Positions 1-64,000 of a stretch of DNA of 64,000 nucleotides are shown here, one piece after another. Under the pieces are notes generated by a model. The model saw nothing but the letters and a program-made list of their open reading frames with translations. It had not been told where the DNA came from and did not search any database. The position numbers and the translations under genes are program-made. Each line of letters starts with the position of its first letter. Positions within the stretch are counted from its first letter, which is position 1. This stretch comes from Methanolinea sp. (GTDB lineage Archaea > Halobacteriota > Methanomicrobia > Methanomicrobiales > Methanospirillaceae): contig JASFYI010000002.1 of NCBI GenBank assembly GCA_030055515.1, forward strand, positions 189,290 through 253,289, written 5' to 3'.

Positions 1-394
1 TGTCCCCCGCGTAGCACGTCCGGGGGAAACTCTGGCCCCCAAACGGCCTCTGGGCCACCTCGCAGCAGTCGGTCACGTCAAAGACCGCACCCCACGCGAG
101 GAGGTCCCTGATCCTCGCGGGGGCTTCCTCGACGAGGATCCTGACGAGTTCCGGGTCGTTGAGGTACGCCCCTCCCCTCATCGTGTCCTCGTAGTGCGTC
201 TCGCAGGAGTCCACTTCCCTCAGGACCGCGTTGTACCCGCCCTCCGCCATGGGGGTGCACCCCCCCTTCCCGGCGATGGTCTTCGAGACGAGGATGGTCT
301 CCCCGTACCCCGAGGCCTCTATCGCGGCCCTGACCCCCGCCCCGCCGCTCCCGATGACGAGGACGTGGCAGTCCAGAATCTCGGCTGACCGCAT
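1..394 (-). CDS. Fumarate reductase/succinate dehydrogenase flavoprotein subunit, TfrA-like (partial)
   Basis: N-terminal 131 residues of an FAD-binding reductase; the rest lies beyond the left edge. The protein starts MRSAEILDCHVLVIGSGG, the dinucleotide-binding GxGGAG motif of the FAD_binding_2 family. It then has a KGGCTPMAEGGYNAVL stretch and an ETHYEDTMRGGAYLND segment, as in the flavoprotein subunit of succinate dehydrogenase, fumarate reductase and methanogen CoM/CoB thiol:fumarate reductase (TfrA). In methanogens this activity reduces fumarate with CoM-SH and CoB-SH; choosing TfrA over another member is inference. A TATA-like tract read on the minus strand at about 420-428 lies 25-30 bases upstream of the ATG, so the message may be leaderless. 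It is divergent from the aspartate kinase gene. Confidence 0.75.
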   Translation of the reverse strand, partial: MRSAEILDCHVLVIGSGGAGVRAAIEASGYGETILVSKTIAGKGGCTPMAEGGYNAVLREVDSCETHYEDTMRGGAYLNDPELVRILVEEAPARIRDLLAWGAVFDVTDCCEVAQRPFGGQSFPRTCYAGD

Positions 395-457
395 CTTCTT
401 ATAATGTGGGCTTCATACGTACATAAAAGAGATTGTAAAGGACAGCGTGAGCCTAAA

Positions 458-1858
458 ATGAGGTTTTTGATGAAGTTTGGGGGCACTTCCGTCGCCGACG
501 GCGGGAGTGTCTCCCGGGTGGTGGACATCGTCGAGTCCTGCTACCGTGCAGGAAACGAGGTCGCGGTCGTCGTTTCTGCGCAGAGGGGGGTGACCGACCA
601 GCTCATCGCGATCGCGGAGGAGCTCGCAAATGCCCCCGGCCCCGACGAGATCGAGCAGTTCATCAACTCCCTGCGTGTCCGGCACGGGAGGGTCCTCCTC
701 GAGGCAGCCCCGGACTACGCCGACGAGGTGGGGATCGCCCTCGAGGAGCAGCTTGACAACCTCGAGAACATCCTCTCCGCGGTGCACAACCTGCGGGAGC
801 TCACCCCGCGTTCACGGGACTACATCCTCACCTTCGGCGAGCGGCTCAACAGCCTCGTCGTCTCGGCAGCGCTCCGGCAGCGGGGGATCCCCACGGCGGT
901 CCTCGACGGGTGCGAGGCGGGCATCGTGACCACGCCCACGCACGGCGAGGCAGTGGCGATCCCCGCGTCCGAGCAGAAGATAAAGAGCCGCGTCCTCCCC
1001 CTCCTCGCGAGCACCGTCCCCGTCATCATGGGGTTCATGGGATGCACCGAGAAGGGGATCGTGACGACCCTCGGGAGGTCGGGGTCGGACTACACGGCCG
1101 CGCTCGTGGGCGCGGCGATCGACGCCGACGAGATCGTGATATGGACCGACGTGGACGGCATCATGACCTCTGACCCCCGCATCATCCCGGACGCGCGCGT
1201 GATTCCCGTGATCTCGTACCACGAGGTGATGGAGCTCTCCTACTTCGGGGCAAAGGTGATGCACCCGCGGTCCATCGAGCCCGCGATGAGGAAGAACATC
1301 CTCGTCCGGGTGAAGAACACGTTCAACCCCGACCACCCCGGGACCCTCATCGTGCGCGACCAGAAGAAGGACAACCGGGTCGTGAAGGCCCTCACCTACA
1401 TCGAGAAGGTCGCGCTCGTGAACATCTGCGGCGCCCAGATGATCGGGAGGCCGGGCGTCGCGAAGGCGATCTTCTCTGCCCTCGCGGACAGGGACATCAA
1501 CGTGATGATGATCTCGCAGGGGTCATCCGAAGCCAACATCTCGCTCGTCATCGACGAGACGCAGGAGGACGCGGCGAAGGAAGCACTCCTCCCCCTCGTC
1601 TCCGAGGGGCGGGTCCGGGAGGTGACCACGAACAGCGACGTCTGCGCCGTCGCGGTGGTGGGTGCCGGCATGGCGGGCGCGAGGGGCACCGGGGGGAGGA
1701 TTTTCACCGCCCTCGGCAACGGCGGCGTCAACGTGATGATGATCTCGCAGGGCTCGTCCGAGCTGAACATCTCCTTCGTGGTGAAGAAGGAGGACGGCCG
1801 AAAGGCGGTCCGCATCCTCCACGACGAGTTCCGGCTCTCCGAGGAGGACAATGGGTAA
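458..1858 (+). CDS. lysC: Aspartate kinase
   Basis: Phosphorylates aspartate, the first step to lysine, threonine, methionine and isoleucine. The 466-residue protein has the kinase motif KFGGTSVADGG at residues 6-16, a TTLGRSGSDYTAAL substrate/ATP segment, and two tandem ACT domains near residues 310-370 and 390-455. Each ACT domain contains the repeated INVMMISQGSSE-type effector motif expected of a feedback-regulated monofunctional enzyme. An upstream in-frame ATG at 404 exists, but homology begins at MRFLMKFGG, so 458 was chosen. The last codons overlap the purM start by 8 bases, implying co-transcription and translational coupling. Confidence 0.95.
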   Translation: MRFLMKFGGTSVADGGSVSRVVDIVESCYRAGNEVAVVVSAQRGVTDQLIAIAEELANAPGPDEIEQFINSLRVRHGRVLLEAAPDYADEVGIALEEQLDNLENILSAVHNLRELTPRSRDYILTFGERLNSLVVSAALRQRGIPTAVLDGCEAGIVTTPTHGEAVAIPASEQKIKSRVLPLLASTVPVIMGFMGCTEKGIVTTLGRSGSDYTAALVGAAIDADEIVIWTDVDGIMTSDPRIIPDARVIPVISYHEVMELSYFGAKVMHPRSIEPAMRKNILVRVKNTFNPDHPGTLIVRDQKKDNRVVKALTYIEKVALVNICGAQMIGRPGVAKAIFSALADRDINVMMISQGSSEANISLVIDETQEDAAKEALLPLVSEGRVREVTTNSDVCAVAVVGAGMAGARGTGGRIFTALGNGGVNVMMISQGSSELNISFVVKKEDGRKAVRILHDEFRLSEEDNG

Positions 1859-2852
1859 GGAGGTGCCGAGGACCTACAGGGACGCGGGCGTCGACATCGA
1901 CCTCGAGGCCCGGGCCGTCGCCGCCCTCGTCGCGAAACTCACGTTCCGGCGAGAGGGACGGTTCCGGAAGGTCTCCCCGCCGGGGCACTTCGCCGGCTAC
2001 GTCGAGTGCGGCAGCCACGTCCTCGCGCTCACCGTCGACGGCGTCGGGACGAAGATGAAGGTCGCCGAGAGGCTCCGGGACTGGACGACGGTCGGCATCG
2101 ACTGCATCGCGATGAATGCAAACGACCTCTACGTGATGAACATCGAACCCGTCGCATTCGTGGACTACATCGCGGCGGACGCGCTCTCCGAGGAGCAGAT
2201 GGCGCAGATCGGGATCGGTCTCAACGAGGGGGCGAGGCAGGCGAACGTGGACATCGTGGGCGGGGAGACGGCCACCCTGAAAGGTCTCGTCACCGGCATC
2301 GACCTCGCGGGGACGTGCCTGGGTATCCAGAGGAGGGAGAGGGTGATCTCCGGCGAGAGGATCGTGCCGGGTGACGTCATCGTCGGCGTGCCATCGTCGG
2401 GGATCCACAGCAACGGGCTCTCCCTCGCCCGGCGGATAGTCGACGCGCGGGACGCGTGGGAGGAGCGGATCGCCCCGGGGAAGACGATCGGGCAAGAACT
2501 CCTCGTCCCGACCCGCATCTACGCCGAGGCGCTCGAGGTCGCGGCCCGGACCGAGGTCCACGGCATGTGCCACATCACGGGGGGAGGCCTCCTCAACCTC
2601 ACGCGGCTCTCGCGCCACGGGTTCGAGGTGACCGACCCGCTCCCCCCGCACGGGATCTTCGCGTGGCTCCAGAGGGAGGGGGGCATCGGCACCGCCGAGA
2701 TGTACCGGACGTTCAACATGGGCATGGGGTACGCGTACATCGTGCCGGACGAATCCGCCGACGAGGTTCTCTCCCTCGTCCCAGGGAGCAGGGTCGTGGG
2801 AGAGGTCTCGGCGGAGCCGGGGGTCAGGGTCAGGGGGATACCCGTCCGCTGA
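1851..2852 (+). CDS. purM: Phosphoribosylformylglycinamidine cyclo-ligase (AIR synthetase)
   Basis: ATP-dependent ring closure of FGAM to AIR in purine synthesis. The 333-residue protein is of normal length and shows the PurM/SelD-type signatures: DGVGTKMKVA near residue 64, a DCIAMNANDLY segment, GGETATLKG near 137, IPSSGIHSNGLSLAR-like sequence near 180, and HITGGGLLNLTR near 240. The start ATG lies inside the last codons of lysC. A T-run at 2880-2884 shortly after the stop may terminate the pair. purF lies about 2.2 kb downstream in a separate unit. Confidence 0.95.
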   Translation: MGKEVPRTYRDAGVDIDLEARAVAALVAKLTFRREGRFRKVSPPGHFAGYVECGSHVLALTVDGVGTKMKVAERLRDWTTVGIDCIAMNANDLYVMNIEPVAFVDYIAADALSEEQMAQIGIGLNEGARQANVDIVGGETATLKGLVTGIDLAGTCLGIQRRERVISGERIVPGDVIVGVPSSGIHSNGLSLARRIVDARDAWEERIAPGKTIGQELLVPTRIYAEALEVAARTEVHGMCHITGGGLLNLTRLSRHGFEVTDPLPPHGIFAWLQREGGIGTAEMYRTFNMGMGYAYIVPDESADEVLSLVPGSRVVGEVSAEPGVRVRGIPVR

Positions 2853-2942
2853 ACAACACGCGGAAAAGTGGGCGGGCCGTTTTTCAGGGAGGACGCCGCG
2901 GGCTCCTTCCTCGCCTTCCCCCGCCTTTTTGCGGGTCCCGGG

Positions 2943-3500
2943 TCACCCCCCGTCCTCGGCGGGTTCAAGGACGAGGGGAGAGACGACCGCCCGGTCGTCG
3001 AGGATGGCGGAGTTGCCCGTCGGGTCGTCGATGATGATCGTGACGGGGAACCTCCCCTCCTTTGCGTCCGCGATCCTCTCGCGGAGTGCACGTGCCCGGG
3101 CCTCCTCCCCCTCGTCCTCGGCCCAGAGGATGATGCTCTCGACGACCCTCTCGACCCGGGCGAGGATACCCTCCACGTTCGAGACGAACCCCTCGCACGC
3201 GGGGCCGGGCGCGATCTCGACGCCGAGCTCGGGGATCGTGATGGTCCCGCTCATGCTCCGCACGACGCGCGCGGAGAGGTCGTCGACGGAGAGGACCGAG
3301 AATTCCCACCGGGAGGGCTCCGCGTTCTTCATGAGGGAGGTGTCGACGAAGCGGAAGCCGCAGGTGGGGCAGCGCGTGCTCACGATGAGGAGCCCGAAAA
3401 AGTAAGGGATATCTTCGACCTCGTATATGTATTCGATTTCCGCGCTGCAGACAGGGCAGGGACCGGGGACGACCCTGCGCACGGGCTCAGGCAGATCCAC
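2943..3500 (-). CDS. ZPR1-type zinc-finger protein
   Basis: 185-residue protein with one ZPR1 domain. The zinc finger CPVC...CPTC lies at about residues 15-48, followed by the ZPR1-typical acidic 'GTITIPELGVEI' strand and a long helical segment. Eukaryotic ZPR1 has two such modules and binds eEF1A; archaeal proteins have one, and their role is not established. Its start codon lies 14 bases inside the end of the upstream sepF gene, so the two are co-expressed. Confidence 0.8.
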   Translation of the reverse strand: MDLPEPVRRVVPGPCPVCSAEIEYIYEVEDIPYFFGLLIVSTRCPTCGFRFVDTSLMKNAEPSRWEFSVLSVDDLSARVVRSMSGTITIPELGVEIAPGPACEGFVSNVEGILARVERVVESIILWAEDEGEEARARALRERIADAKEGRFPVTIIIDDPTGNSAILDDRAVVSPLVLEPAEDGG

Positions 3501-3858
3501 CGATCTTTTCCCTCGATATCTTGACGGAGTTTGGCGTGATCACGACGTAGCGCTGGTCGCCAAGGCCGATGATGTCGCCGTTGACGTCCTTTGCGACCTC
3601 CTTGAAGTCCTTGAGGACACGCTCGTACATGACCTTGTCCGCCTTCAGCTTCGCGATGTCCACGATCACGATGTTGCCGTTGTAGATCTCGTCCTTGATG
3701 CGGGGGCTGTCCTTGATGTCCCCCACCGACGCGATCTTGACGTAGAGTGCGGGTGCCCCCTCTTCCTCTGCCTCGAGGGCCTCGAGGTCGAGGTCCATGT
3801 ACTCGTCCTCGGTCGAGGGAGTGCTCTTCCCAAGCAGGGTCTCCAGGAACTTCACCAT
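3487..3858 (-). CDS. sepF: Archaeal cell division protein SepF
   Basis: SepF anchors FtsZ to the membrane in archaea that divide with FtsZ. The 123-residue protein has the expected layout: a short amphipathic N-terminus ([11 protein letters not shown], a likely membrane-targeting helix), an acidic linker, then a SepF core with [19 protein letters not shown] and [16 protein letters not shown] segments at residues about 40-115. A TATA-like element at about 3883-3892 (minus strand) lies near 27 bases upstream of the ATG and no Shine-Dalgarno is visible, so the message is probably leaderless. It overlaps the zpr1-like gene downstream. Confidence 0.88.
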
Positions 3859-3976
3859 GGGAAAAAGTGTCTGTTGTGCGTTACTTAATAGTATCTGTCA
3901 TCGCGGCAGGTTTTCCTCCCCCGCGGCCGGGATTTCCCGTCCCGGGAGAGGAGTGCGGCCGGATGCGGCGGCGTCC

Positions 3977-4474
3977 CTAGAACTCGAGGTTCCAGATCTC
4001 GTCCCCGACGTGGTGGAGCGTCTTGACGACCTTGCCTGCCGTCTTCTCCCGGATCCCCGCCGCGTCGAGGAGTGCGATCCCAACGGCGAGGGGCTTTCCG
4101 TGCCGCTCCTCCACGACCTGCACCGGCCGCCCCTCCCGCACGTCGTCGGAGACCGCGGTCACCCCCGGCCTCATCACGTCCGCGCCCTTCGCGATGAAGG
4201 GGACTGCCCCCGCGTCCACGACGACCCTCCTCTCGGGGAACGGGTGGTCGAGGAGGCCGCGGAGGGTCGGGAAGACGATTCCCCCCGTCTCCATGAGGAG
4301 AGGGCGTTTCCTGATGAGGTACAGGGTGACGTCCCCGTCGGTCTCGACGATCTCGATCCCCTCGACCGGGAAGAGTTCCGCGGAGGCTCCTATCTCGGCC
4401 TGCAGCCTCTCCCGCAACTCCTCTGCCTGCGACCGCCGCAGGGTATGGCGCTTCCTCGGCGTGATCCTGGCCAT
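3977..4474 (-). CDS. PUA-domain RNA-binding protein (MCT-1/Tma20-like)
   Basis: 165-residue protein beginning [16 protein letters not shown]. The C-terminal half (about residues 80-160) is a PUA domain: [22 protein letters not shown], then a [15 protein letters not shown] strand pair. The N-terminal half resembles the pre-PUA domain of archaeal MCT-1/Tma20-like proteins, which bind RNA and, in eukaryotes, act on ribosomes. The start at 4474 is supported by a GGGGAGAG ribosome-binding site directly upstream; a longer in-frame ATG at 4591 would add poorly conserved sequence. A perfect 16-base palindrome (4485-4500) sits just before the start. Confidence 0.8.
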
Positions 4475-4484
4475 CTCTCCCCTC

Positions 4485-4500
4485 TCCCCACATGTGGGGA
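4485..4500. promoter_or_regulatory. 16-bp perfect palindrome upstream of the PUA gene
   Basis: TCCCCACATGTGGGGA is its own reverse complement. It lies 11 bases before the ATG of the PUA-domain gene and about 10-20 bases downstream of a minus-strand TATA-like tract (near 4510-4518), that is, at the predicted transcription start. It may be an operator or a hairpin in the short leader; no binding protein can be named. Confidence 0.4.
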
Positions 4501-4627
4501 AGTCCGAGCACAAAATACCCGCACCCGCGGGCGGGAGGGGGTGCACGGTCCCCTCCGCTGCAGCACATTTATGTATCGGGGTTGCGCACATATATTACTC
4601 CAAACCGAGAGTACACAGGGTACGATC

Positions 4628-4858
4628 ATGACCAAACGGCCGTTGGATATTTTGGACCAGGTGCTGAACCGGCAGCCTGTCATCGTATCCCTCAAGGGCG
4701 GAAGGGAACTCCGCGGGGTCCTGCAGGGCTATGATGTGCACATGAACCTCGTCCTTGACAGGGCAGAGGAGATCGAGGGGGGCCAGTCGCGCAGCGTCGG
4801 GACCCTCATCGTGCGTGGGGACAACGTGATATACATCTCGCCCTCCAAAGAACAATAG
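4628..4858 (+). CDS. LSm/Sm-like archaeal protein (SmAP)
   Basis: 76-residue Sm-fold protein that forms heptameric rings binding U-rich RNA. Sm1 motif: [27 protein letters not shown]-like segment at residues 17-43, including the D-x-HMN-V-L signature. Sm2 motif: [10 protein letters not shown] at 61-70. The ATG lies about 30 bases after a TATA element (ATATATTA, 4591-4598). It is followed 18 bases later by the eL37 gene, the classic archaeal LSm-rpl37e pair. Confidence 0.95.
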
Positions 4859-4876
4859 ATGGGTGAAAGGTGAGCC

Positions 4877-5059
4877 ATGTCGAAGGGAACGCCATCGATG
4901 GGGAAGCGGCAGAAAAAGGTGCACATCGCGTGCCGCCGGTGCGGGAGGACATCCTACCACGTGCGCCACAAGGTCTGTTCTTCCTGTGGATTCGGGAGAA
5001 GCGCGAGGATACGCAGTTACAAGTGGACGATGAAACGGCCGAAGATCCCGACCCACTGA
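4877..5059 (+). CDS. rpl37e: 50S ribosomal protein L37e (eL37)
   Basis: 60-residue zinc-binding large-subunit protein. It begins [14 protein letters not shown] and carries the [10 protein letters not shown]...CSSCGFG zinc ribbon at residues 19-39, then the basic [13 protein letters not shown] tail. Length and sequence are typical. It is co-transcribed with the LSm gene upstream and probably purF, which starts 10 bases downstream. Confidence 0.96.
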
Positions 5060-5069
5060 CCGAGACACC

Positions 5070-6491
5070 ATGTGCGGCATCGTTGGCATCAGGGATGCCA
5101 CCGGGGTCTCCTTTTCTCTCTACTACGCGCTCTACGCGCTCCAGCACCGGGGCCAGGAGAGCGCGGGGATCTCCACGTTCGACGGCGTGCGCCTCCACAA
5201 GCACAAGGGACAGGGGCTCGTCGCCGAGGTCTTCGACTCCTCCATCCTCTCCTCCCTCGAGGGGAACGTGGGGATAGGGCACGTCCGCTACCCGACAACG
5301 GGTGCGAACAAGCCCGAGAACGCCCAGCCGTTCAACTTCACCCACCGTGACCGCATCATCTCGATCGCCCACAACGGGAACCTCGTCAACAGCCGCCAGC
5401 TCCGCGAGGAGTACGAGCGGCGCGGCCAGATCTTCTGCTCGACGACGGACACGGAGCTCATCGCCAAGGTCCTCACGGAAGAGCTGAGCGCGTCGGGGTC
5501 CGTCGAGGACGCCGTCCACAGGTGCATGAGGGTCCTGCGCGGGTCGTACTCGGTCGTGATGATGGTCGACGGGGTGCTGTACGGGTTCCGTGATCCCCTC
5601 GGGATAAAGCCCCTTTGCATCGGGAGGACGGAACAGGGGCTGATGATCGCGTCCGAGAGCGTGGCCGTGGACGCGCTCGGGGGGACGTTCCTGCGGGACG
5701 TCGCGCCGGGGGAGCTCGTCTGCATCGACGGCGAGGGGATGCGGAGCATGCAGATCGCGAGGGCATCCCGCAGGGCGCACTGTATATTCGAGTACATCTA
5801 CTTCGCGAGGGCGGACGCCGTCCTCGACGGGGCGCTCGTGTACGACGTGAGGCTGCGGATCGGCGGGAAACTCCACGAGGAGGCGCCCGTCCCGGCGGAC
5901 TCCGTCTGCCCCGTCCCCGACTCGGGGACCGCGTACGCGATAGGATACGCCGCGAGGTCCGGCATCCCGTTCATGGAGAGCCTCCTCAAGAACAGGTACA
6001 TGGGCAGGACCTTCATCATGTCCACGCAGCACGAGAGGGAGAGGGCGGTCCGGATGAAGCTCAACCCCATCCGGAGGCACCTCGACGGCGCGTCCGTCGT
6101 GCTCGTGGACGACAGCATCGTCCGCGGGACGACCTCCCGCCGCATCATTGGGATCATGCGGGACGCGGGGGCCCGCGAGGTCCACGTGCGGATAGGGTCC
6201 CCGCGGATCGTCGCCCCGTGTTACCTCGGCGTGGACATGCCCACGCGGGAGGAGCTCGTCGCGCACGGGAGGGACGAGGAGGAAGTGCGCAGGCACATCA
6301 CCGCGACCTCCCTCCACCACGTCTCGATCGGTGCCCTCGTCGAGGCGATCGGGATAGGGAGGGAGAACCTCTGCACGGGCTGCCTCACGGGCTGCTACCC
6401 TGTCGAGATCCCGGGGGAGGTCTCGAGGCCCCCGCCCGTCGATTTCCTCGACGGGACGTACCAGACCCGGCTCGAGCGGTTCGGGACGTGA
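5070..6491 (+). CDS. purF: Amidophosphoribosyltransferase
   Basis: Commits PRPP to purine synthesis by transferring glutamine amide nitrogen. The 473-residue protein starts MCGIVGIRD, so Cys2 becomes the catalytic N-terminal nucleophile after Met removal; there is no propeptide. The N-terminal Ntn-glutaminase domain covers about residues 1-235. The phosphoribosyltransferase domain carries the PRPP loop VVLVDDSIVRGTTSR near residue 345. Cysteines in HCIFEY, APCYLG and CTGCLTGC match the [4Fe-4S] ligands of the Bacillus subtilis type. It is probably the last gene of the LSm-eL37-purF unit. Confidence 0.95.
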   Translation: MCGIVGIRDATGVSFSLYYALYALQHRGQESAGISTFDGVRLHKHKGQGLVAEVFDSSILSSLEGNVGIGHVRYPTTGANKPENAQPFNFTHRDRIISIAHNGNLVNSRQLREEYERRGQIFCSTTDTELIAKVLTEELSASGSVEDAVHRCMRVLRGSYSVVMMVDGVLYGFRDPLGIKPLCIGRTEQGLMIASESVAVDALGGTFLRDVAPGELVCIDGEGMRSMQIARASRRAHCIFEYIYFARADAVLDGALVYDVRLRIGGKLHEEAPVPADSVCPVPDSGTAYAIGYAARSGIPFMESLLKNRYMGRTFIMSTQHERERAVRMKLNPIRRHLDGASVVLVDDSIVRGTTSRRIIGIMRDAGAREVHVRIGSPRIVAPCYLGVDMPTREELVAHGRDEEEVRRHITATSLHHVSIGALVEAIGIGRENLCTGCLTGCYPVEIPGEVSRPPPVDFLDGTYQTRLERFGT

Positions 6492-6546
6492 GCGGGGGAA
6501 AACCGGAAAAACGCGGAATCCATGCGAAAAGGGCGGGTGTTCCCAT

Positions 6547-6620
6547 AGCGAGGGATGGATTTGAACCATCGATCTACGGGTTATGAGCCCGTCGGGATAT
6601 CCTGACTACCCCACCTCGCT
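6547..6620 (-). tRNA. Initiator tRNA-Met (CAT)
   Basis: 74-nt cloverleaf on the minus strand. The acceptor stem AGCGAGG pairs with CCTCGCT, giving the A1:U72 pair of archaeal initiators. The anticodon stem ACGGG/CCCGT has the three consecutive G:C pairs diagnostic of initiator tRNA around loop CTCATAA (anticodon CAT). The T arm is GATGG-TTCAAAT-CCATC. No CCA is encoded and there is no intron. A TATA-like tract near 6661-6668 (minus strand) is correctly placed for its promoter. Confidence 0.95.
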
Positions 6621-6755
6621 TCTCCTCGATCTTGTGGGAATCTAATTTCGCAATCTGCAGAGATATAGTTTACCCCCACGGCATTCCCGGGCGGGGCGGT
6701 TTCTCGGCCGGGAACGGGGAATCGATTATCTGGCCGGTGCGCGAAAGGATGGTAC

Positions 6756-7175
6756 ATGGACGACGAGGAACTGCAGCGCATCAGGGAGAAGAAACTGCGG
6801 GAACTGGCAGAACGCCTCAGCGGGAGGGCGGAGAAGAAGGAGCCCGCCCGGGTCATCACCGTCGGGGAATCGAATTTCAGGGAGGTCCTCTCCGCGCACC
6901 GCAACCTCGCGGTCGACTTCTGGGCCGAGTGGTGCGGGCCGTGCCGGATGGTCGCCCCCGTCATCGAGGAACTCGCCGTCGAACTCGCGGGCTCGGTCAC
7001 GTTCGCGAAGTGCAACACGGACCACAATCCCCGGCTCGCCGCACGCTTCGCGATCTCGGCCATCCCGACCATCCTCCTCTTCCGTGGGGGATCGCTCGTC
7101 GACAGGGTCGTCGGGGCGTACCCTAAGGACGCGCTGCGGGCACGCCTCGCGAGGGCTTTCAGCCTTTCCACGTGA
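6756..7175 (+). CDS. Thioredoxin with charged N-terminal extension
   Basis: 139-residue thioredoxin-fold protein. A highly charged helical N-terminal extension of about 30 residues precedes the domain. The active site is WCGPC with Cys60 and Cys63, preceded by AVDFWAE. The cis-proline is in SAIPTILLF near residue 107, followed by the usual GG-x-V-x-x-V-G motif. It is likely a cytoplasmic thiol reductant, and could reduce the ArsC encoded 35 kb away (inference). The start is chosen from the GGATGG-type site just upstream. Confidence 0.9.
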   Translation: MDDEELQRIREKKLRELAERLSGRAEKKEPARVITVGESNFREVLSAHRNLAVDFWAEWCGPCRMVAPVIEELAVELAGSVTFAKCNTDHNPRLAARFAISAIPTILLFRGGSLVDRVVGAYPKDALRARLARAFSLST

Positions 7176-7187
7176 TACTGCGTCCCC

Positions 7188-7213
7188 GGTGCCCCCCCTC
7201 CCCCACGGGCACC
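7188..7213 (+). terminator. GC-rich inverted repeat after the thioredoxin gene
   Basis: GGTGCCC (7188-7194) and GGGCACC (7207-7213) form a perfect 7-bp stem with a 12-base pyrimidine-rich loop, 13 bases after the thioredoxin stop. There is no T-run, so it is a weak terminator candidate or an RNA 3'-end hairpin. Confidence 0.3.
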
Positions 7214-7269
7214 CCCCTCCCGCCGCACGACCATATCCCTATTAATCCCCCGCCCCCACCTCTCACTGC

Positions 7270-7866
7270 ATGGCAAGACCCCGCATCATCGTCGCCCTCT
7301 CGGGCGCGAGCGGAATCGTGTACGGGATCCGCCTCCTCGAGGCGGCCCGCGAGGCAGGGATCGAGACGGACCTCGTCATGTCCGAGAACGCGGCCGGGAT
7401 GGTCAGGATCGAGACCTCGCTCGACCCTTCCCAGGTCACCGCGCTCGCGACGAGGGTCCACGACAACCACGATTTCACTTCTCCCCTCGCGTCCGGGAGC
7501 ACGAGGCACATGGGGATGGTCGTCGTCCCCTGCAGCATGAAGACCCTTTCCGGGATCGCCTGCGGGTTCTCCGGCAACCTCCTCCTCCGGGCCGCGGACT
7601 GCACGCTGAAGGAACGCCGGCCCCTCGTCCTCGTCCCCCGCGAGACGCCGCTCTCCCCCATCCACCTCCGGAACATGCTCGCCCTCGCGGAGGCGGGGGC
7701 GGTCATCCTGCCCGCCTGCCCGGGGTTCTACCACCGGCCCAAGGACATCAAGGGACTCGTCGACCACGTCGTCGGGAAGGTCTTCGACATCCTCGGGATC
7801 GACCACCACCTCTACAGGAGGTGGAGGGAGGGCGAGGACCTCCCCCCCGGGAAACCCACGGGGTGA
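7270..7866 (+). CDS. ubiX: UbiX-type flavin prenyltransferase
   Basis: Attaches a dimethylallyl group to FMN to make prenyl-FMN for UbiD-family decarboxylases. The 198-residue flavoprotein has the N-terminal IIVALSGASGIVYGIRLLE motif, the VVVPCSMKTLSGIACGFSGNLLLRAAD segment that packs against FMN, and VPRETPLSPIHLRNML with conserved Arg/Glu. Length is normal. A TATA-like CCCTATTAATC lies about 35 bases upstream. The downstream membrane-protein gene starts almost immediately. No UbiD partner is in this window. Confidence 0.92.
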   Translation: MARPRIIVALSGASGIVYGIRLLEAAREAGIETDLVMSENAAGMVRIETSLDPSQVTALATRVHDNHDFTSPLASGSTRHMGMVVVPCSMKTLSGIACGFSGNLLLRAADCTLKERRPLVLVPRETPLSPIHLRNMLALAEAGAVILPACPGFYHRPKDIKGLVDHVVGKVFDILGIDHHLYRRWREGEDLPPGKPTG

Positions 7867-7904
7867 CGCGCGCCGTGGCGGGAGGTGGACGCGAGGGAGG
7901 GGGC

Positions 7905-8387
7905 GTGCCCGGCCTGCCCGGGGATTTCTTCTCCCGGCCCGCCTTCCTCTCCCTCACCATCGGGATCCCGTTCTGCACGTTCAAGTTCCTCTTCGGGGCG
8001 ACGGCGCTCCGGCTGGGGTCGGAGGGAGGGATGTTCCCCCTCGCTGCCGCGGGGACCGCGGTCGTCGCGTGGGCAGTCGCCGACCTCCTCATGAACGCGG
8101 GCAAGGCCGTGCTCGACGCCCTCGGGAGAGAGGCCCCGTTCGAGTACTGCACGCTCGCGCAGGCAGGGGCAATCCTCGGTCTCCCTGCCGTCTTCCTCGC
8201 GGCAGACACCCTGTTCACGTTCCTCATCATCTGCGCGATGCTCTGGTCCGGGTGGATCGCCCTCCTCCCGCCCGCCGGGACCACCGCGTGGTACGCGGCG
8301 ACCACCTTAAACCTCGTCTCCCTCTCCCTCGTGAACCTCTACGCGGAGGCGAGGAGGGCAAGGCAGGAGACCGCGCCGCCCGGGTGA
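7905..8387 (+). CDS. Conserved-looking integral membrane protein, function unknown
   Basis: About 160 residues from a GTG start with a GGGAGG site four bases upstream; an alternative GTG at 7863 would overlap the ubiX stop. Roughly four hydrophobic segments are visible: FLSLTIGIPFCTFKFLFGA, FPLAAAGTAVVAWAVADLL, AILGLPAVFLAADTLFTFLIICAML, and the C-terminal TTLNLVSLSLVNLY. No catalytic motif or family was recognised. Linkage to ubiX suggests co-expression only. Confidence 0.6.
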   Translation: MPGLPGDFFSRPAFLSLTIGIPFCTFKFLFGATALRLGSEGGMFPLAAAGTAVVAWAVADLLMNAGKAVLDALGREAPFEYCTLAQAGAILGLPAVFLAADTLFTFLIICAMLWSGWIALLPPAGTTAWYAATTLNLVSLSLVNLYAEARRARQETAPPG

Positions 8388-8429
8388 GGGAACCGCCCTT
8401 GCCCGCCGGGGCGGAGCCCACGGGTTAAT

Positions 8430-9143
8430 GTGGTACTCGGGAGAGACGAGATTGTGCGCACAGGAGTGCAGGTCCCGGAAAGCCCGCTCCCCGTCGACCA
8501 CCCGGTCGCGAAGGTCATCCTCCCGTTCCTCCTCGGCGGGCTGTATTTCGGTTTCTGCGTCCTCCTCCTCCCCCGGGAGACCGCGCTCCTCCTCGGCGCC
8601 CTCATGCTCGCGTACGTCGTCCCGCCGGCGGGCAAGGAGTCTGTCATCCCCCTCGGGATCGCGCTCGGCCTCCCGTGGTGGCTGATAGGGACCTCGATCG
8701 CCCTGATGGACGTCCTCGCCGGTCTCTTCATGGCCCTGAACTTCGAGGTGGCGTTCCGCGTCCCCCTCCTCGGCGCCTGGATCGAGAGGTTCCTGGGCCG
8801 GGGGAACGATTACCTCGCCCGCCGCCCGTGGCTCGCGCGGTTCTGCTTTGCGGGCGTCGTCCTCTTCGTGATGTTCCCCCTCCAGGGCTCCGGCGGGATC
8901 GGGGCGACGCTGCTCGGGAGGCTGCTCGGGATGGGGAGGTGGGATATCTTCTTCGCGATCGTCCTCGGCGCGTTCCTCGGCTGTTTCCTGATCGCGCTCG
9001 GGTCGGCGTTCGTGTGGGAGATCATCGTCGCGAACCCCGCGACCGGCGTCACCGTCGCAGCCGCGATCATCGCGACTTTCGTGGCCGCGTACCTGGCCTA
9101 CAGGTGGAGAATCGCGCGGGGGACGGGGCAGGACCGGAAGTGA
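8430..9143 (+). CDS. Small multidrug export-like membrane protein (COG2426 type)
   Basis: About 237 residues with five or six membrane segments. The central PLQGSGGIGATLLGRLLGM motif, following a hydrophobic FAGVVLFVMFP segment, is characteristic of the 'putative small multidrug export' family. The family's substrate has not been shown here. Translation could begin at GTG 8430 or at GTG 8454, which has a GGGAGAG site; the upstream gene ends 42 bases earlier. Confidence 0.7.
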   Translation: MVLGRDEIVRTGVQVPESPLPVDHPVAKVILPFLLGGLYFGFCVLLLPRETALLLGALMLAYVVPPAGKESVIPLGIALGLPWWLIGTSIALMDVLAGLFMALNFEVAFRVPLLGAWIERFLGRGNDYLARRPWLARFCFAGVVLFVMFPLQGSGGIGATLLGRLLGMGRWDIFFAIVLGAFLGCFLIALGSAFVWEIIVANPATGVTVAAAIIATFVAAYLAYRWRIARGTGQDRK

Positions 9144-9202
9144 GGGTCCCCGCCACGGCCGGTTCCCCACGGGAAAGTCCCCGGGGAAAAAGGGGTATCG
9201 GG

Positions 9203-10768
9203 TCAGGCAGGGGTCCTTGCCGTCCCGCACCGCCCGTGGAGGGCCTGGAGGGCGAGGATCACCGCGGCCGAGACCGGGAGTGCGACCACGAGGGGGTCCA
9301 TCGCGCTCCACGGGAAGGAAAGGACGCTCGCCTTGCCTAACAGGGCGGGGGCAAGGCCGAAGACCGCGGAGTACCGGGAATTCACGAAGAGCGCCCACGC
9401 AAACCAGATGAGCGCGCCGGAGACGAGGCTCGCCTTCGCGGCGAGGGGGCTGGGGTCCCTGCAGGAGACTGCCACCGCGAAGACGGGAAGGAACGCGGAC
9501 GCGCACAGCCCCATGAACATCGCGGTCGCAATCGCGATGATGCTCCCCGGCATCAGGAACGCGACGACCACGCTCGCCACGATCATGACGAGGACACCCG
9601 CCTGGTTTGCCTTGAGCGAGAGCGCGCACTCCCGTCCCCGCCCCCAGAGGTCGCAGACGAGCGCGGTCCCCATGGTGTGGAAGAGGGAGGAGAGCGTCGA
9701 CATTGCCGCGGCGAGGAGGGTGACCATGAAGATCACGGTGAACCACTCGGGCGTCGCGAGGTTGATGAAGAGCGGGATCACCGCGTCCACGTTCCCGCCC
9801 GCGGCCGCGATCGCGATCTTGCCCTGCGTCTCGTGGAAGTAGACGTTCGTGAGCGCGCCGACCGTGAAGGCGACGCCCGTCATCATCAGGATGAACGGCC
9901 CCCCGACGAGGACTGCCCTGTGGAGGGAACGGTTGTCCTTTGCAGTCATGAAGCGGACCACGAGCTGGGGCTGGGCGAGGACGCCGATCCCCACGCCGAG
10001 GACGAGCGTCGTCACGAGCGTGTACCATATCGGCGACCCGAACTCGGGCATCACTGTCCAGCCACGCATCCCCTGTTCTGCGAGCTTCTGGGGGACCATG
10101 TCTGCCATCGCGGTGAGGGCGGTGTGCGCCGCCGTGACGCCGCCGAGGATGGTGTACGTGATGACGAGGAGGAACGTCATCCCGACGAGCATGATCGCCC
10201 CCTGCACCGCGTCCGTGTACATAACGGCGATGAGGCCGCCGAAGATCACGTAGATCGCCACGATCGCGGCGAACCCGACGAGGGCCGCGGCGTAGGAGAT
10301 GCCGAGCGTCTCCTTGATGAACTGCGCGCCCCCTATCAGCACGGCCGCGGAGTAGAGGGGCATCCCCACGACGATGACGAGGCCTGAGACGACCTGCATG
10401 AACGTGGAAGAGTAGATCTTCCCCATCAGGTCGGGGAACGTGACGGCCCGCAGGCGCTGCCCCACCTCGCGCGTCCTCTTGCCGAAGACGACGAAGGCGA
10501 CGAGGATGCCGACCCCGATGTTGAAGACCGTGAGCCAGATAAGGCCCATCCCGAGGTTCGCGGCCTGCCCCCCGAAGCCGACGATCGCGGAGGTGGAGAT
10601 GAACGTTGCCCCGTAGGAGAGCGCGATGACGGCCGGGTGGGCTTTCCGCCCGGCGACGAGGTAGTCCTCGGCCTCCCGCGTCTTCTTGTACCCCACGTAC
10701 CCGAGGCAGAGGATGACGACGAGGTAGGCGAGGGTGACGGCGGCGACGAGGACGATGTTGACCGCCAC
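9203..10768 (-). CDS. Sodium:solute symporter (SSS family)
   Basis: 521-residue polytopic protein with about 13 membrane segments. Family signatures seen: YLVAGRKAHP after helix 1, SYGATFISTSAIVGFGG in the substrate/sodium region, the GGLIAVMYTDAVQG motif near residue 190, and the VRFMTAKDNRSL loop. Substrate is unknown; relatives carry acetate, proline, pantothenate or amino acids. It begins with GTG three bases after a 36-codon gene that is its likely subunit. Confidence 0.9.
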   Translation of the reverse strand: MAVNIVLVAAVTLAYLVVILCLGYVGYKKTREAEDYLVAGRKAHPAVIALSYGATFISTSAIVGFGGQAANLGMGLIWLTVFNIGVGILVAFVVFGKRTREVGQRLRAVTFPDLMGKIYSSTFMQVVSGLVIVVGMPLYSAAVLIGGAQFIKETLGISYAAALVGFAAIVAIYVIFGGLIAVMYTDAVQGAIMLVGMTFLLVITYTILGGVTAAHTALTAMADMVPQKLAEQGMRGWTVMPEFGSPIWYTLVTTLVLGVGIGVLAQPQLVVRFMTAKDNRSLHRAVLVGGPFILMMTGVAFTVGALTNVYFHETQGKIAIAAAGGNVDAVIPLFINLATPEWFTVIFMVTLLAAAMSTLSSLFHTMGTALVCDLWGRGRECALSLKANQAGVLVMIVASVVVAFLMPGSIIAIATAMFMGLCASAFLPVFAVAVSCRDPSPLAAKASLVSGALIWFAWALFVNSRYSAVFGLAPALLGKASVLSFPWSAMDPLVVALPVSAAVILALQALHGRCGTARTPA

Positions 10769-10771
10769 CCC

Positions 10772-10882
10772 TCACTCACCCCCGTTGTTCCAGTTGAGGT
10801 AGCCGTACACGACGCAGGAGAACGCGAGCGCTATGCAGAGCAGATACGCAATCCAGATCTGTGGGTCAGGAATTCCGAGCAT
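10772..10882 (-). CDS. Small single-span protein preceding the symporter
   Basis: 36 residues, MLGIPDPQIWIAYLLCIALA then FSCVVYGYLNWNNGGE: a short periplasm-facing start, one hydrophobic helix (residues about 9-28), and a polar tail. It lies directly upstream of and in line with the SSS symporter, whose start is three bases after this stop, as seen for small accessory proteins of other symporters. The role is inferred from position, size and topology. It is too short for ordinary ORF-length cutoffs. Confidence 0.72.
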   Translation of the reverse strand: MLGIPDPQIWIAYLLCIALAFSCVVYGYLNWNNGGE

Positions 10883-11118
10883 GGGAGAAACCTCCGGGAA
10901 AATTCCAAGGGATGGTGCCGCTACACGGGGACCGAGGAGAAATCCGGTCCCCTACCTAAAGAGGAAGAAGAACACGCCGGCGCCGCAAGGCACGGAACGG
11001 GGAACTGGCGTCCGGGTCATCCCTTGGATCATTGTGAGGGGAGATCCCCTATTTATGGTTTTTTCTTTCGCGCAGCGCAAGGGCTAACCCCCCTCCGGGA
11101 GACTACTGGGATCGACGG
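10883..11118. promoter_or_regulatory. Divergent intergenic region, symporter pair / Lhr-like helicase
   Basis: This region of about 235 bases separates two divergent genes. A TATA-like CTATTTATGG at about 11048-11057 is well placed for the helicase transcript, and an AT-richer stretch near 10952-10960 could drive the symporter operon. No clear operator or riboswitch was recognised. Confidence 0.4.
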
Positions 11119-13272
11119 ATGGCCCGCGGGATATTCTTCGGCCTCCACGAGGCCCTGCGAGACGTGCTCTCCCACCGGCTCGGGTGGTCGGAGCTCCGCG
11201 AGGTGCAGGAGAGGACGGTCCGGGCGGCCGCGACCGGGAAGGACGTCCTCGTCATCGCCCCCACGGCGGGGGGGAAGACGGAAGCCGCCCTCATCCCCGT
11301 CGTCGATGCCATCCTCAAGGAGGGGAGGCAGGGCGTCGCGTGCGTGTACATCTCGCCCCTCAAGGCCCTGATCAACGACCAGCAGGAACGGTTCCTCTCG
11401 TTCTGCGTCCCGGCGGGCCTCGAGCTCCGGGTCTGGCACGGGGACGTCGCGAGGGGGGACAGGTCGTGGGAGGACGGGGAACCCCCCCACGTCCTCATGA
11501 TCACGCCCGAGTCGCTCGAGGTCCTCATGGGGGAGGGAGGGGCCGCGCGGGACCTCTCGCGCACGCGGTTCGTCGTCGTGGACGAGCTCCACTCGTTCGT
11601 CGAGTCCGAGAGGGGCGCGCACCTCCGCGTCCTCCTCGACCGCCTCGACGCGCTCGCGGGATCCCCCGTCCAGAAGATCGGGCTCTCCGCGACGGTGGGG
11701 AACCCTTCCGCCGTGCTCGCGTGGCTCTCGGGGCCGGGCAGGGAGGGGGAACTCGTGGAGGTGGTCCAGCCCCCGCGGGGGAAGAAGTTCTCGTTCCACG
11801 TGCACGAAGGCCCGCGGGAGAGGGTGGAGGCGATCGCGGGCCTCGTCGCGGGGAGGAAGGCCCTCGTCTTTGTGAACAGCCGCGCGGAGGCCGAGGAGCT
11901 CGGGAAGGCACTCCGCGGGCGCGTGGAACACCTCTTCGTCCACCACTCGTCGCTCTCCCCCGGGATGCGGCGCGCAGCCGAGGAGTCCCTCGCCGGGGAG
12001 GGGAGCGCGTGCATCATCTGCACGAGCACCCTCGAGCTGGGCATCGACATCGGCGACCTCGACATCGTCGTCCAGTCGGGGGCGCCCCCCTCCGTCGCGT
12101 CGTTCCTCCAGAGGATGGGGAGGAGCGGGAGGCGCGGGGGGACGCCGTACGTGGCATTCGTCCTCTCCAGTCCGCGCGACCTCCTCGTCTGCGCCGCGGT
12201 CATCGAGAGCGCGGGGAGGAAAGAGATAGAACCCCTCGTCCCGGTGAAGAGGCCGTACAACGTGCTCGCCCAGCAGGTCCTGCTCGCGGTCCAGAGGTAC
12301 AGGCGGACGACGCTCGCCCGCCTCGAGAGGGAGATCGGGACGCTCAACGCGTTCCGCGGGCTCCCGCGGGGGTCACTGCGGGAGCTCGTCTCCTCCCTCG
12401 AGGGAGGGGGATTCCTCGTCAGGGACGGCGAGTTCCTCATGGCAGGCCCCCGCCTCGAGAGGACGTTCGGGCGGTCGCAGGGGAGGGAGCTCTACTCGGT
12501 CATCGCGGGGGGGAGCGAGGTCCGCGCGGTGACGCCCGACGGGGAACAGGTCGGGAGGCTCGATTCACGGTTCGTCCGGGCCCGGGGGCGCGAGGGGTTC
12601 TCGCTCGGGGGAATGGAGTGGAGGCTCGCGGGGAACGACGAGGAGCACGGGCTCGTCGTCGTCGTCCCGGGCGGCGGGGCGGGAGGGAGTACCTTCTGGC
12701 GGGGCGGCGGGGAAGCAGGACTCTCGGGGACGGTGTGCCGCGCGGTGCAGCAGATCATCGCCCGGCAAAAGTCGGTCCTCCCCCTCGGGCCGCGGGAGGG
12801 GGAGGCGGTCGCATCCTGCATCGCGGCGTTCCCCCCGCTCCACCCCCGGGGGATCCACGTCTTTGAGTCCGTCCCCGCGCTGGGGAGGAGGAAGGTGGAC
12901 GTGACCGCCCTCACGTTCCTCTCCCGGCGGAGGAACGCCCTCCTCGCGGTCCTCGCGAAGTCCGTGCTCGGGGAGAGAACGCATGTCCGCTACGACGACG
13001 TCTCCCTCGCGTTCCCCCGTCTCGGACCCCCCGGGTCCGCGGAGAGGGTGCTTTCCGCGTTCCGGGAGGTGCAGGAGATGACACCCCGCGAGATGGGGGA
13101 GACCGTCCCCGTCCCCCGCCCGTCGGCGTGGAAGTTCGGGACTGCCCTCCCCCCCGCGTTCCTCCGCGAGATGGCGGCGTACGACCTGTGGCAGGTGGAG
13201 GAGTTCGCGCGGGAGTTCCGGGACCTCCCCCTGTACCTCGTCCCCCCGCCCGGCGCCGGGCAGGAACCGTGA
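11119..13272 (+). CDS. Lhr-family ATP-dependent DNA/RNA helicase
   Basis: 717-residue superfamily 2 helicase. Motif I is APTAGGKTEA near residue 50, motif Ia YISPLKALIND, motif II VVVDELHSF (DELH), motif III GLSATVGNP, and motif VI QRMGRSGRRGG near residue 335. The winged-helix and beta-rich C-terminal region of the Lhr core follows. It is shorter than typical Lhr proteins of 850 or more residues, so the C-terminal domain is reduced. Lhr enzymes unwind DNA and RNA:DNA hybrids and are linked to repair; the cellular job here is inferred from the family. Confidence 0.88.
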   Translation: MARGIFFGLHEALRDVLSHRLGWSELREVQERTVRAAATGKDVLVIAPTAGGKTEAALIPVVDAILKEGRQGVACVYISPLKALINDQQERFLSFCVPAGLELRVWHGDVARGDRSWEDGEPPHVLMITPESLEVLMGEGGAARDLSRTRFVVVDELHSFVESERGAHLRVLLDRLDALAGSPVQKIGLSATVGNPSAVLAWLSGPGREGELVEVVQPPRGKKFSFHVHEGPRERVEAIAGLVAGRKALVFVNSRAEAEELGKALRGRVEHLFVHHSSLSPGMRRAAEESLAGEGSACIICTSTLELGIDIGDLDIVVQSGAPPSVASFLQRMGRSGRRGGTPYVAFVLSSPRDLLVCAAVIESAGRKEIEPLVPVKRPYNVLAQQVLLAVQRYRRTTLARLEREIGTLNAFRGLPRGSLRELVSSLEGGGFLVRDGEFLMAGPRLERTFGRSQGRELYSVIAGGSEVRAVTPDGEQVGRLDSRFVRARGREGFSLGGMEWRLAGNDEEHGLVVVVPGGGAGGSTFWRGGGEAGLSGTVCRAVQQIIARQKSVLPLGPREGEAVASCIAAFPPLHPRGIHVFESVPALGRRKVDVTALTFLSRRRNALLAVLAKSVLGERTHVRYDDVSLAFPRLGPPGSAERVLSAFREVQEMTPREMGETVPVPRPSAWKFGTALPPAFLREMAAYDLWQVEEFAREFRDLPLYLVPPPGAGQEP

Positions 13273-13300
13273 GCACTCCCGCCGGGGGGCCCGGCGCCCC

Positions 13301-13867
13301 TCACGCCGCGAGTTTCTTGATGAGCCGGGCGACGTTCTCCGCGAAGACCCGCACGGTGGCGATACCCTCGGCGTCCTTCCAGCACTCGCCCGGGTCCCTG
13401 CCAAAGACGATGTTCCAGTACGTGGACCCCGGGACGATCATGTTGTTGATGAGGAAGAACATGAGCATCTCCTGTATCGTCGCGGTGTGGCCGCCCCTCC
13501 GCGCGACCGCGATCGGTCCCCCGACCTTCCACGAGAGGAACCGGTCCGTCGAGCGGGAGACCATGCCGATCCTCTGGAGCGCCGCCATCACGTCCCCCCG
13601 GGCGGTCCCGAAGTAGACGGGCGAGGCGACGATGAACCCCTCGGCACCCCTGACCTTCTCGATGATCTCCGTGAGCCCGTCCTCAAGGACGCACGTGCCC
13701 TCGGCGGCGCACCTGTAGCACGCCGTGCAGGATTCCACCTTCCTCCCCGCGAGGGAGACGATTTCTGCCTCTAGGCCGTTCTCCCTGATGACCCGTGCGC
13801 ACTCCTCCACGACCTGCGCGGTATTTCCTTGAGGCCGCGGGCTGCCGCAGAGCAAGACAACCTTCAT
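13301..13867 (-). CDS. Iron-sulfur flavoprotein / NADPH-dependent FMN reductase family
   Basis: 188-residue flavodoxin-fold protein starting MKVVLLCGSPRPQGNT, the FMN phosphate loop. A compact cysteine cluster CTACYRCAAEGTC (C-x2-C-x2-C-x5-C) near residues 47-59 matches the [4Fe-4S] ligand spacing of Methanosarcina iron-sulfur flavoprotein (Isf). VASPVYFGTARGDVMAAL and the GGHTATIQEM segment are family features. It is probably an electron-transfer or oxygen/peroxide-detoxifying flavoprotein; the donor is unknown. It is convergent with the helicase gene and divergent from lysS. Confidence 0.85.
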   Translation of the reverse strand: MKVVLLCGSPRPQGNTAQVVEECARVIRENGLEAEIVSLAGRKVESCTACYRCAAEGTCVLEDGLTEIIEKVRGAEGFIVASPVYFGTARGDVMAALQRIGMVSRSTDRFLSWKVGGPIAVARRGGHTATIQEMLMFFLINNMIVPGSTYWNIVFGRDPGECWKDAEGIATVRVFAENVARLIKKLAA

Positions 13868-14051
13868 GCGTATCCCGGAATGTTGTGGGTTCTCCCGCCT
13901 ATTATAGGGAAGTGCGGGGGACCGCCGCGTGCCCGCGGAACTGGGAATATACATTCTTATCGTACCCCGCACAACCTTTGAGAGACATCGCGGCCGGGAC
14001 AGCCCGCCGGTGCGAGGGAGAGAGGACACGGGAAGGGAGGAGAGGGCCGAC

Positions 14052-15581
14052 GTGACGGAGAGACAGCCGGAAGCGAGCAGAACTGAGCTCGCGTTCGAGG
14101 CACAAAGGGAAGAGAAGGCGAGGGAACTGCGGGCGAGGGGGATCGACCCGTACCCGTACACCTTCGCGGGGAGGCAGACGGTCGCGTCCGTCCGGGAGAG
14201 GGCGGCCAACGCCGGGCACGAGAGGGGAACCGAGGTCTTCCGCGTCGCGGGGAGGCTCTCCACGATCAGGAACCACGGCAAGACGGTCTTTGCGGACCTG
14301 CAGGACGAGACCGGGAGGATCCAGCTCTACATCCGGAAGAACGACCTAGGGGACGCGAAGTTCTCCCTCTTCCTCGAGTGCCTCGAGCGGGGGGACATCG
14401 TCGGCGCCGAGGGCCCGGCATTCAGGACGAAGGTCGGGGAACTCTCGCTCTGGGTCACGGACGTCACGGTCCTCGCGAAAGCGCTCTGCTCGCTCCCCGA
14501 GAAGTTCCACGGCCTCCGGGACGTGGAGAAACGCTACAGGCAGCGGTATGTCGACCTGATCGTCAACCCCGACGTCCGCGAGACGTTCAGGACGAGGAGC
14601 AGGGTCATTTCGGCGATCCGGAAGTACCTCAACGACCGCGGGTTCCTCGAGTTCGAGACGCCCATCCTCCAGCCCGTGTACGGCGGCGCGAACGCCCGGC
14701 CCTTCACCACGTTCCACAACTACCTCCGGCAGACGCTTTTCCTGCGGATCGCGCCCGAGCTGTACCTCAAGAGGCTCGTCGTCGGGGGGTTCGAGAAGGT
14801 CTACGAGGTCGCCCGGAACTTCCGGAACGAGGACATCGACACCCAGCACAACCCCGAGTTCACGATGGTCGAGATCTACGAGGCGTACCGCGACTACACC
14901 GACATGATGGCCCTCTGCGAGGGTCTCCTCTCCTCTGTCACGGCAGAGATCCACGGGGAGACCACCGTCCCGTTCGGGGAGACGACGCTCGACCTCACCC
15001 CCCCGTTCCGGAGGATGACGATGGACGGCGCCGTGCGGGAGATCGCGGGGATCGACGTGTGGACCCACGACCTCGGGGAGCTGCGGGCGATCGCGAGGGA
15101 GAAGGGGATCGAGGAGTGGGAGAGCCCAAGGAACCACCGCGAGATGCTCGTCCTCCTCTTCGAGAACCTCGTCGAGGACGAACTCGTCCAGCCCACGTTC
15201 ATCCACGATTTCCCCGTCGAGAACTCGCCGCTCGCGAAGAAGCACCGGGCGCGGGAAGGGTTCACCGAGAGGTTCGAGCTCTTCGTTGCCGGGATGGAGA
15301 TCGCAAACGGCTTCTCGGAGCTGAACGACCCCGTCGACCAGCTCTCGAGGTTCCGGCTGCAGGAGGAGAAGCGGAGGGCAGGTGACCTCGAGGCCCAGAT
15401 GCTCGACTACGACTTCATCAATGCCCTCGGCCACGGGATGCCCCCGACCGGGGGAGTCGGGATCGGGATAGACCGCCTCGTGATGATCCTCGTAAACAGG
15501 CCCTCCATCAAGGAAGTCATCCTCTTCCCGCAGATGAAGAGCGGCGGGGAGCGGAGGGACGAACCCGGGACCGAAGGGTAG
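14052..15581 (+). CDS. lysS: Lysyl-tRNA synthetase, class II
   Basis: 509-residue enzyme. An N-terminal OB-fold anticodon-binding domain covers about residues 50-150 (VAGRLSTIRNHGKTVFADLQD). The class II catalytic core has motif 2, FRNEDIDTQHNPEFTMVEIYEAY, and motif 3, GVGIGIDRLVMIL. The start is the GTG at 14052, behind AAGGAGGAGAGG; an upstream in-frame ATG at 13929 falls in promoter-like sequence containing GGAATATACATTCTTATC. Many euryarchaea use the unrelated class I enzyme, so this bacterial/eukaryotic-type enzyme suggests lineage-specific replacement. A T-run follows the stop. Confidence 0.94.
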   Translation: MTERQPEASRTELAFEAQREEKARELRARGIDPYPYTFAGRQTVASVRERAANAGHERGTEVFRVAGRLSTIRNHGKTVFADLQDETGRIQLYIRKNDLGDAKFSLFLECLERGDIVGAEGPAFRTKVGELSLWVTDVTVLAKALCSLPEKFHGLRDVEKRYRQRYVDLIVNPDVRETFRTRSRVISAIRKYLNDRGFLEFETPILQPVYGGANARPFTTFHNYLRQTLFLRIAPELYLKRLVVGGFEKVYEVARNFRNEDIDTQHNPEFTMVEIYEAYRDYTDMMALCEGLLSSVTAEIHGETTVPFGETTLDLTPPFRRMTMDGAVREIAGIDVWTHDLGELRAIAREKGIEEWESPRNHREMLVLLFENLVEDELVQPTFIHDFPVENSPLAKKHRAREGFTERFELFVAGMEIANGFSELNDPVDQLSRFRLQEEKRRAGDLEAQMLDYDFINALGHGMPPTGGVGIGIDRLVMILVNRPSIKEVILFPQMKSGGERRDEPGTEG

Positions 15582-15616
15582 GAACACTTCTCGGCGATCC
15601 GGAAGAACGATCAATC

Positions 15617-15629
15617 TTTTTTTTTTTTT
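15617..15629 (+). terminator. Poly-T terminator after lysS
   Basis: A run of 13 thymines lies 36 bases after the lysS stop. Oligo-T on the non-template strand is the usual intrinsic termination signal in archaea. It is the longest T-run seen in the window. Confidence 0.75.
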
Positions 15630-15692
15630 AACCGCCTGCGGCAGGTGGGAAAAAGAGAAGGTGGGTTTTCCACGTCGCCGCGGGAACGGCGT

Positions 15693-16193
15693 TCAGACGA
15701 GGGCGTTCGTGATCCCAATGACACCGGACTGGATGATGACGGCCGTCGCGATGATGACCCCGGCCATCTCCAGCGCGACCGCTACGTTGCCCTTCTTGAT
15801 CTCCTCGAACTCCTCGACGCCCTTCGTGAGCTTGTCGAGGATGTTGAGGGCGAGGTAGATCGCAGCGATCGCGAGGACTATCCCGAGGACGAGCTGGATG
15901 AAGGCGACGCCGACGGCGACCATCCCGTCCATCGAGAGGATCCCGACCTCGAGCGCCTTGGAGATCCCGACCGAGATGCCCGAGATCCCCGACTGAACGA
16001 CGAGCGCGATGGCGAAGAATATCGACGCGATGATGATACCCACCGCGGCGTTCCCCTTGGCAAGCTCCTTCTGCTCCTCAAGTCCCTTCGTCACGCGGGA
16101 GAAGACGGAAAACCCGATGTAGAGCGCGACAACTGCCAGGATGATGGCAATTATCAGCTGCACGAGACCGATTGCGGCATTTGCAAGCATCAT
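15693..16193 (-). CDS. DUF350-type membrane protein with internal duplication
   Basis: 166 residues, four membrane helices arranged as two copies of a two-helix DUF350 unit. Copy 1 runs about residues 5-70 and copy 2 about 88-160. Each has a long hydrophobic helix, a basic/acidic loop (VTKGLEEQKELAKGNAAVG versus LTKGVEEFEEIKKGNVAVA), and a second helix ending in VVQSGISGI or IIQSGVIGI. The function of DUF350 proteins is not established. The ATG has an AGGTGA site at ideal spacing. Confidence 0.82.
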   Translation of the reverse strand: MMLANAAIGLVQLIIAIILAVVALYIGFSVFSRVTKGLEEQKELAKGNAAVGIIIASIFFAIALVVQSGISGISVGISKALEVGILSMDGMVAVGVAFIQLVLGIVLAIAAIYLALNILDKLTKGVEEFEEIKKGNVAVALEMAGVIIATAVIIQSGVIGITNALV

Positions 16194-16593
16194 ATGATTC
16201 ACCTGGGGTTTTTCCCAATTTTTGTCATCCCTTGAGATAAATATATCGGCAAAAAACAGGAAATCCGACCCTTTTTCCACCCAAGCGGGGAGAAAATGCC
16301 GTCCGTGCCGCGATCTCGCGGGGACGGGGAATCACCCTGTCTCCCCGGCGTCCCGGTTGGACGTGAGCGCCCGTCGCTCGCGTCCCCACCGTGGAAAAAA
16401 GGGAAAAATCCGGCCGCTCGTGGGAAATGTTTATAAACATGGAAAAGAGAGGGGTTAAAAAGGAATCTGGTCAGACTCCACCCATTTCCCCGTCATGGAG
16501 GTCCACGCGGCCCGCGGGAGCGATCCCGCCGGTGGATAGGGCGATCTCCCGCGGGCAGCCTGCCACGTCCGGGCCCAAATGGAGGCGAAATCC
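16194..16593. promoter_or_regulatory. Intergenic region upstream of the large surface-protein operon
   Basis: 400 bases without a gene. Near its left end AT-rich sequence (GATAAATATATCGG, about 16235-16248) can serve the divergent DUF350 gene. At 16427-16440 a perfect palindrome, ATGTTTATAAACAT, encloses a TATA box, and GTTAAAAAGG follows at about 16454. A transcript from there would carry a leader of about 130 bases before the surface protein. Nothing else was recognised. Confidence 0.45.
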
Positions 16594-19500
16594 ATGAGAT
16601 CGAGCAATAGAGATGTATCGATACCTGTCATTGCAGTTGTCCTCCTCGTCCTCGCCGTGATGCCGACATCGGCAGTAACCGTCCCGTCAGTCGACGTGTC
16701 GGGCCTGCCGCTCGTCTTCATCCAGAACGAGGGACAGGTGGACGGGAGCATCCTCTACCACGCGAATACCCCCACGCACGCAATCGCGTTCCTGCAGGAC
16801 TCGGTGGTGTGCACGGTCGGGGAGAAAGAAGACCCGCCGTCGGCCGTCACGATCGCCCTCGAGGGGCAATCCCCGGCGGCGGTGATCGCGGGCGAGGAGA
16901 GACTCGGCGGGACCGCGAACTTCCTCGTCGGGAACGATCCCGCACGCTGGGTGAGGAATGCACCGACGTACGCGAGGGTCGCGTACAGGAACGTCCTGCC
17001 CGGCGTGGACATCGTCTACTACGGCACGCAGGGAGTCCTCAAGCGCGACATCGTCCTCGCGCCGGGAGTCGACCCCGCCGCCATCCGGTTCCGGTATTCC
17101 GGCCAGGAGTCCCTCTCCGTGGACATGGCTGGTGACCTCGTCATCGCGACACCCGCCGGGACGATCAGGGAAGCCGCACCGGCCTGCTACCAGGAGCGAG
17201 GGGGGGTGAAAATCCCCGTCCCGTGCCGCTACGTTCTCTCCGGCGACTCGGTGGTCGGCTTCGCGGTGGGACCGCACGATCCCTCCCTCCCCCTCGTGAT
17301 CGACCCGACCCTTGACTTCTCCACGTACCTTGGAGGTGAATGGGAGGACAGGGGCTTTGCCGTCGCCGTCGATTCGTCCGGGAGCACGTACGTGACGGGC
17401 GGCACCCAGTCGATCAATTTCCCGTTCCCCTCGTGGAAACCGCGGTACCAGGAGGTCCCGAAGGGCGGCCTCGACGTCTTCGTCGCGAAGATTGAACCGG
17501 ACGGGCTCACCCTCAACTACTCGACGTACATCGGCGGGTACTACGACGACGTCGGGCATGGCATCGCGGTGAACGGGTCGGGGTACGCGTACGTCACGGG
17601 CTACACGCTCTCCCCTGATTACCCGGTCGTGAGGGCGTTCCAGGAGAACAAGAGCGCGGGCTGCACGTTCTGCTCCGACGCGGACGCCTTCATCTCTGTG
17701 CTGACCCCCGAGGGGGAGGACCTCGAGTTCTCCTCGTTCCTCGGCGGGAACCTGACGGACATCGGCCAGGCGATCGCGCTCAACAGCACCGGGTTTGCCG
17801 TCCTCGCGGGGTACACGGGGTCGCCCGACTTCCCGATAGTCCCGGGGGCGTACGACCCGGTGCTGAACGGGACGTGGGACGCGTTCGTGTCCGGCGTCTC
17901 GTACGATGGCTCGGTCTCCGCGCTCGAATTCTCCACGTACCTCGGGGGGAGCAGGGCCGACAAGGCATTCGGCATCGCGGTAGGACCCGCCACGGACGAC
18001 ATCTACGTGACCGGGTTCACCCAGTCGAGCGACTTCCCGGTGAAATCGTGGAGGCAGAGGTACCTCTTCGGCTCGCAGGACGCGTTCGTGACCCGCCTCA
18101 CGCCCGATGCGAACGATACCGTCTTCTCGACGTACCACGGCGGTTCTGCCGAGGAGTGCGGGAACGCGATCGCGGTGGACGCGGCGGGAGCAGCCTACGT
18201 GACAGGTTTCACGCGCTCGATGGACTTCCCGAAGGGGCCGATAGGCTCCACGTTCCAGATCAACCTGAAAGGCCTCCAGGACGCCTTCCTCACGAAGTTC
18301 AACCCGGCGGGCAACACCCTCAACTTCTCGACCTTCCTCGGCGGGTCGCTCGTCGAGGAAGGCAAGGGCATCGCGCTCGACGCGGGCGGCACCATCTTCG
18401 TGGCAGGGTACACGGACTCCCTCGACTTCCCGGTGAAGAACGCGGTCCAGTCCTCCCTCACCGCGTACACGTACGACGCGTTCGTCACGCGGTTCTTCCC
18501 CAACGGGACGGCCCTCGTGTACTCGACGTTCCTCGGCGGCCGGCTCGACGACAGGGCGATGGGGATCGCCCTTTGGGACTCCAACGCGACGGTCGTGGGC
18601 TGGTCCGAGTCGCCCAACTTCCCGGTGAAGAACGCGGTCCAGGCCAACTTCGGCGGGGTATCGGACGCGTTCGTCGCCCGCATCACGTCCGTCCCGCCGA
18701 CCGCGAACTTCACGGCCGAGGCCAACGGCGTCGAGAATTACACCCTCATCAAGGGCCTCCCGCCCCTCCGCGTCAACTTCACCGACCTCTCGACCGGCGA
18801 ACCGACATCGTGGCTGTGGCTCCTCGGCGACGGCAACACCTCCACGCAGCAGCACCCGAGCCATACCTACTACACCGGGAATTGGACGGTCAACCTCACG
18901 GTGAGCAACAGCGAGGGCAGCAGCCACATGGGCAAGTACCACTACATCCAGGTCTGTGCCCCGCTCATCGTGAACTTCTCCGCGAACGTCTCGGGCACGG
19001 AGTGCTCCTTCTGCCAGGGGAAGGTCCCCTTCGACGTGAACTTCACGGACCTCACGAACGACGCGCCAATCGCGTGGAACTGGAGCTTCGGCGACGGGAA
19101 CTACAGTGCGGACCAGCACCCCAACTGGACGTATAACGTCCCCGGGCTCTACAACGTCACGCTGACCGCGACGAACGAGTGCGGGAGCAACAGCACGACG
19201 AAGTACGCCCTCGTCGAGGCGGGTGACGTCCCGGCCGCGAACTTCACCGCGAACGTGACGTTCGGCATCGCGCCGCTCGCCGTCCAGTTCACGGACCTCT
19301 CCACGGCGATCCCCGCGGTCTCCACGTGGAACTGGACCTTCGGCGACGGGTCTCCCAACGGGACCGCCCAGAATCCTGTCCACGTCTACACGGCGGCGGG
19401 GAACTACACCGTGAACCTGACCGTAGGGAATATCCACGGCGACAGCACGCTCTCCCGGGTCGACTACATCAGGGTCGGCGAGGTCCCCGTCGCGAACTTC

Positions 19501-20376
19501 ACGGCAGACCCCGTGATCGGCGTCGAGCCGCTCAACGTGACGTTCACGGACCTCTCGACGGGGTTCCCCGCGTGGTGGTTCTGGACATTCGGCGATGGCC
19601 AGACGGAGAACAGGACGAGCAACCTCACGTTCAACCACACGTACCTCTCCGCCGGGAACTACACGGTCTCGCTCACGGTCGGCAACGAGTTCGGGACGAG
19701 CACGAAGACGAGGGCGCGGTACATCTACGTGCAGGGCAACGCGACGACGGTGAACCTCACGTTCGTCCCCTCGTCCGTCGTCATCCCCACGAACGCGACC
19801 ACCGGAATGAGGCTCGTGCTCGAGAGGACGGACAGGGGGCTCTCCGGGTACAACGTCACGATCTCCTTTGCAAACGCGTCCGCGGCAGACATCGTGACGT
19901 TCTCGAGGCCGGCGTGGCTCAACCAGAGCTTCGTCCTCAACGGGACGGTTCCCGCGCCCTCGATCTGGGTGAAGGCGTCGGACATCGACGATGTCATCAG
20001 GCCCGGCGCGACGGACGTCGACCTCGCGCTCTTCAACTGCACGGGCAGGACCCCGATGGCAACGATCCTCAACGTGACCGTCACGCAGTTCGACACGGAC
20101 ACGGGGGACCCCATCCACACGTGGGTCAACGTGGCGGCTGTCCAGGTGGTCGTCCTCCTGCCCCTGCCGGGGCACGCGAACCCGCCCACCGACCCGTTCC
20201 ACGACGGGGTCTTCTGGGACGTGAACGGGAACGGCCGCATCGACTTCGACGACGTCGTCCAGTACTTCCTGTACCTCGAGTGGATACAGGAGAACGAGCC
20301 CGTGGTCCTCTTCGACTACAACGGGAACGGCCGCATCGACTTCGACGACCTGTACATCCTCTTCACGATGGTCTAA
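16594..20376 (+). CDS. Giant secreted protein: seven-bladed SBBP propeller, four PKD domains, dockerin-like C-terminus
   Basis: 1260 residues. A signal peptide or anchor occupies about residues 8-28, then a domain commonly found before SBBP repeats (30-235). Seven propeller repeats (about 240-699) are marked by STYLGG/STFLGG motifs; seven fits one complete propeller. Four PKD domains follow (about 700-1045), each with a WxFGDG or WxLGDG core. A cohesin-like beta domain (about 1049-1189) contains RGLSGYNVTISF. The C-terminal pair of NGNGRIDFDD calcium-loop motifs (1207-1260) resembles a dockerin. Many N-x-S/T sites suggest glycosylation. The start at 16594 has a GGAGG site eight bases upstream; an ATG at 16579 overlaps that site. 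It is followed after 11 bases by a second secreted protein. Confidence 0.9.
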   Translation: MRSSNRDVSIPVIAVVLLVLAVMPTSAVTVPSVDVSGLPLVFIQNEGQVDGSILYHANTPTHAIAFLQDSVVCTVGEKEDPPSAVTIALEGQSPAAVIAGEERLGGTANFLVGNDPARWVRNAPTYARVAYRNVLPGVDIVYYGTQGVLKRDIVLAPGVDPAAIRFRYSGQESLSVDMAGDLVIATPAGTIREAAPACYQERGGVKIPVPCRYVLSGDSVVGFAVGPHDPSLPLVIDPTLDFSTYLGGEWEDRGFAVAVDSSGSTYVTGGTQSINFPFPSWKPRYQEVPKGGLDVFVAKIEPDGLTLNYSTYIGGYYDDVGHGIAVNGSGYAYVTGYTLSPDYPVVRAFQENKSAGCTFCSDADAFISVLTPEGEDLEFSSFLGGNLTDIGQAIALNSTGFAVLAGYTGSPDFPIVPGAYDPVLNGTWDAFVSGVSYDGSVSALEFSTYLGGSRADKAFGIAVGPATDDIYVTGFTQSSDFPVKSWRQRYLFGSQDAFVTRLTPDANDTVFSTYHGGSAEECGNAIAVDAAGAAYVTGFTRSMDFPKGPIGSTFQINLKGLQDAFLTKFNPAGNTLNFSTFLGGSLVEEGKGIALDAGGTIFVAGYTDSLDFPVKNAVQSSLTAYTYDAFVTRFFPNGTALVYSTFLGGRLDDRAMGIALWDSNATVVGWSESPNFPVKNAVQANFGGVSDAFVARITSVPPTANFTAEANGVENYTLIKGLPPLRVNFTDLSTGEPTSWLWLLGDGNTSTQQHPSHTYYTGNWTVNLTVSNSEGSSHMGKYHYIQVCAPLIVNFSANVSGTECSFCQGKVPFDVNFTDLTNDAPIAWNWSFGDGNYSADQHPNWTYNVPGLYNVTLTATNECGSNSTTKYALVEAGDVPAANFTANVTFGIAPLAVQFTDLSTAIPAVSTWNWTFGDGSPNGTAQNPVHVYTAAGNYTVNLTVGNIHGDSTLSRVDYIRVGEVPVANFTADPVIGVEPLNVTFTDLSTGFPAWWFWTFGDGQTENRTSNLTFNHTYLSAGNYTVSLTVGNEFGTSTKTRARYIYVQGNATTVNLTFVPSSVVIPTNATTGMRLVLERTDRGLSGYNVTISFANASAADIVTFSRPAWLNQSFVLNGTVPAPSIWVKASDIDDVIRPGATDVDLALFNCTGRTPMATILNVTVTQFDTDTGDPIHTWVNVAAVQVVVLLPLPGHANPPTDPFHDGVFWDVNGNGRIDFDDVVQYFLYLEWIQENEPVVLFDYNGNGRIDFDDLYILFTMV
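20224..20349 (+). repeat. Two identical 30-bp direct repeats encoding calcium-loop motifs
   Basis: Bases 20224-20253 and 20320-20349 are identical, 96 bases apart, and encode NGNGRIDFDD twice. Identity at third codon positions points to recent duplication or gene conversion within the dockerin-like module. Confidence 0.85.
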
Positions 20377-20387
20377 GGGTGAGAGAA

Positions 20388-21656
20388 ATGGAAACGAGAA
20401 CATTGTTCGGGCTCGGGGTGTTCGTGGTCCTCGCCTGCATCCTCGCCGTCCCCGCGACGGCAACGACGGTCACCGTGATATCGGCCGCGATCCCCGCGGC
20501 CGGCGCGAGCGTGAACGTCTCGGTCGTCGCCGACTACTTCCCCGACGGGCTCTCCGGCTACATCATGAACGCATCCGTCTCCGACCCCGCGGTCGCGGAG
20601 ATCACGGGGGTCTCGTTCCCCGCGTGGGCCGGGCTGAGCGCCCACTCGCCCCTCCCGGCGGCGGAGGTCTCCCTCCGCACGAGTGACCTCTCCCTCGGCG
20701 TCTCGGCGGGTGCGAGGAACGTGACGCTCGTCTCCCTCACGGTCAGGGGCAAGGCGGCGGGATCGACCGTCCTCACGCTCTCCGTCCGGCAGATGGACCC
20801 CGACGGGCCGGGGAGCCCAATCACCCCCACGATCGTCCCGGGGACGATCACGGTCGGCGGCACGCCGACGACGGTCCCGACGACGACGCCGGCAACGACC
20901 GTGACGACGGCACCACCCACCACGGTCCCGACGACGACCGTCCCGACCACGGCACTCCCGACGACGGTCCCGACGACGATACCGGCAACGACCGTGACAA
21001 CCACACCCCCCACCACGGTTCCGACGACGACCCCCGCGACCACGGTGACGACGGCATCCCCGACGACGGTGCCCCCGCAGGAACCCGCGTACATCACGGT
21101 CTTCTCGTACCCGCTGGGGGGTTCGGTCTCCATCGACGGGACGAGTGTCGGGACGACCCCCCTCCAGGACTACCCCGTCGCGCCCGGGACGCACACCCTC
21201 ACCGCCACGTACCCCGGTTACAGGGACTACACGACGGTGGTGACGCTCGCTCCCGGCGAGCACAAGAGCCTGCCGCTCATCATCTTCACCCGGTCGATGC
21301 CTGTCGTGACGACGTTCCCCACGGGGATCCCGACGGCCACCGCGACCGCGACGAGGACCGCGACGGCCACGGCCACGGCCACGCTGACAGCGACCTCGCC
21401 CACCCCCACGCCGACGGGAACGGCCGGGACGGGTGCACTCAAGGTCACGACGTTCCCGTCCGGTACCGCGATCTTCCTCGACAGCCAGCCGCGGGGAACC
21501 ACGCCCGCGACGATCACCGGGATCCCCGCGGGTGACCACGAGCTCAGGCTCGTGAAGCAGGGGTACAAGACGAGCGTCCGGACGGTGAGGATAGAGGCGG
21601 GGAAGACGACCGTCCTCCCGTTCATCGTCCTTGCGCCCGAGAAGTTCTTCTTCTAG
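20388..21656 (+). CDS. Secreted protein with cohesin-like domain, Thr/Pro linkers and two PEGA domains
   Basis: 422 residues. Signal peptide about 1-26 (FGLGVFVVLACILAVPATA). The cohesin-like beta domain, about 27-155, contains DGLSGYIMNASVSDPAVAEI, which is recognisably related to the domain near the end of the preceding protein. A TTTPATTVTT-type linker covers about 160-231, PEGA domain 1 about 232-301 (SYPLGGSVSIDGTSVGTTPL), a Thr/Ala linker to about 345, and PEGA domain 2 about 348-418. The ATG at 20388 has a GGTGA site; the gene is 11 bases after the dockerin-bearing gene, so the two are co-expressed. There is no clear C-terminal membrane anchor. Confidence 0.88.
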   Translation: METRTLFGLGVFVVLACILAVPATATTVTVISAAIPAAGASVNVSVVADYFPDGLSGYIMNASVSDPAVAEITGVSFPAWAGLSAHSPLPAAEVSLRTSDLSLGVSAGARNVTLVSLTVRGKAAGSTVLTLSVRQMDPDGPGSPITPTIVPGTITVGGTPTTVPTTTPATTVTTAPPTTVPTTTVPTTALPTTVPTTIPATTVTTTPPTTVPTTTPATTVTTASPTTVPPQEPAYITVFSYPLGGSVSIDGTSVGTTPLQDYPVAPGTHTLTATYPGYRDYTTVVTLAPGEHKSLPLIIFTRSMPVVTTFPTGIPTATATATRTATATATATLTATSPTPTPTGTAGTGALKVTTFPSGTAIFLDSQPRGTTPATITGIPAGDHELRLVKQGYKTSVRTVRIEAGKTTVLPFIVLAPEKFFF

Positions 21657-21664
21657 CCCGCACC

Positions 21665-21671
21665 TTTTTTT
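21665..21671 (+). terminator. T7 run after the surface-protein operon
   Basis: Seven thymines lie eight bases after the stop of the PEGA/cohesin-like gene, in the short interval before the convergent hypF end. This is a typical archaeal oligo-T terminator. Confidence 0.55.
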
Positions 21672-21709
21672 CCCTTATATCTTTTCCCGGGGGGCGGCCC
21701 TTCCCCTTG

Positions 21710-23944
21710 TCAGTCCCCCGCGGCGCGCTCCGCGGCGACGATGCACTGGCCAAACGAGATGCACCCGTCGCCGAGCGGGAACTCCCGGTTCATCGAGAAG
21801 GCGAGCCCCGCGCGGGTCACCTCGGCCCGGATGGTCTCGCGGATGGCCTTGTTGTACGCGACGCCGCCGGAGAGGACGACGAGCGGGATCCCCCTCTCCT
21901 CCGCGGCGTGGACGGCGAGACCCGCGATCCCCCTCGCGAGGTTGAACTGGAACGACGCGGCGACCGACCGGAGATCGTCCCTGTCCCTCGCCCTCCCCGC
22001 CTCGAGGAGCGCACGCCGCACGAGCGCCCGCGTGGAGAGGACCTCCCTGCCCCCCGACTTCTCGTAGGAGAGGTCCCACGGGACGGCCCTCCCCCCCGCG
22101 GCGAACGACTCGAGTTTCATGGCCGGCTCGCCGTCGTACGTCCTCTCGCGGCAGACCCCGAGCAGGGCGGAGACGGCATCGAGGACCCTCCCCGTGCTCG
22201 ACGTGAGGACGACGTTCACGTTCCGAGAGAGCTGCGCCTCGAGGACACCGATCTCGAAGTCGGTCCAGCCCCGCGAGGCGAGGATCTTCGCGACCTCGGG
22301 GCAGGGGCAGATCCCGTAGAGCATCCTCTCGGGGAACCGGGTGGCGAGGTCCCCGCCGGGCATCGGGACCTGCTCGAGGTGCGCGACCCTCTCGTAGCCC
22401 GCGGGCGACCCCGCGAAGACCTCTCCCCCCCAGACAGTCCCGTCCGTCCCGTACCCGACCCCGTCGATCGCGATCCCCACGCACTCCTCCCGCGTGGCAG
22501 CCGCGATGTGGGCCTCGTGGTGCTGGACGGGCACGGGTGCCGCGCCCCACCGGTCAGCGAGCTCCCGCGCGTGGCGGGTCGAGAGGAACCGGGGGTGGGC
22601 GTCGTGGGCGACGACCTCGAACCCCTCCCCAAGGAGCCTGCACAGGGTCGCGACCGTCTCCTTCAGGTACGCGTAGGTCTGGGGGTTGCGCACGTTCCCC
22701 ACGTGGGGGGAGGTCGTGGTGAACCCGTCACGGTACACCGTCACGTTCACGTTCAGCTCCGGGCCGACCGCGAGGATCGACCTCTCCCCGAGGTCGATGC
22801 GGGTCCGCTTGGGCGCGTACCCCCGGGAGAGTCGGATGATGAAGCCGTCCCTGACGACCGAGTCGTCGCAGCGGTTCACGATCGCGCGGTCGTGGGTGAG
22901 GAAGAAGTCGGCGTGCCCGTGGAGCTTTGCCATCGCGGCATCTATCTCCGTGATCATCGGGTAGCCCGGGAGGTTTGCGCTCGTCATGATGAGGAGGGGG
23001 TGGGAGAGGTACGAGAAGAGGAGGGCGTGGAGGCCCGTGTACGGGAACATGCACCCGATCGTGTGGAGGTTCGAGATCGCCGCGTGCGCGTCGGGATCCC
23101 TCTTCTCGAGGACGACGATCGGCCGCTCGTGGCCGCGGAGGAGCCCGAGCTCCTCGGGGGAGACGACCGCGATCCGCCCGACGTAATCGGGCCTCACCAT
23201 GACGGCAAACGGCTGCTCCTGCCTGCCGAGCCGGCGCTTCAGCTCGCCCGCGATCTCTTCCGTGCACGCGAGGTGGAAGCCCCCCACGCCCCTGATCGCC
23301 ACGATCGCGCCCGCGTCAAGGAGCCTCGCGGTCTCGCGGACGACGTCCTTTGCGGGGACCTCGTTTCCCGCGGAGTCGAGGAGCCGCAGGGACGGCCCGC
23401 AGGCTGCGCACGCGATCGTCTGGGCGTGGTGCCTCCTGCTCGCGGAGTCGCTGTACTCGGCGGCACAGGCGGGACACGGGGGGAACGCGGCCATGGACGT
23501 CCTCTCCCTGTCGTAGGGGAGGTCGCGGATGATGCTGTAGCGGGGACCGCAGTTGACGCACGAGGTGCACCAGTAACCCTCGTACCTCCCCCCCGGCGAG
23601 AAGATGTCGGAGAGGCACTCGTCGCACGTCGCGATGTCGGGCGGGATCATGCCGGAGAGCGAGCCCCTGTCGCTCTCGATGATGGAGAAGGAACCCGGGA
23701 ACGGGCCGGGATCGGGGAGGACCTCCACGCTGTCGACCCGGGCCATCGGGGGTCCCCGCGAGACGGCCTCGAGGAACTCCTCGAACCTCTCGCCGCAGGC
23801 CCGGATCTCGACCTCGCTCCCCCTGTTCTGCACGGAGCCGACGATCCCGAGCCTCGTCGCGGCGGCATACACGAATGGCCGGAAACCCACCCCCTGCACG
23901 ATTCCGCGGATTTTAATCCGTCCACTCCTGCGCGTGCCGTTCAA
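21710..23944 (-). CDS. hypF: Carbamoyltransferase HypF ([NiFe]-hydrogenase maturation)
   Basis: Converts carbamoyl phosphate to the thiocarboxamide on HypE, the source of the hydrogenase CN ligands. About 744 residues in the canonical order: acylphosphatase domain with IVQGVGFRPFVY (about 10-95), two HypF zinc fingers (CDECLSD...CTSCVNCGPRYS and CPACAAEYSD...CAACGPS), a YrdC-like domain (about 200-370), and a Kae1-like C-terminal domain with VQHHEAHIAAA. No ATG sits near the homology start; TTG at 23944 is the closest start and a longer ATG form (24052) would run through the promoter. No other hyp genes are in the window. Confidence 0.92.
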   Translation of the reverse strand: MNGTRRSGRIKIRGIVQGVGFRPFVYAAATRLGIVGSVQNRGSEVEIRACGERFEEFLEAVSRGPPMARVDSVEVLPDPGPFPGSFSIIESDRGSLSGMIPPDIATCDECLSDIFSPGGRYEGYWCTSCVNCGPRYSIIRDLPYDRERTSMAAFPPCPACAAEYSDSASRRHHAQTIACAACGPSLRLLDSAGNEVPAKDVVRETARLLDAGAIVAIRGVGGFHLACTEEIAGELKRRLGRQEQPFAVMVRPDYVGRIAVVSPEELGLLRGHERPIVVLEKRDPDAHAAISNLHTIGCMFPYTGLHALLFSYLSHPLLIMTSANLPGYPMITEIDAAMAKLHGHADFFLTHDRAIVNRCDDSVVRDGFIIRLSRGYAPKRTRIDLGERSILAVGPELNVNVTVYRDGFTTTSPHVGNVRNPQTYAYLKETVATLCRLLGEGFEVVAHDAHPRFLSTRHARELADRWGAAPVPVQHHEAHIAAATREECVGIAIDGVGYGTDGTVWGGEVFAGSPAGYERVAHLEQVPMPGGDLATRFPERMLYGICPCPEVAKILASRGWTDFEIGVLEAQLSRNVNVVLTSSTGRVLDAVSALLGVCRERTYDGEPAMKLESFAAGGRAVPWDLSYEKSGGREVLSTRALVRRALLEAGRARDRDDLRSVAASFQFNLARGIAGLAVHAAEERGIPLVVLSGGVAYNKAIRETIRAEVTRAGLAFSMNREFPLGDGCISFGQCIVAAERAAGD

Positions 23945-23993
23945 ACAAAGATTTATTGATTTCCCGAGCCATATAATAGGTAGGGTTTTCGCA
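23945..23993. promoter_or_regulatory. Compact divergent promoter, hypF / HTH regulator
   Basis: Only 49 bases separate the two start codons. The sequence ATATAATA at 23971-23978 reads as a TATA box in both directions, 31-34 bases before the hypF TTG on one side. A second AT stretch (ATTTATTG, 23951-23958) can serve the rightward gene. Shared or overlapping control elements are likely; which TATA is used in each direction is inferred. Confidence 0.5.
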
Positions 23994-24509
23994 GTGACCG
24001 GGCACATAAGGATAGTCAACGATCCCGTCGACCTCGTCCCCCTCCTCATCACTTTTCACAACGCGACGTACAAGAAGATCTACGACCTCCTGACGCACGC
24101 GTGGATGACGGAAGAGGAGCTCTGTGCCCGTGTCCCGGGGGAAGACGTGAGCAGTTGCCTCGCCATCCTCAAAAAAGGGAGTCTCGTGGAGGAGAAGTGG
24201 AGGATGCCGGTCCCCGGCCAGAAGCCGTCCAAGGAGTACAGGGCGACGTACAACAAGTTCAGGGCGAGTTTCCAGTGCAATTTCTCCGATCTCGCCGATC
24301 TCCTCTTCGTGGCGGTCTCCAACGACGAGTACTTGAGGGAACTCGTGGAGAAGGTGGAGGGAGAACTCCGGTCCGGGAACACCTCGATCAACGACATCGC
24401 GCGGAAGTTCGGGGTCAACCCGATCTTCATCAGGGGGCTTGCGAAGCGCATCCCCCACCTCGACCTGAAGGGGCAGGGGCTGGTCCTCCTTGACGGCGAG
24501 CGACACTGA
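23994..24509 (+). CDS. Winged-helix (ArsR/HTH-like) regulator
   Basis: 171 residues from a GTG start. The first part (about 20-80) reads as a winged helix: ATYKKIYDLLTHAWMTEEEL, VSSCLAILKKGSLVEEKW with a basic wing. A second HTH-like stretch near the C-terminus (TSINDIARKFGVNPIFIRGLAKRI) suggests two DNA-contacting elements. The middle shares no recognised ligand motif. Back-to-back placement with hypF raises control of hydrogenase maturation, which is inference. Its end overlaps the next regulator gene by 20 bases. Confidence 0.65.
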   Translation: MTGHIRIVNDPVDLVPLLITFHNATYKKIYDLLTHAWMTEEELCARVPGEDVSSCLAILKKGSLVEEKWRMPVPGQKPSKEYRATYNKFRASFQCNFSDLADLLFVAVSNDEYLRELVEKVEGELRSGNTSINDIARKFGVNPIFIRGLAKRIPHLDLKGQGLVLLDGERH

Positions 24510-25299
24510 CCCCCTCTCGGCACTCCTGCGCAGCAAGAGGGAGGTCACGAGGCTCCAGATCCTCGTCGAGATCGCGGAGCACCAGCCGGCGATCCGCCAG
24601 CAGGAGATCGCGAGGAAGATGGGCGTGACGCCGCAGGCGGTCTCGGAGTACATAAGGGAACTCACCGACGAGGGGATGGTCACGGCCCACGGGAGGGGCC
24701 ACTACACCGTGACGAGGTCCGGGATAGAGTGGGTCCTCGCGCAGGCAGAGACGCTCGAAGCGTACGCCCGCCACATCCGGAGGGACGTGATCCAGCAGGT
24801 CTCCACGTGGACGGCACTCGCGGCGACCGATCTCGAGGAAGGGGAGCGGGTCGGCGTGTACATGCAGGACGGCTTCCTCTACGCGTCCCGCGAGCCGAGG
24901 AGCGCGATGGGGACCGTGACGCGGGATGCCCGCGCCGGGGAGGACGTGGGCGTCGCCCGCCTCTCGGGCCTCATCGACCACACCGAGGGCGTCGTCCACG
25001 TCTGCAAGGTCCCCCGCGTCGAGAAGGGGGGTTCCCAGCGCGTGGAGAGAGATGCCCTCGCCGGGCTCGTTCGGGACGTAAAGGTCGTCGCGGCGGTCGG
25101 GCTCGAGGCGTACGTCGCCCTCGAGAAGGTCGGGAGGAAGCCCGACATGTTCTTCGGCGCCCGCGAGGGAGTGATCGAGGCGGCATTCCACGGCCTTGAC
25201 TGCGTCATCGTCATCGTGGACGAGGAATTCACGGATTTCCTGAAGAGACTGGAGGCAGCAGGGCTCTCCTACACGATCCACGACCTCTCGACCCCATGA
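24490..25299 (+). CDS. MarR/ArsR-like transcriptional regulator with C-terminal sensor domain
   Basis: 269 residues from a TTG start overlapping the previous gene. A winged helix at about 18-75 (QQEIARKMGVTPQAVSEYIRELTDEGMV, then the wing HGRGHYTVT) is followed by a roughly 190-residue alpha/beta region with VGVYMQDGFLYA, VGVARLSGLIDHTEGVV and KPDMFFGAREGVIEAA segments. This architecture occurs as a conserved archaeal family of uncharacterised regulators. Its stop overlaps the helicase start (ATGA), tying it to that gene. Confidence 0.7.
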   Translation: MTASDTDPLSALLRSKREVTRLQILVEIAEHQPAIRQQEIARKMGVTPQAVSEYIRELTDEGMVTAHGRGHYTVTRSGIEWVLAQAETLEAYARHIRRDVIQQVSTWTALAATDLEEGERVGVYMQDGFLYASREPRSAMGTVTRDARAGEDVGVARLSGLIDHTEGVVHVCKVPRVEKGGSQRVERDALAGLVRDVKVVAAVGLEAYVALEKVGRKPDMFFGAREGVIEAAFHGLDCVIVIVDEEFTDFLKRLEAAGLSYTIHDLSTP

Positions 25300-27362
25300 A
25301 CATCCTCGTCGTGCCCCAGAAGGGTGATTACAGGATCCTCTTCCTCGACAACCTGAAGGTCGTCGCCACGGGGATCGCCGAGATCGAGGAGACGGAGAAG
25401 GGTTTCCGGCCGGGGAGGTACAGGCTCCGCTGGGGGGAGAAGAAGCAGTTCCGGCACACACCCTCAAAGGAGCTCGTGGTCTCGCTCCGGAAGGGCTCGG
25501 TGTACCTCGCGAGGGAGGACGAGGTCTTCGAGGGGTTCCTCCGCGACTTCCAGATCCCCTACTCCCACGCGGAGGTCTGCCGGATCTGCCTGATGGAGGA
25601 CAGGGTGACCCCCCTCTCGCGGAAGGACAGCGTCCGGTACACGACGGGCGAGCGCATCTGCTTCGAGTGCGGAAAGCGGGAGTTGCGCAGGGAGCTCGCC
25701 GCGATGGGGAAGGTCGGGCGGAGCGCGCTCGGCCATCTCGAGGAGCTCCTCGCGTCGCTCCGGGACGTCGAGAAGGTCCTCGCGTCGGTCCGGCCCGGAA
25801 AGTCCCGGATATCCCAGGCCCTCTTCGACCGGCTCGAGGCGCACCCCGTGCAGGAGACGCAGGCCCTCGTCGAGCTCCCCCTCCCCCGCGAGTTCGTGGA
25901 GGCGTCCGGCGTCGAGAGGCTCATGCCCGTCCAGCAGATGGCAGTCGACGCAGGCCTCCTCCACGGCAGGCACCTCCTCATCGTCTCGGCAACTGCGAGC
26001 GGGAAGACGTTCATCGGCGAGATGGCGGGACTGAAGAACTTCCTCGAGGGGCGCGGGCACTGCCTCTTCCTCGTCCCGCTCGTCGCCCTCGCCGTCCAGA
26101 AGTACCAGCGGTTCGAGGAGCGTTACGGGAAGATCGCGGGCGTCGGGCTCCTCGTCGGGCAGGCCCGGATCAACATCCCCGAGAACCGGCCCGTCGGGGA
26201 CAGGAACATCAGGGCCCCGCTCGTGGTGGGGACCTACGAGGGGGTGGACCACTTCATCCGCACCGGCGGGCGCCTCCCGCCCATCGGGACCGTCGTCATC
26301 GACGAGGTCCAGACGCTCGTCGACCCCGAGCGCGGCCACAGGCTCGACGGGCTGATCGCCCGGCTCAAGTACCTCTTCCCGCGGGCCCAGTTCCTGTATC
26401 TCTCCGCGACTGTCGGTGTCCCCAAGGCCCTCGCGAAGAAGCTCGGGGCGACCCTCGTCCGGTACGACGACCGGCCCGTCCCGCTCGAGCGGTACCTCCT
26501 CTTCACCGAGAACAGGCAGAAGATCCCGACGATAAAGCGGCTCTGCGCGCAGGAGTACGCGCACGTCTCCTCGAAGGGCTACCACGGGCAGTCGATCGTC
26601 TTCACGAACTCCCGGGCGAGGACGCACGTGATCGCCGATGCCCTCGGCCCCGGCTACGCCGCGTACCACGCCGGGCTCTCCACGCAGGAGAAACGCGAGA
26701 TCGAGGCCCGGTTCCTCTCGGGGAAGATCAAGGCCGTCGTCACCACCGCGGCGCTCGGGGCAGGCGTCGACTTCCCCGCATCGCAGGTCATCTTCGACTC
26801 GCTCGCGATGGGCATCAACTGGCTCACGGTGCAGGAGTTCTCCCAGATGTCGGGGAGGGCGGGGAGGCCCGACTTCCACGACCTCGGGAAGGTCGTGGTC
26901 CTCGCGGAGCCCGGTGCGTCCTACTCGCGGGCGGGGTCGATGACAGAAGAGGAGGTCGCGATGAAGCTCCTGCGGGGGGAGATGGAGGAGGTCGCTCCCG
27001 AGCACGACGTCGAGCAGAGCTCGGAAGAGTACGTGGCGAACGCCGTCGTGTGCGGGGGGAGGCTCTCTGACCTCGAGAGGATCAACGCGACCATGGTGGG
27101 ATCCATGGAACCGGTCCTCGACCTCCTCGTGGAGAAGGGCCTCGTCTCGGTCGAGGACGGGAGGGTCGTCCTCTCCCCCCTCGCCCGCGTGATGGCAGAG
27201 CACTTCATCGGGGTCGAGCGCCTCGCCGAGATCCGGAGGCTCGCGGCGGAGGTCTCCGATCCCCTCGACATCGTGGCGGAACTCGCCTGTGCCGAGAGCG
27301 AGAGGAGGCGGGAGGCGGAGAGGGAGGGGAGGAAGGCGGGGAAGCGGGGGAAGGGGGAGTAG
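25296..27362 (+). CDS. Superfamily 2 helicase with N-terminal zinc ribbon
   Basis: 688 residues. An N-terminal beta-rich region (1-90) is followed by a four-cysteine zinc ribbon (Cys95, 98, 122, 125). The helicase core has motif I SATASGKTF near residue 232, motif II DEVQ near 338, motif III LSATVGVP, a TTAALGAGVDFPASQ segment, and motif VI QMSGRAGRPDF. The last two resemble Hel308/Ski2-type enzymes. The C-terminus is very basic and charged (EREGRKAGKRGKG). The substrate is unknown; replication-fork repair or RNA processing are both possible. It overlaps the upstream regulator by four bases (ATGA). Confidence 0.85.
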   Translation: MNILVVPQKGDYRILFLDNLKVVATGIAEIEETEKGFRPGRYRLRWGEKKQFRHTPSKELVVSLRKGSVYLAREDEVFEGFLRDFQIPYSHAEVCRICLMEDRVTPLSRKDSVRYTTGERICFECGKRELRRELAAMGKVGRSALGHLEELLASLRDVEKVLASVRPGKSRISQALFDRLEAHPVQETQALVELPLPREFVEASGVERLMPVQQMAVDAGLLHGRHLLIVSATASGKTFIGEMAGLKNFLEGRGHCLFLVPLVALAVQKYQRFEERYGKIAGVGLLVGQARINIPENRPVGDRNIRAPLVVGTYEGVDHFIRTGGRLPPIGTVVIDEVQTLVDPERGHRLDGLIARLKYLFPRAQFLYLSATVGVPKALAKKLGATLVRYDDRPVPLERYLLFTENRQKIPTIKRLCAQEYAHVSSKGYHGQSIVFTNSRARTHVIADALGPGYAAYHAGLSTQEKREIEARFLSGKIKAVVTTAALGAGVDFPASQVIFDSLAMGINWLTVQEFSQMSGRAGRPDFHDLGKVVVLAEPGASYSRAGSMTEEEVAMKLLRGEMEEVAPEHDVEQSSEEYVANAVVCGGRLSDLERINATMVGSMEPVLDLLVEKGLVSVEDGRVVLSPLARVMAEHFIGVERLAEIRRLAAEVSDPLDIVAELACAESERRREAEREGRKAGKRGKGE

Positions 27363-27431
27363 CCCTGCGGGATCGCCCCACCCTTTAAATACATCCGGCA
27401 CGATATCCTTCCCCACCGCTGCGGGAGTCCC

Positions 27432-29759
27432 ATGATCTCTGTCCTCTACGTGGACGACGAGCCCTCGCTGCTCGACGTCACGAAACACCTCCTCGAGCAT
27501 ACCCGGCAGATATCCGTGGATACCGCGGTCTCCGCCGCGGAGGGCCTCGAGATGATCGCGCAGCACCGCTACGATGTCGTGGTGTCCGACTACCAGATGC
27601 CCGGGATGGACGGGATCGGGTTCCTTCGGGCGATCAGGGAACTGGGACTCGATGTCCCGTTCATCATCTTCACCGGGAAGGGCCGGGAGGAGGTCGCCGT
27701 CTCCGCGTTCGAGAGCGGTGCCGATTTCTACGTCCAGAAGGGCGGGGACGTCCGGGCCCAGTTCGCGGAGCTGGAGCGGAAGATCACCCTCGCCCACGAG
27801 CTCCACGTGGAACGGGAGGCAAGGAGGGAGCAGGAAGAGAGGCTCCGCCAGATCGTCGATTTCCTCCCCGACGCGACGTTTGCCATCGACACGGGGGGGC
27901 GGGTCATCATCTGGAACCGCGCGATGGAGAAGATGACGGGGATCGGGGCACGCGAGATCCTCGGGAAGGGAGACTTCGAGTATTCCCTCCCGTTCTACGG
28001 GGAGCGGCGCCCCATCCTCATCGACCTCGCCCTGCGGGATGACGGGGAGATACGGGGGAAGTACGCGTACGTGAGGAGGGAAGGCGACAGCCTCGTCGCG
28101 GAGACGTTCATCCCCCACCTCGGGGGTGGAGAGGGTGCGTACCTCTGGGGGATCGCGACGACCCTCCGCGACACGGGGGGCCGGATCATCGGCGCGATAG
28201 AGTCCATCCGCGACATCTCAACGTGGAAGGCGGCCGAAGCGGAGCTGGTCAGGAAGAACGAGGAACTCCAGCGAGCGTACGGGGTATTGGCGGCGGGAGG
28301 CGAGGAACTCCGGCAGAACCTCGCCGAGGTAGAGAGGAGCCACAGGCGCCTCGAGGGGAGCGAGAGGAGGTTCCGCCAGCTCTTCGAGGCGATGCACGAG
28401 GGGCTCGCCCTCCACCGGCTCGTTTGCGACGGGGAGGGGAGGCCTGCCGAGTACAGGATCCTCGCCGTGAACCAGGCCTTCGAGAGGATTCTCGGGCTCC
28501 GGCGGGAAGACGTCGTCGGGAAGCTCTCCTGCGAGGCATACGGCGTCGACACGCCGCCGTTCCTCGGGACCTACGCGGAGGTGGCAGAGAGCGGGATCCC
28601 GTGCTCGTTCGAGGCGTATTACCCGCCCCTCCGGCGCCACTTCCGGATCTCTGTCTACAGCCCGGCAAAGAACCACTTCGCGACCGTCTTTGAGGACATC
28701 ACCGAGAGTGTCCTCGCCGAGAGGGAAAAGGTCGTCGCAGAAAAGAGGCTGCGCGATACCATCCGCCTCTCGCGCGTGGGATTCTGGGAATACGGCCTCC
28801 GGGAGGAGAGGGTCACGTGGTCCCCCGAGCTGCGCGAGATCCTCGGGTGGGACCCGGGGGTCCCCGCTCCCCCTCCCGCGGACCTCCCGCGGTTCTTCAC
28901 CCCGGAGGGTTACGAGACCTTCGCGCGGGCCGTCGGGAGAGCCGCGCGCGACGGCGAATCCTACGACCTCGAGCTCGAGATGGTCCGGGCAGACGGGGTG
29001 AAGATATGGGCGAGGGCAGTCGGCGGGCCGGTCCGCGGCGCGGACGGCTCCATCTCGGGGGTCCACGGGACCTTCCAGGACATCACGGAGGAAAAGAACG
29101 TACGGGAAGCCCTCAAGAGGGCAAACCGCGAGCTCTCGCTCCTCTCCCGGATCACGCGGCACGACATCCAGAACAGCGTGATGGCCGCGAGGGGACTCCT
29201 CGAGATGATGGAAGGGGAAACTCCCGAAGGGCAGTGGGCCTGCCGGGCGAGGCTCGGGGAAGTGATCGACCGCATCAGCCGGCAGATCCAGTTCACGAGG
29301 GAGTACGAGAGACTGGGGCAGCAGGAGCCCGCGTGGCAGCCCCTCGACGGGATCCTCGGGGGAATCGCGGTGCCGGCGAGAATCCGGTTCGAGAGGGGTC
29401 AAAGTCACGCCGAGGTCTTCGCGAGTCCCCTCCTCCCCAAGGTATTCGAGAACCTCCTCGACAACTCGCTGCGCCATGCCGGGCCCGGCCTCACGGCGGT
29501 GCGGGTCTCCTGCGGGAGGGACGGCGACGACCTCCTCGTCGCGTGGGAGGACGACGGCGTCGGTATCCCCGGGGAGGAGAAGGAGCGGATATTCGAGTAC
29601 AAGTACGGGAAGAACACGGGCCTCGGCCTCTTCCTCGTGCGCGAGATCCTCGCGGCCACCGGGATCTCCGTCCGCGAGACGGGCACGCCGGGGAGGGAGG
29701 CGCGGTTCGAGATACGGGTTCCCCACCGGCTCTGGCGGCCGGAGGCCGGCCACGGGTGA
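27432..29759 (+). CDS. Hybrid response regulator / multi-PAS sensor histidine kinase
   Basis: 775 residues, no membrane span, so probably cytosolic. The N-terminal receiver domain (1-118) has acidic residues D8/D9, phosphoacceptor D53 in VSDYQMPGMDG, and a QKGG lysine. Three PAS domains follow (about 138-265, 305-435, 440-565), then a dimerisation H-box LLSRITRHDIQNS and an HATPase domain with ENLLDNSLRHAG (N box), WEDDGVGIP (G1) and GLGLFLVREIL (G2). The receiver-first, kinase-last order is common in methanogens. A TATA element TTTAAATA at 27384-27391 precedes it. No separate output regulator is adjacent. Confidence 0.9.
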   Translation: MISVLYVDDEPSLLDVTKHLLEHTRQISVDTAVSAAEGLEMIAQHRYDVVVSDYQMPGMDGIGFLRAIRELGLDVPFIIFTGKGREEVAVSAFESGADFYVQKGGDVRAQFAELERKITLAHELHVEREARREQEERLRQIVDFLPDATFAIDTGGRVIIWNRAMEKMTGIGAREILGKGDFEYSLPFYGERRPILIDLALRDDGEIRGKYAYVRREGDSLVAETFIPHLGGGEGAYLWGIATTLRDTGGRIIGAIESIRDISTWKAAEAELVRKNEELQRAYGVLAAGGEELRQNLAEVERSHRRLEGSERRFRQLFEAMHEGLALHRLVCDGEGRPAEYRILAVNQAFERILGLRREDVVGKLSCEAYGVDTPPFLGTYAEVAESGIPCSFEAYYPPLRRHFRISVYSPAKNHFATVFEDITESVLAEREKVVAEKRLRDTIRLSRVGFWEYGLREERVTWSPELREILGWDPGVPAPPPADLPRFFTPEGYETFARAVGRAARDGESYDLELEMVRADGVKIWARAVGGPVRGADGSISGVHGTFQDITEEKNVREALKRANRELSLLSRITRHDIQNSVMAARGLLEMMEGETPEGQWACRARLGEVIDRISRQIQFTREYERLGQQEPAWQPLDGILGGIAVPARIRFERGQSHAEVFASPLLPKVFENLLDNSLRHAGPGLTAVRVSCGRDGDDLLVAWEDDGVGIPGEEKERIFEYKYGKNTGLGLFLVREILAATGISVRETGTPGREARFEIRVPHRLWRPEAGHG

Positions 29760-29782
29760 AGGGGTGATCCCGCCCCCCTCTC

Positions 29783-30646
29783 TCAGCCCCTCTCGAGCTC
29801 GCAGACCCACCTGTCGTAGATGGGGTCGCGGGGGTTCTCGGAGATGCCCGCCGCAAAACCGCGGCTCTCCCCCCAGGACCCGAGGAGCTCTGCCTCGCGC
29901 CTCGTCCCGACCGTGATCAGGCAGTAGTCCGCGAGGGCGAGGAGGGCATCGGTGATTGCCTCCCACGTCCCCTCGTTGAACGTGTTGATCTCCCCGAACA
30001 TGAGGCCGAGTCCCGCGTCCGCCCGCCCGCAGTAGTGCTCCGCGAGGCACCCGTCGATGCACATCGTCCTCTCGGGCAGCAGCCTCCCCCGCGAGAGGCC
30101 GAGGGAGAGGAGAGAAGGGTCGTTGTCGTAGGCGAGGGGGATGATCCCCCTCTCCCTGAGGAGGAGGGACCCTAGTCCCGACCCGCAGCACGAGTCGAGG
30201 CAGGAGGAGAACGCCCTCCCCTCCCAGTACTCCGCGAGGAGGTCCCTTGCCTCCGCGACGCGGTCGGGGTTGAGGTCCTCGAGCGCGGGCGTCACGTTCC
30301 GTGCAAGGTCGAGGCTGTAGTACTCCCTCACGGCATCCTCGAAGACCGCCCTCTGCTCCTGGAATATCTCCCCCGGGAACTCCTCGAAGTGCTCGACGAG
30401 GGCGAGCGTCGGCTCCCGCAGGTGGAACGAGCCCATCACCCACCCATCGCCCGTGTGGAAGGCGATGGCGAGGGGGTCTTCGTCCTCGTCGACGAGCATC
30501 CTCGACTCGTCCGCGGGGACGTTCTCGAGCCATACTGTGTACGCGTCGTCCGTGAGGTCGGAGAACGTGGGCTCGATGCAGCGGAGGCCGGGGAGTTCCA
30601 TCACGCGTTCGAGGAGGGTCCGGGGTTCTCGTGAAACGTTCTCCAT
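29783..30646 (-). CDS. Methyltransferase-like protein of unknown role
   Basis: 287 residues. The segment CLDSCCGSGLGSLLLRERG...AYDNDPSLLSLGLSRGRL resembles motif I and the following strand of class I SAM-dependent methyltransferases, at about residues 150-190. The N-terminal 140 residues (ECIEPTFSDL-like start, many acidic residues) do not match a known domain. It follows the phosphoglycerate mutase stop by seven bases, so the two are co-transcribed. Catalytic activity is not shown by a clear downstream motif. Confidence 0.6.
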   Translation of the reverse strand: MENVSREPRTLLERVMELPGLRCIEPTFSDLTDDAYTVWLENVPADESRMLVDEDEDPLAIAFHTGDGWVMGSFHLREPTLALVEHFEEFPGEIFQEQRAVFEDAVREYYSLDLARNVTPALEDLNPDRVAEARDLLAEYWEGRAFSSCLDSCCGSGLGSLLLRERGIIPLAYDNDPSLLSLGLSRGRLLPERTMCIDGCLAEHYCGRADAGLGLMFGEINTFNEGTWEAITDALLALADYCLITVGTRREAELLGSWGESRGFAAGISENPRDPIYDRWVCELERG

Positions 30647-30653
30647 GGCGGAA

Positions 30654-31889
30654 TCAGGCCCCGTACTTCGGTGCGCGGTCGAGGAGGTCGAGGAGGATGG
30701 GCAAGAGGTCAAGGCCGCGTATCCTGTGGAGGGCCCCCTCCGCGCACGATATCTCGTCGAACGCCGTCACCCTGTCTGTCCTCACGCCCTCCCCCGCGAT
30801 GGCGACCGGGACGGGGTCGGCGCTGTGGTCCCGGACGGCGCACGGCGTGGAATGGTCGGCGCAGACGACGAGGAGGGTGCCGGGCAGCCGCGCGATGGGC
30901 GCGAGCGCGCTGTCTACCCTCTCGATGAATGCCATCTTGGCCCGCGAGTCGCCGTCGTGCCCGGCCTCGTCCGCGCCCTTGACGTTGAGGAGGACGAAGT
31001 CCACCGACGCGAGGGCATCCTTTGCGGCCCTGACCTTCGCGTGGATGTCGGTGTCGACCGAGCCCGTCGCTCCCGGGACGTCGATGCGCGTGAGCCCTAC
31101 GGCCGTCCCTATCCCCGCGATCAGCGCGGCCGCGGAAATCACGCTCCCCGAGAGCCCGTACTTCTCGCGGAACGGCTCGAAGTGCCCCATCCTCCCCGCG
31201 CCCCGCACGAGGATGGTGTTTGCGGGCGGCAGTCCCCGCGCCGCCCGCTCCCTGTTGATCGGGTGGTCGCGGAGGATCCCCTCCGCCTGCCGGACGAACT
31301 CCGCGAGGGCGGCGGCCGTCCTCCGGTCCGCGTCGTCCCCTGTCTTCGCCCCGAAGGGGAGGGGGGCGACGCCCTCCTTCTTGGGGTCGTTCGAGGTGAC
31401 GGAGACCCCGAGCCCCTCGCCGCGGAACGCGAGGGCAGCCCTGTGCCCCGCGCCGGAGCGGAAGGAGAACTGGATGCCGAGTCCGGAGAGGTCGACCCCC
31501 TCCTCCACCGCCCGGGAGAGCGGCTCCGTCCCGTGTATCCTGCCCGCCCGACGGTCGACGACGCGGCCCTCCGCGTCGAGGGTCGCGTAGTTGCACCGGA
31601 AACCGATCATCCCCGGTTCCATCCGGATCCCGCAGCCCTCCGCCTCGAGCGGCCCCCTCCCCGTGTAGTATCTCCGCGGGTCGTAGCCGAGGAGGCTCAG
31701 GTGCGCCGTGTCCGACCCCGGCCTGATCCCGGGGGCGATCGTGTCCATGATGCCGCAGATGCCCTCGCGCGCGATCCCGTCGAGGACCGGGGTGAGGGCC
31801 GCCTGGAGGGGAGTCCTGTTCCCGAGCTCCGGGCAGGGGCGGTCGGAGAGGCCGTCGAGGACGAGGAAGAGGATCTTGCGCGCCGTCAT
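30654..31889 (-). CDS. apgM: 2,3-bisphosphoglycerate-independent phosphoglycerate mutase, archaeal type
   Basis: Interconverts 3- and 2-phosphoglycerate in glycolysis/gluconeogenesis. The 411-residue alkaline-phosphatase-superfamily enzyme begins MTARKILFLVLDGLSDRP with a metal-ligand Asp, has the nucleophile region DTAHLSLLGYDP near residue 60, FVLLNVKGADEAGHDG, and the C-terminal metal site VVCADHSTPCAVRDHSADPVP. An in-frame ATG at 31958 precedes it but homology begins at 31889. It is likely driven by a promoter near 31915-31925 on the minus strand. Confidence 0.93.
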   Translation of the reverse strand: MTARKILFLVLDGLSDRPCPELGNRTPLQAALTPVLDGIAREGICGIMDTIAPGIRPGSDTAHLSLLGYDPRRYYTGRGPLEAEGCGIRMEPGMIGFRCNYATLDAEGRVVDRRAGRIHGTEPLSRAVEEGVDLSGLGIQFSFRSGAGHRAALAFRGEGLGVSVTSNDPKKEGVAPLPFGAKTGDDADRRTAAALAEFVRQAEGILRDHPINRERAARGLPPANTILVRGAGRMGHFEPFREKYGLSGSVISAAALIAGIGTAVGLTRIDVPGATGSVDTDIHAKVRAAKDALASVDFVLLNVKGADEAGHDGDSRAKMAFIERVDSALAPIARLPGTLLVVCADHSTPCAVRDHSADPVPVAIAGEGVRTDRVTAFDEISCAEGALHRIRGLDLLPILLDLLDRAPKYGA

Positions 31890-32001
31890 CTGGAGGGAAT
31901 GTAGTACCCCGCCCCACATATGTTTCACCTTCCCGCGGGGCGGGCGCGGGGTGGCCACGGAAAACGGGGGGAAGGTGGATTGGGCGCTGCCCGCCGCACT
32001 C

Positions 32002-32595
32002 TCACGTGACCTTCGCGGCCACGAGCTTGGACTTTATCACCTCGACCCGCCGGACCGGGAAGATCGGCTTTACCGCCTTGAATGCCTCGCGGGAGAAGTC
32101 GCCGTTCACGATCATGCTCACGATCCCGTTCATGTCGGCCTCCGAGGCCATCTTTCGCACGAGCTGGGTGATGGTGCTCCTTATCTCGTGGACCTGGGAG
32201 AGGTTTGCGCGCGTGAGCGTGAAGCACGTGACGGTGAGGGCGATGTTCTTCCCGTCCTTCGTGACGATGGGGATGTGGCAGTCGATGCGCGACGTACGCC
32301 TCTTGATCATCGACCGGAGGTAGTCCCGGGTCACCTCGTGCCCCACGAACTCGGTGTAGGCCGAGTCGCCCGCCACCTGCGCGATCTTGAACCGCATCTT
32401 CACGTTCTGCTTCGCGTAGTCGTTGATGATCTCCCCGAGCGTCGTCTGCATCACGCGCCCGACCACGTTCTGCGGGTCGTTTGCGATCGTGTCCCCGATG
32501 TAGGTCTTCCCGAGGACTTCCGGTGCGAACACCTTGTACCAGCTCTTGGCTTTCCAGCCTTCGACTCTCCTTCCTGATTGTTTCTTCTTCACCAT
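32002..32595 (-). CDS. rps3ae: 30S ribosomal protein S3Ae (eS1)
   Basis: 197 residues starting MVKKKQSGRRVEGWKAKSWY, with KMRFKIAQVAGDSAYTEFVGHE and a DYLRSMIKRRTSRID segment typical of eS1. A GGTGA site lies four bases from the ATG, inside the end of pcc1, which it overlaps by seven bases. It is the last gene of a four-gene operon: uS15, DHH nuclease, Pcc1, eS1. Confidence 0.96.
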   Translation of the reverse strand: MVKKKQSGRRVEGWKAKSWYKVFAPEVLGKTYIGDTIANDPQNVVGRVMQTTLGEIINDYAKQNVKMRFKIAQVAGDSAYTEFVGHEVTRDYLRSMIKRRTSRIDCHIPIVTKDGKNIALTVTCFTLTRANLSQVHEIRSTITQLVRKMASEADMNGIVSMIVNGDFSREAFKAVKPIFPVRRVEVIKSKLVAAKVT

Positions 32596-32888
32596 TCTCT
32601 CACCAGTTTCCCTGTGCAGGTTTTCGGCAACTCCGCTCCCCCGGGTGGATCGCCGCTTTTCCTCTCGCATCCCGGGACGAGCCTGCAGATCTCCTCCGCG
32701 ATCGCGAGGTTCATCAGGTAGTCGTCCACCGACGCGATCACGGACCGGAGCGACGTTCCCCGAATCTCCGTCACCACGAACCCGTCGCGGCAGTGCGTCC
32801 GCATCGACAGGAGGTTGTCCGGCGAGAGGGCCGCGGCGACGCAGGCGGCCCGTTCGTGCCGGGTCCTTATCTCCCCCTCGATCTCCAT
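32589..32888 (-). CDS. pcc1: KEOPS complex subunit Pcc1
   Basis: 99-residue small alpha/beta protein, dimerisation subunit of KEOPS, which makes t6A37 on ANN-decoding tRNAs. It shows a beta strand start, LSPDNL with the 'P-DN' motif, and IASVDDYLMNLAIAEEI as the long C-terminal helix. It overlaps the nuclease gene at TGATG and eS1 at its own stop. The operon position is the conserved archaeal one. Confidence 0.85.
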   Translation of the reverse strand: MEIEGEIRTRHERAACVAAALSPDNLLSMRTHCRDGFVVTEIRGTSLRSVIASVDDYLMNLAIAEEICRLVPGCERKSGDPPGGAELPKTCTGKLVREW

Positions 32889-34108
32889 CACGCGGCCACC
32901 GCCCTCCGCAGCGCGTCCACGAACTGGGGGAGCCTCGCGGCGGGGACCGTCGCCCCCGCCCTCCGCGCGTGGCCGCCCCCGAATCCTCCCACCTGGACCG
33001 CCGCGCTGTGGACGTGCTCGCCGAGCTCGACGTCGCGGCCCCGTGCCGCCCGTACCGAGACGAACGCGAGCTCGTCCACCCTCGATGCGACGGCGACGAC
33101 CGGGTCCCTGCACTCGACGTCCCTTGCGAGTGCATCCGCGACGTCGCTCGCGAGCGAGGGGTCGTCCACCTCCACGAGGCCGCCCCTGTCGCCGCCCCGG
33201 AGCGCTGCCGCGAGGGCGCCGATCACCCTGAGCCTGTGCTCCACCGCGCAGCCGAACGCCTCGTCGAGGCAGGCGGCAGACCGCAGGCAGAGAGAGGCGG
33301 CAAGACCCCCCCGGCCGGACTTCCCGCAGGCGTCGACCACCGCGGTGAGCGTGTGGGCGTCCGGGATGACCTCGCGCTCGAGGCTGTAGCAGTCCCCGTA
33401 CACGGACTCGAGGGTCTCGGCCGGCGCGTAGGGCGCCACCCTGATGACGAGCAGCGAGAGGAGCCTCGCGAGCGAGACTTCCCCGTCGGCTGCAGCCTTC
33501 TCGAGGATGTCGGAGACCGCCTCCTCGTTCCCGCTCACCTCGTGGAGGTAGGGGTTGAGTGCCGCGTAGAGCCGCTCGTGATCATCCCTCCCCGAGAGGA
33601 GGAGCCCCTTTCCCGGCGAGACGAGGCCGAGGGCCACGGCATCGTTGAAGATGGCGAGGTTCTGCCCGGAAAGCTCCTGCCGGTCGCCGATGATGCCGAG
33701 CATCACGAGGCCCGAAAGGTCGCGGTTTTCCCCGAGGGACTGCGCGACGAGGAACGCGGTCCCCGCGGAGGAGAGCTCGCGTTCCCCGTCGATCCCGTGG
33801 AGCCGGGGGTTGACGTGGAGGTCGCCGCGGAACCGGGGGATGTGGTGGTCGACCACCATGACGTCCTCCGGGAGGTCGGCCATCCCGGACCCGAGATCGC
33901 AGAGGAGCGTCGGCGTCTCCTGCGGGAGTGCCGCGGGGCTCACGTGGGGGACGGCGCGGAGCCTGAACCGTATCCCGCGCCTGTAGAGCGCCGTGCAGAC
34001 GATGGCGCCAGCGGCGATGCCGTCGGCGTCGTGGTGCGCGTACACCTCCACGAACTCCTGCCGGGCGAGGTGCCCGGCGAGGCGTGCTGCAGCCTCCGCG
34101 AGGGTCAT
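32888..34108 (-). CDS. DHH-family single-strand exonuclease (archaeal RecJ / GAN type)
   Basis: 406-residue DHH phosphoesterase. Motif I AHHDADGIAAG (residues about 24-34), motif II LLCDLGSGM, the DHH motif VVDHHIP near residue 84, and GIIGDRQE near 140. The C-terminal DHHA1 domain ends with GGFGGGHARRAGATV. Archaeal relatives associate with GINS at replication forks or act as RecJ-like nucleases. All metal-ligand motifs appear intact. The gene is seven bases downstream of uS15 and overlaps pcc1. Confidence 0.9.
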   Translation of the reverse strand: MTLAEAAARLAGHLARQEFVEVYAHHDADGIAAGAIVCTALYRRGIRFRLRAVPHVSPAALPQETPTLLCDLGSGMADLPEDVMVVDHHIPRFRGDLHVNPRLHGIDGERELSSAGTAFLVAQSLGENRDLSGLVMLGIIGDRQELSGQNLAIFNDAVALGLVSPGKGLLLSGRDDHERLYAALNPYLHEVSGNEEAVSDILEKAAADGEVSLARLLSLLVIRVAPYAPAETLESVYGDCYSLEREVIPDAHTLTAVVDACGKSGRGGLAASLCLRSAACLDEAFGCAVEHRLRVIGALAAALRGGDRGGLVEVDDPSLASDVADALARDVECRDPVVAVASRVDELAFVSVRAARGRDVELGEHVHSAAVQVGGFGGGHARRAGATVPAARLPQFVDALRRAVAA

Positions 34109-34114
34109 GCGACG

Positions 34115-34573
34115 TTACCGCGACAGCAGGATCTCGGCGCTCTCCGGCTTGTAGCTCCAGTCCTTCGGCAGGCGGCCCGTGCGCGTGTAGTACTTGACGA
34201 GGCGCCGGACCTTCGACTCCGTGAGCTGGAGCTGCCTCTTATTGTGCAGGTCGTTCTTGTTCGCGGCCACGTGCTTGCGCAGCCCGAGTGCCTTCGCGAT
34301 GAGGTTGCGGAGGTCCTCGGGGATCTCGGACTCCAGTCCGTTCTCCCTGAGGATCTGCCCGATCCGCTTCCCCGTGACGAGTTTCACGTCGGGGACCCCG
34401 TGGCGGTCGCGAAGGATCATCCCGATCTGGCTCGCGGAGAGGCCTTCCCTGCGCATGTCGACGATGAGCTTCTCGATGGCCGCGACATCGCGGTTCGCCC
34501 ACGACGGGGGCTCCTTCCTGAACGGCCGGACCGACCCCGAGTGTCCCTTCCGCCGCGCGTGTATCCTTGCCAT
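34115..34573 (-). CDS. rps15: 30S ribosomal protein S15 (uS15)
   Basis: 152 residues, MARIHARRKGHSGSVRPFRKE, the archaeal/eukaryotic form with an N-terminal extension, then the uS15 helices (SEIPEDLRNLIAKALGLRKHV, NKNDLHNKRQLQLTESKVRRLVKYY). It is first in the uS15-nuclease-Pcc1-eS1 operon. The ribosome-binding site is a full GGAGGTGA nine bases before the ATG. A structured leader precedes it. Confidence 0.96.
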   Translation of the reverse strand: MARIHARRKGHSGSVRPFRKEPPSWANRDVAAIEKLIVDMRREGLSASQIGMILRDRHGVPDVKLVTGKRIGQILRENGLESEIPEDLRNLIAKALGLRKHVAANKNDLHNKRQLQLTESKVRRLVKYYTRTGRLPKDWSYKPESAEILLSR

Positions 34574-34702
34574 AGTCTTTCCGTCACCTCCGAGATACCC
34601 AAATGTAAATCCGAAAAGAGCCATTGGCTGGCTCCCTGTAATCCCAGGAGGCCCGCGCCGCGGGCCGGTGCAGGGCATTCCCCGCACGTCGGACTTACAT
34701 CT
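34574..34702 (-). promoter_or_regulatory. Structured 5' leader of the uS15 operon
   Basis: A TATA element (TTTTTAAGAAG on the minus strand, about 34722-34732) predicts a transcript beginning near 34702, giving a leader of about 128 nt. Three stem-loops are visible: 34650-34666 (7-bp perfect GC stem, three-base loop), about 34633-34650 (CTCCCTG against CAGGAG with a bulge) and 34618-34634 (GAGCCA/TGGCTC, five-base loop), then the GGAGGTGA site. Autoregulation by uS15 is possible by analogy with bacteria but is inference. Confidence 0.45.
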
Positions 34703-34748
34703 GCCAGCACTACGAGAAGTGCTTCTTAAAAATGGTGGCGGGACGCTC

Positions 34749-35999
34749 TTAATGGTATCGCGGACTTGGGGGCGATTGCCCGTACCGGTTGACGAGCCGG
34801 ATCAGCGCGGAGAAAGCCTCGATCTCGAGGGAGAGGACCTCGTTCCGCTCCATGCCCATGCTCGTCTCGCCGTCCGCGGTGAGGGTCTCGGGACCCCTCA
34901 CGACGGTCCTTTTCACCCCGTCCCGCGAGAGGACGGCTTCTGCCTCCCTGTCGTGGACGAACGCCCTGCCCGGTATCACGACGAGGGGTTCGAGCGCGGA
35001 TGGGTCGAGGGACCGGAGGTCATCGACCGTGATGAGGCACGCGATGTCCTTCTCGACGGGGACGACCCGCGCCCCGTCCCCGCACTGCGAGAGGATGGAG
35101 CGGATGAACGGGGCGGCAATCCTGCCCGTGACGATGCTCGCTCGCCCGGTGAGGCGCGGGAGCTTCGCGACGAGCTCCGGCTCGGATGCGAGGGCGAACG
35201 GCGAGCCGATCGCGGGGTCCCAGAGGGGCGTCCCGCTCACCTTCATCCTGCACCTCCGCGAGAGGGCTGTCACCATGTCGCGGAACTCCCCGACCTCCTG
35301 CACGGGGTGGCCGGGGATGATCGGCGCGTTGCCGAGGATGAGCCCCTGGTCCGCCCTGTTCGCAAACCGCATCAGGATGAGGCCCTTTGCACCCCTCTCC
35401 TCGAGCCACCCGCACGTCTCCTCGAGGACGGGGCCGTCGTTGACGCCCGGGAGAACGACGCAGGCAGCGTACACGTCGATCTTTTCGCACAGCCTCTCGA
35501 GGACGGCGAGGGATGCTCCCGGTGTCGGGTCGTGCATGTACCGCTTCCGCAGCTCCGGCCGGACGGAGAAGACCGTGAAGGAGATCTCGGCGAGGCCCGC
35601 GTCGACGAGGAAGTCCGCGATCCCGGGGTCGTCGAAGCCCTTGCCACTCGTGTACCCGATGTGGAGTGGTGCCTCCATGCTCGAGAGGAGTTCGAAGAGG
35701 TCGCGGAAGCGGGGGTAGCAGCTAGGGTCCCCGCCGCCGCTCACGGTGACGCGGCTCACCTCGTCCGGGATCGACTGGAGCCGGACGAGGACGTCGTCGG
35801 CGATATCGCGGAGATCCCTAAAACCCCTGTAGTACTCGCGGACGCTCCTGCTGCAGTAGTCGCAGCCTTTCCGGTAGGGGGGACAGTAGCGGCAGCCCAA
35901 AGGGGCTGTTTCCTTCACGTGCCTGAAGTAGCAGTACTCGCAGAACCCCCGGCAGTCGACACCGGGGCGTCCCCCGATGTCGACGGTGAGATGGGCCAT
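34749..35999 (-). CDS. mmp10: Methanogenesis marker radical SAM protein Mmp10 (MCR arginine C-methyltransferase)
   Basis: 416 residues starting MAHLTVDIGGRPGVDCRGFC. Mmp10 is a cobalamin-dependent radical SAM enzyme that C-methylates an active-site-region arginine of methyl-coenzyme M reductase. Cysteine motifs seen: CRGFCEYCYF (cluster ligands, residues about 16-25) and a second group CRYCPPYRKGCDYCSR (about 36-51), both characteristic of the family. VTVSGGGDPSCYP supplies the SAM-contact glycine motif. Length matches characterised homologues of just over 400 residues. It is strong evidence that the host is a methanogen. It lies apart from any mcr genes. Confidence 0.92.
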   Translation of the reverse strand: MAHLTVDIGGRPGVDCRGFCEYCYFRHVKETAPLGCRYCPPYRKGCDYCSRSVREYYRGFRDLRDIADDVLVRLQSIPDEVSRVTVSGGGDPSCYPRFRDLFELLSSMEAPLHIGYTSGKGFDDPGIADFLVDAGLAEISFTVFSVRPELRKRYMHDPTPGASLAVLERLCEKIDVYAACVVLPGVNDGPVLEETCGWLEERGAKGLILMRFANRADQGLILGNAPIIPGHPVQEVGEFRDMVTALSRRCRMKVSGTPLWDPAIGSPFALASEPELVAKLPRLTGRASIVTGRIAAPFIRSILSQCGDGARVVPVEKDIACLITVDDLRSLDPSALEPLVVIPGRAFVHDREAEAVLSRDGVKRTVVRGPETLTADGETSMGMERNEVLSLEIEAFSALIRLVNRYGQSPPSPRYH

Positions 36000-36791
36000 T
36001 GTCTCGTACCGATCTCTCCTCCGGGCGGAAAATCCCTTTGGATGGGGGCGAGGGTCGGGCGGGAACAGCGGCAGTGTCGTTGCCCTCCCCGCGGATGGAG
36101 ATGTCTCCCGTGCCGGCGGATCACCGCGGGATTGAAGGTATCCCGGGGGGAAATTCACTCTCAATTAGGGGCATCCGGCCATCCTTCGCCTGCATTTGAT
36201 CTCGTGCGGCGTGTACCTTCCTCACCGCGGGGTGCGCCACGCGCGAGGACGCAAGGCCGCCCTCTCCTTCCCCTGCCCCCCTCAGCGCCCGGTGGGATGT
36301 CCTCCCGGGGGACGCGACTCCGGTTGGGTACGACGTCCCCGGCCCGTGCAGTGCGGACGTCCGGGCCGGCCGTTCCCGCGTTCCACCCGGAGACCGGCAC
36401 GCACGTCTATGCCTTCGCGGGGGCCCGTCCCCACGGGACATACCAGTACTTGTTCCCCGTGGGCCGGGGGGGGAAGCTCGCGTGCCCGCGCCCCTTCTTG
36501 GGGGATACGGTCTCGCGGAGGCCGGGACGGTGCCGGAGCGGCTCCTCGGGGGGCGGGTGTGCACTCTCCCACGGGCAGTGGGCGGGGGGCAATCCGTCGA
36601 GAGGACCAGAGGGAGTATCACCTCTCCCCGCGAGATCCATGGTGGTGCGATGCGGTGCACGGGGGACGGCGGGAAGTGGTCGCGAGGATATTCGAACGCG
36701 GGGGAAGGCACCGTCGAGGGTATGGAGTGCGTCCTGCGTGGAAAAGGGAGGTGGCCGGGCAGGGCCGTCCCCGCGGGGAGGACAGGCACTG
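36000..36791. other. Gene-free 0.8-kb GC-rich interval
   Basis: No reading frame here has recognisable domain content; the long frames on both strands look like GC-driven artefacts. One extended hairpin is present at about 36430-36463: CCCACGGGACA pairs with TGTTCCCCGTGGG, with a single-base bulge on each arm at most and a loop of ten bases. A non-coding RNA, a decayed gene or a long leader of the DUF504 gene are possible; none can be supported further. Confidence 0.4.
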
Positions 36792-37052
36792 ATGCGGAGC
36801 CGGGAGATCCTCCACAGGCTCCTCCACGATCCACGGTATTCCCTCGCCGACGCCGAGGTGTGGTACGTCGACCGCGGTGCCCCGGGGGACGTGAGCCGGG
36901 CGGCGGGGAGCGAGATCGTCTCGGTCGGGCCCTTCGCGTTCCGGGTGGCGACGGTGACCGGGACGAAGGACATCCCCCACCACAGGATCGTCCGTATCCT
37001 CCACCGGGGCGAGGTCCTCTGGGAGCGGGGGGCGAGGCGGGAGGGGCCGTGA
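36792..37052 (+). CDS. DUF504 (UPF0248) protein
   Basis: 86 residues, MRSREILHRLLHDPRYSLADAEVWYVDRGAPGD, then GPFAFRV and TKDIPHHRIVRILHRGEVLWER. The 'R-E-I-L-x-R-L-x-x-D-P' opening and the 'IPxHRIxxIxxxGxxxWxR' ending are hallmarks of the archaeal DUF504 family. A role in RNA metabolism has been proposed for the family, but the function here is unknown. It stands alone between the gene-free interval and tRNA-Thr. Confidence 0.85.
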   Translation: MRSREILHRLLHDPRYSLADAEVWYVDRGAPGDVSRAAGSEIVSVGPFAFRVATVTGTKDIPHHRIVRILHRGEVLWERGARREGP

Positions 37053-37135
37053 GGCAGGACGGCCACGGGCGAGATGTTGGGCCATTCGACGCCCGGCGCC
37101 ACATTTTTCAGCAACGGGCTGCAATATTCTATGGC

Positions 37136-37208
37136 GCCCCAGTGGCTTAGCCGGCAGAGCGGCTGACTTGTAATCAGCAGGTCCCGTGTTCAAATCACGG
37201 CTGGGGCT
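37136..37208 (+). tRNA. tRNA-Thr (TGT)
   Basis: 73-nt cloverleaf: acceptor GCCCCAG/CTGGGGC, anticodon loop CTTGTAA with anticodon TGT, T arm CCGTG-TTCAAAT-CACGG, discriminator T. No intron and no encoded CCA. A short T-run (CTTTT) follows directly and may terminate the transcript. No integrated element was found next to it, although the sulfur and arsenic genes lie just downstream. Confidence 0.95.
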
Positions 37209-37494
37209 TTTCACGCCGGAATCTCGCTTGGGATCAGTCAGAAGACGAGCGGTTTTGATGCGGGAACATGATGCGGGACCCCTTGTCCCCGCGAGATGAT
37301 ACGATTTTGGACGAACGATTTTTCGAGAACACTCCACGTATCCCCCTGCCCTCTCCCTCTCTCTTCCCCGCACGGGGTTTGTGGGAGTTCACACAGACGT
37401 GACGAAAATGCATTTGCCGAGAACGACAGGAAGGGATGGGATCAGAGCGTGTCCGGGACGGGCCGGTTGGACGCGGACGGGCTGGGAACAGCTT

Positions 37495-37716
37495 TCACTT
37501 CCCCATTTTCACCAGGAACCGGTTCTCGGCAATCTCGTCCCACGAGACCTTGTACCCCTGTCGCGAGAAGGGGGAGCACGTGTTGTCCACCTGCTCGCGT
37601 GTCGCGTAGAACGTCACGGCCTCCCCCTCCCGGAGCTTGCCGAGCAGGATCTTCAGCGTGATCATCAGGTTGGTGCATGTCAGTTCAGTGAAATCGTGCG
37701 CTCCGTCATTCTCCAT
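37495..37716 (-). CDS. TusA/SirA-like sulfur carrier protein with atypical motif
   Basis: 73 residues with the TusA fold pattern: DFTELTCTNLMITLKILLGKLREGE, then a beta strand VTFYA and a C-terminal GYKVSWDEIAENRFLVKMGK. TusA proteins carry persulfide on the Cys of a Cys-Pro-x-Pro motif. Here the motif is CTNL: Cys14 is kept but both prolines are lost. A second cysteine is Cys47. It is last in the operon after the YedE halves and the DsrE-like fusion, supporting a role in sulfur or selenium transfer. Confidence 0.75.
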   Translation of the reverse strand: MENDGAHDFTELTCTNLMITLKILLGKLREGEAVTFYATREQVDNTCSPFSRQGYKVSWDEIAENRFLVKMGK

Positions 37717-37730
37717 TCAAATCCCCCTAC

Positions 37731-38915
37731 TCAGAAGAACAAAACGCGCATGGCAGGTCCTTTCGAATTACCCGGGTCCCTCGGGAAGAGGATCCCGGCC
37801 AGTGCCTCGTTCGTGATCTCCCGGACACCCGAACACGCGGTGCTGACTCCCCTCTCGCGTGCCGAGGGGAGGTGCACGAAGTAGGAGAGGGCAGGGATGT
37901 CGTTCGTGGCCGCGATCATTTCCTGTACATTGAAGAGTCGCCCGCCATCGGGCACTTCGTGGGTCCCGTGCAGGGCACAGACGCCGTCCTCGATGAAGAT
38001 GACGGTCGTCTCGATTCCATCCATGGCCGCGGCGATTGCGAGGGAGAGCCCCCCGAACGTCCACTCGGAGCAGTACGGGGTGTGCGTGATGAACACGGTC
38101 AGGCGGGGGGCCCCCTCTCCCCCGCACCCCGGGGGTATGGTCCACCCCGCCATATGCGAAACGATAGGGTGGAAAGCGGAAAAACGGGAGAGGATCTTGT
38201 TCAGGGGTCGTATCTCGATCTCCTGGATGCAGGACGCAGGCTCGCAGAAACCCGTCCCGGGATTCGGCTGGTAGTACCCCCGCGCCGTCGCGCACCGCGA
38301 ACATGCCGAAAACCACGGGTCCCGGCAGGACTGGACAGTATGCGCGGAGAGGGCGGAGACCCCCTTCCCGATGTTCTCGAACTCGGATGGGCGCTGCCCG
38401 TCGTGGAGGACATGGACGCCGTCGAGGTAGCAGTAGAGCTCGGGGTTCAGGCCCGCGTCGACGGCGCGGGAGAGGAACCGGAGCATGTAGACCGGGACCC
38501 TGCTCATGTAGGGGGGATAGCACAGGAGGAACGCAGCACCCCTCGTCCCTGCCCACTCATCCTCGATCGCGGAGACGAGTGCACCCCAGAAGGGGAAACG
38601 GCCGTCGGGGCATGACACCCGGACCTCCTCGGCACCCGGGGATATGGAACCGTGGAGGCCGTGCAGCCGGAGCTCGTCTGCATCCACGATGACCTCAAGG
38701 GAGGGCATCCGCGAGAGGGTGACCCAGACGGGACGGGTCCGGGCGTCCGCGAGGCTGTAGAGGGCATCGCCCGTGAGGAAGAACTTCAGAGACCACCCCC
38801 CGTCCTGAGAGAGTGCCCCCGTTCCTGCCGCACCGATCACTCCCGCGAGCCACTCCATGCGTTCCCTGCAGAGGGACTCACAGAAGAGGAATGTCGATGC
38901 CGGCACGGGGATCAT
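37731..38915 (-). CDS. Tandem DsrE/F/H-like fusion protein
   Basis: 394 residues that appear to hold three DsrE-like modules. Module 1 (about 1-90) has SLKFFLTGDALYSLADA and a VIVDADELRLHGL end. Module 2 (about 125-230) has AAFLLCYPPYMSRVPVY, CYLDGVHVLHDGQ and SCRDPWFSACSRCATARGY, the latter like the conserved DsrE cysteine end. Module 3 (about 280-394) has LTVFITHTPYCSEWTFGGLSLAIAAA and VIFIEDGVCAL. TusBCD/DsrEFH normally form a complex of separate paralogues handing persulfide from TusA. Its start overlaps the second YedE half (ATGA) and TusA follows 14 bases later. Module boundaries were set by eye. Confidence 0.68.
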   Translation of the reverse strand: MIPVPASTFLFCESLCRERMEWLAGVIGAAGTGALSQDGGWSLKFFLTGDALYSLADARTRPVWVTLSRMPSLEVIVDADELRLHGLHGSISPGAEEVRVSCPDGRFPFWGALVSAIEDEWAGTRGAAFLLCYPPYMSRVPVYMLRFLSRAVDAGLNPELYCYLDGVHVLHDGQRPSEFENIGKGVSALSAHTVQSCRDPWFSACSRCATARGYYQPNPGTGFCEPASCIQEIEIRPLNKILSRFSAFHPIVSHMAGWTIPPGCGGEGAPRLTVFITHTPYCSEWTFGGLSLAIAAAMDGIETTVIFIEDGVCALHGTHEVPDGGRLFNVQEMIAATNDIPALSYFVHLPSARERGVSTACSGVREITNEALAGILFPRDPGNSKGPAMRVLFF

Positions 38916-39436
38916 GCCCCCAGACCAAGGCTTTTTGCGAGGGAGACGACCCACCCCGAGATGAAGGCGGCGAAGAGAGGGGACGCGACACACATCCCGA
39001 GGAGGAAGAACCCCGCCTTGTAATTCCCCTCGGACGCCATCACGGCCTGACGGAGGGGGCACCCGCCGAGGAGGACGCAGATAAACCCGACGAGGAAGCC
39101 GGAGAGCACGGCCAGGAAGAGGGATGCTGCGGGGCCGAGCCCCGCGGGGGCTCCCGGCACGGGGACGAGGAACCCGCTCGTGAGTGCCCAGGGGAAGTGC
39201 TCCATTGCCGCGGGGGTGAGGATCCAGAAGGCGAGGGAGCCGAGGAACGAGAAGATGATCAGGGCGACGTACCCCGAGAGTATCCGCGTGTGGCGGAAGA
39301 GGAAGAAGTCCCTGAACCCCCCTATGGAGCAGAAACCGGAGCGCTGGGCGAGGTACCCGGCGAGGATACCGAGGAGGAGGGTCAGCGCGGGCACCGCGTA
39401 GACCGCGATCTCCCTCGGGAAGAGACCGGCCGCCAT
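38912..39436 (-). CDS. YeeE/YedE-type transporter, second half
   Basis: 174 residues, about five membrane helices. YedE-family hallmarks are RSGFCSIGGFRDFFLFR near residue 32 and VLLGGCPLRQAVMASEGN near 125, each with a conserved Cys that relays thiosulfate or a selenium/sulfur species in characterised relatives. Single-gene YeeE proteins are about twice this length; here the channel is encoded by two overlapping genes (TGATG with the first half, ATGA with the DsrE-like gene). Confidence 0.85.
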   Translation of the reverse strand: MAAGLFPREIAVYAVPALTLLLGILAGYLAQRSGFCSIGGFRDFFLFRHTRILSGYVALIIFSFLGSLAFWILTPAAMEHFPWALTSGFLVPVPGAPAGLGPAASLFLAVLSGFLVGFICVLLGGCPLRQAVMASEGNYKAGFFLLGMCVASPLFAAFISGWVVSLAKSLGLGA

Positions 39437-39981
39437 CAGGACGCCTCCCGTTCGGCCTTCTTGAGCAGCAGGACCGTGCCCGCGATGACACCGAGGGCCA
39501 TTGCCCCGATGAAGATCAGGGCGATGAAGTCTCCGTAGCCCGCCCGGAGCGCTGCCCGGTAAGGACACCCCCCGAAGAGCATCGCGAGGACGAAGACGGA
39601 AAATCCCCCCGCGAAGGAGACGAGGTACTCTCTCGCATTCCCTCTCCGCACAACGTGCTCCCGGTTGACGCGTGCGGAGACGTGTGCACCGATCAGGACA
39701 CCGGCGACGCTCATCACGGGGAGGACGGCATTCTTCGAGATTGGTGCGAGTGCGAGGGCAGTCCCGGCGAGAATATTGGTCATGCCGTTCACGAGGTCAC
39801 GCGTGTGGCACGCGACGCAGAACCCGTAGGCCTCCGGACCCCCTGCGGTTATGAGGAGCGATTGCATGAGTGCAGCAAGAATTCCAATCACAGCACCGAG
39901 AAACGCGGGATGCCGGGCGAGGGGGGATGCGTGGCGGCACACGGCGTCACGCAGGCTGCATATTCCCATGAGTTGGTACAT
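39436..39981 (-). CDS. YeeE/YedE-type transporter, first half
   Basis: 181 residues with about five membrane helices and a paired-cysteine motif GFCVACHTRDLVNGM near residue 54 plus MLFGGCPYRAALRAGYG near 138. Together with the next gene it forms one YedE-like sulfur or selenium compound importer. An alternative ATG at 39969 fits the TATA spacing slightly better (AAAATATTATC on the minus strand, about 40000-40009). It is first gene of the operon YedE1-YedE2-DsrE fusion-TusA and divergent from the arsenic permease. Confidence 0.84.
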   Translation of the reverse strand: MYQLMGICSLRDAVCRHASPLARHPAFLGAVIGILAALMQSLLITAGGPEAYGFCVACHTRDLVNGMTNILAGTALALAPISKNAVLPVMSVAGVLIGAHVSARVNREHVVRRGNAREYLVSFAGGFSVFVLAMLFGGCPYRAALRAGYGDFIALIFIGAMALGVIAGTVLLLKKAEREAS

Positions 39982-40095
39982 TTCGGCATTTCACACGATA
40001 ATATTTTGGGGGAATTTATGCACTTATGCGACACAAAATACAGAAAGAACCACGATAAATAAAAATAATATATTTGAAAAACCGAATATACGCAT
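39982..40095. promoter_or_regulatory. AT-rich divergent promoter with candidate ArsR operator
   Basis: This is the most AT-rich interval in this part. TATA-like AATATATTT (40067-40075) lies about 25 bases before the permease ATG, with no ribosome site, so that message is probably leaderless. An inverted repeat, ATATTTG (40070-40076) and CGAATAT (40083-40089), one mismatch and a six-base spacer, overlaps the TATA-to-start interval and is a plausible ArsR operator. TATA sequence for the leftward sulfur operon lies at about 40000-40009. Confidence 0.5.
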
Positions 40096-41163
40096 ATGGT
40101 TGCGGGAGCGATCAACGATTTCTCTGCTGCCGGACAGTTTTTCCTCGTCATCACACTGGAGCTTGTCCTCCTCTTCGTGGGAGTGAGCTTCCTCGTGGGG
40201 CTCATCAGGGAATACCTCCCCGAGGAGAGGATACGCCGGGCGCTCTCGTCCCGGCACAGGGTCACGGGGACGGCGATCGGTGCATTCTTCGGTGCCCTCA
40301 CGCCCTTTTGCTCCTGCTCCACGATCCCCGTGCTCGCCGGTCTCCTCAACTCCCGCGTCCCGTTCGGTGCGTGCATGGCATTCCTCCTCGCATCCCCGCT
40401 CCTGAACCCGGTCATCGTTTTCATGGTGCTGGCATTCTTCGGGCCAATCCCCACGCTCCTCTACGGCACAGTCACGTTTGGCATCGCGGTCGCATCGGGC
40501 ATTATCCTCGAGGACAGGAATTTCATCCGGTTCGTGAAGCCCCTCGGACTCGGAAAGACCCTGCTGCCACAGGGTACGGGATCGGGGTGTTGTGCCGACA
40601 ACTCCGTTCTCCCGGAAAGTGGGCATGCGGGCTGCTGTCCGGGAGCTGCGGGCACGGCCACACAGGCAGCCGGGTGCGGGTGTTCGTGCAGTGCCGCAGG
40701 GACCCCCGCGGACACGTGGGCCGGCGCCACCCACGCGCGCAGGATGAGGTCCGCCCTCGGTTTCTCCCTCCGCATCTTCCGCCAGGTACTCCCGTACCTC
40801 ATCCTCGGGGCAGCGGCCGGGGCATTCATCTATGGGTTCGTGCCCGAAGACCTGATTGTCTCCCTCGCGGGTCCGGAAAACCCCCTTGCCATTCCGGCCG
40901 CTGCAGTTATCGGAATTCCCATGTACATCCGGGCTGAGACAATCATTCCCGTCAGTGCGGTCCTCCTCGCGAAGGGAATGGGGCTTGGTGCCGTCATGGC
41001 ACTCATCATCGGGGGGGCGGGGGCAAGCATTCCCGAGGTGACCCTTCTTGCATCCATCTTCGAGAGGAGGCTCGTCGCGACGTTCGTTGCAGTCGTCCTC
41101 GGTGTGGCCATCAGCACGGGGGTCGTCCTGCAGCTCATGCAGACGGCAGGTGTCCTTGGATGA
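40096..41163 (+). CDS. arsP: ArsP-type permease with cysteine-rich loop
   Basis: 355 residues, COG0701-type permease of two homologous halves totalling eight to ten membrane helices. The TPFCSCSTIPVLAGLL motif near residue 75 is the family signature; the second half has IPMYIRAETIIPVSAVLLAKGMGLG and GGAGASIPEV. A central hydrophilic loop (about 165-215) is rich in cysteine (GCC, GCC, GCGCSCS), probably binding thiophilic metal(loid). Characterised ArsP proteins export trivalent organoarsenicals; related proteins move Cu/Zn. Linkage to arsR and arsC favours arsenic. Confidence 0.82.
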   Translation: MVAGAINDFSAAGQFFLVITLELVLLFVGVSFLVGLIREYLPEERIRRALSSRHRVTGTAIGAFFGALTPFCSCSTIPVLAGLLNSRVPFGACMAFLLASPLLNPVIVFMVLAFFGPIPTLLYGTVTFGIAVASGIILEDRNFIRFVKPLGLGKTLLPQGTGSGCCADNSVLPESGHAGCCPGAAGTATQAAGCGCSCSAAGTPADTWAGATHARRMRSALGFSLRIFRQVLPYLILGAAAGAFIYGFVPEDLIVSLAGPENPLAIPAAAVIGIPMYIRAETIIPVSAVLLAKGMGLGAVMALIIGGAGASIPEVTLLASIFERRLVATFVAVVLGVAISTGVVLQLMQTAGVLG

Positions 41164-41204
41164 GGGGAACCGAATTTATCTCCGGTCACCAATCTGGTTT
41201 GTGC

Positions 41205-41603
41205 ATGACTGGGAAGAGAGGCCAGCACCGCGTATTCCCCCTGTCCCGGTATACCACCATCCTCAGGGCGCTATCCGATGAGACGAGGCTTGGGATATAC
41301 CTCCTCCTCGGCAACGGGGAGCTCTGCGTCTGCCACATCCAGGCCGCCCTCGGGACGACGCAGACGAAGGTCTCCCGCCACCTCGGGATTCTCCGGAACG
41401 CCGGCCTCGTCACGGCCCGGAGGGAGGGTCTCTGGGTGTATTACAGGAGGGCCGATCCGGCACCCGCATCGGTCCGAGCGTTTGTCAGGGAGCTTGCGCG
41501 GCTCCTTGACAGGGACCCGGTCATCTCCGTCCCGGCGGAGAATGAGGGGCAGTGTGGATGCAGAGAGGGTGAGCAAGACCATGGGAAAGAGGCTCGTCAT
41601 TGA
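41205..41603 (+). CDS. arsR: ArsR-family metalloid-responsive repressor
   Basis: 132-residue winged-helix repressor. LSDETRLGIYLLLGNGELCVCHIQ contains ELCVCHI, the ArsR-type Cys-x-Cys As(III) site (consensus ELCVCDL). The recognition helix is TQTKVSRHLGILRNAGLV, with wing REGLWVYYRR. A C-terminal Cys pair (QCGCREGE) may add ligands. ATG 41205 is about 28 bases after a TATA tract (AATTTATC, 41174-41181) and probably leaderless; a start at 41160 overlapping the permease stop is possible but lacks family support. Confidence 0.9.
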   Translation: MTGKRGQHRVFPLSRYTTILRALSDETRLGIYLLLGNGELCVCHIQAALGTTQTKVSRHLGILRNAGLVTARREGLWVYYRRADPAPASVRAFVRELARLLDRDPVISVPAENEGQCGCREGEQDHGKEARH

Positions 41604-42024
41604 GTGGAAGCACATCGGAGACGATGTGAGGGGCACGTGCGAGCGGTGCAGCGAAACGGGCGACGCGATCCGCGAGGTCCTCCGGGACCTCGGTCCGTAC
41701 TTCACGGAGAAGAACGTGTCGCCGGAGTTCCGCGAGACAGTCCTCCCCGGGGAGGAGATCGCATTCTCGAACACGGTTACCATCAACGGGAGGCCGATCG
41801 AGGAGTACCTGGGGGGATCGGAGGTGATTCACACCCCGTGTCAATCCTGCGCGTGTCTCACGGGAGAGGACGAGGCATACTGTCGTGCAATCGTGCATGG
41901 CGGGAACCGCTACGAGGCTATCCCGCCCGACCTGATCAGGCGTGCGTTCGTCGCCGCCGTGGAGAGAGACGGCCCGACGTGCGGGTGCGACTGCGGGTGC
42001 GGGGAAGGGGGCGAGTGCCCGTGA
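41581..42024 (+). CDS. DUF2703 cysteine-rich protein of the arsenic cluster
   Basis: 147 residues, MGKRLVIEWKHIGDDVRGTCERCSETGDAI. This thioredoxin-like DUF2703 family pattern has a CERCSETG motif at residues about 20-27, a CQSCACLTG group near 105, and a cysteine-rich tail CGCDCGCGEGGEC. Its ATG overlaps the arsR end, so it is co-expressed. The family occurs in arsenic and heavy-metal operons, but no activity is assigned. The tail looks suited to metalloid chelation (inference). Confidence 0.82.
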   Translation: MGKRLVIEWKHIGDDVRGTCERCSETGDAIREVLRDLGPYFTEKNVSPEFRETVLPGEEIAFSNTVTINGRPIEEYLGGSEVIHTPCQSCACLTGEDEAYCRAIVHGGNRYEAIPPDLIRRAFVAAVERDGPTCGCDCGCGEGGECP

Positions 42025-42080
42025 GCGGCAAGACACGCGGCCGGGGGCAGGCTCCCTCCGGGATTGTGGAGTGACCATCC

Positions 42081-42506
42081 GTGGAGAGGAAGAAGGACGT
42101 CCTCTTCGTCTGCACGCACAACGCTGCCCGGTCCCAGATGGCCGAGGGGTATCTGCGGGCGCGCTACGGCGACCGGTACAACGCCTACTCGGCGGGGACG
42201 ACGGCATCGTCGGTCAATCCCCTCGCGGTCGAGGCGATGAGGGAGATCGGCATCGACATCACGGGCCAGCGTTCCAAGACCCTCGCGGAATTCGCCGGGA
42301 GGGAGATGGACATCGTGGTGACCGTGTGCGACTCCGCGCGTGCGACCTGCCCCTTCTTCCCGTGGGCACGCGAGACGGTCCACGTCTCGATCCCCGACCC
42401 CGCGGGGGGCACGATAGAGACGTTCCGGAAGGTCCGGGACGAGATCGTGGCGTGGATCGACCGGTACTTTGGGGGAGAGGGACCTCCGGGAGGGCGCGAG
42501 GCCTAG
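42081..42506 (+). CDS. arsC: Arsenate reductase, low-molecular-weight phosphatase type
   Basis: Reduces As(V) to As(III) with thioredoxin. 141 residues from a GTG with a GGAGTGA site six bases upstream. The P-loop VCTHNAARSQMAEGYLR near residue 10 (C-x5-R-S) holds the nucleophile, and DIVVTVCDSARATCPFFP near residue 76 supplies the two further cysteines of the redox cascade; SIPDPAGG follows. It is last gene of the arsenic cluster. Confidence 0.92.
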   Translation: MERKKDVLFVCTHNAARSQMAEGYLRARYGDRYNAYSAGTTASSVNPLAVEAMREIGIDITGQRSKTLAEFAGREMDIVVTVCDSARATCPFFPWARETVHVSIPDPAGGTIETFRKVRDEIVAWIDRYFGGEGPPGGREA

Positions 42507-42595
42507 GTACGGGAGAGACCATCCGCCCCCGCATCGGTTACCCGACACGGATCTTTCTGTGGGTATTATAGCGGGGGGAGTGAGAGATACTTTGC

Positions 42596-43849
42596 ATGGG
42601 ATCCCATGAAGGGCGCATCCTTTGGCGGAGAGGGATCCTCTATTCCCTCCTCATCTGTCTCTCGTTTGCTGTTCTTTCCGCAGCCGCCGCGAACGTTCCC
42701 ACCGTGATCGTCGCGGACTACAGGGTCACGCCCCCGGTCCTCGTCCCGGGCGAGGAGGGGATCGTGACCGTTGTCGTGAGGAACACGGCGGACCAGGCGA
42801 CCCTCACGAGCTCGTACCGGTCGGACACGACCGCGACGACCACGAGCCTTTCCATCAACGCCCCTATCGAGAGCATAACGCTAGTGGGGAGGGGGATCGA
42901 GGTATTGAGCAGCGGGTATTCGAGGATCGGGGAGATCGGGCCGGGGCAGTCGATGCCGTTCTCGTTCCTCGTGCGGGCACCGCGGGAGCCCGGGGTCTAC
43001 TTCCCCGAGGTCTGGATCCGCGTCGCCGAGGGAAAGAGCCTCAAGTACCCGGTGCCGGTGAACGTGAACAGCGACGTCTTCGTCCCCGAGAGGGTGCGGA
43101 TCACCGTCGAGAAACAGCTGCCGTGGAGCGTTGCCCCGGGCGAGGACTTCTCGGCATCGGTCGTGCTCGCGAACACGGGCAGGGTCCCGGCGAGCAACGT
43201 CCGCGTCACGGTCGAGACGCAGGAGGCGAGGATCGTGCCGAGGACCCCCGGGACGATCCACATCGCGCGGCTCGGGGCCGGGGAGCAGAGGGCGATCGCG
43301 ATGGAGTTCTCGACCGACAAGAAAATATCCCCGGGCCTGCGCCCCGTCACCCTCACCATCGAGTACACGGAACCGGACGGCTCGACCCATGTCCAGCGTG
43401 AAGTCCTCGGGGTCTACGTGAGGGGGAGGGCGCGGCTCGACGTCTCGCAGGTGACCACGGAGCCGGTCAGGATCAGGGAGGGCGACCTCTTCGCGCTCGT
43501 CATCCGGATCGAGAATACCGGCACGGGCGACGCGAAGTCCGTGGACGCGAGGATCGAGGTCCCGCTCAGCGGGACGAAGGAGGCGTTCGTTGGGAAGATC
43601 GAGCCCGGGAACGACGCGCCCGCCCCATTCGTCCTCCAGGCAGACCGCGCGGGGGATATCCCCTGCAGGTTGACCATCAACTACGAGGACGACTACGGGA
43701 AGGGCCAGGTGGAGCAGGAGATCCGGCTCTACGTCATCGGCTCGGGGGGAATCCCCGCCGCCGCTATGGTCCTCATCGTTCTTTTCGCGGCGGGAGCGGG
43801 GGCCCTCTGGTACCACGCGAAGATGCGAAAGGGACGGGAGAATGCTTGA
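42596..43849 (+). CDS. COG1361-type surface protein with Ig-like/CARDB domains and C-terminal anchor
   Basis: 417 residues. N-terminal signal or membrane helix (about 12-32), then three Ig-like/CARDB-type beta domains, each with a 'GE-x-x-x-x-V-x-N-T-G' pattern (VLVPGEEGIVTVVVRNTA; VAPGEDFSASVVLANTGR; IREGDLFALVIRIENTGTG). A C-terminal membrane helix AAAMVLIVLFAAGAGALWY has a basic tail. The topology is extracellular and membrane-anchored. A TATA element (TATTATA, 42564-42570) suggests a leaderless message. It overlaps the permease gene by eight bases, forming a surface protein/permease/ATPase unit. Confidence 0.85.
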   Translation: MGSHEGRILWRRGILYSLLICLSFAVLSAAAANVPTVIVADYRVTPPVLVPGEEGIVTVVVRNTADQATLTSSYRSDTTATTTSLSINAPIESITLVGRGIEVLSSGYSRIGEIGPGQSMPFSFLVRAPREPGVYFPEVWIRVAEGKSLKYPVPVNVNSDVFVPERVRITVEKQLPWSVAPGEDFSASVVLANTGRVPASNVRVTVETQEARIVPRTPGTIHIARLGAGEQRAIAMEFSTDKKISPGLRPVTLTIEYTEPDGSTHVQREVLGVYVRGRARLDVSQVTTEPVRIREGDLFALVIRIENTGTGDAKSVDARIEVPLSGTKEAFVGKIEPGNDAPAPFVLQADRAGDIPCRLTINYEDDYGKGQVEQEIRLYVIGSGGIPAAAMVLIVLFAAGAGALWYHAKMRKGRENA

Positions 43850-45041
43850 AGAATCGAAGGTTGCCCTCTTCCTCGCCTCGCGGCTGATCTCCCGCGGGAA
43901 CAAGGGGCCGCTCGTCCTGACCATCCTGATCATCGGGATGGTCTTCGTGAACCTCGTCTTCCTCCCCTCCATCATCACGGGGGTCGCGGTCCTCTTCAAC
44001 CAGCAGAGCATCGACTACAGTTACGGCAATATCGTGATCGAGCCGAGGAAGGACGAGGTGTACATCACCGGCGTTGCCGAGCTCAAGAGGAAACTCGAGC
44101 GGATACCCGGGGTCACGGGGGTCTCCCCGCGGTACGTGACGGGTGCGACAATCGTGTACAAGGGCAACAGGATCACGCCCGCCCTCTACGCGGTCGACCC
44201 CGCCGACGAGCAGAAGGTCCTGAAGATCGGGACGAAGGTCCAGAGAGGGGAGTACCTCTCGGGCGGGGACTCGGGCCAGATCGTCCTCGGCTACAGGATC
44301 GCGGGGACCGGGAACGAGCGCGACGCGACCCCCTCCCTCGGCGGCGTGGACGTCGGGAAGGTGGTCGAGGTGACGTTCCCGAACGGCGAGACACGCCCGT
44401 TCCGCGTGAAGGGGATCGTGCGGTCCGGCTCGTTCAGCGCGGACTCCGCGGCCTTCGTCACGAGGGAGGACTACGAGGAGATCCTCGGGATCGCGGACCG
44501 GGCCCACCAGGTCCTCGTCCGGACGGCGGAGACGGGGAGGGAGGAAGAGATGCGCACGACCCTCCTCTCCTACGGCGTGCGCGAGAAGATATGGACGTGG
44601 GAGGAGAAGTCGGCGGGATTCCTCAACCAGATCGTGGGGAGCTTTGCGATCATCAACTTCATCGGGACGGTCGTGAGCCTCGTCATCGCGGTCGTGGTCA
44701 TCTTCATCGTGGTCTTCATCAACACCGTGTACCGGCGGAGGCAGATAGGGATCCTGAAGGCAATCGGCATCGACCGCGGGATCATCATCAAGTCGTACAT
44801 CTTCCAGGCGCTCTTCATCTTCGCGGCGGGGTCGCTCTGCGGGTCCGGGTTCCTCCTCCTCATCCTCAGGGTCCTCGAGTCGAACCCCATCGTCTTCCCC
44901 GGGGGACCGGTCGCGCCGGTCGTGGACGCCGCCCTCGTCGCGCGGTCGCTCGCGAGCCTCTTCGCCGTCTCGCTCGTCGCGGGGTACGTCCCGGCGTGGA
45001 TGACGACGCGGGAGGAGATCCTCTCCGCGATCAGGGGTTGA
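43842..45041 (+). CDS. MacB/FtsX-type ABC transporter permease
   Basis: 399 residues: one N-terminal helix (about 23-47), a large extracytoplasmic MacB-periplasmic-core-like domain (about 50-255, with IPGVTGVSPRYVTGA), then three C-terminal helices with the FtsX signature VYRRRQIGILKAIGIDRG. Such permeases transmit ATPase motion to an extracellular domain. They do not usually carry a substrate through the membrane. It is coupled to the surface protein upstream and to the ATPase, which starts one base after the stop. Confidence 0.9.
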   Translation: MLEESKVALFLASRLISRGNKGPLVLTILIIGMVFVNLVFLPSIITGVAVLFNQQSIDYSYGNIVIEPRKDEVYITGVAELKRKLERIPGVTGVSPRYVTGATIVYKGNRITPALYAVDPADEQKVLKIGTKVQRGEYLSGGDSGQIVLGYRIAGTGNERDATPSLGGVDVGKVVEVTFPNGETRPFRVKGIVRSGSFSADSAAFVTREDYEEILGIADRAHQVLVRTAETGREEEMRTTLLSYGVREKIWTWEEKSAGFLNQIVGSFAIINFIGTVVSLVIAVVVIFIVVFINTVYRRRQIGILKAIGIDRGIIIKSYIFQALFIFAAGSLCGSGFLLLILRVLESNPIVFPGGPVAPVVDAALVARSLASLFAVSLVAGYVPAWMTTREEILSAIRG

Positions 45042-45042
45042 C

Positions 45043-45735
45043 ATGATCGTCGCGCGCGACCTCGTGAAGGTCTACGGGACGGGGCCCACGCAGGTGCGGG
45101 CGCTGCGGGGGGTCTCGGTCGAGATCCGGAGGGGTGAGTTCGTCGGCATCATGGGGCCGAGCGGGAGCGGGAAGTCGACCCTCCTCCACATGTTCGGCCT
45201 CCTCGACCGGCCGACGAGCGGGTCGCTCTCGGTAGACGGGGTCGACGTCGGGCGGCTCGGCGAGCGGGAGAGGACCCGTTTCCGCCTCTTCCGGCTCGGG
45301 TACGTCTTCCAGGACTACGCGCTCATCCCCGAGCTCACGGCGAAGGAGAACGTGTACCTCCCGTCCATGGTCCGCGGGATGACGCCGGGGGAGTGCACCC
45401 GCGCCTGCACCGAGATCCTCGGGCTCGTCGGGCTCGGCGACAGGGTCCACCACCTCCCGGGGCAGCTCTCCGGGGGGGAGCAGCAGAGGGTCGCCATCGC
45501 CCGGGCCCTCGTCCACAGGCCCGCCCTCCTCCTCGCGGACGAGCCCTGCGCGAACCTCGACACGCAGAACTCGAGGGTCATCCTCGACCTCTTCAGGAAA
45601 CTGAATAGGGAGCTCGGCCAGACGATCGTGATGGTCTCCCACGAGGAGTGGCACAAGCAATACTTTGACAGGACCCTCGAGATGAGGGACGGGCTCATCG
45701 AGGGCGAGGAGGAAGGTGGGGCGGCCGGAAAGTGA
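45043..45735 (+). CDS. ABC transporter ATP-binding protein, MacB/LolD type
   Basis: 230 residues. Walker A GPSGSGKSTL near residue 40, Q-loop YVFQDYALIPELTAKENV, signature LSGGEQQRVAIARAL near 145, Walker B ALLLADEPCANLD, and the H-loop MVSHEEWHKQYF. It matches the MacB/LolD/FtsE class and pairs with the permease directly upstream. Confidence 0.94.
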   Translation: MIVARDLVKVYGTGPTQVRALRGVSVEIRRGEFVGIMGPSGSGKSTLLHMFGLLDRPTSGSLSVDGVDVGRLGERERTRFRLFRLGYVFQDYALIPELTAKENVYLPSMVRGMTPGECTRACTEILGLVGLGDRVHHLPGQLSGGEQQRVAIARALVHRPALLLADEPCANLDTQNSRVILDLFRKLNRELGQTIVMVSHEEWHKQYFDRTLEMRDGLIEGEEEGGAAGK

Positions 45736-46215
45736 CATCCTCCCCGCCGGGGAAGGCGGGGGCGAGCCTCCGCTCGAGGAGCGCGAGGAGGACGTCTGAC
45801 GCGAGCGCGATTCCCACCGCGGGGACGATCCCCGCGAGGATCTCGGGCACGTGGAACCGCGCGACCACCTCCCGGACGGCAACGTACACCTCGTCGGGGT
45901 CCCACCGGTCGGCAGGCTTCCTCGCGGTCAGGCGGGCGCAGACGGCGCGCTCGTGTAGTCCACGTACGCGTCGACGATCCCGGCCTTCGTGGCCTCGTAG
46001 AGGCCCGCGTTGTTCATCCCCGACCGGACCTCCGTCTCGTTATCCTCCTGTTTGAGGAGGAGGGCGACCATCTCGCCGAGGATGTACTGCCCGTTGAACA
46101 GCATCACGCCGATCACGATGGTCCGCGGTGGCGCGGTGCTGGTCACCGTGCATCCGGCAGAGGCGAGGGCGTACGCGACGAGGATGCACGCCGGGGCGTT
46201 GAACAGGCGTCTCAT
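45700..46215 (-). pseudogene. Remnant of a glycine-betaine/osmoprotectant ABC transporter (OpuBC N-terminus and OpuBB/D C-terminus)
   Basis: On the minus strand a 95-codon frame (45928-46215) encodes a lipoprotein signal with lipobox ASAGC, then IVIGVMLFNGQYILGEMVALLL and LYEATKAGIVDAYVDYT, the start of an OpuC-type substrate-binding protein that should be about 300 residues. It stops there. In another frame just downstream (about 45740-45905) lies REVVARFHVPEILAGIVPAV then ALASDVLLALLERRLAP, like the last helix and tail of the OpuB-type permease. The middle of both genes is missing, consistent with a large internal deletion. Its right end abuts the photolyase gene region. Confidence 0.6.
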
Positions 46216-46285
46216 TACGTGGGGGGCGAAACCCTTGTAATGAATAGATTTCAGTGATGGTCCGGCGAGGCCGCTCCCGCGTCGT

Positions 46286-47782
46286 TCAGAGTGTGGCGAG
46301 GAACTCCTCCGCCCTCCCGAGGAGTGCGGCGCGGACCTCCCCCGGCATGCGCGCGGCCCGCGAGGCGAGGGGGGCGAAGCGGGGGTTTTTCGAGAGGAGG
46401 TCCCTGTGGACCCAGGCGAACCGCCAGAAGAGCGCGTCCCAGACCTCGCACCAGTCGCCCCGCGAAAAATCGCTCATCCGGAGGAGGTAGCGGGATCCCG
46501 AGACGTAGGGCTTCGTGCTCATCAGGCCGCCGTCGGCAAACTGGCTCATCCCGAAGACGTTGGGGACCATCACCCAGTCGTACGCGTCGATGAAGAGCGC
46601 GGAGAACCACTCGTACACCGACCGGGGGGAGAACCCGCAGAGGAGCATGAAGTTCCCGAGGACCATCAGCCGCTCGATGTGGTGGCAGTAACCGTGCGCG
46701 AGGACCCTGCGGACGACGGTGTCGACGGGGTCGATCCCCGTTCTGCCGGTCCAGAAAGAGGGGGGGATATCCCGCGAGTGCCCGAGCACGTTTGCGGCCC
46801 GCTGCCTCTCGCCCGCGACCTCGTACACCCCCCGGACGAACTCGCGCCACCCGACGACCTGCCGGACGAACCCTTCGAGCGAGGCGAGGGGGACGTCCTC
46901 CTCCCGCGCGTGCGAGAGCGTCCACTCGACCACGTGCCGGGGGGAGAGCAGCCCGCAGTTGAGGAGCGGGCTTGCGGCCGAGTGGAAGAGGAAGGTCTCC
47001 TCCCGGGAGATCGCGTCCTGGTACGGCCCAAAGAGGGCGAGCCGGCGCGAGAGGAAGTCCCGGAACCACCGCTCCGCGTCGTCGTGCGTGACCGGCCAGC
47101 AGAAACCCGAGGTGTCGCCCGGGGCGCCCGGGAAATTCTCGCGGACGTATTCGATCGCCTCCCCGACGTAGGCGTTCCGGCGGGGGGTCCACGGCCGCGG
47201 CACCCCTGTCCCGGCGGGGAGGGGCTCCCTGTTGTAGACATCGAAGGTCCAGCGTCCCCCCGCGGGCCGCCCGTCCTCGCCGACGAGGATGCCGAGGCGC
47301 TTCCTCTGGGCGATGTAGAAGGGGGTGAGCGAGTACCTCTCCATTGCCCCGAAGACCGAGTGGACGTACTCCTCGTCGCAGAGGAACATCGGGGTCTCGT
47401 GGACCACCGCGCGGATGCCCGCCACGCTGCATGCCTCCGCGATCTCGCGGGCGAGCCCGCGCTCCACCGGGTCGCAGAGGTGGATCTCCCGGACGCCGGC
47501 GCGGGCGAGGTCGCGGAGGTAGTCGCTCGTCGTCCCCGCGGCGGCAGAATCGATGTACTTCACGTGGTAGCCATTCCCCTCGAGCGCGTCGCGGTACGCC
47601 CGCATCGACGCCCTGTGGAAGACGAGCTTCTGGGCGCAGAACCGGAGCCTCCGGAAGAACCACGGGTCCTCGACGAGGACGACGTCCCTTCCCGGGGAGA
47701 GCGCGGGGCTCCCGGCGAAGAGCTGGTGGGGGAGGACGAGGGTGACAGACCCCTCCCCGCCGGGCGCGCGGGGGACAGTCAT
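46286..47782 (-). CDS. Cryptochrome/photolyase-related protein (FeS-BCP / PhrB type)
   Basis: 498 residues. An N-terminal alpha/beta photolyase-like domain (LVLPHQLFAGSPAL...VLVEDPWFFRRL) is followed by an all-alpha FAD-binding domain with SGFCWPVTHDDA, SPLLNCGLLSPRHVVEW, CHHIERLMVLGNFMLLCGFSP and MVPNVFGMSQFADGGLMSTKPYVSGSRY-type sequence. This is the family of bacterial (6-4) photolyases carrying a [4Fe-4S] cluster; which cysteines bind it was not resolved. It probably repairs UV photoproducts. The ATG overlaps the DUF523-DUF1722 stop (ATGA), making an operon. Confidence 0.88.
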   Translation of the reverse strand: MTVPRAPGGEGSVTLVLPHQLFAGSPALSPGRDVVLVEDPWFFRRLRFCAQKLVFHRASMRAYRDALEGNGYHVKYIDSAAAGTTSDYLRDLARAGVREIHLCDPVERGLAREIAEACSVAGIRAVVHETPMFLCDEEYVHSVFGAMERYSLTPFYIAQRKRLGILVGEDGRPAGGRWTFDVYNREPLPAGTGVPRPWTPRRNAYVGEAIEYVRENFPGAPGDTSGFCWPVTHDDAERWFRDFLSRRLALFGPYQDAISREETFLFHSAASPLLNCGLLSPRHVVEWTLSHAREEDVPLASLEGFVRQVVGWREFVRGVYEVAGERQRAANVLGHSRDIPPSFWTGRTGIDPVDTVVRRVLAHGYCHHIERLMVLGNFMLLCGFSPRSVYEWFSALFIDAYDWVMVPNVFGMSQFADGGLMSTKPYVSGSRYLLRMSDFSRGDWCEVWDALFWRFAWVHRDLLSKNPRFAPLASRAARMPGEVRAALLGRAEEFLATL

Positions 47783-48789
47783 CGCCGGGGACCGTCCCCG
47801 AACATGTCCCTCCCCCTGTCGGTGATCTCGTCGGGCAGGCTCCCCAGCGCGGGCGGGAAGGGGGCAAAGAAGGTCTGGTCCACGAGGCTCTCCTCGCGGA
47901 AGCGTATCACCCACGAGCGGAGGAGGTCGCGGGGCTCCGCGAGGCGCGCGGTCCCCTCCCTGTAGCGTGCGATCAGGCGGAGACAGTGATCCCTCTCCCC
48001 CCTCGTCACGCGGTCCCTGAAGTGCCCGAGGACGTGGAGGAGGACGTTGACGTTCTGGGTGTACCGGGGGACCCGCGCGAGCGCCTCGCAGAGCATCGCG
48101 CGGTACGCGCCGAAGAGGGCCTCCCGGTCCACCGACCCCCTCACGGAAAGGAGCCTCCCCATCCTCCGCGCGAGGTCCTGGCTGTGCGCGAGGAGGAGGA
48201 GCTTGTTCTCCGCGTGGAACGCGACGAGCCTCCCGGGGTCGCCCGCCTGCTCGACCTCGCGGAACGAGGCGAGCGTGAAGATGCGGGTGAGGAAGTGGTC
48301 GCGAATCCTCCCGTTCCGGAGCCTCTGCTCGTCCTCGACGGGGAGGAGGGGGAACCTCCGCAGGACCTCGCGCGCGAAGAGGCCTACCGCCCTGCCGCTC
48401 GCCGCGGACCTCCCGGGGCCGGGGTAGACCTTCACGTTCCTCGGCCCGGACGTGGGCGACCCCCCTTTCAGGATGAACCCGTCGACCGGCGGGAGTCCCC
48501 CGAGGAACTCCGCCGTGAACCGCACCATCGCGTCCGTCACGTCCCTCCCCGTCGCGGGCTGGACGAGGCGGTCGGCCTCCCCGACCCGCACGAGCCGGAC
48601 CGCCGGCCGGGGGACGCCAAGGCCGATCTCGACCTCCGGGCAGACGGGGATGCACTCCGCGTGCTCCTTAAGGAGGGCGACCTCCCGCGACGGGATGCGC
48701 GACCCGTCGTACCGGCAGGGATCGAACTCGATGCAGCGGCTGACGACGACGCGGGGGCGGGCAAAGGTCCTCTCCGTAATACCTGCCAC
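47779..48789 (-). CDS. DUF523-DUF1722 (YbgA-like) protein
   Basis: About 336 residues. The N-terminal DUF523 part (about 1-150) has VVVSRCIEFDPCRYDG, VPVCPEVEIGLGVPRPA and ILKGGSPTSGP. The C-terminal DUF1722/YbgA part (about 175-310) has LPVEDEQRLRNGRIRDHFLTRIF and HAENKLLLLAHSQ. GTG at 48789 has a GAGGTGA site with ideal spacing; GTG 48798 would overlap that site. E. coli YbgA is likewise next to a photolyase gene. Biochemical function is unknown. Confidence 0.87.
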   Translation of the reverse strand: MAGITERTFARPRVVVSRCIEFDPCRYDGSRIPSREVALLKEHAECIPVCPEVEIGLGVPRPAVRLVRVGEADRLVQPATGRDVTDAMVRFTAEFLGGLPPVDGFILKGGSPTSGPRNVKVYPGPGRSAASGRAVGLFAREVLRRFPLLPVEDEQRLRNGRIRDHFLTRIFTLASFREVEQAGDPGRLVAFHAENKLLLLAHSQDLARRMGRLLSVRGSVDREALFGAYRAMLCEALARVPRYTQNVNVLLHVLGHFRDRVTRGERDHCLRLIARYREGTARLAEPRDLLRSWVIRFREESLVDQTFFAPFPPALGSLPDEITDRGRDMFGDGPRR

Positions 48790-48913
48790 GACTGTCACCT
48801 CTGCGGGGCTGCGACATCAAGGTTTTTCCGGGGGGGAGAAGTTCATCCCTGCCGGGGGCGAGGTACGGGAGAGAGAAAGGGGACGCGGGAGTCCCCGGGC
48901 GAGGTACATTCCC

Positions 48914-50365
48914 ATGCACGACGCCGGCGCAGACGCGTTCCTCGGGGCGATCCTCGCGCTCGGCGGGGACCGCCGGTGGGAGGTCGACAGGGCGGCGGTG
49001 AGGCGGGACGTGACGGCGTACGCTGTCCGGTCGCCGGACGGAGAGGACCTCGTCTTCTCCCTCCCGGTCGTCGTCCGCAGGCAGATCCTCTCCGAGTTTT
49101 CGCTCGACCCGCGGGGATCGGCGGGGGCCGTCGCCCTCGTGATCGAGCGCGCGAAGGAGAGGGCGCGGACGGACCGGGCACTCGGTCCGCTCGCCGGGCG
49201 GGGCACGCGCTCCCCCCACCGTTTCGCGGCGTGGAGCGAACCGTATACAATCGTTTCGTCGCCCGCGGCGCTCGCGTCCCACATCTGGCACGCGGGCGGG
49301 CACAACCGTGCCGGCCCGGCCGGGATCCACCTCGTCGTGGCAGGGGCGGTCCCCTGCCCGGACGGGCCCCCGCCCCGGGCGGCGCGGGAGTTTGCGGGGA
49401 CCGTCGAAGAGTACTGCGGGGCGATCGCGGACGTCGCGTTCTCGGTCCCTGACCGCGAGATCGAGGCGGCATGGCTTCTTGCCCTCGACCAGGAGATCCT
49501 CAGGGAGAAACTCCCCGGCCTCGGCCTCGTCTCCTTCGTCGGGGACGGGTCGCGGCTCGCGCGCACCCTCACGCGGCACAGGTGCATCCCCCGCGTCGCA
49601 GGGCCCAAGGAAGGCGTCTCCGTCCCCTTCGCGTGCCCCGAAGCGCTCTCGCCCGTCGAGGTCGAGCTCCCGGCGAGCAACCGCACGGCAACAGGCCTGG
49701 GGATACGGAGGCGAGAGGTCTTCGCCGTCGCGGGCTCGAACGCCGAGGGGAAGACGACGTTCCTCGAGGGGATTCTCTCCGGCGTGGACACGCACGCCGC
49801 GGGGGACGGGAGGGAGATGGTCGTCACCGTGCCAGGCGCCTGCACCGCGGAGGCAACGCAGGCCGTCCTCTCGGGGGCGGACGTGAGCATGTTCTTCTCC
49901 CGGCTCCCCCCCGGGATGGGCGGGACCGTGCACGCCGCGTCAGGCCTCGGGAGCGGCTCGGTGAGCATGGCGTATCAGGTCCAGCGGGCGATCTCGCGCG
50001 GGTGCCCCCTCCTCCTCGTCGACGAGGACAGGTCCGCACCCAACCTCCTCGTGCGGAGCGCGCTGCAGGGCGACGGCGTCACCCCCCTCTCCGAGATCGT
50101 CTCCCGCCACCGCGGGAGGCTCGGGGACACCGCGCTCGTCATCGCGGCCTGCGCGATGGACACGCTCGTCGCCCACGCGGACAGGATCATGGTCCTCGAG
50201 GGGCACGCCGCGCGGGCCGTCGACAGGGAGAGGTTCCGGCGGGAGGTTGCCCTCGCCCTCGAGCGGGCCGCCGCGGAACTGCGGGGAGGGCCGCGGGTGG
50301 CGCGGGCGGACGGGTCTGTAGACGGGCTGCACGCGGCGGGGGAAAGACCCGGTCCGCGGGGATGA
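48914..50365 (+). CDS. Predicted ATPase of the ABC class (COG3044-type)
   Basis: 483 residues. The N-terminal 240 residues include WEVDRAAVRRDVTAYAVRSP and HLVVAGAVPCPDG. The P-loop AVAGSNAEGKTTFLEGI lies near residue 278, where an ABC ATPase normally has GxxGxGKS; the signature-like GLGSGSVSMAYQVQRAI and Walker B PLLLVDEDRSAPN follow. This domain set belongs to a family of stand-alone ABC-class ATPases with no membrane component and no known substrate. The methyltransferase gene follows after four bases. Confidence 0.78.
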   Translation: MHDAGADAFLGAILALGGDRRWEVDRAAVRRDVTAYAVRSPDGEDLVFSLPVVVRRQILSEFSLDPRGSAGAVALVIERAKERARTDRALGPLAGRGTRSPHRFAAWSEPYTIVSSPAALASHIWHAGGHNRAGPAGIHLVVAGAVPCPDGPPPRAAREFAGTVEEYCGAIADVAFSVPDREIEAAWLLALDQEILREKLPGLGLVSFVGDGSRLARTLTRHRCIPRVAGPKEGVSVPFACPEALSPVEVELPASNRTATGLGIRRREVFAVAGSNAEGKTTFLEGILSGVDTHAAGDGREMVVTVPGACTAEATQAVLSGADVSMFFSRLPPGMGGTVHAASGLGSGSVSMAYQVQRAISRGCPLLLVDEDRSAPNLLVRSALQGDGVTPLSEIVSRHRGRLGDTALVIAACAMDTLVAHADRIMVLEGHAARAVDRERFRREVALALERAAAELRGGPRVARADGSVDGLHAAGERPGPRG

Positions 50366-50369
50366 GGTT

Positions 50370-50942
50370 ATGGCGTGGGAAGTCTTCGACGCGCACGCGG
50401 GCGAGTACGACACGTGGTTCGACGCGCACCGCGACGAGTTCCTCGCCGAGCTTGCCCGCGTCCGCGAGGCCGTCCCCCCGGGACTCTCCCCCTCGGCCGA
50501 GGTGGGGGCAGGGTCGGGGAGGTTTGCCGCGGCGCTCGGTGTGGACCTCGGGGTCGAGCCGTCCCGCGCGCTCGCCCGGATGGCGAGGGCGAGGGGTATC
50601 CAGGTGGTGCGGGGGACCGGGGAAGCACTCCCCCTCCGGTCGTCCTCCCTCGCCCTCGTCCTCCTCGTGACGGTCGATTGCTTCCTCGACGACCCCCACC
50701 GCGCGCTCCGCGAGTGCCACCGCGCCCTCTCTCCCGGCGGGCTCCTCGTCCTCGCGTTCATCGAGAGGGGCGGGCCGATCCACGAGAGGTACCTCCACGC
50801 GCCCGGCAAGCACCGGTTCCTCTCGCGGGCGCGGTTCTACGCAAGGGAGGAGGTCCTCGCGATGGTGACCGGCGCGGGGTTCCGCGCGGAGCGGGTCGAC
50901 CCTCGGGCAGGATTCTGCGTGCTCTCCGCGCGGAGGGTGTGA
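50370..50942 (+). CDS. Class I SAM-dependent methyltransferase
   Basis: 190 residues. Motif I AEVGAGSGRFAAALG near residue 44, acidic strand GVDLGVEPS, motif with GTGEALPLRSSSLALVLLVTV near 85, and RECHRALSPGGLLVLAFIER. This is Methyltransf_11 type, small-molecule or tRNA substrate unknown. It is co-transcribed with the ABC-class ATPase upstream. Confidence 0.87.
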   Translation: MAWEVFDAHAGEYDTWFDAHRDEFLAELARVREAVPPGLSPSAEVGAGSGRFAAALGVDLGVEPSRALARMARARGIQVVRGTGEALPLRSSSLALVLLVTVDCFLDDPHRALRECHRALSPGGLLVLAFIERGGPIHERYLHAPGKHRFLSRARFYAREEVLAMVTGAGFRAERVDPRAGFCVLSARRV

Positions 50943-51014
50943 GGGAGGGATTTCCCCGGGAATGGCGGGGGTGAGGTTTTTCAGCGGGGAGGACCCACAC
51001 GGTCAGGGGATTCC

Positions 51015-51698
51015 ATGACGCTGCGGGAAGTCACGGTGATCCAGCACGCGGAGAACGAGGGGAGCGGGTACCTCGGGGAGATCGCCCGCGGGATGGGATT
51101 TTTGATGCGGTGCGTCCCCCTCCACGAGACGGGGGAGATCCCCCCGGTCACGTCCACGCACCTCGTCCTGCTTGGCGGCCCGATGAGTGTCAACGACGAG
51201 CGGGAATACCCATGGCTCGCCGCGGAGAAGAGTCTGGTCCGCGGGTGGATCGCGGCAGGCCGCCCCGTCCTCGGGATCTGCCTTGGCGCGCAGCTGATCG
51301 CCTCTGCACTCGGCGCCGCGGTCCGGCCCTGCGAGCCCGAGATCGGGTGGTCTTTCGTCACCCGCACGCGGCAGGATTTCCTGCCCGGACTCCCCGCGAC
51401 GTTCCCGGTCTTCCAGATGCACGGCGAGACTTTCGACCTGCCGGCGGGAGCAGAACGCGTGTTCCGCGGGGAAAAGGTGAGGAACCAGGGACTACGCGTG
51501 GGCAGTGCACTCGGCCTCCAGTTCCACGTCGAGATCACTGCCGGGATGGTGGAGGACTGGGTGTCGGACCTCCCGCGCGGGGAACGGGAGGAACAGCGCG
51601 AACTGACCGCGCGGTACATCCCGGAGAGCCATGCCGCCTGCAGGGTCATCGCGGAGAAGTTCTTCTCCGCGCCGGGCACGGGCTTTTCGTGGGGGTAG
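51015..51698 (+). CDS. Class I glutamine amidotransferase (GMP synthase-like domain protein)
   Basis: 227 residues. HLVLLGGPMSVND near residue 50, the nucleophile elbow VLGICLGAQLIASALG near 95, and catalytic His in QFHVEIT near 175. It matches the stand-alone GATase family related to GuaA's glutaminase; the synthetase partner and acceptor are unknown. A GMP-synthase role is unlikely without a synthetase domain adjacent. Confidence 0.88.
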   Translation: MTLREVTVIQHAENEGSGYLGEIARGMGFLMRCVPLHETGEIPPVTSTHLVLLGGPMSVNDEREYPWLAAEKSLVRGWIAAGRPVLGICLGAQLIASALGAAVRPCEPEIGWSFVTRTRQDFLPGLPATFPVFQMHGETFDLPAGAERVFRGEKVRNQGLRVGSALGLQFHVEITAGMVEDWVSDLPRGEREEQRELTARYIPESHAACRVIAEKFFSAPGTGFSWG

Positions 51699-51954
51699 GG
51701 AATTCCCGTTCTCTATATTCTATACATTTTACTATATTGTTTTAGAGTAAATTCTATAATAGTGGCGGGCATCTCCTCATGTGTGAACGCGTGGGGATCG
51801 GAGGGACACCTGTTCACGGTGACGAGCGTGAAAAAAATCGGGGGATGGATGTCTTCGCGTGAACATCACCCAGGGGGAGATGCACAGTGCATCTCGCCAG
51901 TCCGAAATTTTCCCTAGGACCCTATATATAGATTTTCTTTCCCGGGGCAGAAAG
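51699..51954. promoter_or_regulatory. AT-rich upstream region of the platform-protein operon
   Basis: 255 bases. The left half is very AT-rich (about 51710-51760, CTATATTCTATACATTTTACTATATTG). A strong TATA box, CTATATATAG, at 51922-51931 lies about 26 bases before a probable leaderless ATG at 51955. An in-frame upstream ATG at 51859 runs through the promoter and is rejected. Confidence 0.6.
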
Positions 51955-52842
51955 ATGGCAGAACCGGGAATTCTCGAACGGTACAAGAAACTCTGCTACG
52001 TTCTCGGGAGGGGGCTCGACCGCTCGCCGAACCCCACCATCGCCCGGATGCTCTACCAGGTGGACGCCGAGATGACGCCCGGGATGTTCATGTCCCTCTG
52101 GATGGGGACGACCGTCCTTTCCGGCGCGGTCATGCTCTGCGCGGGGCTGATCCTCTTTGTCGCGCCTTTCAGCCCGTTCCGGCTGGAAGAGCCCCTCGCG
52201 TACGTCGCCCTCTTCCCCGCGATCGGGGTCTGCGGGGTGGGGCTCGGCTTCCCGTTCTTTCTCCAGGCGCAGATCTCGAACAAGAAGATGGACATCGAGA
52301 GGAAGCTCCCCTACGCCCTCTCGTTCATGTCGATCCTCGCGAGCTCCGGCGCGACGCCGCTCGACACCATCCGCCGGGTGGCGAGGGAGGACTACGGGCA
52401 CATCTCGAACGAGTTCAAGAAGGTCCTCTTCCGCACGGACGTGCTCGGGGAAGACCTCGTCACCGCGATGCACTCCCTCGTGAACAACACGCCCTCCGAG
52501 ATATTCCGCGACATCTGCATCGACATCACGAATATCATCTACAGCGGGGGCGGCCTGAAGGGCTACCTCGAGGGCAAGTCCAAGGAACTGATGGCCATCC
52601 GCCGGCAGATCTACAAGGAGTTCGTCGAGTCCCTCGCGGTCTTCGGGGAAGGGTACCTCGGGGGCGTCGTCATGATCATGACCCTCTCGGTCCTCGGGAT
52701 CGTCATCTCCGGCGCGCTCGGGATCGAGCTCGGCCCCCTCACCCCGCGGCAGATGTTCGACCTCCTCGTGTACGTCCTCATCCCCGTCATCAACATCGTC
52801 TTCCTCCAGATGCTCGCGGTGAAGTACTCGACCACGCCCTGA
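51955..52842 (+). CDS. Type II secretion F-domain / TadC-ArlJ-like membrane platform protein 1
   Basis: 295 residues with membrane helices at about residues 40-70, 80-105, 220-245 and 265-290. The cytoplasmic T2SSF domain (about 115-215) includes KLPYALSFMSILASSGATPLDTIRRVARE. These proteins form the inner-membrane platform of archaeal pili, archaella and related secretion systems, driven by an ArlI/GspE-type ATPase. A strong TATA box precedes the leaderless start. The second platform gene begins seven bases after the stop. Confidence 0.87.
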   Translation: MAEPGILERYKKLCYVLGRGLDRSPNPTIARMLYQVDAEMTPGMFMSLWMGTTVLSGAVMLCAGLILFVAPFSPFRLEEPLAYVALFPAIGVCGVGLGFPFFLQAQISNKKMDIERKLPYALSFMSILASSGATPLDTIRRVAREDYGHISNEFKKVLFRTDVLGEDLVTAMHSLVNNTPSEIFRDICIDITNIIYSGGGLKGYLEGKSKELMAIRRQIYKEFVESLAVFGEGYLGGVVMIMTLSVLGIVISGALGIELGPLTPRQMFDLLVYVLIPVINIVFLQMLAVKYSTTP

Positions 52843-52848
52843 TCCGCC

Positions 52849-54171
52849 ATGAAGGAATTCCTCGAAGCCCTGTACCTGAAGTACGACGTCCGGCGCGAGT
52901 ACTTCACCATCGGCCTCCCGGTCGCGGTCGCGGTCCTCCTCGTCGCGGCCTCGCTCCTCACCGGTTTTGCCGCGCTCCCCGGGCAGGAGAAGAAGGCAGA
53001 GGTCTCGGACCGGCAGAAGGCCTACGAGGAGTTCCTCAAGCAGATGGAGGGAGAGGAGGGCGGGGAATCGACAGGGGTGACGCTGCCCGTCACATCCGAG
53101 GAACAGCAGCCCGAGGCGAAACCCGTCGGCATAGACCACGTCCTCGTCATCGCGACCCTCGTCGCGATCACGCCCTACGCTCTCGACGTCACCCTCGAGA
53201 AGCGGCGGACGCGCCGGAAGGAGGAGCTGTACTGCGAGTTCCTCTTCAAGCTCTCCGAGCTGATGCGGGGCGGCCTTGACCCCATCAAGTCCGTGCGCGA
53301 GCTCTCAAAGACGGACCTCGGGATCCTCACGCCCCACGTCCGGCTCGCCGCGACCGCGCTCGCCTACGGCAAGTCCTTCGAGGAGGCGATGAGGGCGATG
53401 ACGAGGACGCTGAAGAGCGAGCTCATCGCGCGCTACACCCTCCTCGTGGTCGAGGCCTCGTACAGCGGCGGGTCGACGGCCGACCTCATCCTCAAGGCCT
53501 CCGAGGACATGCGCAGCCTCATCGGGATCGAGAGGGAGAAGGAGGGGAACCTCGCCCAGTACACGTTCATCTTCTACTTCGCGCAGGGGATCATCTTCTT
53601 CATCGTCCTCACGCTCACGACGTCCCTCCTCCCCTTCCTCCAGGACCTCGGCGCGGTCTCGTTCCTCGGCAAGGGCAACCAGCTCAAGGACCTCGACTTC
53701 ACGGCGGGGTTCTTCCACCTCGTGATGGTGAACGCGTTCTTCGGGGGGCTCATCATCGGGAAAATAAGCGAGGGCGAGGCCCGCCACGGGCTCAAGCACT
53801 CCGCGGTCCTCATGGCCGCGGGCTACGTCGCCTGCGTGACGCTCCTCATCCCCGCCGCGCAGGGGCCGCCGCCGGGGGAGGTCACCATTAAGGTGATCTC
53901 GGGCGCCGGGCAGAAGGGCTACCCCGGGCTCCCGCTCCCGGAAGAGGTGGTCGTCGCGGTCCTCGACAAGGAGGGCAAACCGAGGGAGAACGCGGAGGTC
54001 CGGTTCTCGATCGGCCCGTCGGGCACCGTGAAGCCAGACTCGGGGAGGACGGGAGCGGACGGGAGGATCTCCGCGAGGGTCATCCTCGGGCAGGAGGAGG
54101 GGGCGTATTCGCTCTCCGTGACCTGCGAGGGCGTCACGGCGACCGTTCCCTTCGTCGCGAGGGGGGAGTGA
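52849..54171 (+). CDS. Platform protein 2: T2SSF domain with C-terminal Ig-like (Big-1-type) domain
   Basis: 440 residues. Membrane helix about 20-43, a charged loop, helix about 96-115, T2SSF domain about 120-235 (FLFKLSELMRGGLDPIKSVREL; YTLLVVEASYSGGSTADLIL), helices to about 345, then a C-terminal Ig-like domain of about 90 residues (VVVAVLDKEGKPRENAEVRFSIGPSGTV...GADGRISARVIL). The fused extracellular domain is unusual for an ArlJ/TadC protein. It is followed three bases later by the PEGA protein. Confidence 0.85.
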   Translation: MKEFLEALYLKYDVRREYFTIGLPVAVAVLLVAASLLTGFAALPGQEKKAEVSDRQKAYEEFLKQMEGEEGGESTGVTLPVTSEEQQPEAKPVGIDHVLVIATLVAITPYALDVTLEKRRTRRKEELYCEFLFKLSELMRGGLDPIKSVRELSKTDLGILTPHVRLAATALAYGKSFEEAMRAMTRTLKSELIARYTLLVVEASYSGGSTADLILKASEDMRSLIGIEREKEGNLAQYTFIFYFAQGIIFFIVLTLTTSLLPFLQDLGAVSFLGKGNQLKDLDFTAGFFHLVMVNAFFGGLIIGKISEGEARHGLKHSAVLMAAGYVACVTLLIPAAQGPPPGEVTIKVISGAGQKGYPGLPLPEEVVVAVLDKEGKPRENAEVRFSIGPSGTVKPDSGRTGADGRISARVILGQEEGAYSLSVTCEGVTATVPFVARGE

Positions 54172-54174
54172 GCG

Positions 54175-55608
54175 ATGGTTACGGATTCGCGTGACCGGAA
54201 TTGTACGTGGGAGAGGGCGATCGCGCTCACCCTCTGCGCGCTTTCGCTCGCGCTCGCGGCGGCGTGCGGACCGGCCGCGGCAGACGTGAATACGTGGCAG
54301 ATACGCGTCGAGCCGGAGGAGATCGTCGGGAACGAGACGCGCGTCACCGTGACCGCGTTCATGGACATCTACTCGGGGGGCCCCTACACGTTCTCCCGCG
54401 ACAACCAGCTCGTCATGAGGACCGACCTCGAGGAGGCCGTGTGGCTCCCCGTCCTCCTCTACGACGGGATACGCAAAGACCTCCCCGCGCGGAGGGGGAA
54501 GGCCGTCACGTTCACCGCGTGGGAGCTCTCCTACCCCTCGGGGAAGGGTGAGTCGCTGAAGGTGACGCTCACCGGCTGGGCGCCGGTCGTGGACGCCGAC
54601 GGGGAGAGGACCATGCTGTGGCTCGCCGAGGAGTCCCCAAACGGCGTCGTCAACCACACGGAGAAGAGGAGGGCAGCGACGGTCCTCTTCCGGCCGGGCG
54701 CGACGAGGAAGGAACCCCCGGCGGTCCCGGCGGGGACCCTCCACGTGAGCTCGGACCCGCCCGGCGCGGAGGTCACCCTCGGCGGGGAGAAGAAGGGCAA
54801 GACCCCCGTCACCGTGGAGGTCGTCCCCGCCGGCGAGCACCCCCTCACCCTCACCCTCCCGGGGTACCACCCCGCGGTCCTGAACGTCACGGTCGTCCCC
54901 CGCGAGGCGGTGAGGGTCTCTGTCCGTCTCGTCCCCGGCGCGGGACCCGCGGGTGGTGCCCTCCGCGTCGCGTCCGTCCCCGGGGGCGCAACCCTCATCC
55001 TCGACGGCGTGGAGAGGGGGAAGACCCCCCTCTCGGTCGACGCAATCGAGCCCGGGACGCACGTGGTCAGGCTCGAACTGGAGGGATTCGAACCATACGA
55101 GGGGAACGTCCCTGTCACCGCAGGCGGGGTAGTCGTCCACTCCGTCGCCCTCACCCCGCTCGCCGCGGTGCACAGCGCGGGGCTCTCGGCGCCCGGGTTG
55201 GCCGGGGGAGAGGTGTGCGAGGGGCCGGCTGCCGTGACGGTGACCTCGGATCCCCGCGGGGCGAAGGTCACCCTCGACGGGGAGTTCGTGGGACTCACGC
55301 CGGTCAGGCTCGCGCAGGTCCCGCCGGGGCCGCATTCGGTGACGGTAACGTTCCCCTTCTTCTCGGCCTACGCGGAAGAGTTCGTGCTCGGTCCCTGCGG
55401 GGAGGAGGCCATCCACCACGCCTTCGGCCTCGGGGACCTCCGCCTCCCGGGCCCCGACATCCTCGCGCCGCTGTTCTCCGGCCTGAAGATCCCCCCGTTT
55501 TCGCCCGGAGACGGCGGGACGGGGAAGGGAGAAAAACCTGCCGCGGCGTTCGAGAGGGAGAGGGCGTACGAGGACCTCCTTAGGCAGATGGGCAGCGAGG
55601 GGGAGTGA
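54175..55608 (+). CDS. Secreted protein with three PEGA domains
   Basis: 477 residues. Signal peptide about 14-37 (AIALTLCALSLALAAACGP). An N-terminal beta domain (about 40-170) resembles none recognised. Three PEGA repeats begin near residues 187, 260 and 352, each with a 'V-x-S-x-P-x-G-A-x-V-x-L-x-G' pattern (VSSDPPGAEVTLGG; VASVPGGATLILDG; VTSDPRGAKVTLDG). The tail ERERAYEDLLRQMGSEGE is charged and similar to the QKAYEEFLKQMEGEEGG stretch of the upstream platform protein. PEGA domains usually face outward and bind the S-layer or other surface partners. Confidence 0.85.
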   Translation: MVTDSRDRNCTWERAIALTLCALSLALAAACGPAAADVNTWQIRVEPEEIVGNETRVTVTAFMDIYSGGPYTFSRDNQLVMRTDLEEAVWLPVLLYDGIRKDLPARRGKAVTFTAWELSYPSGKGESLKVTLTGWAPVVDADGERTMLWLAEESPNGVVNHTEKRRAATVLFRPGATRKEPPAVPAGTLHVSSDPPGAEVTLGGEKKGKTPVTVEVVPAGEHPLTLTLPGYHPAVLNVTVVPREAVRVSVRLVPGAGPAGGALRVASVPGGATLILDGVERGKTPLSVDAIEPGTHVVRLELEGFEPYEGNVPVTAGGVVVHSVALTPLAAVHSAGLSAPGLAGGEVCEGPAAVTVTSDPRGAKVTLDGEFVGLTPVRLAQVPPGPHSVTVTFPFFSAYAEEFVLGPCGEEAIHHAFGLGDLRLPGPDILAPLFSGLKIPPFSPGDGGTGKGEKPAAAFERERAYEDLLRQMGSEGE

Positions 55609-55609
55609 A

Positions 55610-55999
55610 GTGACCGTGCCGAGATCCCGCGCACCCACCGCGGTGCTCGCCCTCGCCCTCGCGGTCTCCTGCCTCCTCTCCGCCGGGTGCCTCCGGCAGG
55701 GGGAGGAGACGGGAACCGCGGGGGGAAACGCCTCGCTCGAGATCGCTCGGCACCTCGGCGTCCACGGTGATAGCGCGTTCCTCGTCCTGGGGGAGGCGCG
55801 GAACACCGGCGATGTGCCGGTCGAGAAGGCGGTACTCGTCGTCGATTTCCTCGACGCGGACAAAAAGAGGGTCGGGTCGCGGGCGGTCGCGGCACCCGGG
55901 CCGATCCCCGCCGGCGGGTCGTGGGAGTTCGAGGTCACGCTCGAGGGCCCGAGGGCAGGGGACGTCAGGTTCTACACGGTGAGGGCGCTGTACCGTTGA
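55610..55999 (+). CDS. Small lipoprotein with FxLYD-like domain
   Basis: 129 residues from GTG 55610, immediately after the PEGA gene stop. Signal peptide with lipobox LLSAGC (Cys27), then a beta domain with VLGEARNTGDVPVEKAVLVVDFLDADKKRV, the pattern of FxLYD domains. It is probably exported and lipid-anchored, a partner of the platform proteins and PEGA protein by operon position. Confidence 0.8.
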   Translation: MTVPRSRAPTAVLALALAVSCLLSAGCLRQGEETGTAGGNASLEIARHLGVHGDSAFLVLGEARNTGDVPVEKAVLVVDFLDADKKRVGSRAVAAPGPIPAGGSWEFEVTLEGPRAGDVRFYTVRALYR

Positions 56000-56070
56000 G
56001 AAAGAGTGAAAACGGGGAGGGAATGCCCGCCGCTCCCCCCCCCCGGGGCGCTCCCCGACGGAACCCGTCA

Positions 56071-56787
56071 CTACCCGAGCCTCTCCCTCGTGTCGATGAG
56101 GAGCCCCTCGTCCGTCACGTTGAAGGGGATCATCCTGTCGGGCGGGATGTACCCCCGCATCTTCATGACGTGGATGTACCTCTTCACCCGTTCGCCTTCC
56201 TGCACGGCGAGGAACCGTATCACGCCGTCGGCGGTGGCGCGGAGGAGCTGCTCGTGGGGGGAGGGGAGGACTCCCATGTCCGAGACGAGGAGGAAGGTCC
56301 TCCCCTCGCGAGCCATCTTCCGCATGGCCCAGAGGGAGGACTGCACCTGCGGGATGTCTAGGCCGAGGAGCATCGAGGAGACGGGGTCGAGGACGCAGAG
56401 GTCGGCGGTGCAGTACTCCAGGGACGGCCCGACGGCGTGGCAGTCCCCGACGATGGAGAAGTTCGGCGCGGGCTGCATCCCGTAGCGCGCCATCTGGGAG
56501 AGGATGTCCTCCCTGTAGTGGGACGTCAGGTACACGACCTTCCTGCCCTCGCGGGAAGTCTCCACCGCGATCTTCTGGGCGAGGAAATCCTTCATGCAGC
56601 CCGTGTCCTCCTCGAGGACGATGAGGGCCTTCTCCGGGACCCGCTCGAGGCCGCCTCCGAGAAACATCGCGGTACCATTGGGGAGGGGGACGACATAATC
56701 CCTCTTTTGCCCGCGCGGGAGGGGCGCGGGCTCTCCCGGCAGGACCAGTCCGGAAAATGGACTGCGATAAACAAATAGCGTCTCCAT
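56071..56787 (-). CDS. RecA/KaiC-superfamily-like protein with degenerate Walker A
   Basis: 238 residues. ALIVLEEDTGCMKDFLAQKIAVETSREGRKVVYLTSHY has the strand-loop-helix layout of a RAD55/KaiC Walker A, but the loop reads EEDTGCMKDF, not GxxGxGKT. A Walker-B-like YCTADLCVLDPVSSMLL follows, then a FLLVSDMGVLPSPHEQLLRATADGVIRF segment as in RAD55/ArlH-type proteins. It resembles ArlH-like regulators and lies next to the platform-protein operon, on the opposite strand. ATP binding may be lost or altered. An AT-rich promoter region of about 110 bases separates it from the next gene. Confidence 0.65.
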   Translation of the reverse strand: METLFVYRSPFSGLVLPGEPAPLPRGQKRDYVVPLPNGTAMFLGGGLERVPEKALIVLEEDTGCMKDFLAQKIAVETSREGRKVVYLTSHYREDILSQMARYGMQPAPNFSIVGDCHAVGPSLEYCTADLCVLDPVSSMLLGLDIPQVQSSLWAMRKMAREGRTFLLVSDMGVLPSPHEQLLRATADGVIRFLAVQEGERVKRYIHVMKMRGYIPPDRMIPFNVTDEGLLIDTRERLG

Positions 56788-56896
56788 CGGGTTACGGTGC
56801 TACCCGCGATAAGAAAAAAAAAAATTAGGTAAAATGAAAATATTGCAAAATTTTAAGAATAAAGAGAAAAAATGAAAAAACAAGAGGATATATACG

Positions 56897-57391
56897 ATGG
56901 ATGACGTCGAGGACGCAGCAGGGGGGATATTCTATGCGCCGGGCATCATCGCCACCCTCCCGGCCATCGCGGTCCTCGCCGATTACGCCCTCACGTTCCT
57001 CCTCTCGGGGGGGAGGGAGGTCATCCTCGCCTACGAGGCGAGTCCCCTCCTCCGGTTCGCGGTGGCGCACGACCTCGTGCCCCTCTACACACTCGGGATC
57101 GTCGCGTTCTACTACGTCGCGTCAAACCTCGTCCTCTCGCTCCTCCATGGTTCCGACCTCTACCCCACCGGCGTCGCCCTCGTGGCCCTCGTCAGCCTCA
57201 CGCACTTCCTCGGGGGATTCTCGTGGTATGTCCGGGATCCCCTCTACTCGGACACTATCGTCGGCCTCTCGCTGATGTGCGTGCTCATCGCCCTCTTCCT
57301 CTTCGCGTACTCGGTCTCGAGGGGACTGTGGCGTCCCGCGGGATCGGGGGGAGATAGCCCGCCTCCCCGTTCGGAAAAAGAATCGTATTGA
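56897..57391 (+). CDS. Integral membrane protein of unknown function
   Basis: 164 residues with four hydrophobic segments (APGIIATLPAIAVLADYALTF, LVPLYTLGIVAFYYVASNLV, GVALVALVSLTHFLGGFSWYV and IVGLSLMCVLIALFLFAYSV) and a polar tail. No motif recognised. It is divergent from the RecA-like gene across an AT-rich interval with A-runs (about 56811-56880). Confidence 0.65.
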   Translation: MDDVEDAAGGIFYAPGIIATLPAIAVLADYALTFLLSGGREVILAYEASPLLRFAVAHDLVPLYTLGIVAFYYVASNLVLSLLHGSDLYPTGVALVALVSLTHFLGGFSWYVRDPLYSDTIVGLSLMCVLIALFLFAYSVSRGLWRPAGSGGDSPPPRSEKESY

Positions 57392-57489
57392 AACGGCGGA
57401 TCGGGAATCGGGCGCGTGAATTCCGGAAATTGTCCCGTGGGAAAACCGGTAATTTTTTCTCTGGAGAGGAAAATTACGAGTGATCTGCG

Positions 57490-57630
57490 ATGGCCCACGA
57501 TCCTCCTGCGCACAGGGTTCTTGAGAACGTATCCGACGACGAGAACCTCAAGAAGAAAATAGAACAGTACATGGAGATGCGCGTGAAAAACATCCGCAAG
57601 TGCCACTTCAATTACAGGAGACGGCGCTGA
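57490..57630 (+). CDS. Possible small basic protein
   Basis: A 46-codon frame, MAHDPPAHRVLENVSDD and then a helix-like ENLKKKIEQYMEMRVKNI, ending KCHFNYRRRR. No Shine-Dalgarno; an AAAATTACG tract about 22 bases upstream could be a TATA-like element for a leaderless start. Codon choice is less GC-biased than neighbours. A real gene is plausible, a chance frame cannot be excluded. No family recognised. Confidence 0.4.
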   Translation: MAHDPPAHRVLENVSDDENLKKKIEQYMEMRVKNIRKCHFNYRRRR

Positions 57631-57863
57631 CTGCCCGTTCCAAATCTCCCGATCCCCCTCCTCTCGTGCCCATCCCTTGCTTTCCGCAGGATTGCCACGG
57701 TACCTCACGCTCTATAGATTCATGCTCTGTAGATGTATGTGTCCCGGAGGGAAATGACACTGAACACCACGATCTCTGTTTTTCAACCCTCCCCCACTTG
57801 AGAAAAATCCATAAGAACTGTACCCGAAGGGAGATCACCGGGTCAACAGGGTGATCGTGCCCC

Positions 57864-59552
57864 GTGACAGATGCCAGCAGCACTCCCCCGCGGGGGAAGG
57901 GATCCCTCGTCTGCAGGTTCGCCGCGAACAGGATCCTCCCCCTCCTCGAAGCCGCGCTCAGGGAGGCAGAGGGCGTGCGGAAGGGGGATGACATCGAGTA
58001 CCTCCACCGCATGCGGGTCGCCTCCCGGCGGATGCGGGCCTGCCTCCGGACGTTCCGCCCGTTCCTCGGCGAGAAGCGCTTCAGGAAGGTCTTCCGGAGG
58101 ACGAGGGAGATCACGAGGGCCCTCTCGCGGGCGCGGGACTCCGACGTCCAGATCGCGTTCCTGAAGAAACTCCGGAAGCGCGAGGCAAAGCGCCTCGGGA
58201 TCGCGCAGGGAGAGTGGAGCGGGGAGGAGGTCCCCCCGATCTTCGAGGCGATCCGGTTCCTCCTCCAGAAGCTGCGCAGGGAGCGGGAGAAACTCCAGGC
58301 AGACGTGGTCTCTGCCCTCGGCAGGTTCGAGGAGGAGGTCCCCCCGGTCATCAGGGAGGCGTTCAGGGGCATCTCGCCCCTGCCTGCCCACCCGAAGAGG
58401 CGGGCGCACGCCCCGAGCACGGTCCACGCCCTCGCCGCGGAGCAGGTGGGCAGGGCACTGCGCGCCCTCCTCGCGTACGCGCCCGTCGTGCACGTCCCCG
58501 AGGCGGTCGCCGACCACCACGCGATGCGCATCGCCGCAAAGAACCTGAGGTACACGATGGAGATCTTCGCGCCCCTCTACAGGCTCGGCCTCCGGAAGTA
58601 CATCGCCCGGGTCGCCGACCTCCAGGGTATCCTCGGGGACCTCCACGACACCGACGTCTGGATCGACACGGTGACCACCCTCCTCCTGAAGGAACGGTCG
58701 CGCCCGCTCTCTCCGGGCGACCCCTCGCGCCCGGGACCCCGCGCGATCCAGGGACTCAGGGAGTTCCAGAGGGAGCGCGAGCGCGAGAGGGAGCGGATTT
58801 ACAGGAACTTCGTCCGCACGTGGGACAGTCTCTGCGCGGCAGGGTTCTGGAACGACCTCAAGGCGGAGATCCTCACCGGATACAAGGCGGCCTACGCGCC
58901 CGGCGGCCACGTCCCCGACGGGGAGAAGGAGGCGGCAGTCCTCTCGTTCGCCTCCCGGTCCACGGGGGATATCGCCCACCCGCGCCACGTCGCGGCCCTC
59001 GCGCTCTCGCTCTTCGACCAGCTCCGGGACCTCCACCGTCTCCCCGCCGGGGAGAGGGTACTCCTCTGGTACGGTTCCCTCCTCCACGACGCGGGCCTCG
59101 GGCGCGGGAGGAAGGGGCACGCGGAGGCCGGCGCGTACCTCGTCTACGGGGCAGAGGACCTCCCCCTCACCGTGCGCGAGCGCGCGGTCGCGGGACTCCT
59201 CGCCAGGGTCCACCGCGGGAAGGGCAGTGAGGCGGAGTCCGGGTACCTCGCACTCGTCTCCCCCGAGGAGCAGCGGGCCGCACTCGTGCTCGCCGGGATC
59301 CTCCGGGTGGCAGACGGCCTCGACTGCACCCGCGGGGGGAAGGTCCGGGAGGTGAGGTGCGAGGTCGCGCCTGGATCGGTGACGGTCCGCGCGGCCGGGT
59401 GCCCCGACTGCGAAGAGGAGGTGGCGACGGCCGCAAAGAGGGCGGACCTCCTCGGGAATGTGCTTGGTATCGCGGTGCGCGTGGCCGGAGAGGGGGAGAG
59501 CACCGCGCCCGGCGCCCCCGGTTCCAGCCCTCCTCCCTCGTCCGGAACCTGA
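57864..59552 (+). CDS. CHAD domain fused to an HD/Ppx-GppA-type C-terminal domain
   Basis: 562 residues from GTG. CHAD domain at about 20-310: VHRMRVASRRMRACLRTFRPFL-type sequence (YLHRMRVASRRMRACLRTF) and HAMRIAAKNLRYTMEIF, with the conserved His and basic residues that bind polyphosphate. The C-terminal part (about 355-520) has RHVAALALSLFDQL, LLWYGSLLHDAGLGRGRKGH and VLAGILRVADGLDCTRGGKVREV, the HD-type domain found at the end of Ppx/GppA exopolyphosphatases, without the Ppx catalytic domain. A polyphosphate-linked role is inferred. Confidence 0.82.
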   Translation: MTDASSTPPRGKGSLVCRFAANRILPLLEAALREAEGVRKGDDIEYLHRMRVASRRMRACLRTFRPFLGEKRFRKVFRRTREITRALSRARDSDVQIAFLKKLRKREAKRLGIAQGEWSGEEVPPIFEAIRFLLQKLRREREKLQADVVSALGRFEEEVPPVIREAFRGISPLPAHPKRRAHAPSTVHALAAEQVGRALRALLAYAPVVHVPEAVADHHAMRIAAKNLRYTMEIFAPLYRLGLRKYIARVADLQGILGDLHDTDVWIDTVTTLLLKERSRPLSPGDPSRPGPRAIQGLREFQRERERERERIYRNFVRTWDSLCAAGFWNDLKAEILTGYKAAYAPGGHVPDGEKEAAVLSFASRSTGDIAHPRHVAALALSLFDQLRDLHRLPAGERVLLWYGSLLHDAGLGRGRKGHAEAGAYLVYGAEDLPLTVRERAVAGLLARVHRGKGSEAESGYLALVSPEEQRAALVLAGILRVADGLDCTRGGKVREVRCEVAPGSVTVRAAGCPDCEEEVATAAKRADLLGNVLGIAVRVAGEGESTAPGAPGSSPPPSSGT

Positions 59553-60070
59553 GGGCGAAGGAAAGGAGGAGCGGGGAGAACGCAAAACCCAAGGAGGAGT
59601 TTCCCGTCGGCGGGGAGGGACTTGGAGATCTTCGCAGGGCAGGTCCCCACTGCACCTTCGGGGGCCGCGGGCGCGCCCGCGATGAGAGCGGCGAGGACAG
59701 TCTGGGACGTGACCCCGCATTCCCCGGGATCGCGGAGGATGTCCATCCCCCTCCCTCCCGGGGAGTGCCATCGAGAGCCCGCACCCGAGCGGGATTCCCT
59801 CAACCGCGACGCCCGCGTTGGAGGGCGAGGTGTCGAGGCCCGTGGAGCAACCAACCTCGGGGACGATGACGGTCGTCGCGACAAGGACGAGGAAGATCGC
59901 TCCTCCCACCTCGATGTACGGCCGGAGTGACATGGTCCGTCTCTCCCCTCGCGGCAGGATGACCGCAACGTTCCCCCGTGCGTGTCAATAGGACTCCGTA
60001 GTCTCCATTGCCATGGTATTTGTGCGCGCGCGTCCCACGGTATTCCCATGTGCCGGTCGGAGGGGAGACG
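59553..60070. other. Intergenic region with a possible decayed exported-protein gene
   Basis: 518 bases. On the minus strand, from about 59933, MSLRPYIEVGGAIFLVLVATTVIV then GCSTG reads like a signal peptide with a lipobox, but the frame soon loses any domain-like character. Other frames carry nothing recognised. It may be the start of a degraded lipoprotein gene; the evidence is weak. The right end holds the MFS gene's leader. Confidence 0.3.
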
Positions 60071-61258
60071 GTGAGGTTCCGCGAGATGCCGGTTGCGCTC
60101 CGGGTCATCCTCCTCCTCGGGGTCGTCAGCCTCTGCGGGGACATCGTGTACGAGGGGGCGCGGTCTGTCTCCGGCCCGTTCCTCCTCGCGCTGGGGGCCT
60201 CGGCGTTCACGGTCGCGTGGGTCGCGGGCCTCGGCGAGTTCATCGGGTACGCGGTCCGCCTCGCGTCAGGCTACCTCGCGGACAGGACGGGCAGGTACTG
60301 GACGCTCGCGACCGCGGGGTACCTGATGGTCGGCGCGATCCCCCTCCTCGTCTTCGCGGGATCGTGGCAGGTCGCCGTCGTCCTCCTCCTCGCCGAGCGG
60401 CTGGGGAAGGCGATCCGGTCGCCCGCGAAGGACGCGATCCTCTCGCACGCCGCGCACCGGGTGGGGAGGGGGTGGGGATTCGGGATCCACGAGGCGATGG
60501 ACCAGGTCGGCGCGGTCGCGGGACCGCTCGCCTTCTCCGCGTCGATCGCCCTTTACGGCGGGTACGGGGAGGGATTTGCCCTCATGGCCGTCCCGTTCGT
60601 CCTGCTCGTTGCGGCCCTCGCGCTTGCCCGGCGGAGTGTCACCGACCCCGCGTCGCTCGAGGCGCCGGCAGCTGCGGCGGTGGCCGGCGATGAGCGGTTC
60701 CCGCGGGTGATGCTCCCCTACGGCGTCTTCACCGCGCTCACGATGGCGGGTTTCCTCGTCTTCCCGCTGGTCGCTTTCCACCTCGGCGCGACGGGAACAG
60801 TCCCCGAGGTCCAGATACCCGTCTTCTACGCCGTCGCGATGGCGACCGACGCGCTCTGCGGGCTCCTCCTCGGGAGGCTGTATGACAGGGCGGGCCTGCC
60901 CGTCCTCGTCCTCGTCCCGCTCGTGAACATCCCCATCGCGCCCCTCGCGTTCTCCGGCGGTTACTGGGGGGCGCTCGCCGCCGCGGTCCTCTGGGGGATC
61001 TCGATGGGTGGGCAGGAGACCGTGCTGCGGGCGGCCCTCGCGGACCTCACGTCGGTCCGGAAGCGGGGATTCGCCTACGGCGTCTTCAACACGATCTACG
61101 GCGGGGCCTGGTTCGCGGGGAGCGTTGCCTGCGGGGCGCTCTACGACGCGGCCCTCTCCCTCCTCTTTTCCTACTGCACCGCGATGCAGGCCGCCGCGCT
61201 CGGCGCATTCGTCTGGCTGAAGAGAACGGCAGGAGCGAGGGAACCGGCAGGAGAGTGA
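60071..61258 (+). CDS. MFS transporter
   Basis: 395 residues with about eleven or twelve membrane helices. The MFS loop motif DRTGRYWTLATAGYLMVG follows helix 2 and a GRLYDRAGLPVLVLVPL motif follows the second-half helix. LAERLGKAIRSPAKDAILSHAA and the MGGQETVLRAALADLTSVRKRGFAYGVFN segment resemble the bacterial/archaeal UMF1-like or YfkF-type subgroup. Substrate unknown. The start GTG 60071 has GGAGGGGAG upstream; ATG 60086 is an alternative. Confidence 0.85.
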   Translation: MRFREMPVALRVILLLGVVSLCGDIVYEGARSVSGPFLLALGASAFTVAWVAGLGEFIGYAVRLASGYLADRTGRYWTLATAGYLMVGAIPLLVFAGSWQVAVVLLLAERLGKAIRSPAKDAILSHAAHRVGRGWGFGIHEAMDQVGAVAGPLAFSASIALYGGYGEGFALMAVPFVLLVAALALARRSVTDPASLEAPAAAAVAGDERFPRVMLPYGVFTALTMAGFLVFPLVAFHLGATGTVPEVQIPVFYAVAMATDALCGLLLGRLYDRAGLPVLVLVPLVNIPIAPLAFSGGYWGALAAAVLWGISMGGQETVLRAALADLTSVRKRGFAYGVFNTIYGGAWFAGSVACGALYDAALSLLFSYCTAMQAAALGAFVWLKRTAGAREPAGE

Positions 61259-61602
61259 AGTGCCCCGCCATGCCGCTGTGGCGCAGAATGCACGGGGCAT
61301 CGCGCGTCCCGTTCGGGCAGGCGCGGGGAGGAGACCTGTGGGGGAGCGTTGTCGGCTGGGAACGCCGGCCGGGATCCCGCAGGTGCTTTCGCCTCGATAG
61401 TGGTCTATTCCCTCTATATTCCCATGTACGAAAATCTATATCCCGTCCTGCCCACTGTTTTCCCGGACATCATGCAGCCCCAGGGATCCAGAGAGCCAGA
61501 CACCAGTCCCCTAAAACTGCAGTGTGGCCCCCGGGTCACTGCTGATGCGCCGTCTCCACGCGGAGGAGAGAGCGGGACCTGCCAGACTCACCATGCCCTT
61601 TT
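61259..61602. other. Intergenic region between MFS and pilin-like genes
   Basis: 344 bases between convergent genes. AT-rich stretches CTATATTCCC and AAATCTATATCCC at about 61413-61441 look like isolated TATA boxes but no plausible gene follows. Nothing else was seen. Confidence 0.3.
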
Positions 61603-61908
61603 TCACCACCCCCTTTCATCTCTCGCACTCTCGTCGTCACCGGAGTTCCGGCTCGTCGCCGGGATGACGGTGATGATGCTCCTCCTCCTCGGGACCGTCG
61701 TCTCGTTGTACACCGGCCGGATCCCGTTGATCTTCAGGAGCTCGTTCTTCACGGCCGCCTGGTGCGTCTGCCGGTTCATCTCCTCCTTCTGCATCTGGGA
61801 GACCATCACGGCGAGGCCCGCAGCCGCGGTCACGGTGACGAGGATGAGCATCAGGGTGCCGACGATGACCGAGACGGCGCGCTCGTCTCTCTCCGCGGGG
61901 CGATACAT
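61603..61908 (-). CDS. Short archaeal type IV pilin-like protein
   Basis: 101 residues. N-terminal DERAVSVIVGTLMLILVTVTAAAGLAVMVSQMQKEE is a class III signal peptide with an archaeal pilin helix, of the family that starts 'R-A-V-S-x-V-I-G'. The body is short and ends basic and polar (RSIITVIPATSRNSGDDESARDERGW), unlike full pilins of 130-170 residues, so it may be C-terminally truncated or degraded. It could be a substrate for a platform-protein system such as the one at 52 kb, but it is 5 kb away and unlinked. AT-rich promoter sequence lies upstream (about 61920-61985). Confidence 0.6.
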   Translation of the reverse strand: MYRPAERDERAVSVIVGTLMLILVTVTAAAGLAVMVSQMQKEEMNRQTHQAAVKNELLKINGIRPVYNETTVPRRRSIITVIPATSRNSGDDESARDERGW

Positions 61909-62035
61909 CCTGCGATCCCCTTCGATGCACGGAAATAAATAGATTTATTCTATACACTATATTGATATCGGATAAATATAGAGAAAGGGAGGCCCCGGAA
62001 AATTTCATCACCTCTCCCGCGTGTCATCTCTCCCG

Positions 62036-62530
62036 ATGGATCTCTACATCGTGCGCCACGGGAAGGCAGGGAAGAGGGTCGGGGACCCCTCTGCGGACAG
62101 CGAGCGGACCCTCATGAAGGGGGGGAGGAAGGAGGTCCGCGCCGTCGCGAAGTGGCTCTCGGCCACCGCTCCCCCGCCGGACTGGATCGCGACGAGCCCT
62201 CTCCCCCGCGCGAGGGAGACCGCGGAGATCGTCGCGGGGAAGTGGGGGATCCCCGGGGAAGTCGAGGAGTGGGACGAGCTCTTTCCCGGGCACGAGCCAT
62301 CCGCGGTCCTTTCCCGGGTCTCCCGGATGCCCGCGGGGAGCACGGGGGCGATCGTCGGGCACGAGCCCCAGCTCTCCGGCATCCTCTCGCTCCTCGTCTG
62401 CGGGAACTGGACCCTCCGCGTTGCGCTCGCGAAGGGCGGTGTTGCCCGCGTCGCGGGTATCGACCCGGACGGCGGGACGTCGGGGACGCTCGAGTGGCTC
62501 GTCTCTCCCTCCCTCCTGTGCGGGGAATGA
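62036..62530 (+). CDS. sixA: Phosphohistidine phosphatase SixA
   Basis: 164 residues. The RHG motif DLYIVRHGKAGKR is at residues 2-14, ATSPLPRARETAEIV supplies the second Arg region, and IVGHEPQLS the second catalytic His. Members of this histidine-phosphatase family remove phosphate from histidine of phosphotransfer domains (SixA acts on ArcB and on PTS-type proteins in bacteria). It is convergent with the PPDK-like gene, which carries a phosphohistidine swivel domain. Confidence 0.87.
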   Translation: MDLYIVRHGKAGKRVGDPSADSERTLMKGGRKEVRAVAKWLSATAPPPDWIATSPLPRARETAEIVAGKWGIPGEVEEWDELFPGHEPSAVLSRVSRMPAGSTGAIVGHEPQLSGILSLLVCGNWTLRVALAKGGVARVAGIDPDGGTSGTLEWLVSPSLLCGE

Positions 62531-62566
62531 CGGGACGGCGGCCGCGGGGCAAAGGGGGTCCGGCCG

Positions 62567-64000
62567 CTAGTTACCCCGCCCCGCCCTCCACGACCGCACC
62601 GTCCGGATGAGGTCCTCGGGCCTCTCGTGGACGACCGCCACCGCCCCCGCGTACACGGCCCCGGTCTCCCCGTCGAGGGTGATCCGGTCCCCCTCGTAGA
62701 GGACGGTATCCCGGAACCTGCAGGCCCTCCGTGCCATGTCGATCCGGAGGTCCCTGCACGCGACGATGCAGACCTTCCCCAACTGGCGGGCGACGACGGC
62801 CGCGTGGGAGGTCCGGGCACCGCGCGCGGTGAGGATCCCGAGGGACGCGTCGATCCCCTGGATGTCGTCGGGGGTCGCCGTCTCCCGGACGAGGATCGCG
62901 TCCTTCCCCTCCTGCGAGAACTGGACGGCCCTGTCGGCGGAGAGGGCGATCATCCCGCACGCGACCCCGAGCGACGCCGAGACCCCGACCGCGACAGGCG
63001 GCTCCGTCGCCCGGACCCGCCGCAGCACGATCCCCTCGACGTCGATCCCCTCGAGCATCCGGAGCGCCTCCTCCCGCGTCACGATCCCCTCCCTCTCCAT
63101 GTCGACCGCGATGCGGAGCGCGGCGTAGGGTGCCCGTTTCCCCGCCCTGCTCTGGAGAATATAGAGCGATCCCTCCTGTATCGTGAACTCGATGTCCTGC
63201 ATGTCGCGGAACTCCCGCTCGAGGAGGGAGGCGATCCCCTGCAGCGCCGCGTGCTCCGCGGGGAGGCGGCGGCGGAACTCCTCCTGCGTCACGCCGCTCC
63301 CCTCGCCCGAGACGACGTCCTCGCCCTGCGCCCCGAACTTGAAGTCGACGAGGAGCCCCGGTTCCCCCGTCCACGGGTTCCGGGAGAAGGCGACGCCCGC
63401 CCCGGACGCGGCCCCGAGGTTCCCAAAGACCATCGCCTGCACGGTCACCGCGGTCCCCCGTGCATCCGTGATGCGGTGGATCCGGCGGTACTGCTCCGCC
63501 CGGGGGTTCATCCACGAGGCGAGGACCGCTTCTGTCGCGCGCGCCAGCTGCTCGTACACGTCGTCGGGGAACCGCCGCCCCTCCTTCCGCTGGAAGACCC
63601 TCTCGAACTGGGACGCGATCTCCTGCAGGGAGGCGAAATCGAGCGCCGCCTCGTCCGCGACCCCCTCGCGGTCCATGTACTCGCGCACGATCTCCCTGTA
63701 GGTCCGGTGGTCGTGCCCGCAAACCGTCGTCGCGAACTGCTCGATGAACCGCCTGTACGAGTCCCACGCGAAGCGCGGGTTGCCGCTCTGGAGGACGAGC
63801 CCCCGCACCGTCTCGCGCGTGAGCCCGACGTTGAGGACCGTGTCCATCACGCCCGGCATCGTGACGGGCGCACCCGACCGGACCGAGACGAGGAGGGGCC
63901 GGCGCGAGCTCCCGAACGCGAGGCCCATCGATTTCTCGATCCACTGCATCCCGGTCCGCAGGAGGTCGGGGACGTCGGCAGGGAGCCTCCTATCCTCCCT
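62567..64000 (-). CDS. Pyruvate phosphate dikinase-like protein, N-terminal and phosphohistidine domains only (partial)
   Basis: At least 478 residues; the N-terminus lies beyond the right edge. The ATP-grasp part has LLVSVRSGAPVTMPGVMDTVLNVGLT, VTVQAMVFGNLG, SGAGVAFSRNPWTGEP and DIEFTIQEGSLYILQSRAGKR, all as in PPDK. The swivel domain follows with GARTSHAAVVARQLGKVCIV, whose His accepts phosphate. The protein then ends within about 65 residues (WRAGRGN), so the PEP/pyruvate TIM-barrel is absent from this gene. A separate PEP-binding subunit, or a regulatory phosphotransfer role, is possible. Confidence 0.85.
   Translation of the reverse strand, partial: REDRRLPADVPDLLRTGMQWIEKSMGLAFGSSRRPLLVSVRSGAPVTMPGVMDTVLNVGLTRETVRGLVLQSGNPRFAWDSYRRFIEQFATTVCGHDHRTYREIVREYMDREGVADEAALDFASLQEIASQFERVFQRKEGRRFPDDVYEQLARATEAVLASWMNPRAEQYRRIHRITDARGTAVTVQAMVFGNLGAASGAGVAFSRNPWTGEPGLLVDFKFGAQGEDVVSGEGSGVTQEEFRRRLPAEHAALQGIASLLEREFRDMQDIEFTIQEGSLYILQSRAGKRAPYAALRIAVDMEREGIVTREEALRMLEGIDVEGIVLRRVRATEPPVAVGVSASLGVACGMIALSADRAVQFSQEGKDAILVRETATPDDIQGIDASLGILTARGARTSHAAVVARQLGKVCIVACRDLRIDMARRACRFRDTVLYEGDRITLDGETGAVYAGAVAVVHERPEDLIRTVRSWRAGRGN

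Follow-up and report, generated by a model that had tools for sequence, protein, structure and literature searches.

A conserved operon of Methanolinea with a split YedE importer, a DsrE-like fusion and a TusA-fold protein as a candidate archaeal system of chalcogen import and relay

Four adjoining genes in the genome of a Methanolinea species, encoding a split YedE-type importer, a long DsrE-like protein and a small TusA-like protein, raise the question of which chalcogen they bring into the cell and which enzyme receives it. Formylmethanofuran dehydrogenase (FMD), the enzyme with which methanogenesis from CO2 begins, depends on a sulfido ligand bound to its tungsten or molybdenum. In FMDs this ligand is axial (PMC11656701), in E. 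coli formate dehydrogenase (FDH) it is installed by FdhD with the cysteine desulfurase IscS (PMC12140954), and Mo-cofactor synthesis is affected by TusA-type proteins (PMC7759655). In the literature searched we found no account of sulfido-ligand delivery to the FMD of methanogens. The DNA analyzed here is a stretch of 64,000 nucleotides (the window), part of a genome of 1.757 Mb that is 99.1% complete. Related loci, 59 in number, were collected by scanning genomes, one for each species, and the gene content of the window genome and of its relatives was established by targeted searches.

The operon occupies positions 37495-39981 of the window and comprises four intact open reading frames on the minus strand (Table 1), in the order YedE first half, YedE second half, 394-residue fusion and 73-residue TusA-like protein. 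A previous sequence-only reading of this DNA had the anatomy of the four-gene operon right in the main, with the open reading frames where they were found and on the correct strand; the ATGA or TGATG overlaps which it described are present at the first junction (TGATG, 1-nt overlap, between the YedE halves) and at the second (ATGA, 4-nt overlap, between the second half and the fusion), but the fusion and the TusA-like gene are separated by a gap of 14 nt. Apart from a divergent operon of ars type the genes stand alone, and no gene for a Mo/W enzyme is found next to them. The ars-like operon (40096-42506, plus strand) has a 114-bp intergenic region in common with the cassette, encodes an ArsP_1 permease (PF03773), an ArsR regulator, a cysteine-rich protein and an LMWPc/ArsC-type protein, and also accompanies the cassette in loci L095-L098 (partially in L098).

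Table 1 Features of the putative import-and-relay operon, in window coordinates
Feature	Position	Strand	Remarks
YedE first half	39436..39981	-	181 aa; conserved CVACHTRD and GGCPYR motifs
YedE second half	38912..39436	-	174 aa; conserved QRSGFCSIGGFRD and GGCPLR motifs
DsrE-like fusion	37731..38915	-	394 aa
Fusion module 1, residues 1-122	38550..38915	-	putative DsrH/TusB position, by elimination
Fusion module 2, residues 123-268	38112..38549	-	DsrE/TusD-like, predicted catalytic module
Cys205 codon	38301..38303	-	aligned to DsrE/TusD active cysteine, C-x6-RG
Fusion module 3, residues 269-394	37734..38111	-	DsrF/TusC-like; PF02635
Putative TusA-fold carrier, CTNL motif	37495..37716	-	73 aa; Cys14 codon 37675-37677

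Among named relatives, those nearest to the fusion belong to Methanolinea (Methanoregulaceae). A search for the same four-gene order in other Methanomicrobiales, which the sequence-only reading had proposed, revealed it in 18 other Methanolinea-type loci, with fusion proteins 47-68% identical to that of the window. Such conservation of gene order far exceeds chance and confirms that the operon is real and conserved. The window-type fusions make up one side of a branch with a support of 100/100. A longer, five-gene form consists of YedE, YedE, a canonical TusA (CPYC or CPFC), the fusion and the CTNL protein, the canonical TusA being situated between the importer and the fusion; it has been found in six Loki/Bathyarchaeota loci and in most of the Methanoregula loci with YedE. 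The system was previously described as self-contained, which fits the Methanolinea lineage only, since the fuller cassette also carries the canonical TusA. In four genomes of family f6 (L175-L178) the cassette lacks the fusion and forms a co-directional run of genes for cysteine desulfurase, FdhD, YedE, YedE, TusA, a CTNL-type (CTYL) protein and OsmC; in L175 and L177 this run adjoins fmd and sulfite-reductase-like genes. In many five-gene loci the CTNL gene is followed by one for a conserved protein of some 115 aa that carries a CIECGLG-type motif and belongs to no known family (cluster c16; e.g. L113:6031-6387 and L140:10488-10847); behind the window operon it was not found.

Both importer halves matched Sulf_transp (PF04143) and seleno_YedE (TIGR04112) in Pfam/NCBIfam, with better scores for TIGR04112. 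The first half matched PF04143 at 1e-7 and positions 4-135 of TIGR04112 at 1.8e-16, the second half positions 182-307 of TIGR04112 at 1.3e-22; the two correspond to complementary parts of the model, and each alone stays below its full-length cut-off of 200 bits. In the alignment to E. coli TsuA the first half covers the C-terminal half of that protein (198-343) and keeps the GGC cysteine in place; the second half falls on TsuA 8-106 and on residues 224-339 of E. coli YedE, and here both cysteines coincide. The FC cysteine of TsuA and its GGC cysteines have their counterparts in the window proteins. Since the halves are swapped in comparison with TsuA and the second gene corresponds to YedE 224-339, the gene order is of the YedE and not of the YeeE type. 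Both halves of the split importer proposed earlier have therefore been found, but the split itself is not new, as archaeal YedE encoded by two genes has been published by Lin et al. 2015 (PMC5322559). The two halves probably pair into one transporter. With the YeeE-YeeD (TsuA-TsuB) thiosulfate importer the operon shares homologous membrane halves, key cysteines and a small TusA-fold partner; it differs in that the halves are separate genes in permuted order, the partner lacks CPxP and a DsrE-type fusion is added. The importer is likewise encoded as two halves in PmpA/PmpB, another half-size case in the YeeE family (PMC11582611), but Pmp proteins have about 130 aa and 4 TM helices, whereas the window halves of 181 and 174 aa contain more conserved cysteines and are accompanied by putative relay proteins. 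Deletion of yedE in Methanococcus maripaludis gave no clear transport phenotype (PMC11097638).

The better match of both halves to seleno_YedE, together with the YedE order of the halves, brings selenium into consideration as the cargo. In three of the six Loki/Bathyarchaeota loci the cassette adjoins selD (L113:6619, L118:10882 and L115:4497), in each case with an in-frame UGA at the catalytic position, i.e. a selenoprotein gene, and SelD scored above its cut-off in five of the six genomes. Lin et al. 2015 (PMC5322559) connected split archaeal YedE with selenium users and named Sec lyase-type enzymes, CoA activase and subunits of 2-hydroxyglutaryl-CoA dehydratase as its partners; similar ones occur in Methanoregula loci. 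Accordingly, the cassette might serve selenium uptake in methanogens that use the element without SelD, for instance as a ligand of Mo/W enzymes or in some unknown way. Against this stands the lack of any SelD above the cut-off in 61 genomes (that of the window and 60 relatives) and of any SelD at E<1e-30 in eight cassette-bearing methanogen genomes, and most of the fmdB and fdhA open reading frames in these loci have their full length and no UGA, so selenium uptake appears unlikely as the role of the cassette. The presence of SelD in Loki/Bathyarchaeota and its absence from the methanogens rather make the cassette look like a selenium-type module working without SelD in the latter.

A double-cubane-cluster reductase and an activase beside the Methanoregula cassette (L134:11701-12852, L181:8909-9727) match partners from bacterial selenium loci. 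In a few relatives, genes close to cysteine desulfurase-fdhD pairs encode SelD-like proteins; these were discarded as SelD candidates, as they scored below the SelD cut-off and the SelD signature was absent by eye. Proteins of AIR-synthase type with sub-cut-off SelD scores occur in L189-L192, in three of the four at no more than about 5 kb from fdhD or from a cysteine desulfurase-fdhD pair.

The selenium-associated YedE/YedF pair (TIGR04112, TIGR03527; FdhT/FdhU in Campylobacter) is also built of a YedE-type importer with TusA-fold and DsrE-fold partners, and further shared traits are the selD adjacent to the cassette in Loki/Bathyarchaeota and the known splitting of YedE in archaea. It is distinguished from the operon by the absence of SelD in the methanogens, by the CTNL instead of the CPxP motif and by the fusion of three DsrE-type modules. 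No match to YedF (TIGR03527) was found in the window, where the TusA-like and DsrE-like parts are encoded by separate genes.

The 394-residue protein, nicknamed DsrE3 for convenience and distinct from the published DsrE3, had been read as three DsrE-like modules. Pfam recognizes only one DsrE domain in it (residues 272-360), and PF02635 (DsrE) is present in 55/55 of the fusion relatives. When its structure was predicted for comparison with TusBCD, as earlier suggested, the AlphaFold2 model (pLDDT 91.3, pTM 0.92) displayed the element order b-a-b-a-a-b-a-b three times, and the best PDB folds found by Foldseek were TusBCD (2d1p), YchN and DsrEFH (2hy5). Modules 2 and 3 can be recognized by sequence: the family profile of module 2 aligns to DsrE 2hy5_A (0.028) and to YchN 1jx7 (0.0061), that of module 3 to DsrF 2hy5_B (0.0011). 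Cys205 is kept in 50 of the 55 relatives and replaced in the other five. For module 1 the profile search of PDB and Pfam was negative, with neither DsrH nor DsrE nor another relevant family matched; comparing the modules by HH with the individual E. coli TusB, TusC and TusD sequences gave signals too weak to name it, and phmmer with single proteins against PDB sequences returned nothing useful. The threefold reading thus stands for modules 2 and 3 by sequence and for all three by the repeats of the model, whereas module 1 has no DsrE match at the sequence level; by elimination and from the repeated secondary structure in the model it would be the DsrH/TusB counterpart. The modularity is supported by one related genome in which the fusion is cut into proteins of 285 and 129 aa, with the break between modules 2 and 3.

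The fusion has in common with DsrEFH (type I and II) and TusBCD a DsrE module with the active cysteine, a DsrF-like module and a predicted compact body of three modules. In those systems three subunits form a heterohexamer, whereas here a single fused reading frame is found, without dsrAB in the context seen and with a module in the DsrH position that is not recognizable by sequence. In the literature searched, which lay outside subscription journals, we found no report of a fused DsrE-DsrH protein in methanogens or of YedE in Methanoregula. As TusBCD are the closest solved folds, the sulfur might be relayed to tRNA thiolation or another TusBCD-type target, separately from Mo/W enzymes; no tRNA-modification gene is present among the named or annotated conserved neighbour clusters, however, and the patchy presence of the system within one order fits poorly with a general tRNA function, which makes such a destination very improbable.

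The 73-residue protein alone had no match in Pfam or NCBIfam, and PF01206 matches 21 of its 27 relatives (E up to 1; best 4.2e-8). Its AlphaFold2 model (pLDDT 86.6) has the TusA order b-a-b-a-b-b, and the best PDB folds are SirA-like 3hz7, the YeeD part of YeeE-YeeD (8j4c/8k1r) and IscS-bound TusA (3lvj). The TusA fold, named earlier as a point to be checked, is therefore present in the model, and the CTNL motif with the loss of both prolines of CPxP was read correctly. The cis-proline of CPxP is thought to make the TusA cysteine reactive. Among the 27 CTNL relatives the motif cysteine, the flanking Thr residues, Met18, Leu21 and Lys22 are invariant; the motif has the form C-T-[NS]-[LF] in relatives, CTNL in the window and CTYL in the f6 genomes. 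The prolines are absent throughout, Loki/Bathyarchaeota included, which argues for an old subfamily and not for local decay, and as the fuller cassette also has a canonical TusA, the CTNL protein represents a second, separate TusA-fold subfamily instead of the operon's own TusA in decay. The window genome lacks canonical TusA (PF01206), and so do, with one exception, the other genomes of the same genus that were searched.

The acceptor is suggested by the neighbours of the relatives, which the sequence-only reading had missed together with the selenium type of the cassette and the absence of SelD, its interpretation being half right. In methanogens outside Methanolinea, fmd, moeA, fdhA or fdhD lies within the fetched flank of 24 of the 25 stand-alone copies of the fusion and of 9 of the 10 copies with YedE, i.e. 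33/35 copies are near genes for formylmethanofuran dehydrogenase or formate dehydrogenase, moeA or fdhD, counted over loci that are not independent of one another. The copies are placed in at least three ways: behind genes for FMD and nitroreductase, in divergent orientation to moeA, or with an fmd operon on either side. These neighbours point to maturation of Mo/W-bis-pterin enzymes as the most likely acceptor. Only 1 of the 18 window-type loci and none of the six Loki/Bathyarchaeota cassettes has a Mo/W gene beside it, so this destination is taken over from paralogues or from variants of the cassette, and for the window operon itself the acceptor may be proposed from the neighbours of its relatives. 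Elsewhere the window genome encodes two strong matches to the FMD catalytic subunit, a cysteine desulfurase and FdhD. A replacement of FdhD by the fusion was considered and given up because FdhD is found in 59/61 genomes, whether the cassette is present or not.

In L145:8995-16774 and L149:3920-12000 a stand-alone fusion heads an fmd operon that ends in nitroreductase and fdhD genes. TusA variants with SPFC or SPYC, the first motif cysteine being replaced by serine, are encoded directly upstream of stand-alone fusions adjoining moeA (L124, L130, L131, L141, L147 and L148).

The cassette could instead feed bulk sulfur assimilation: the sulfane sulfur of imported thiosulfate or polysulfide would be split off by the TusA-fold protein, and the sulfite reduced, in relatives, by the neighbouring sulfite-reductase-like protein. 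YeeE-YeeD offers a precedent (PMC11073785), and in the majority of Methanoregula and f6 loci a NIR_SIR protein is encoded beside the cassette. Window-type cassettes, however, have no sulfite-reductase-like gene beside them, and the stand-alone fusions next to fmd and moeA are left unexplained, so that we regard assimilation as a rather doubtful main role.

On balance we somewhat favour, as an explanation of the whole, an archaeal operon for chalcogen import and relay with Mo/W-enzyme maturation as the most likely acceptor. Counting against it, besides the lack of Mo/W neighbours in window-type loci, are the loss of Cys205 in five of the 55 relatives, the missing cis-proline of CPxP in the CTNL protein, the occurrence of FdhD with and without the cassette, and the outcome of the yedE deletion in M. 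maripaludis. The paired YedE halves would bring in a species of sulfane-sulfur type, possibly thiosulfate and possibly a selenium analogue. The CTNL protein would receive the atom at the importer's inner mouth, on Cys14, as YeeD, the thiosulfate partner of YeeE (PMC11073785), does for YeeE. From Cys14 the atom would move on to Cys205 of the fusion, which lies in its DsrE-like module, the other two modules serving as built-in structural partners. The fusion would then hand it, possibly via FdhD, to sulfur-ligated Mo/W-bis-pterin enzymes, the formylmethanofuran and formate dehydrogenases. The relay is modelled by analogy on YeeE-YeeD and on the DsrE/TusA relays, and the substrate, the direction of transfer and the acceptor are presumed along with it. 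Import and relay of sulfur or selenium as such we hold to be likely, and sulfur is fairly probably the main cargo in methanogens; Mo/W-enzyme maturation as the main destination is proposed tentatively.

What the operon adds to the known YedE-linked import and relay of chalcogens is a DsrEFH-like protein in fused form and a TusA subfamily that lacks CPxP. A YedE cassette that is linked to selenium elsewhere persists here in organisms without SelD, and it is this absence, taken with the link of the relatives to the Mo/W enzymes of methanogenesis, that gives the system its interest and suggests a use for the carried atom. With an importer and a putative persulfide relay whose relatives lie beside fmd, moeA, fdhD and cysteine desulfurase genes, the question of ligand delivery becomes testable. 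It is conceivable, though unlikely, that the cassette, freed of SelD, supplies the Mo/W centre of FMD and FDH directly with imported sulfur, or even with selenium. If this were true, the enzyme that starts methanogenesis would owe its sixth ligand to an imported chalcogen and not only to cysteine desulfurase.
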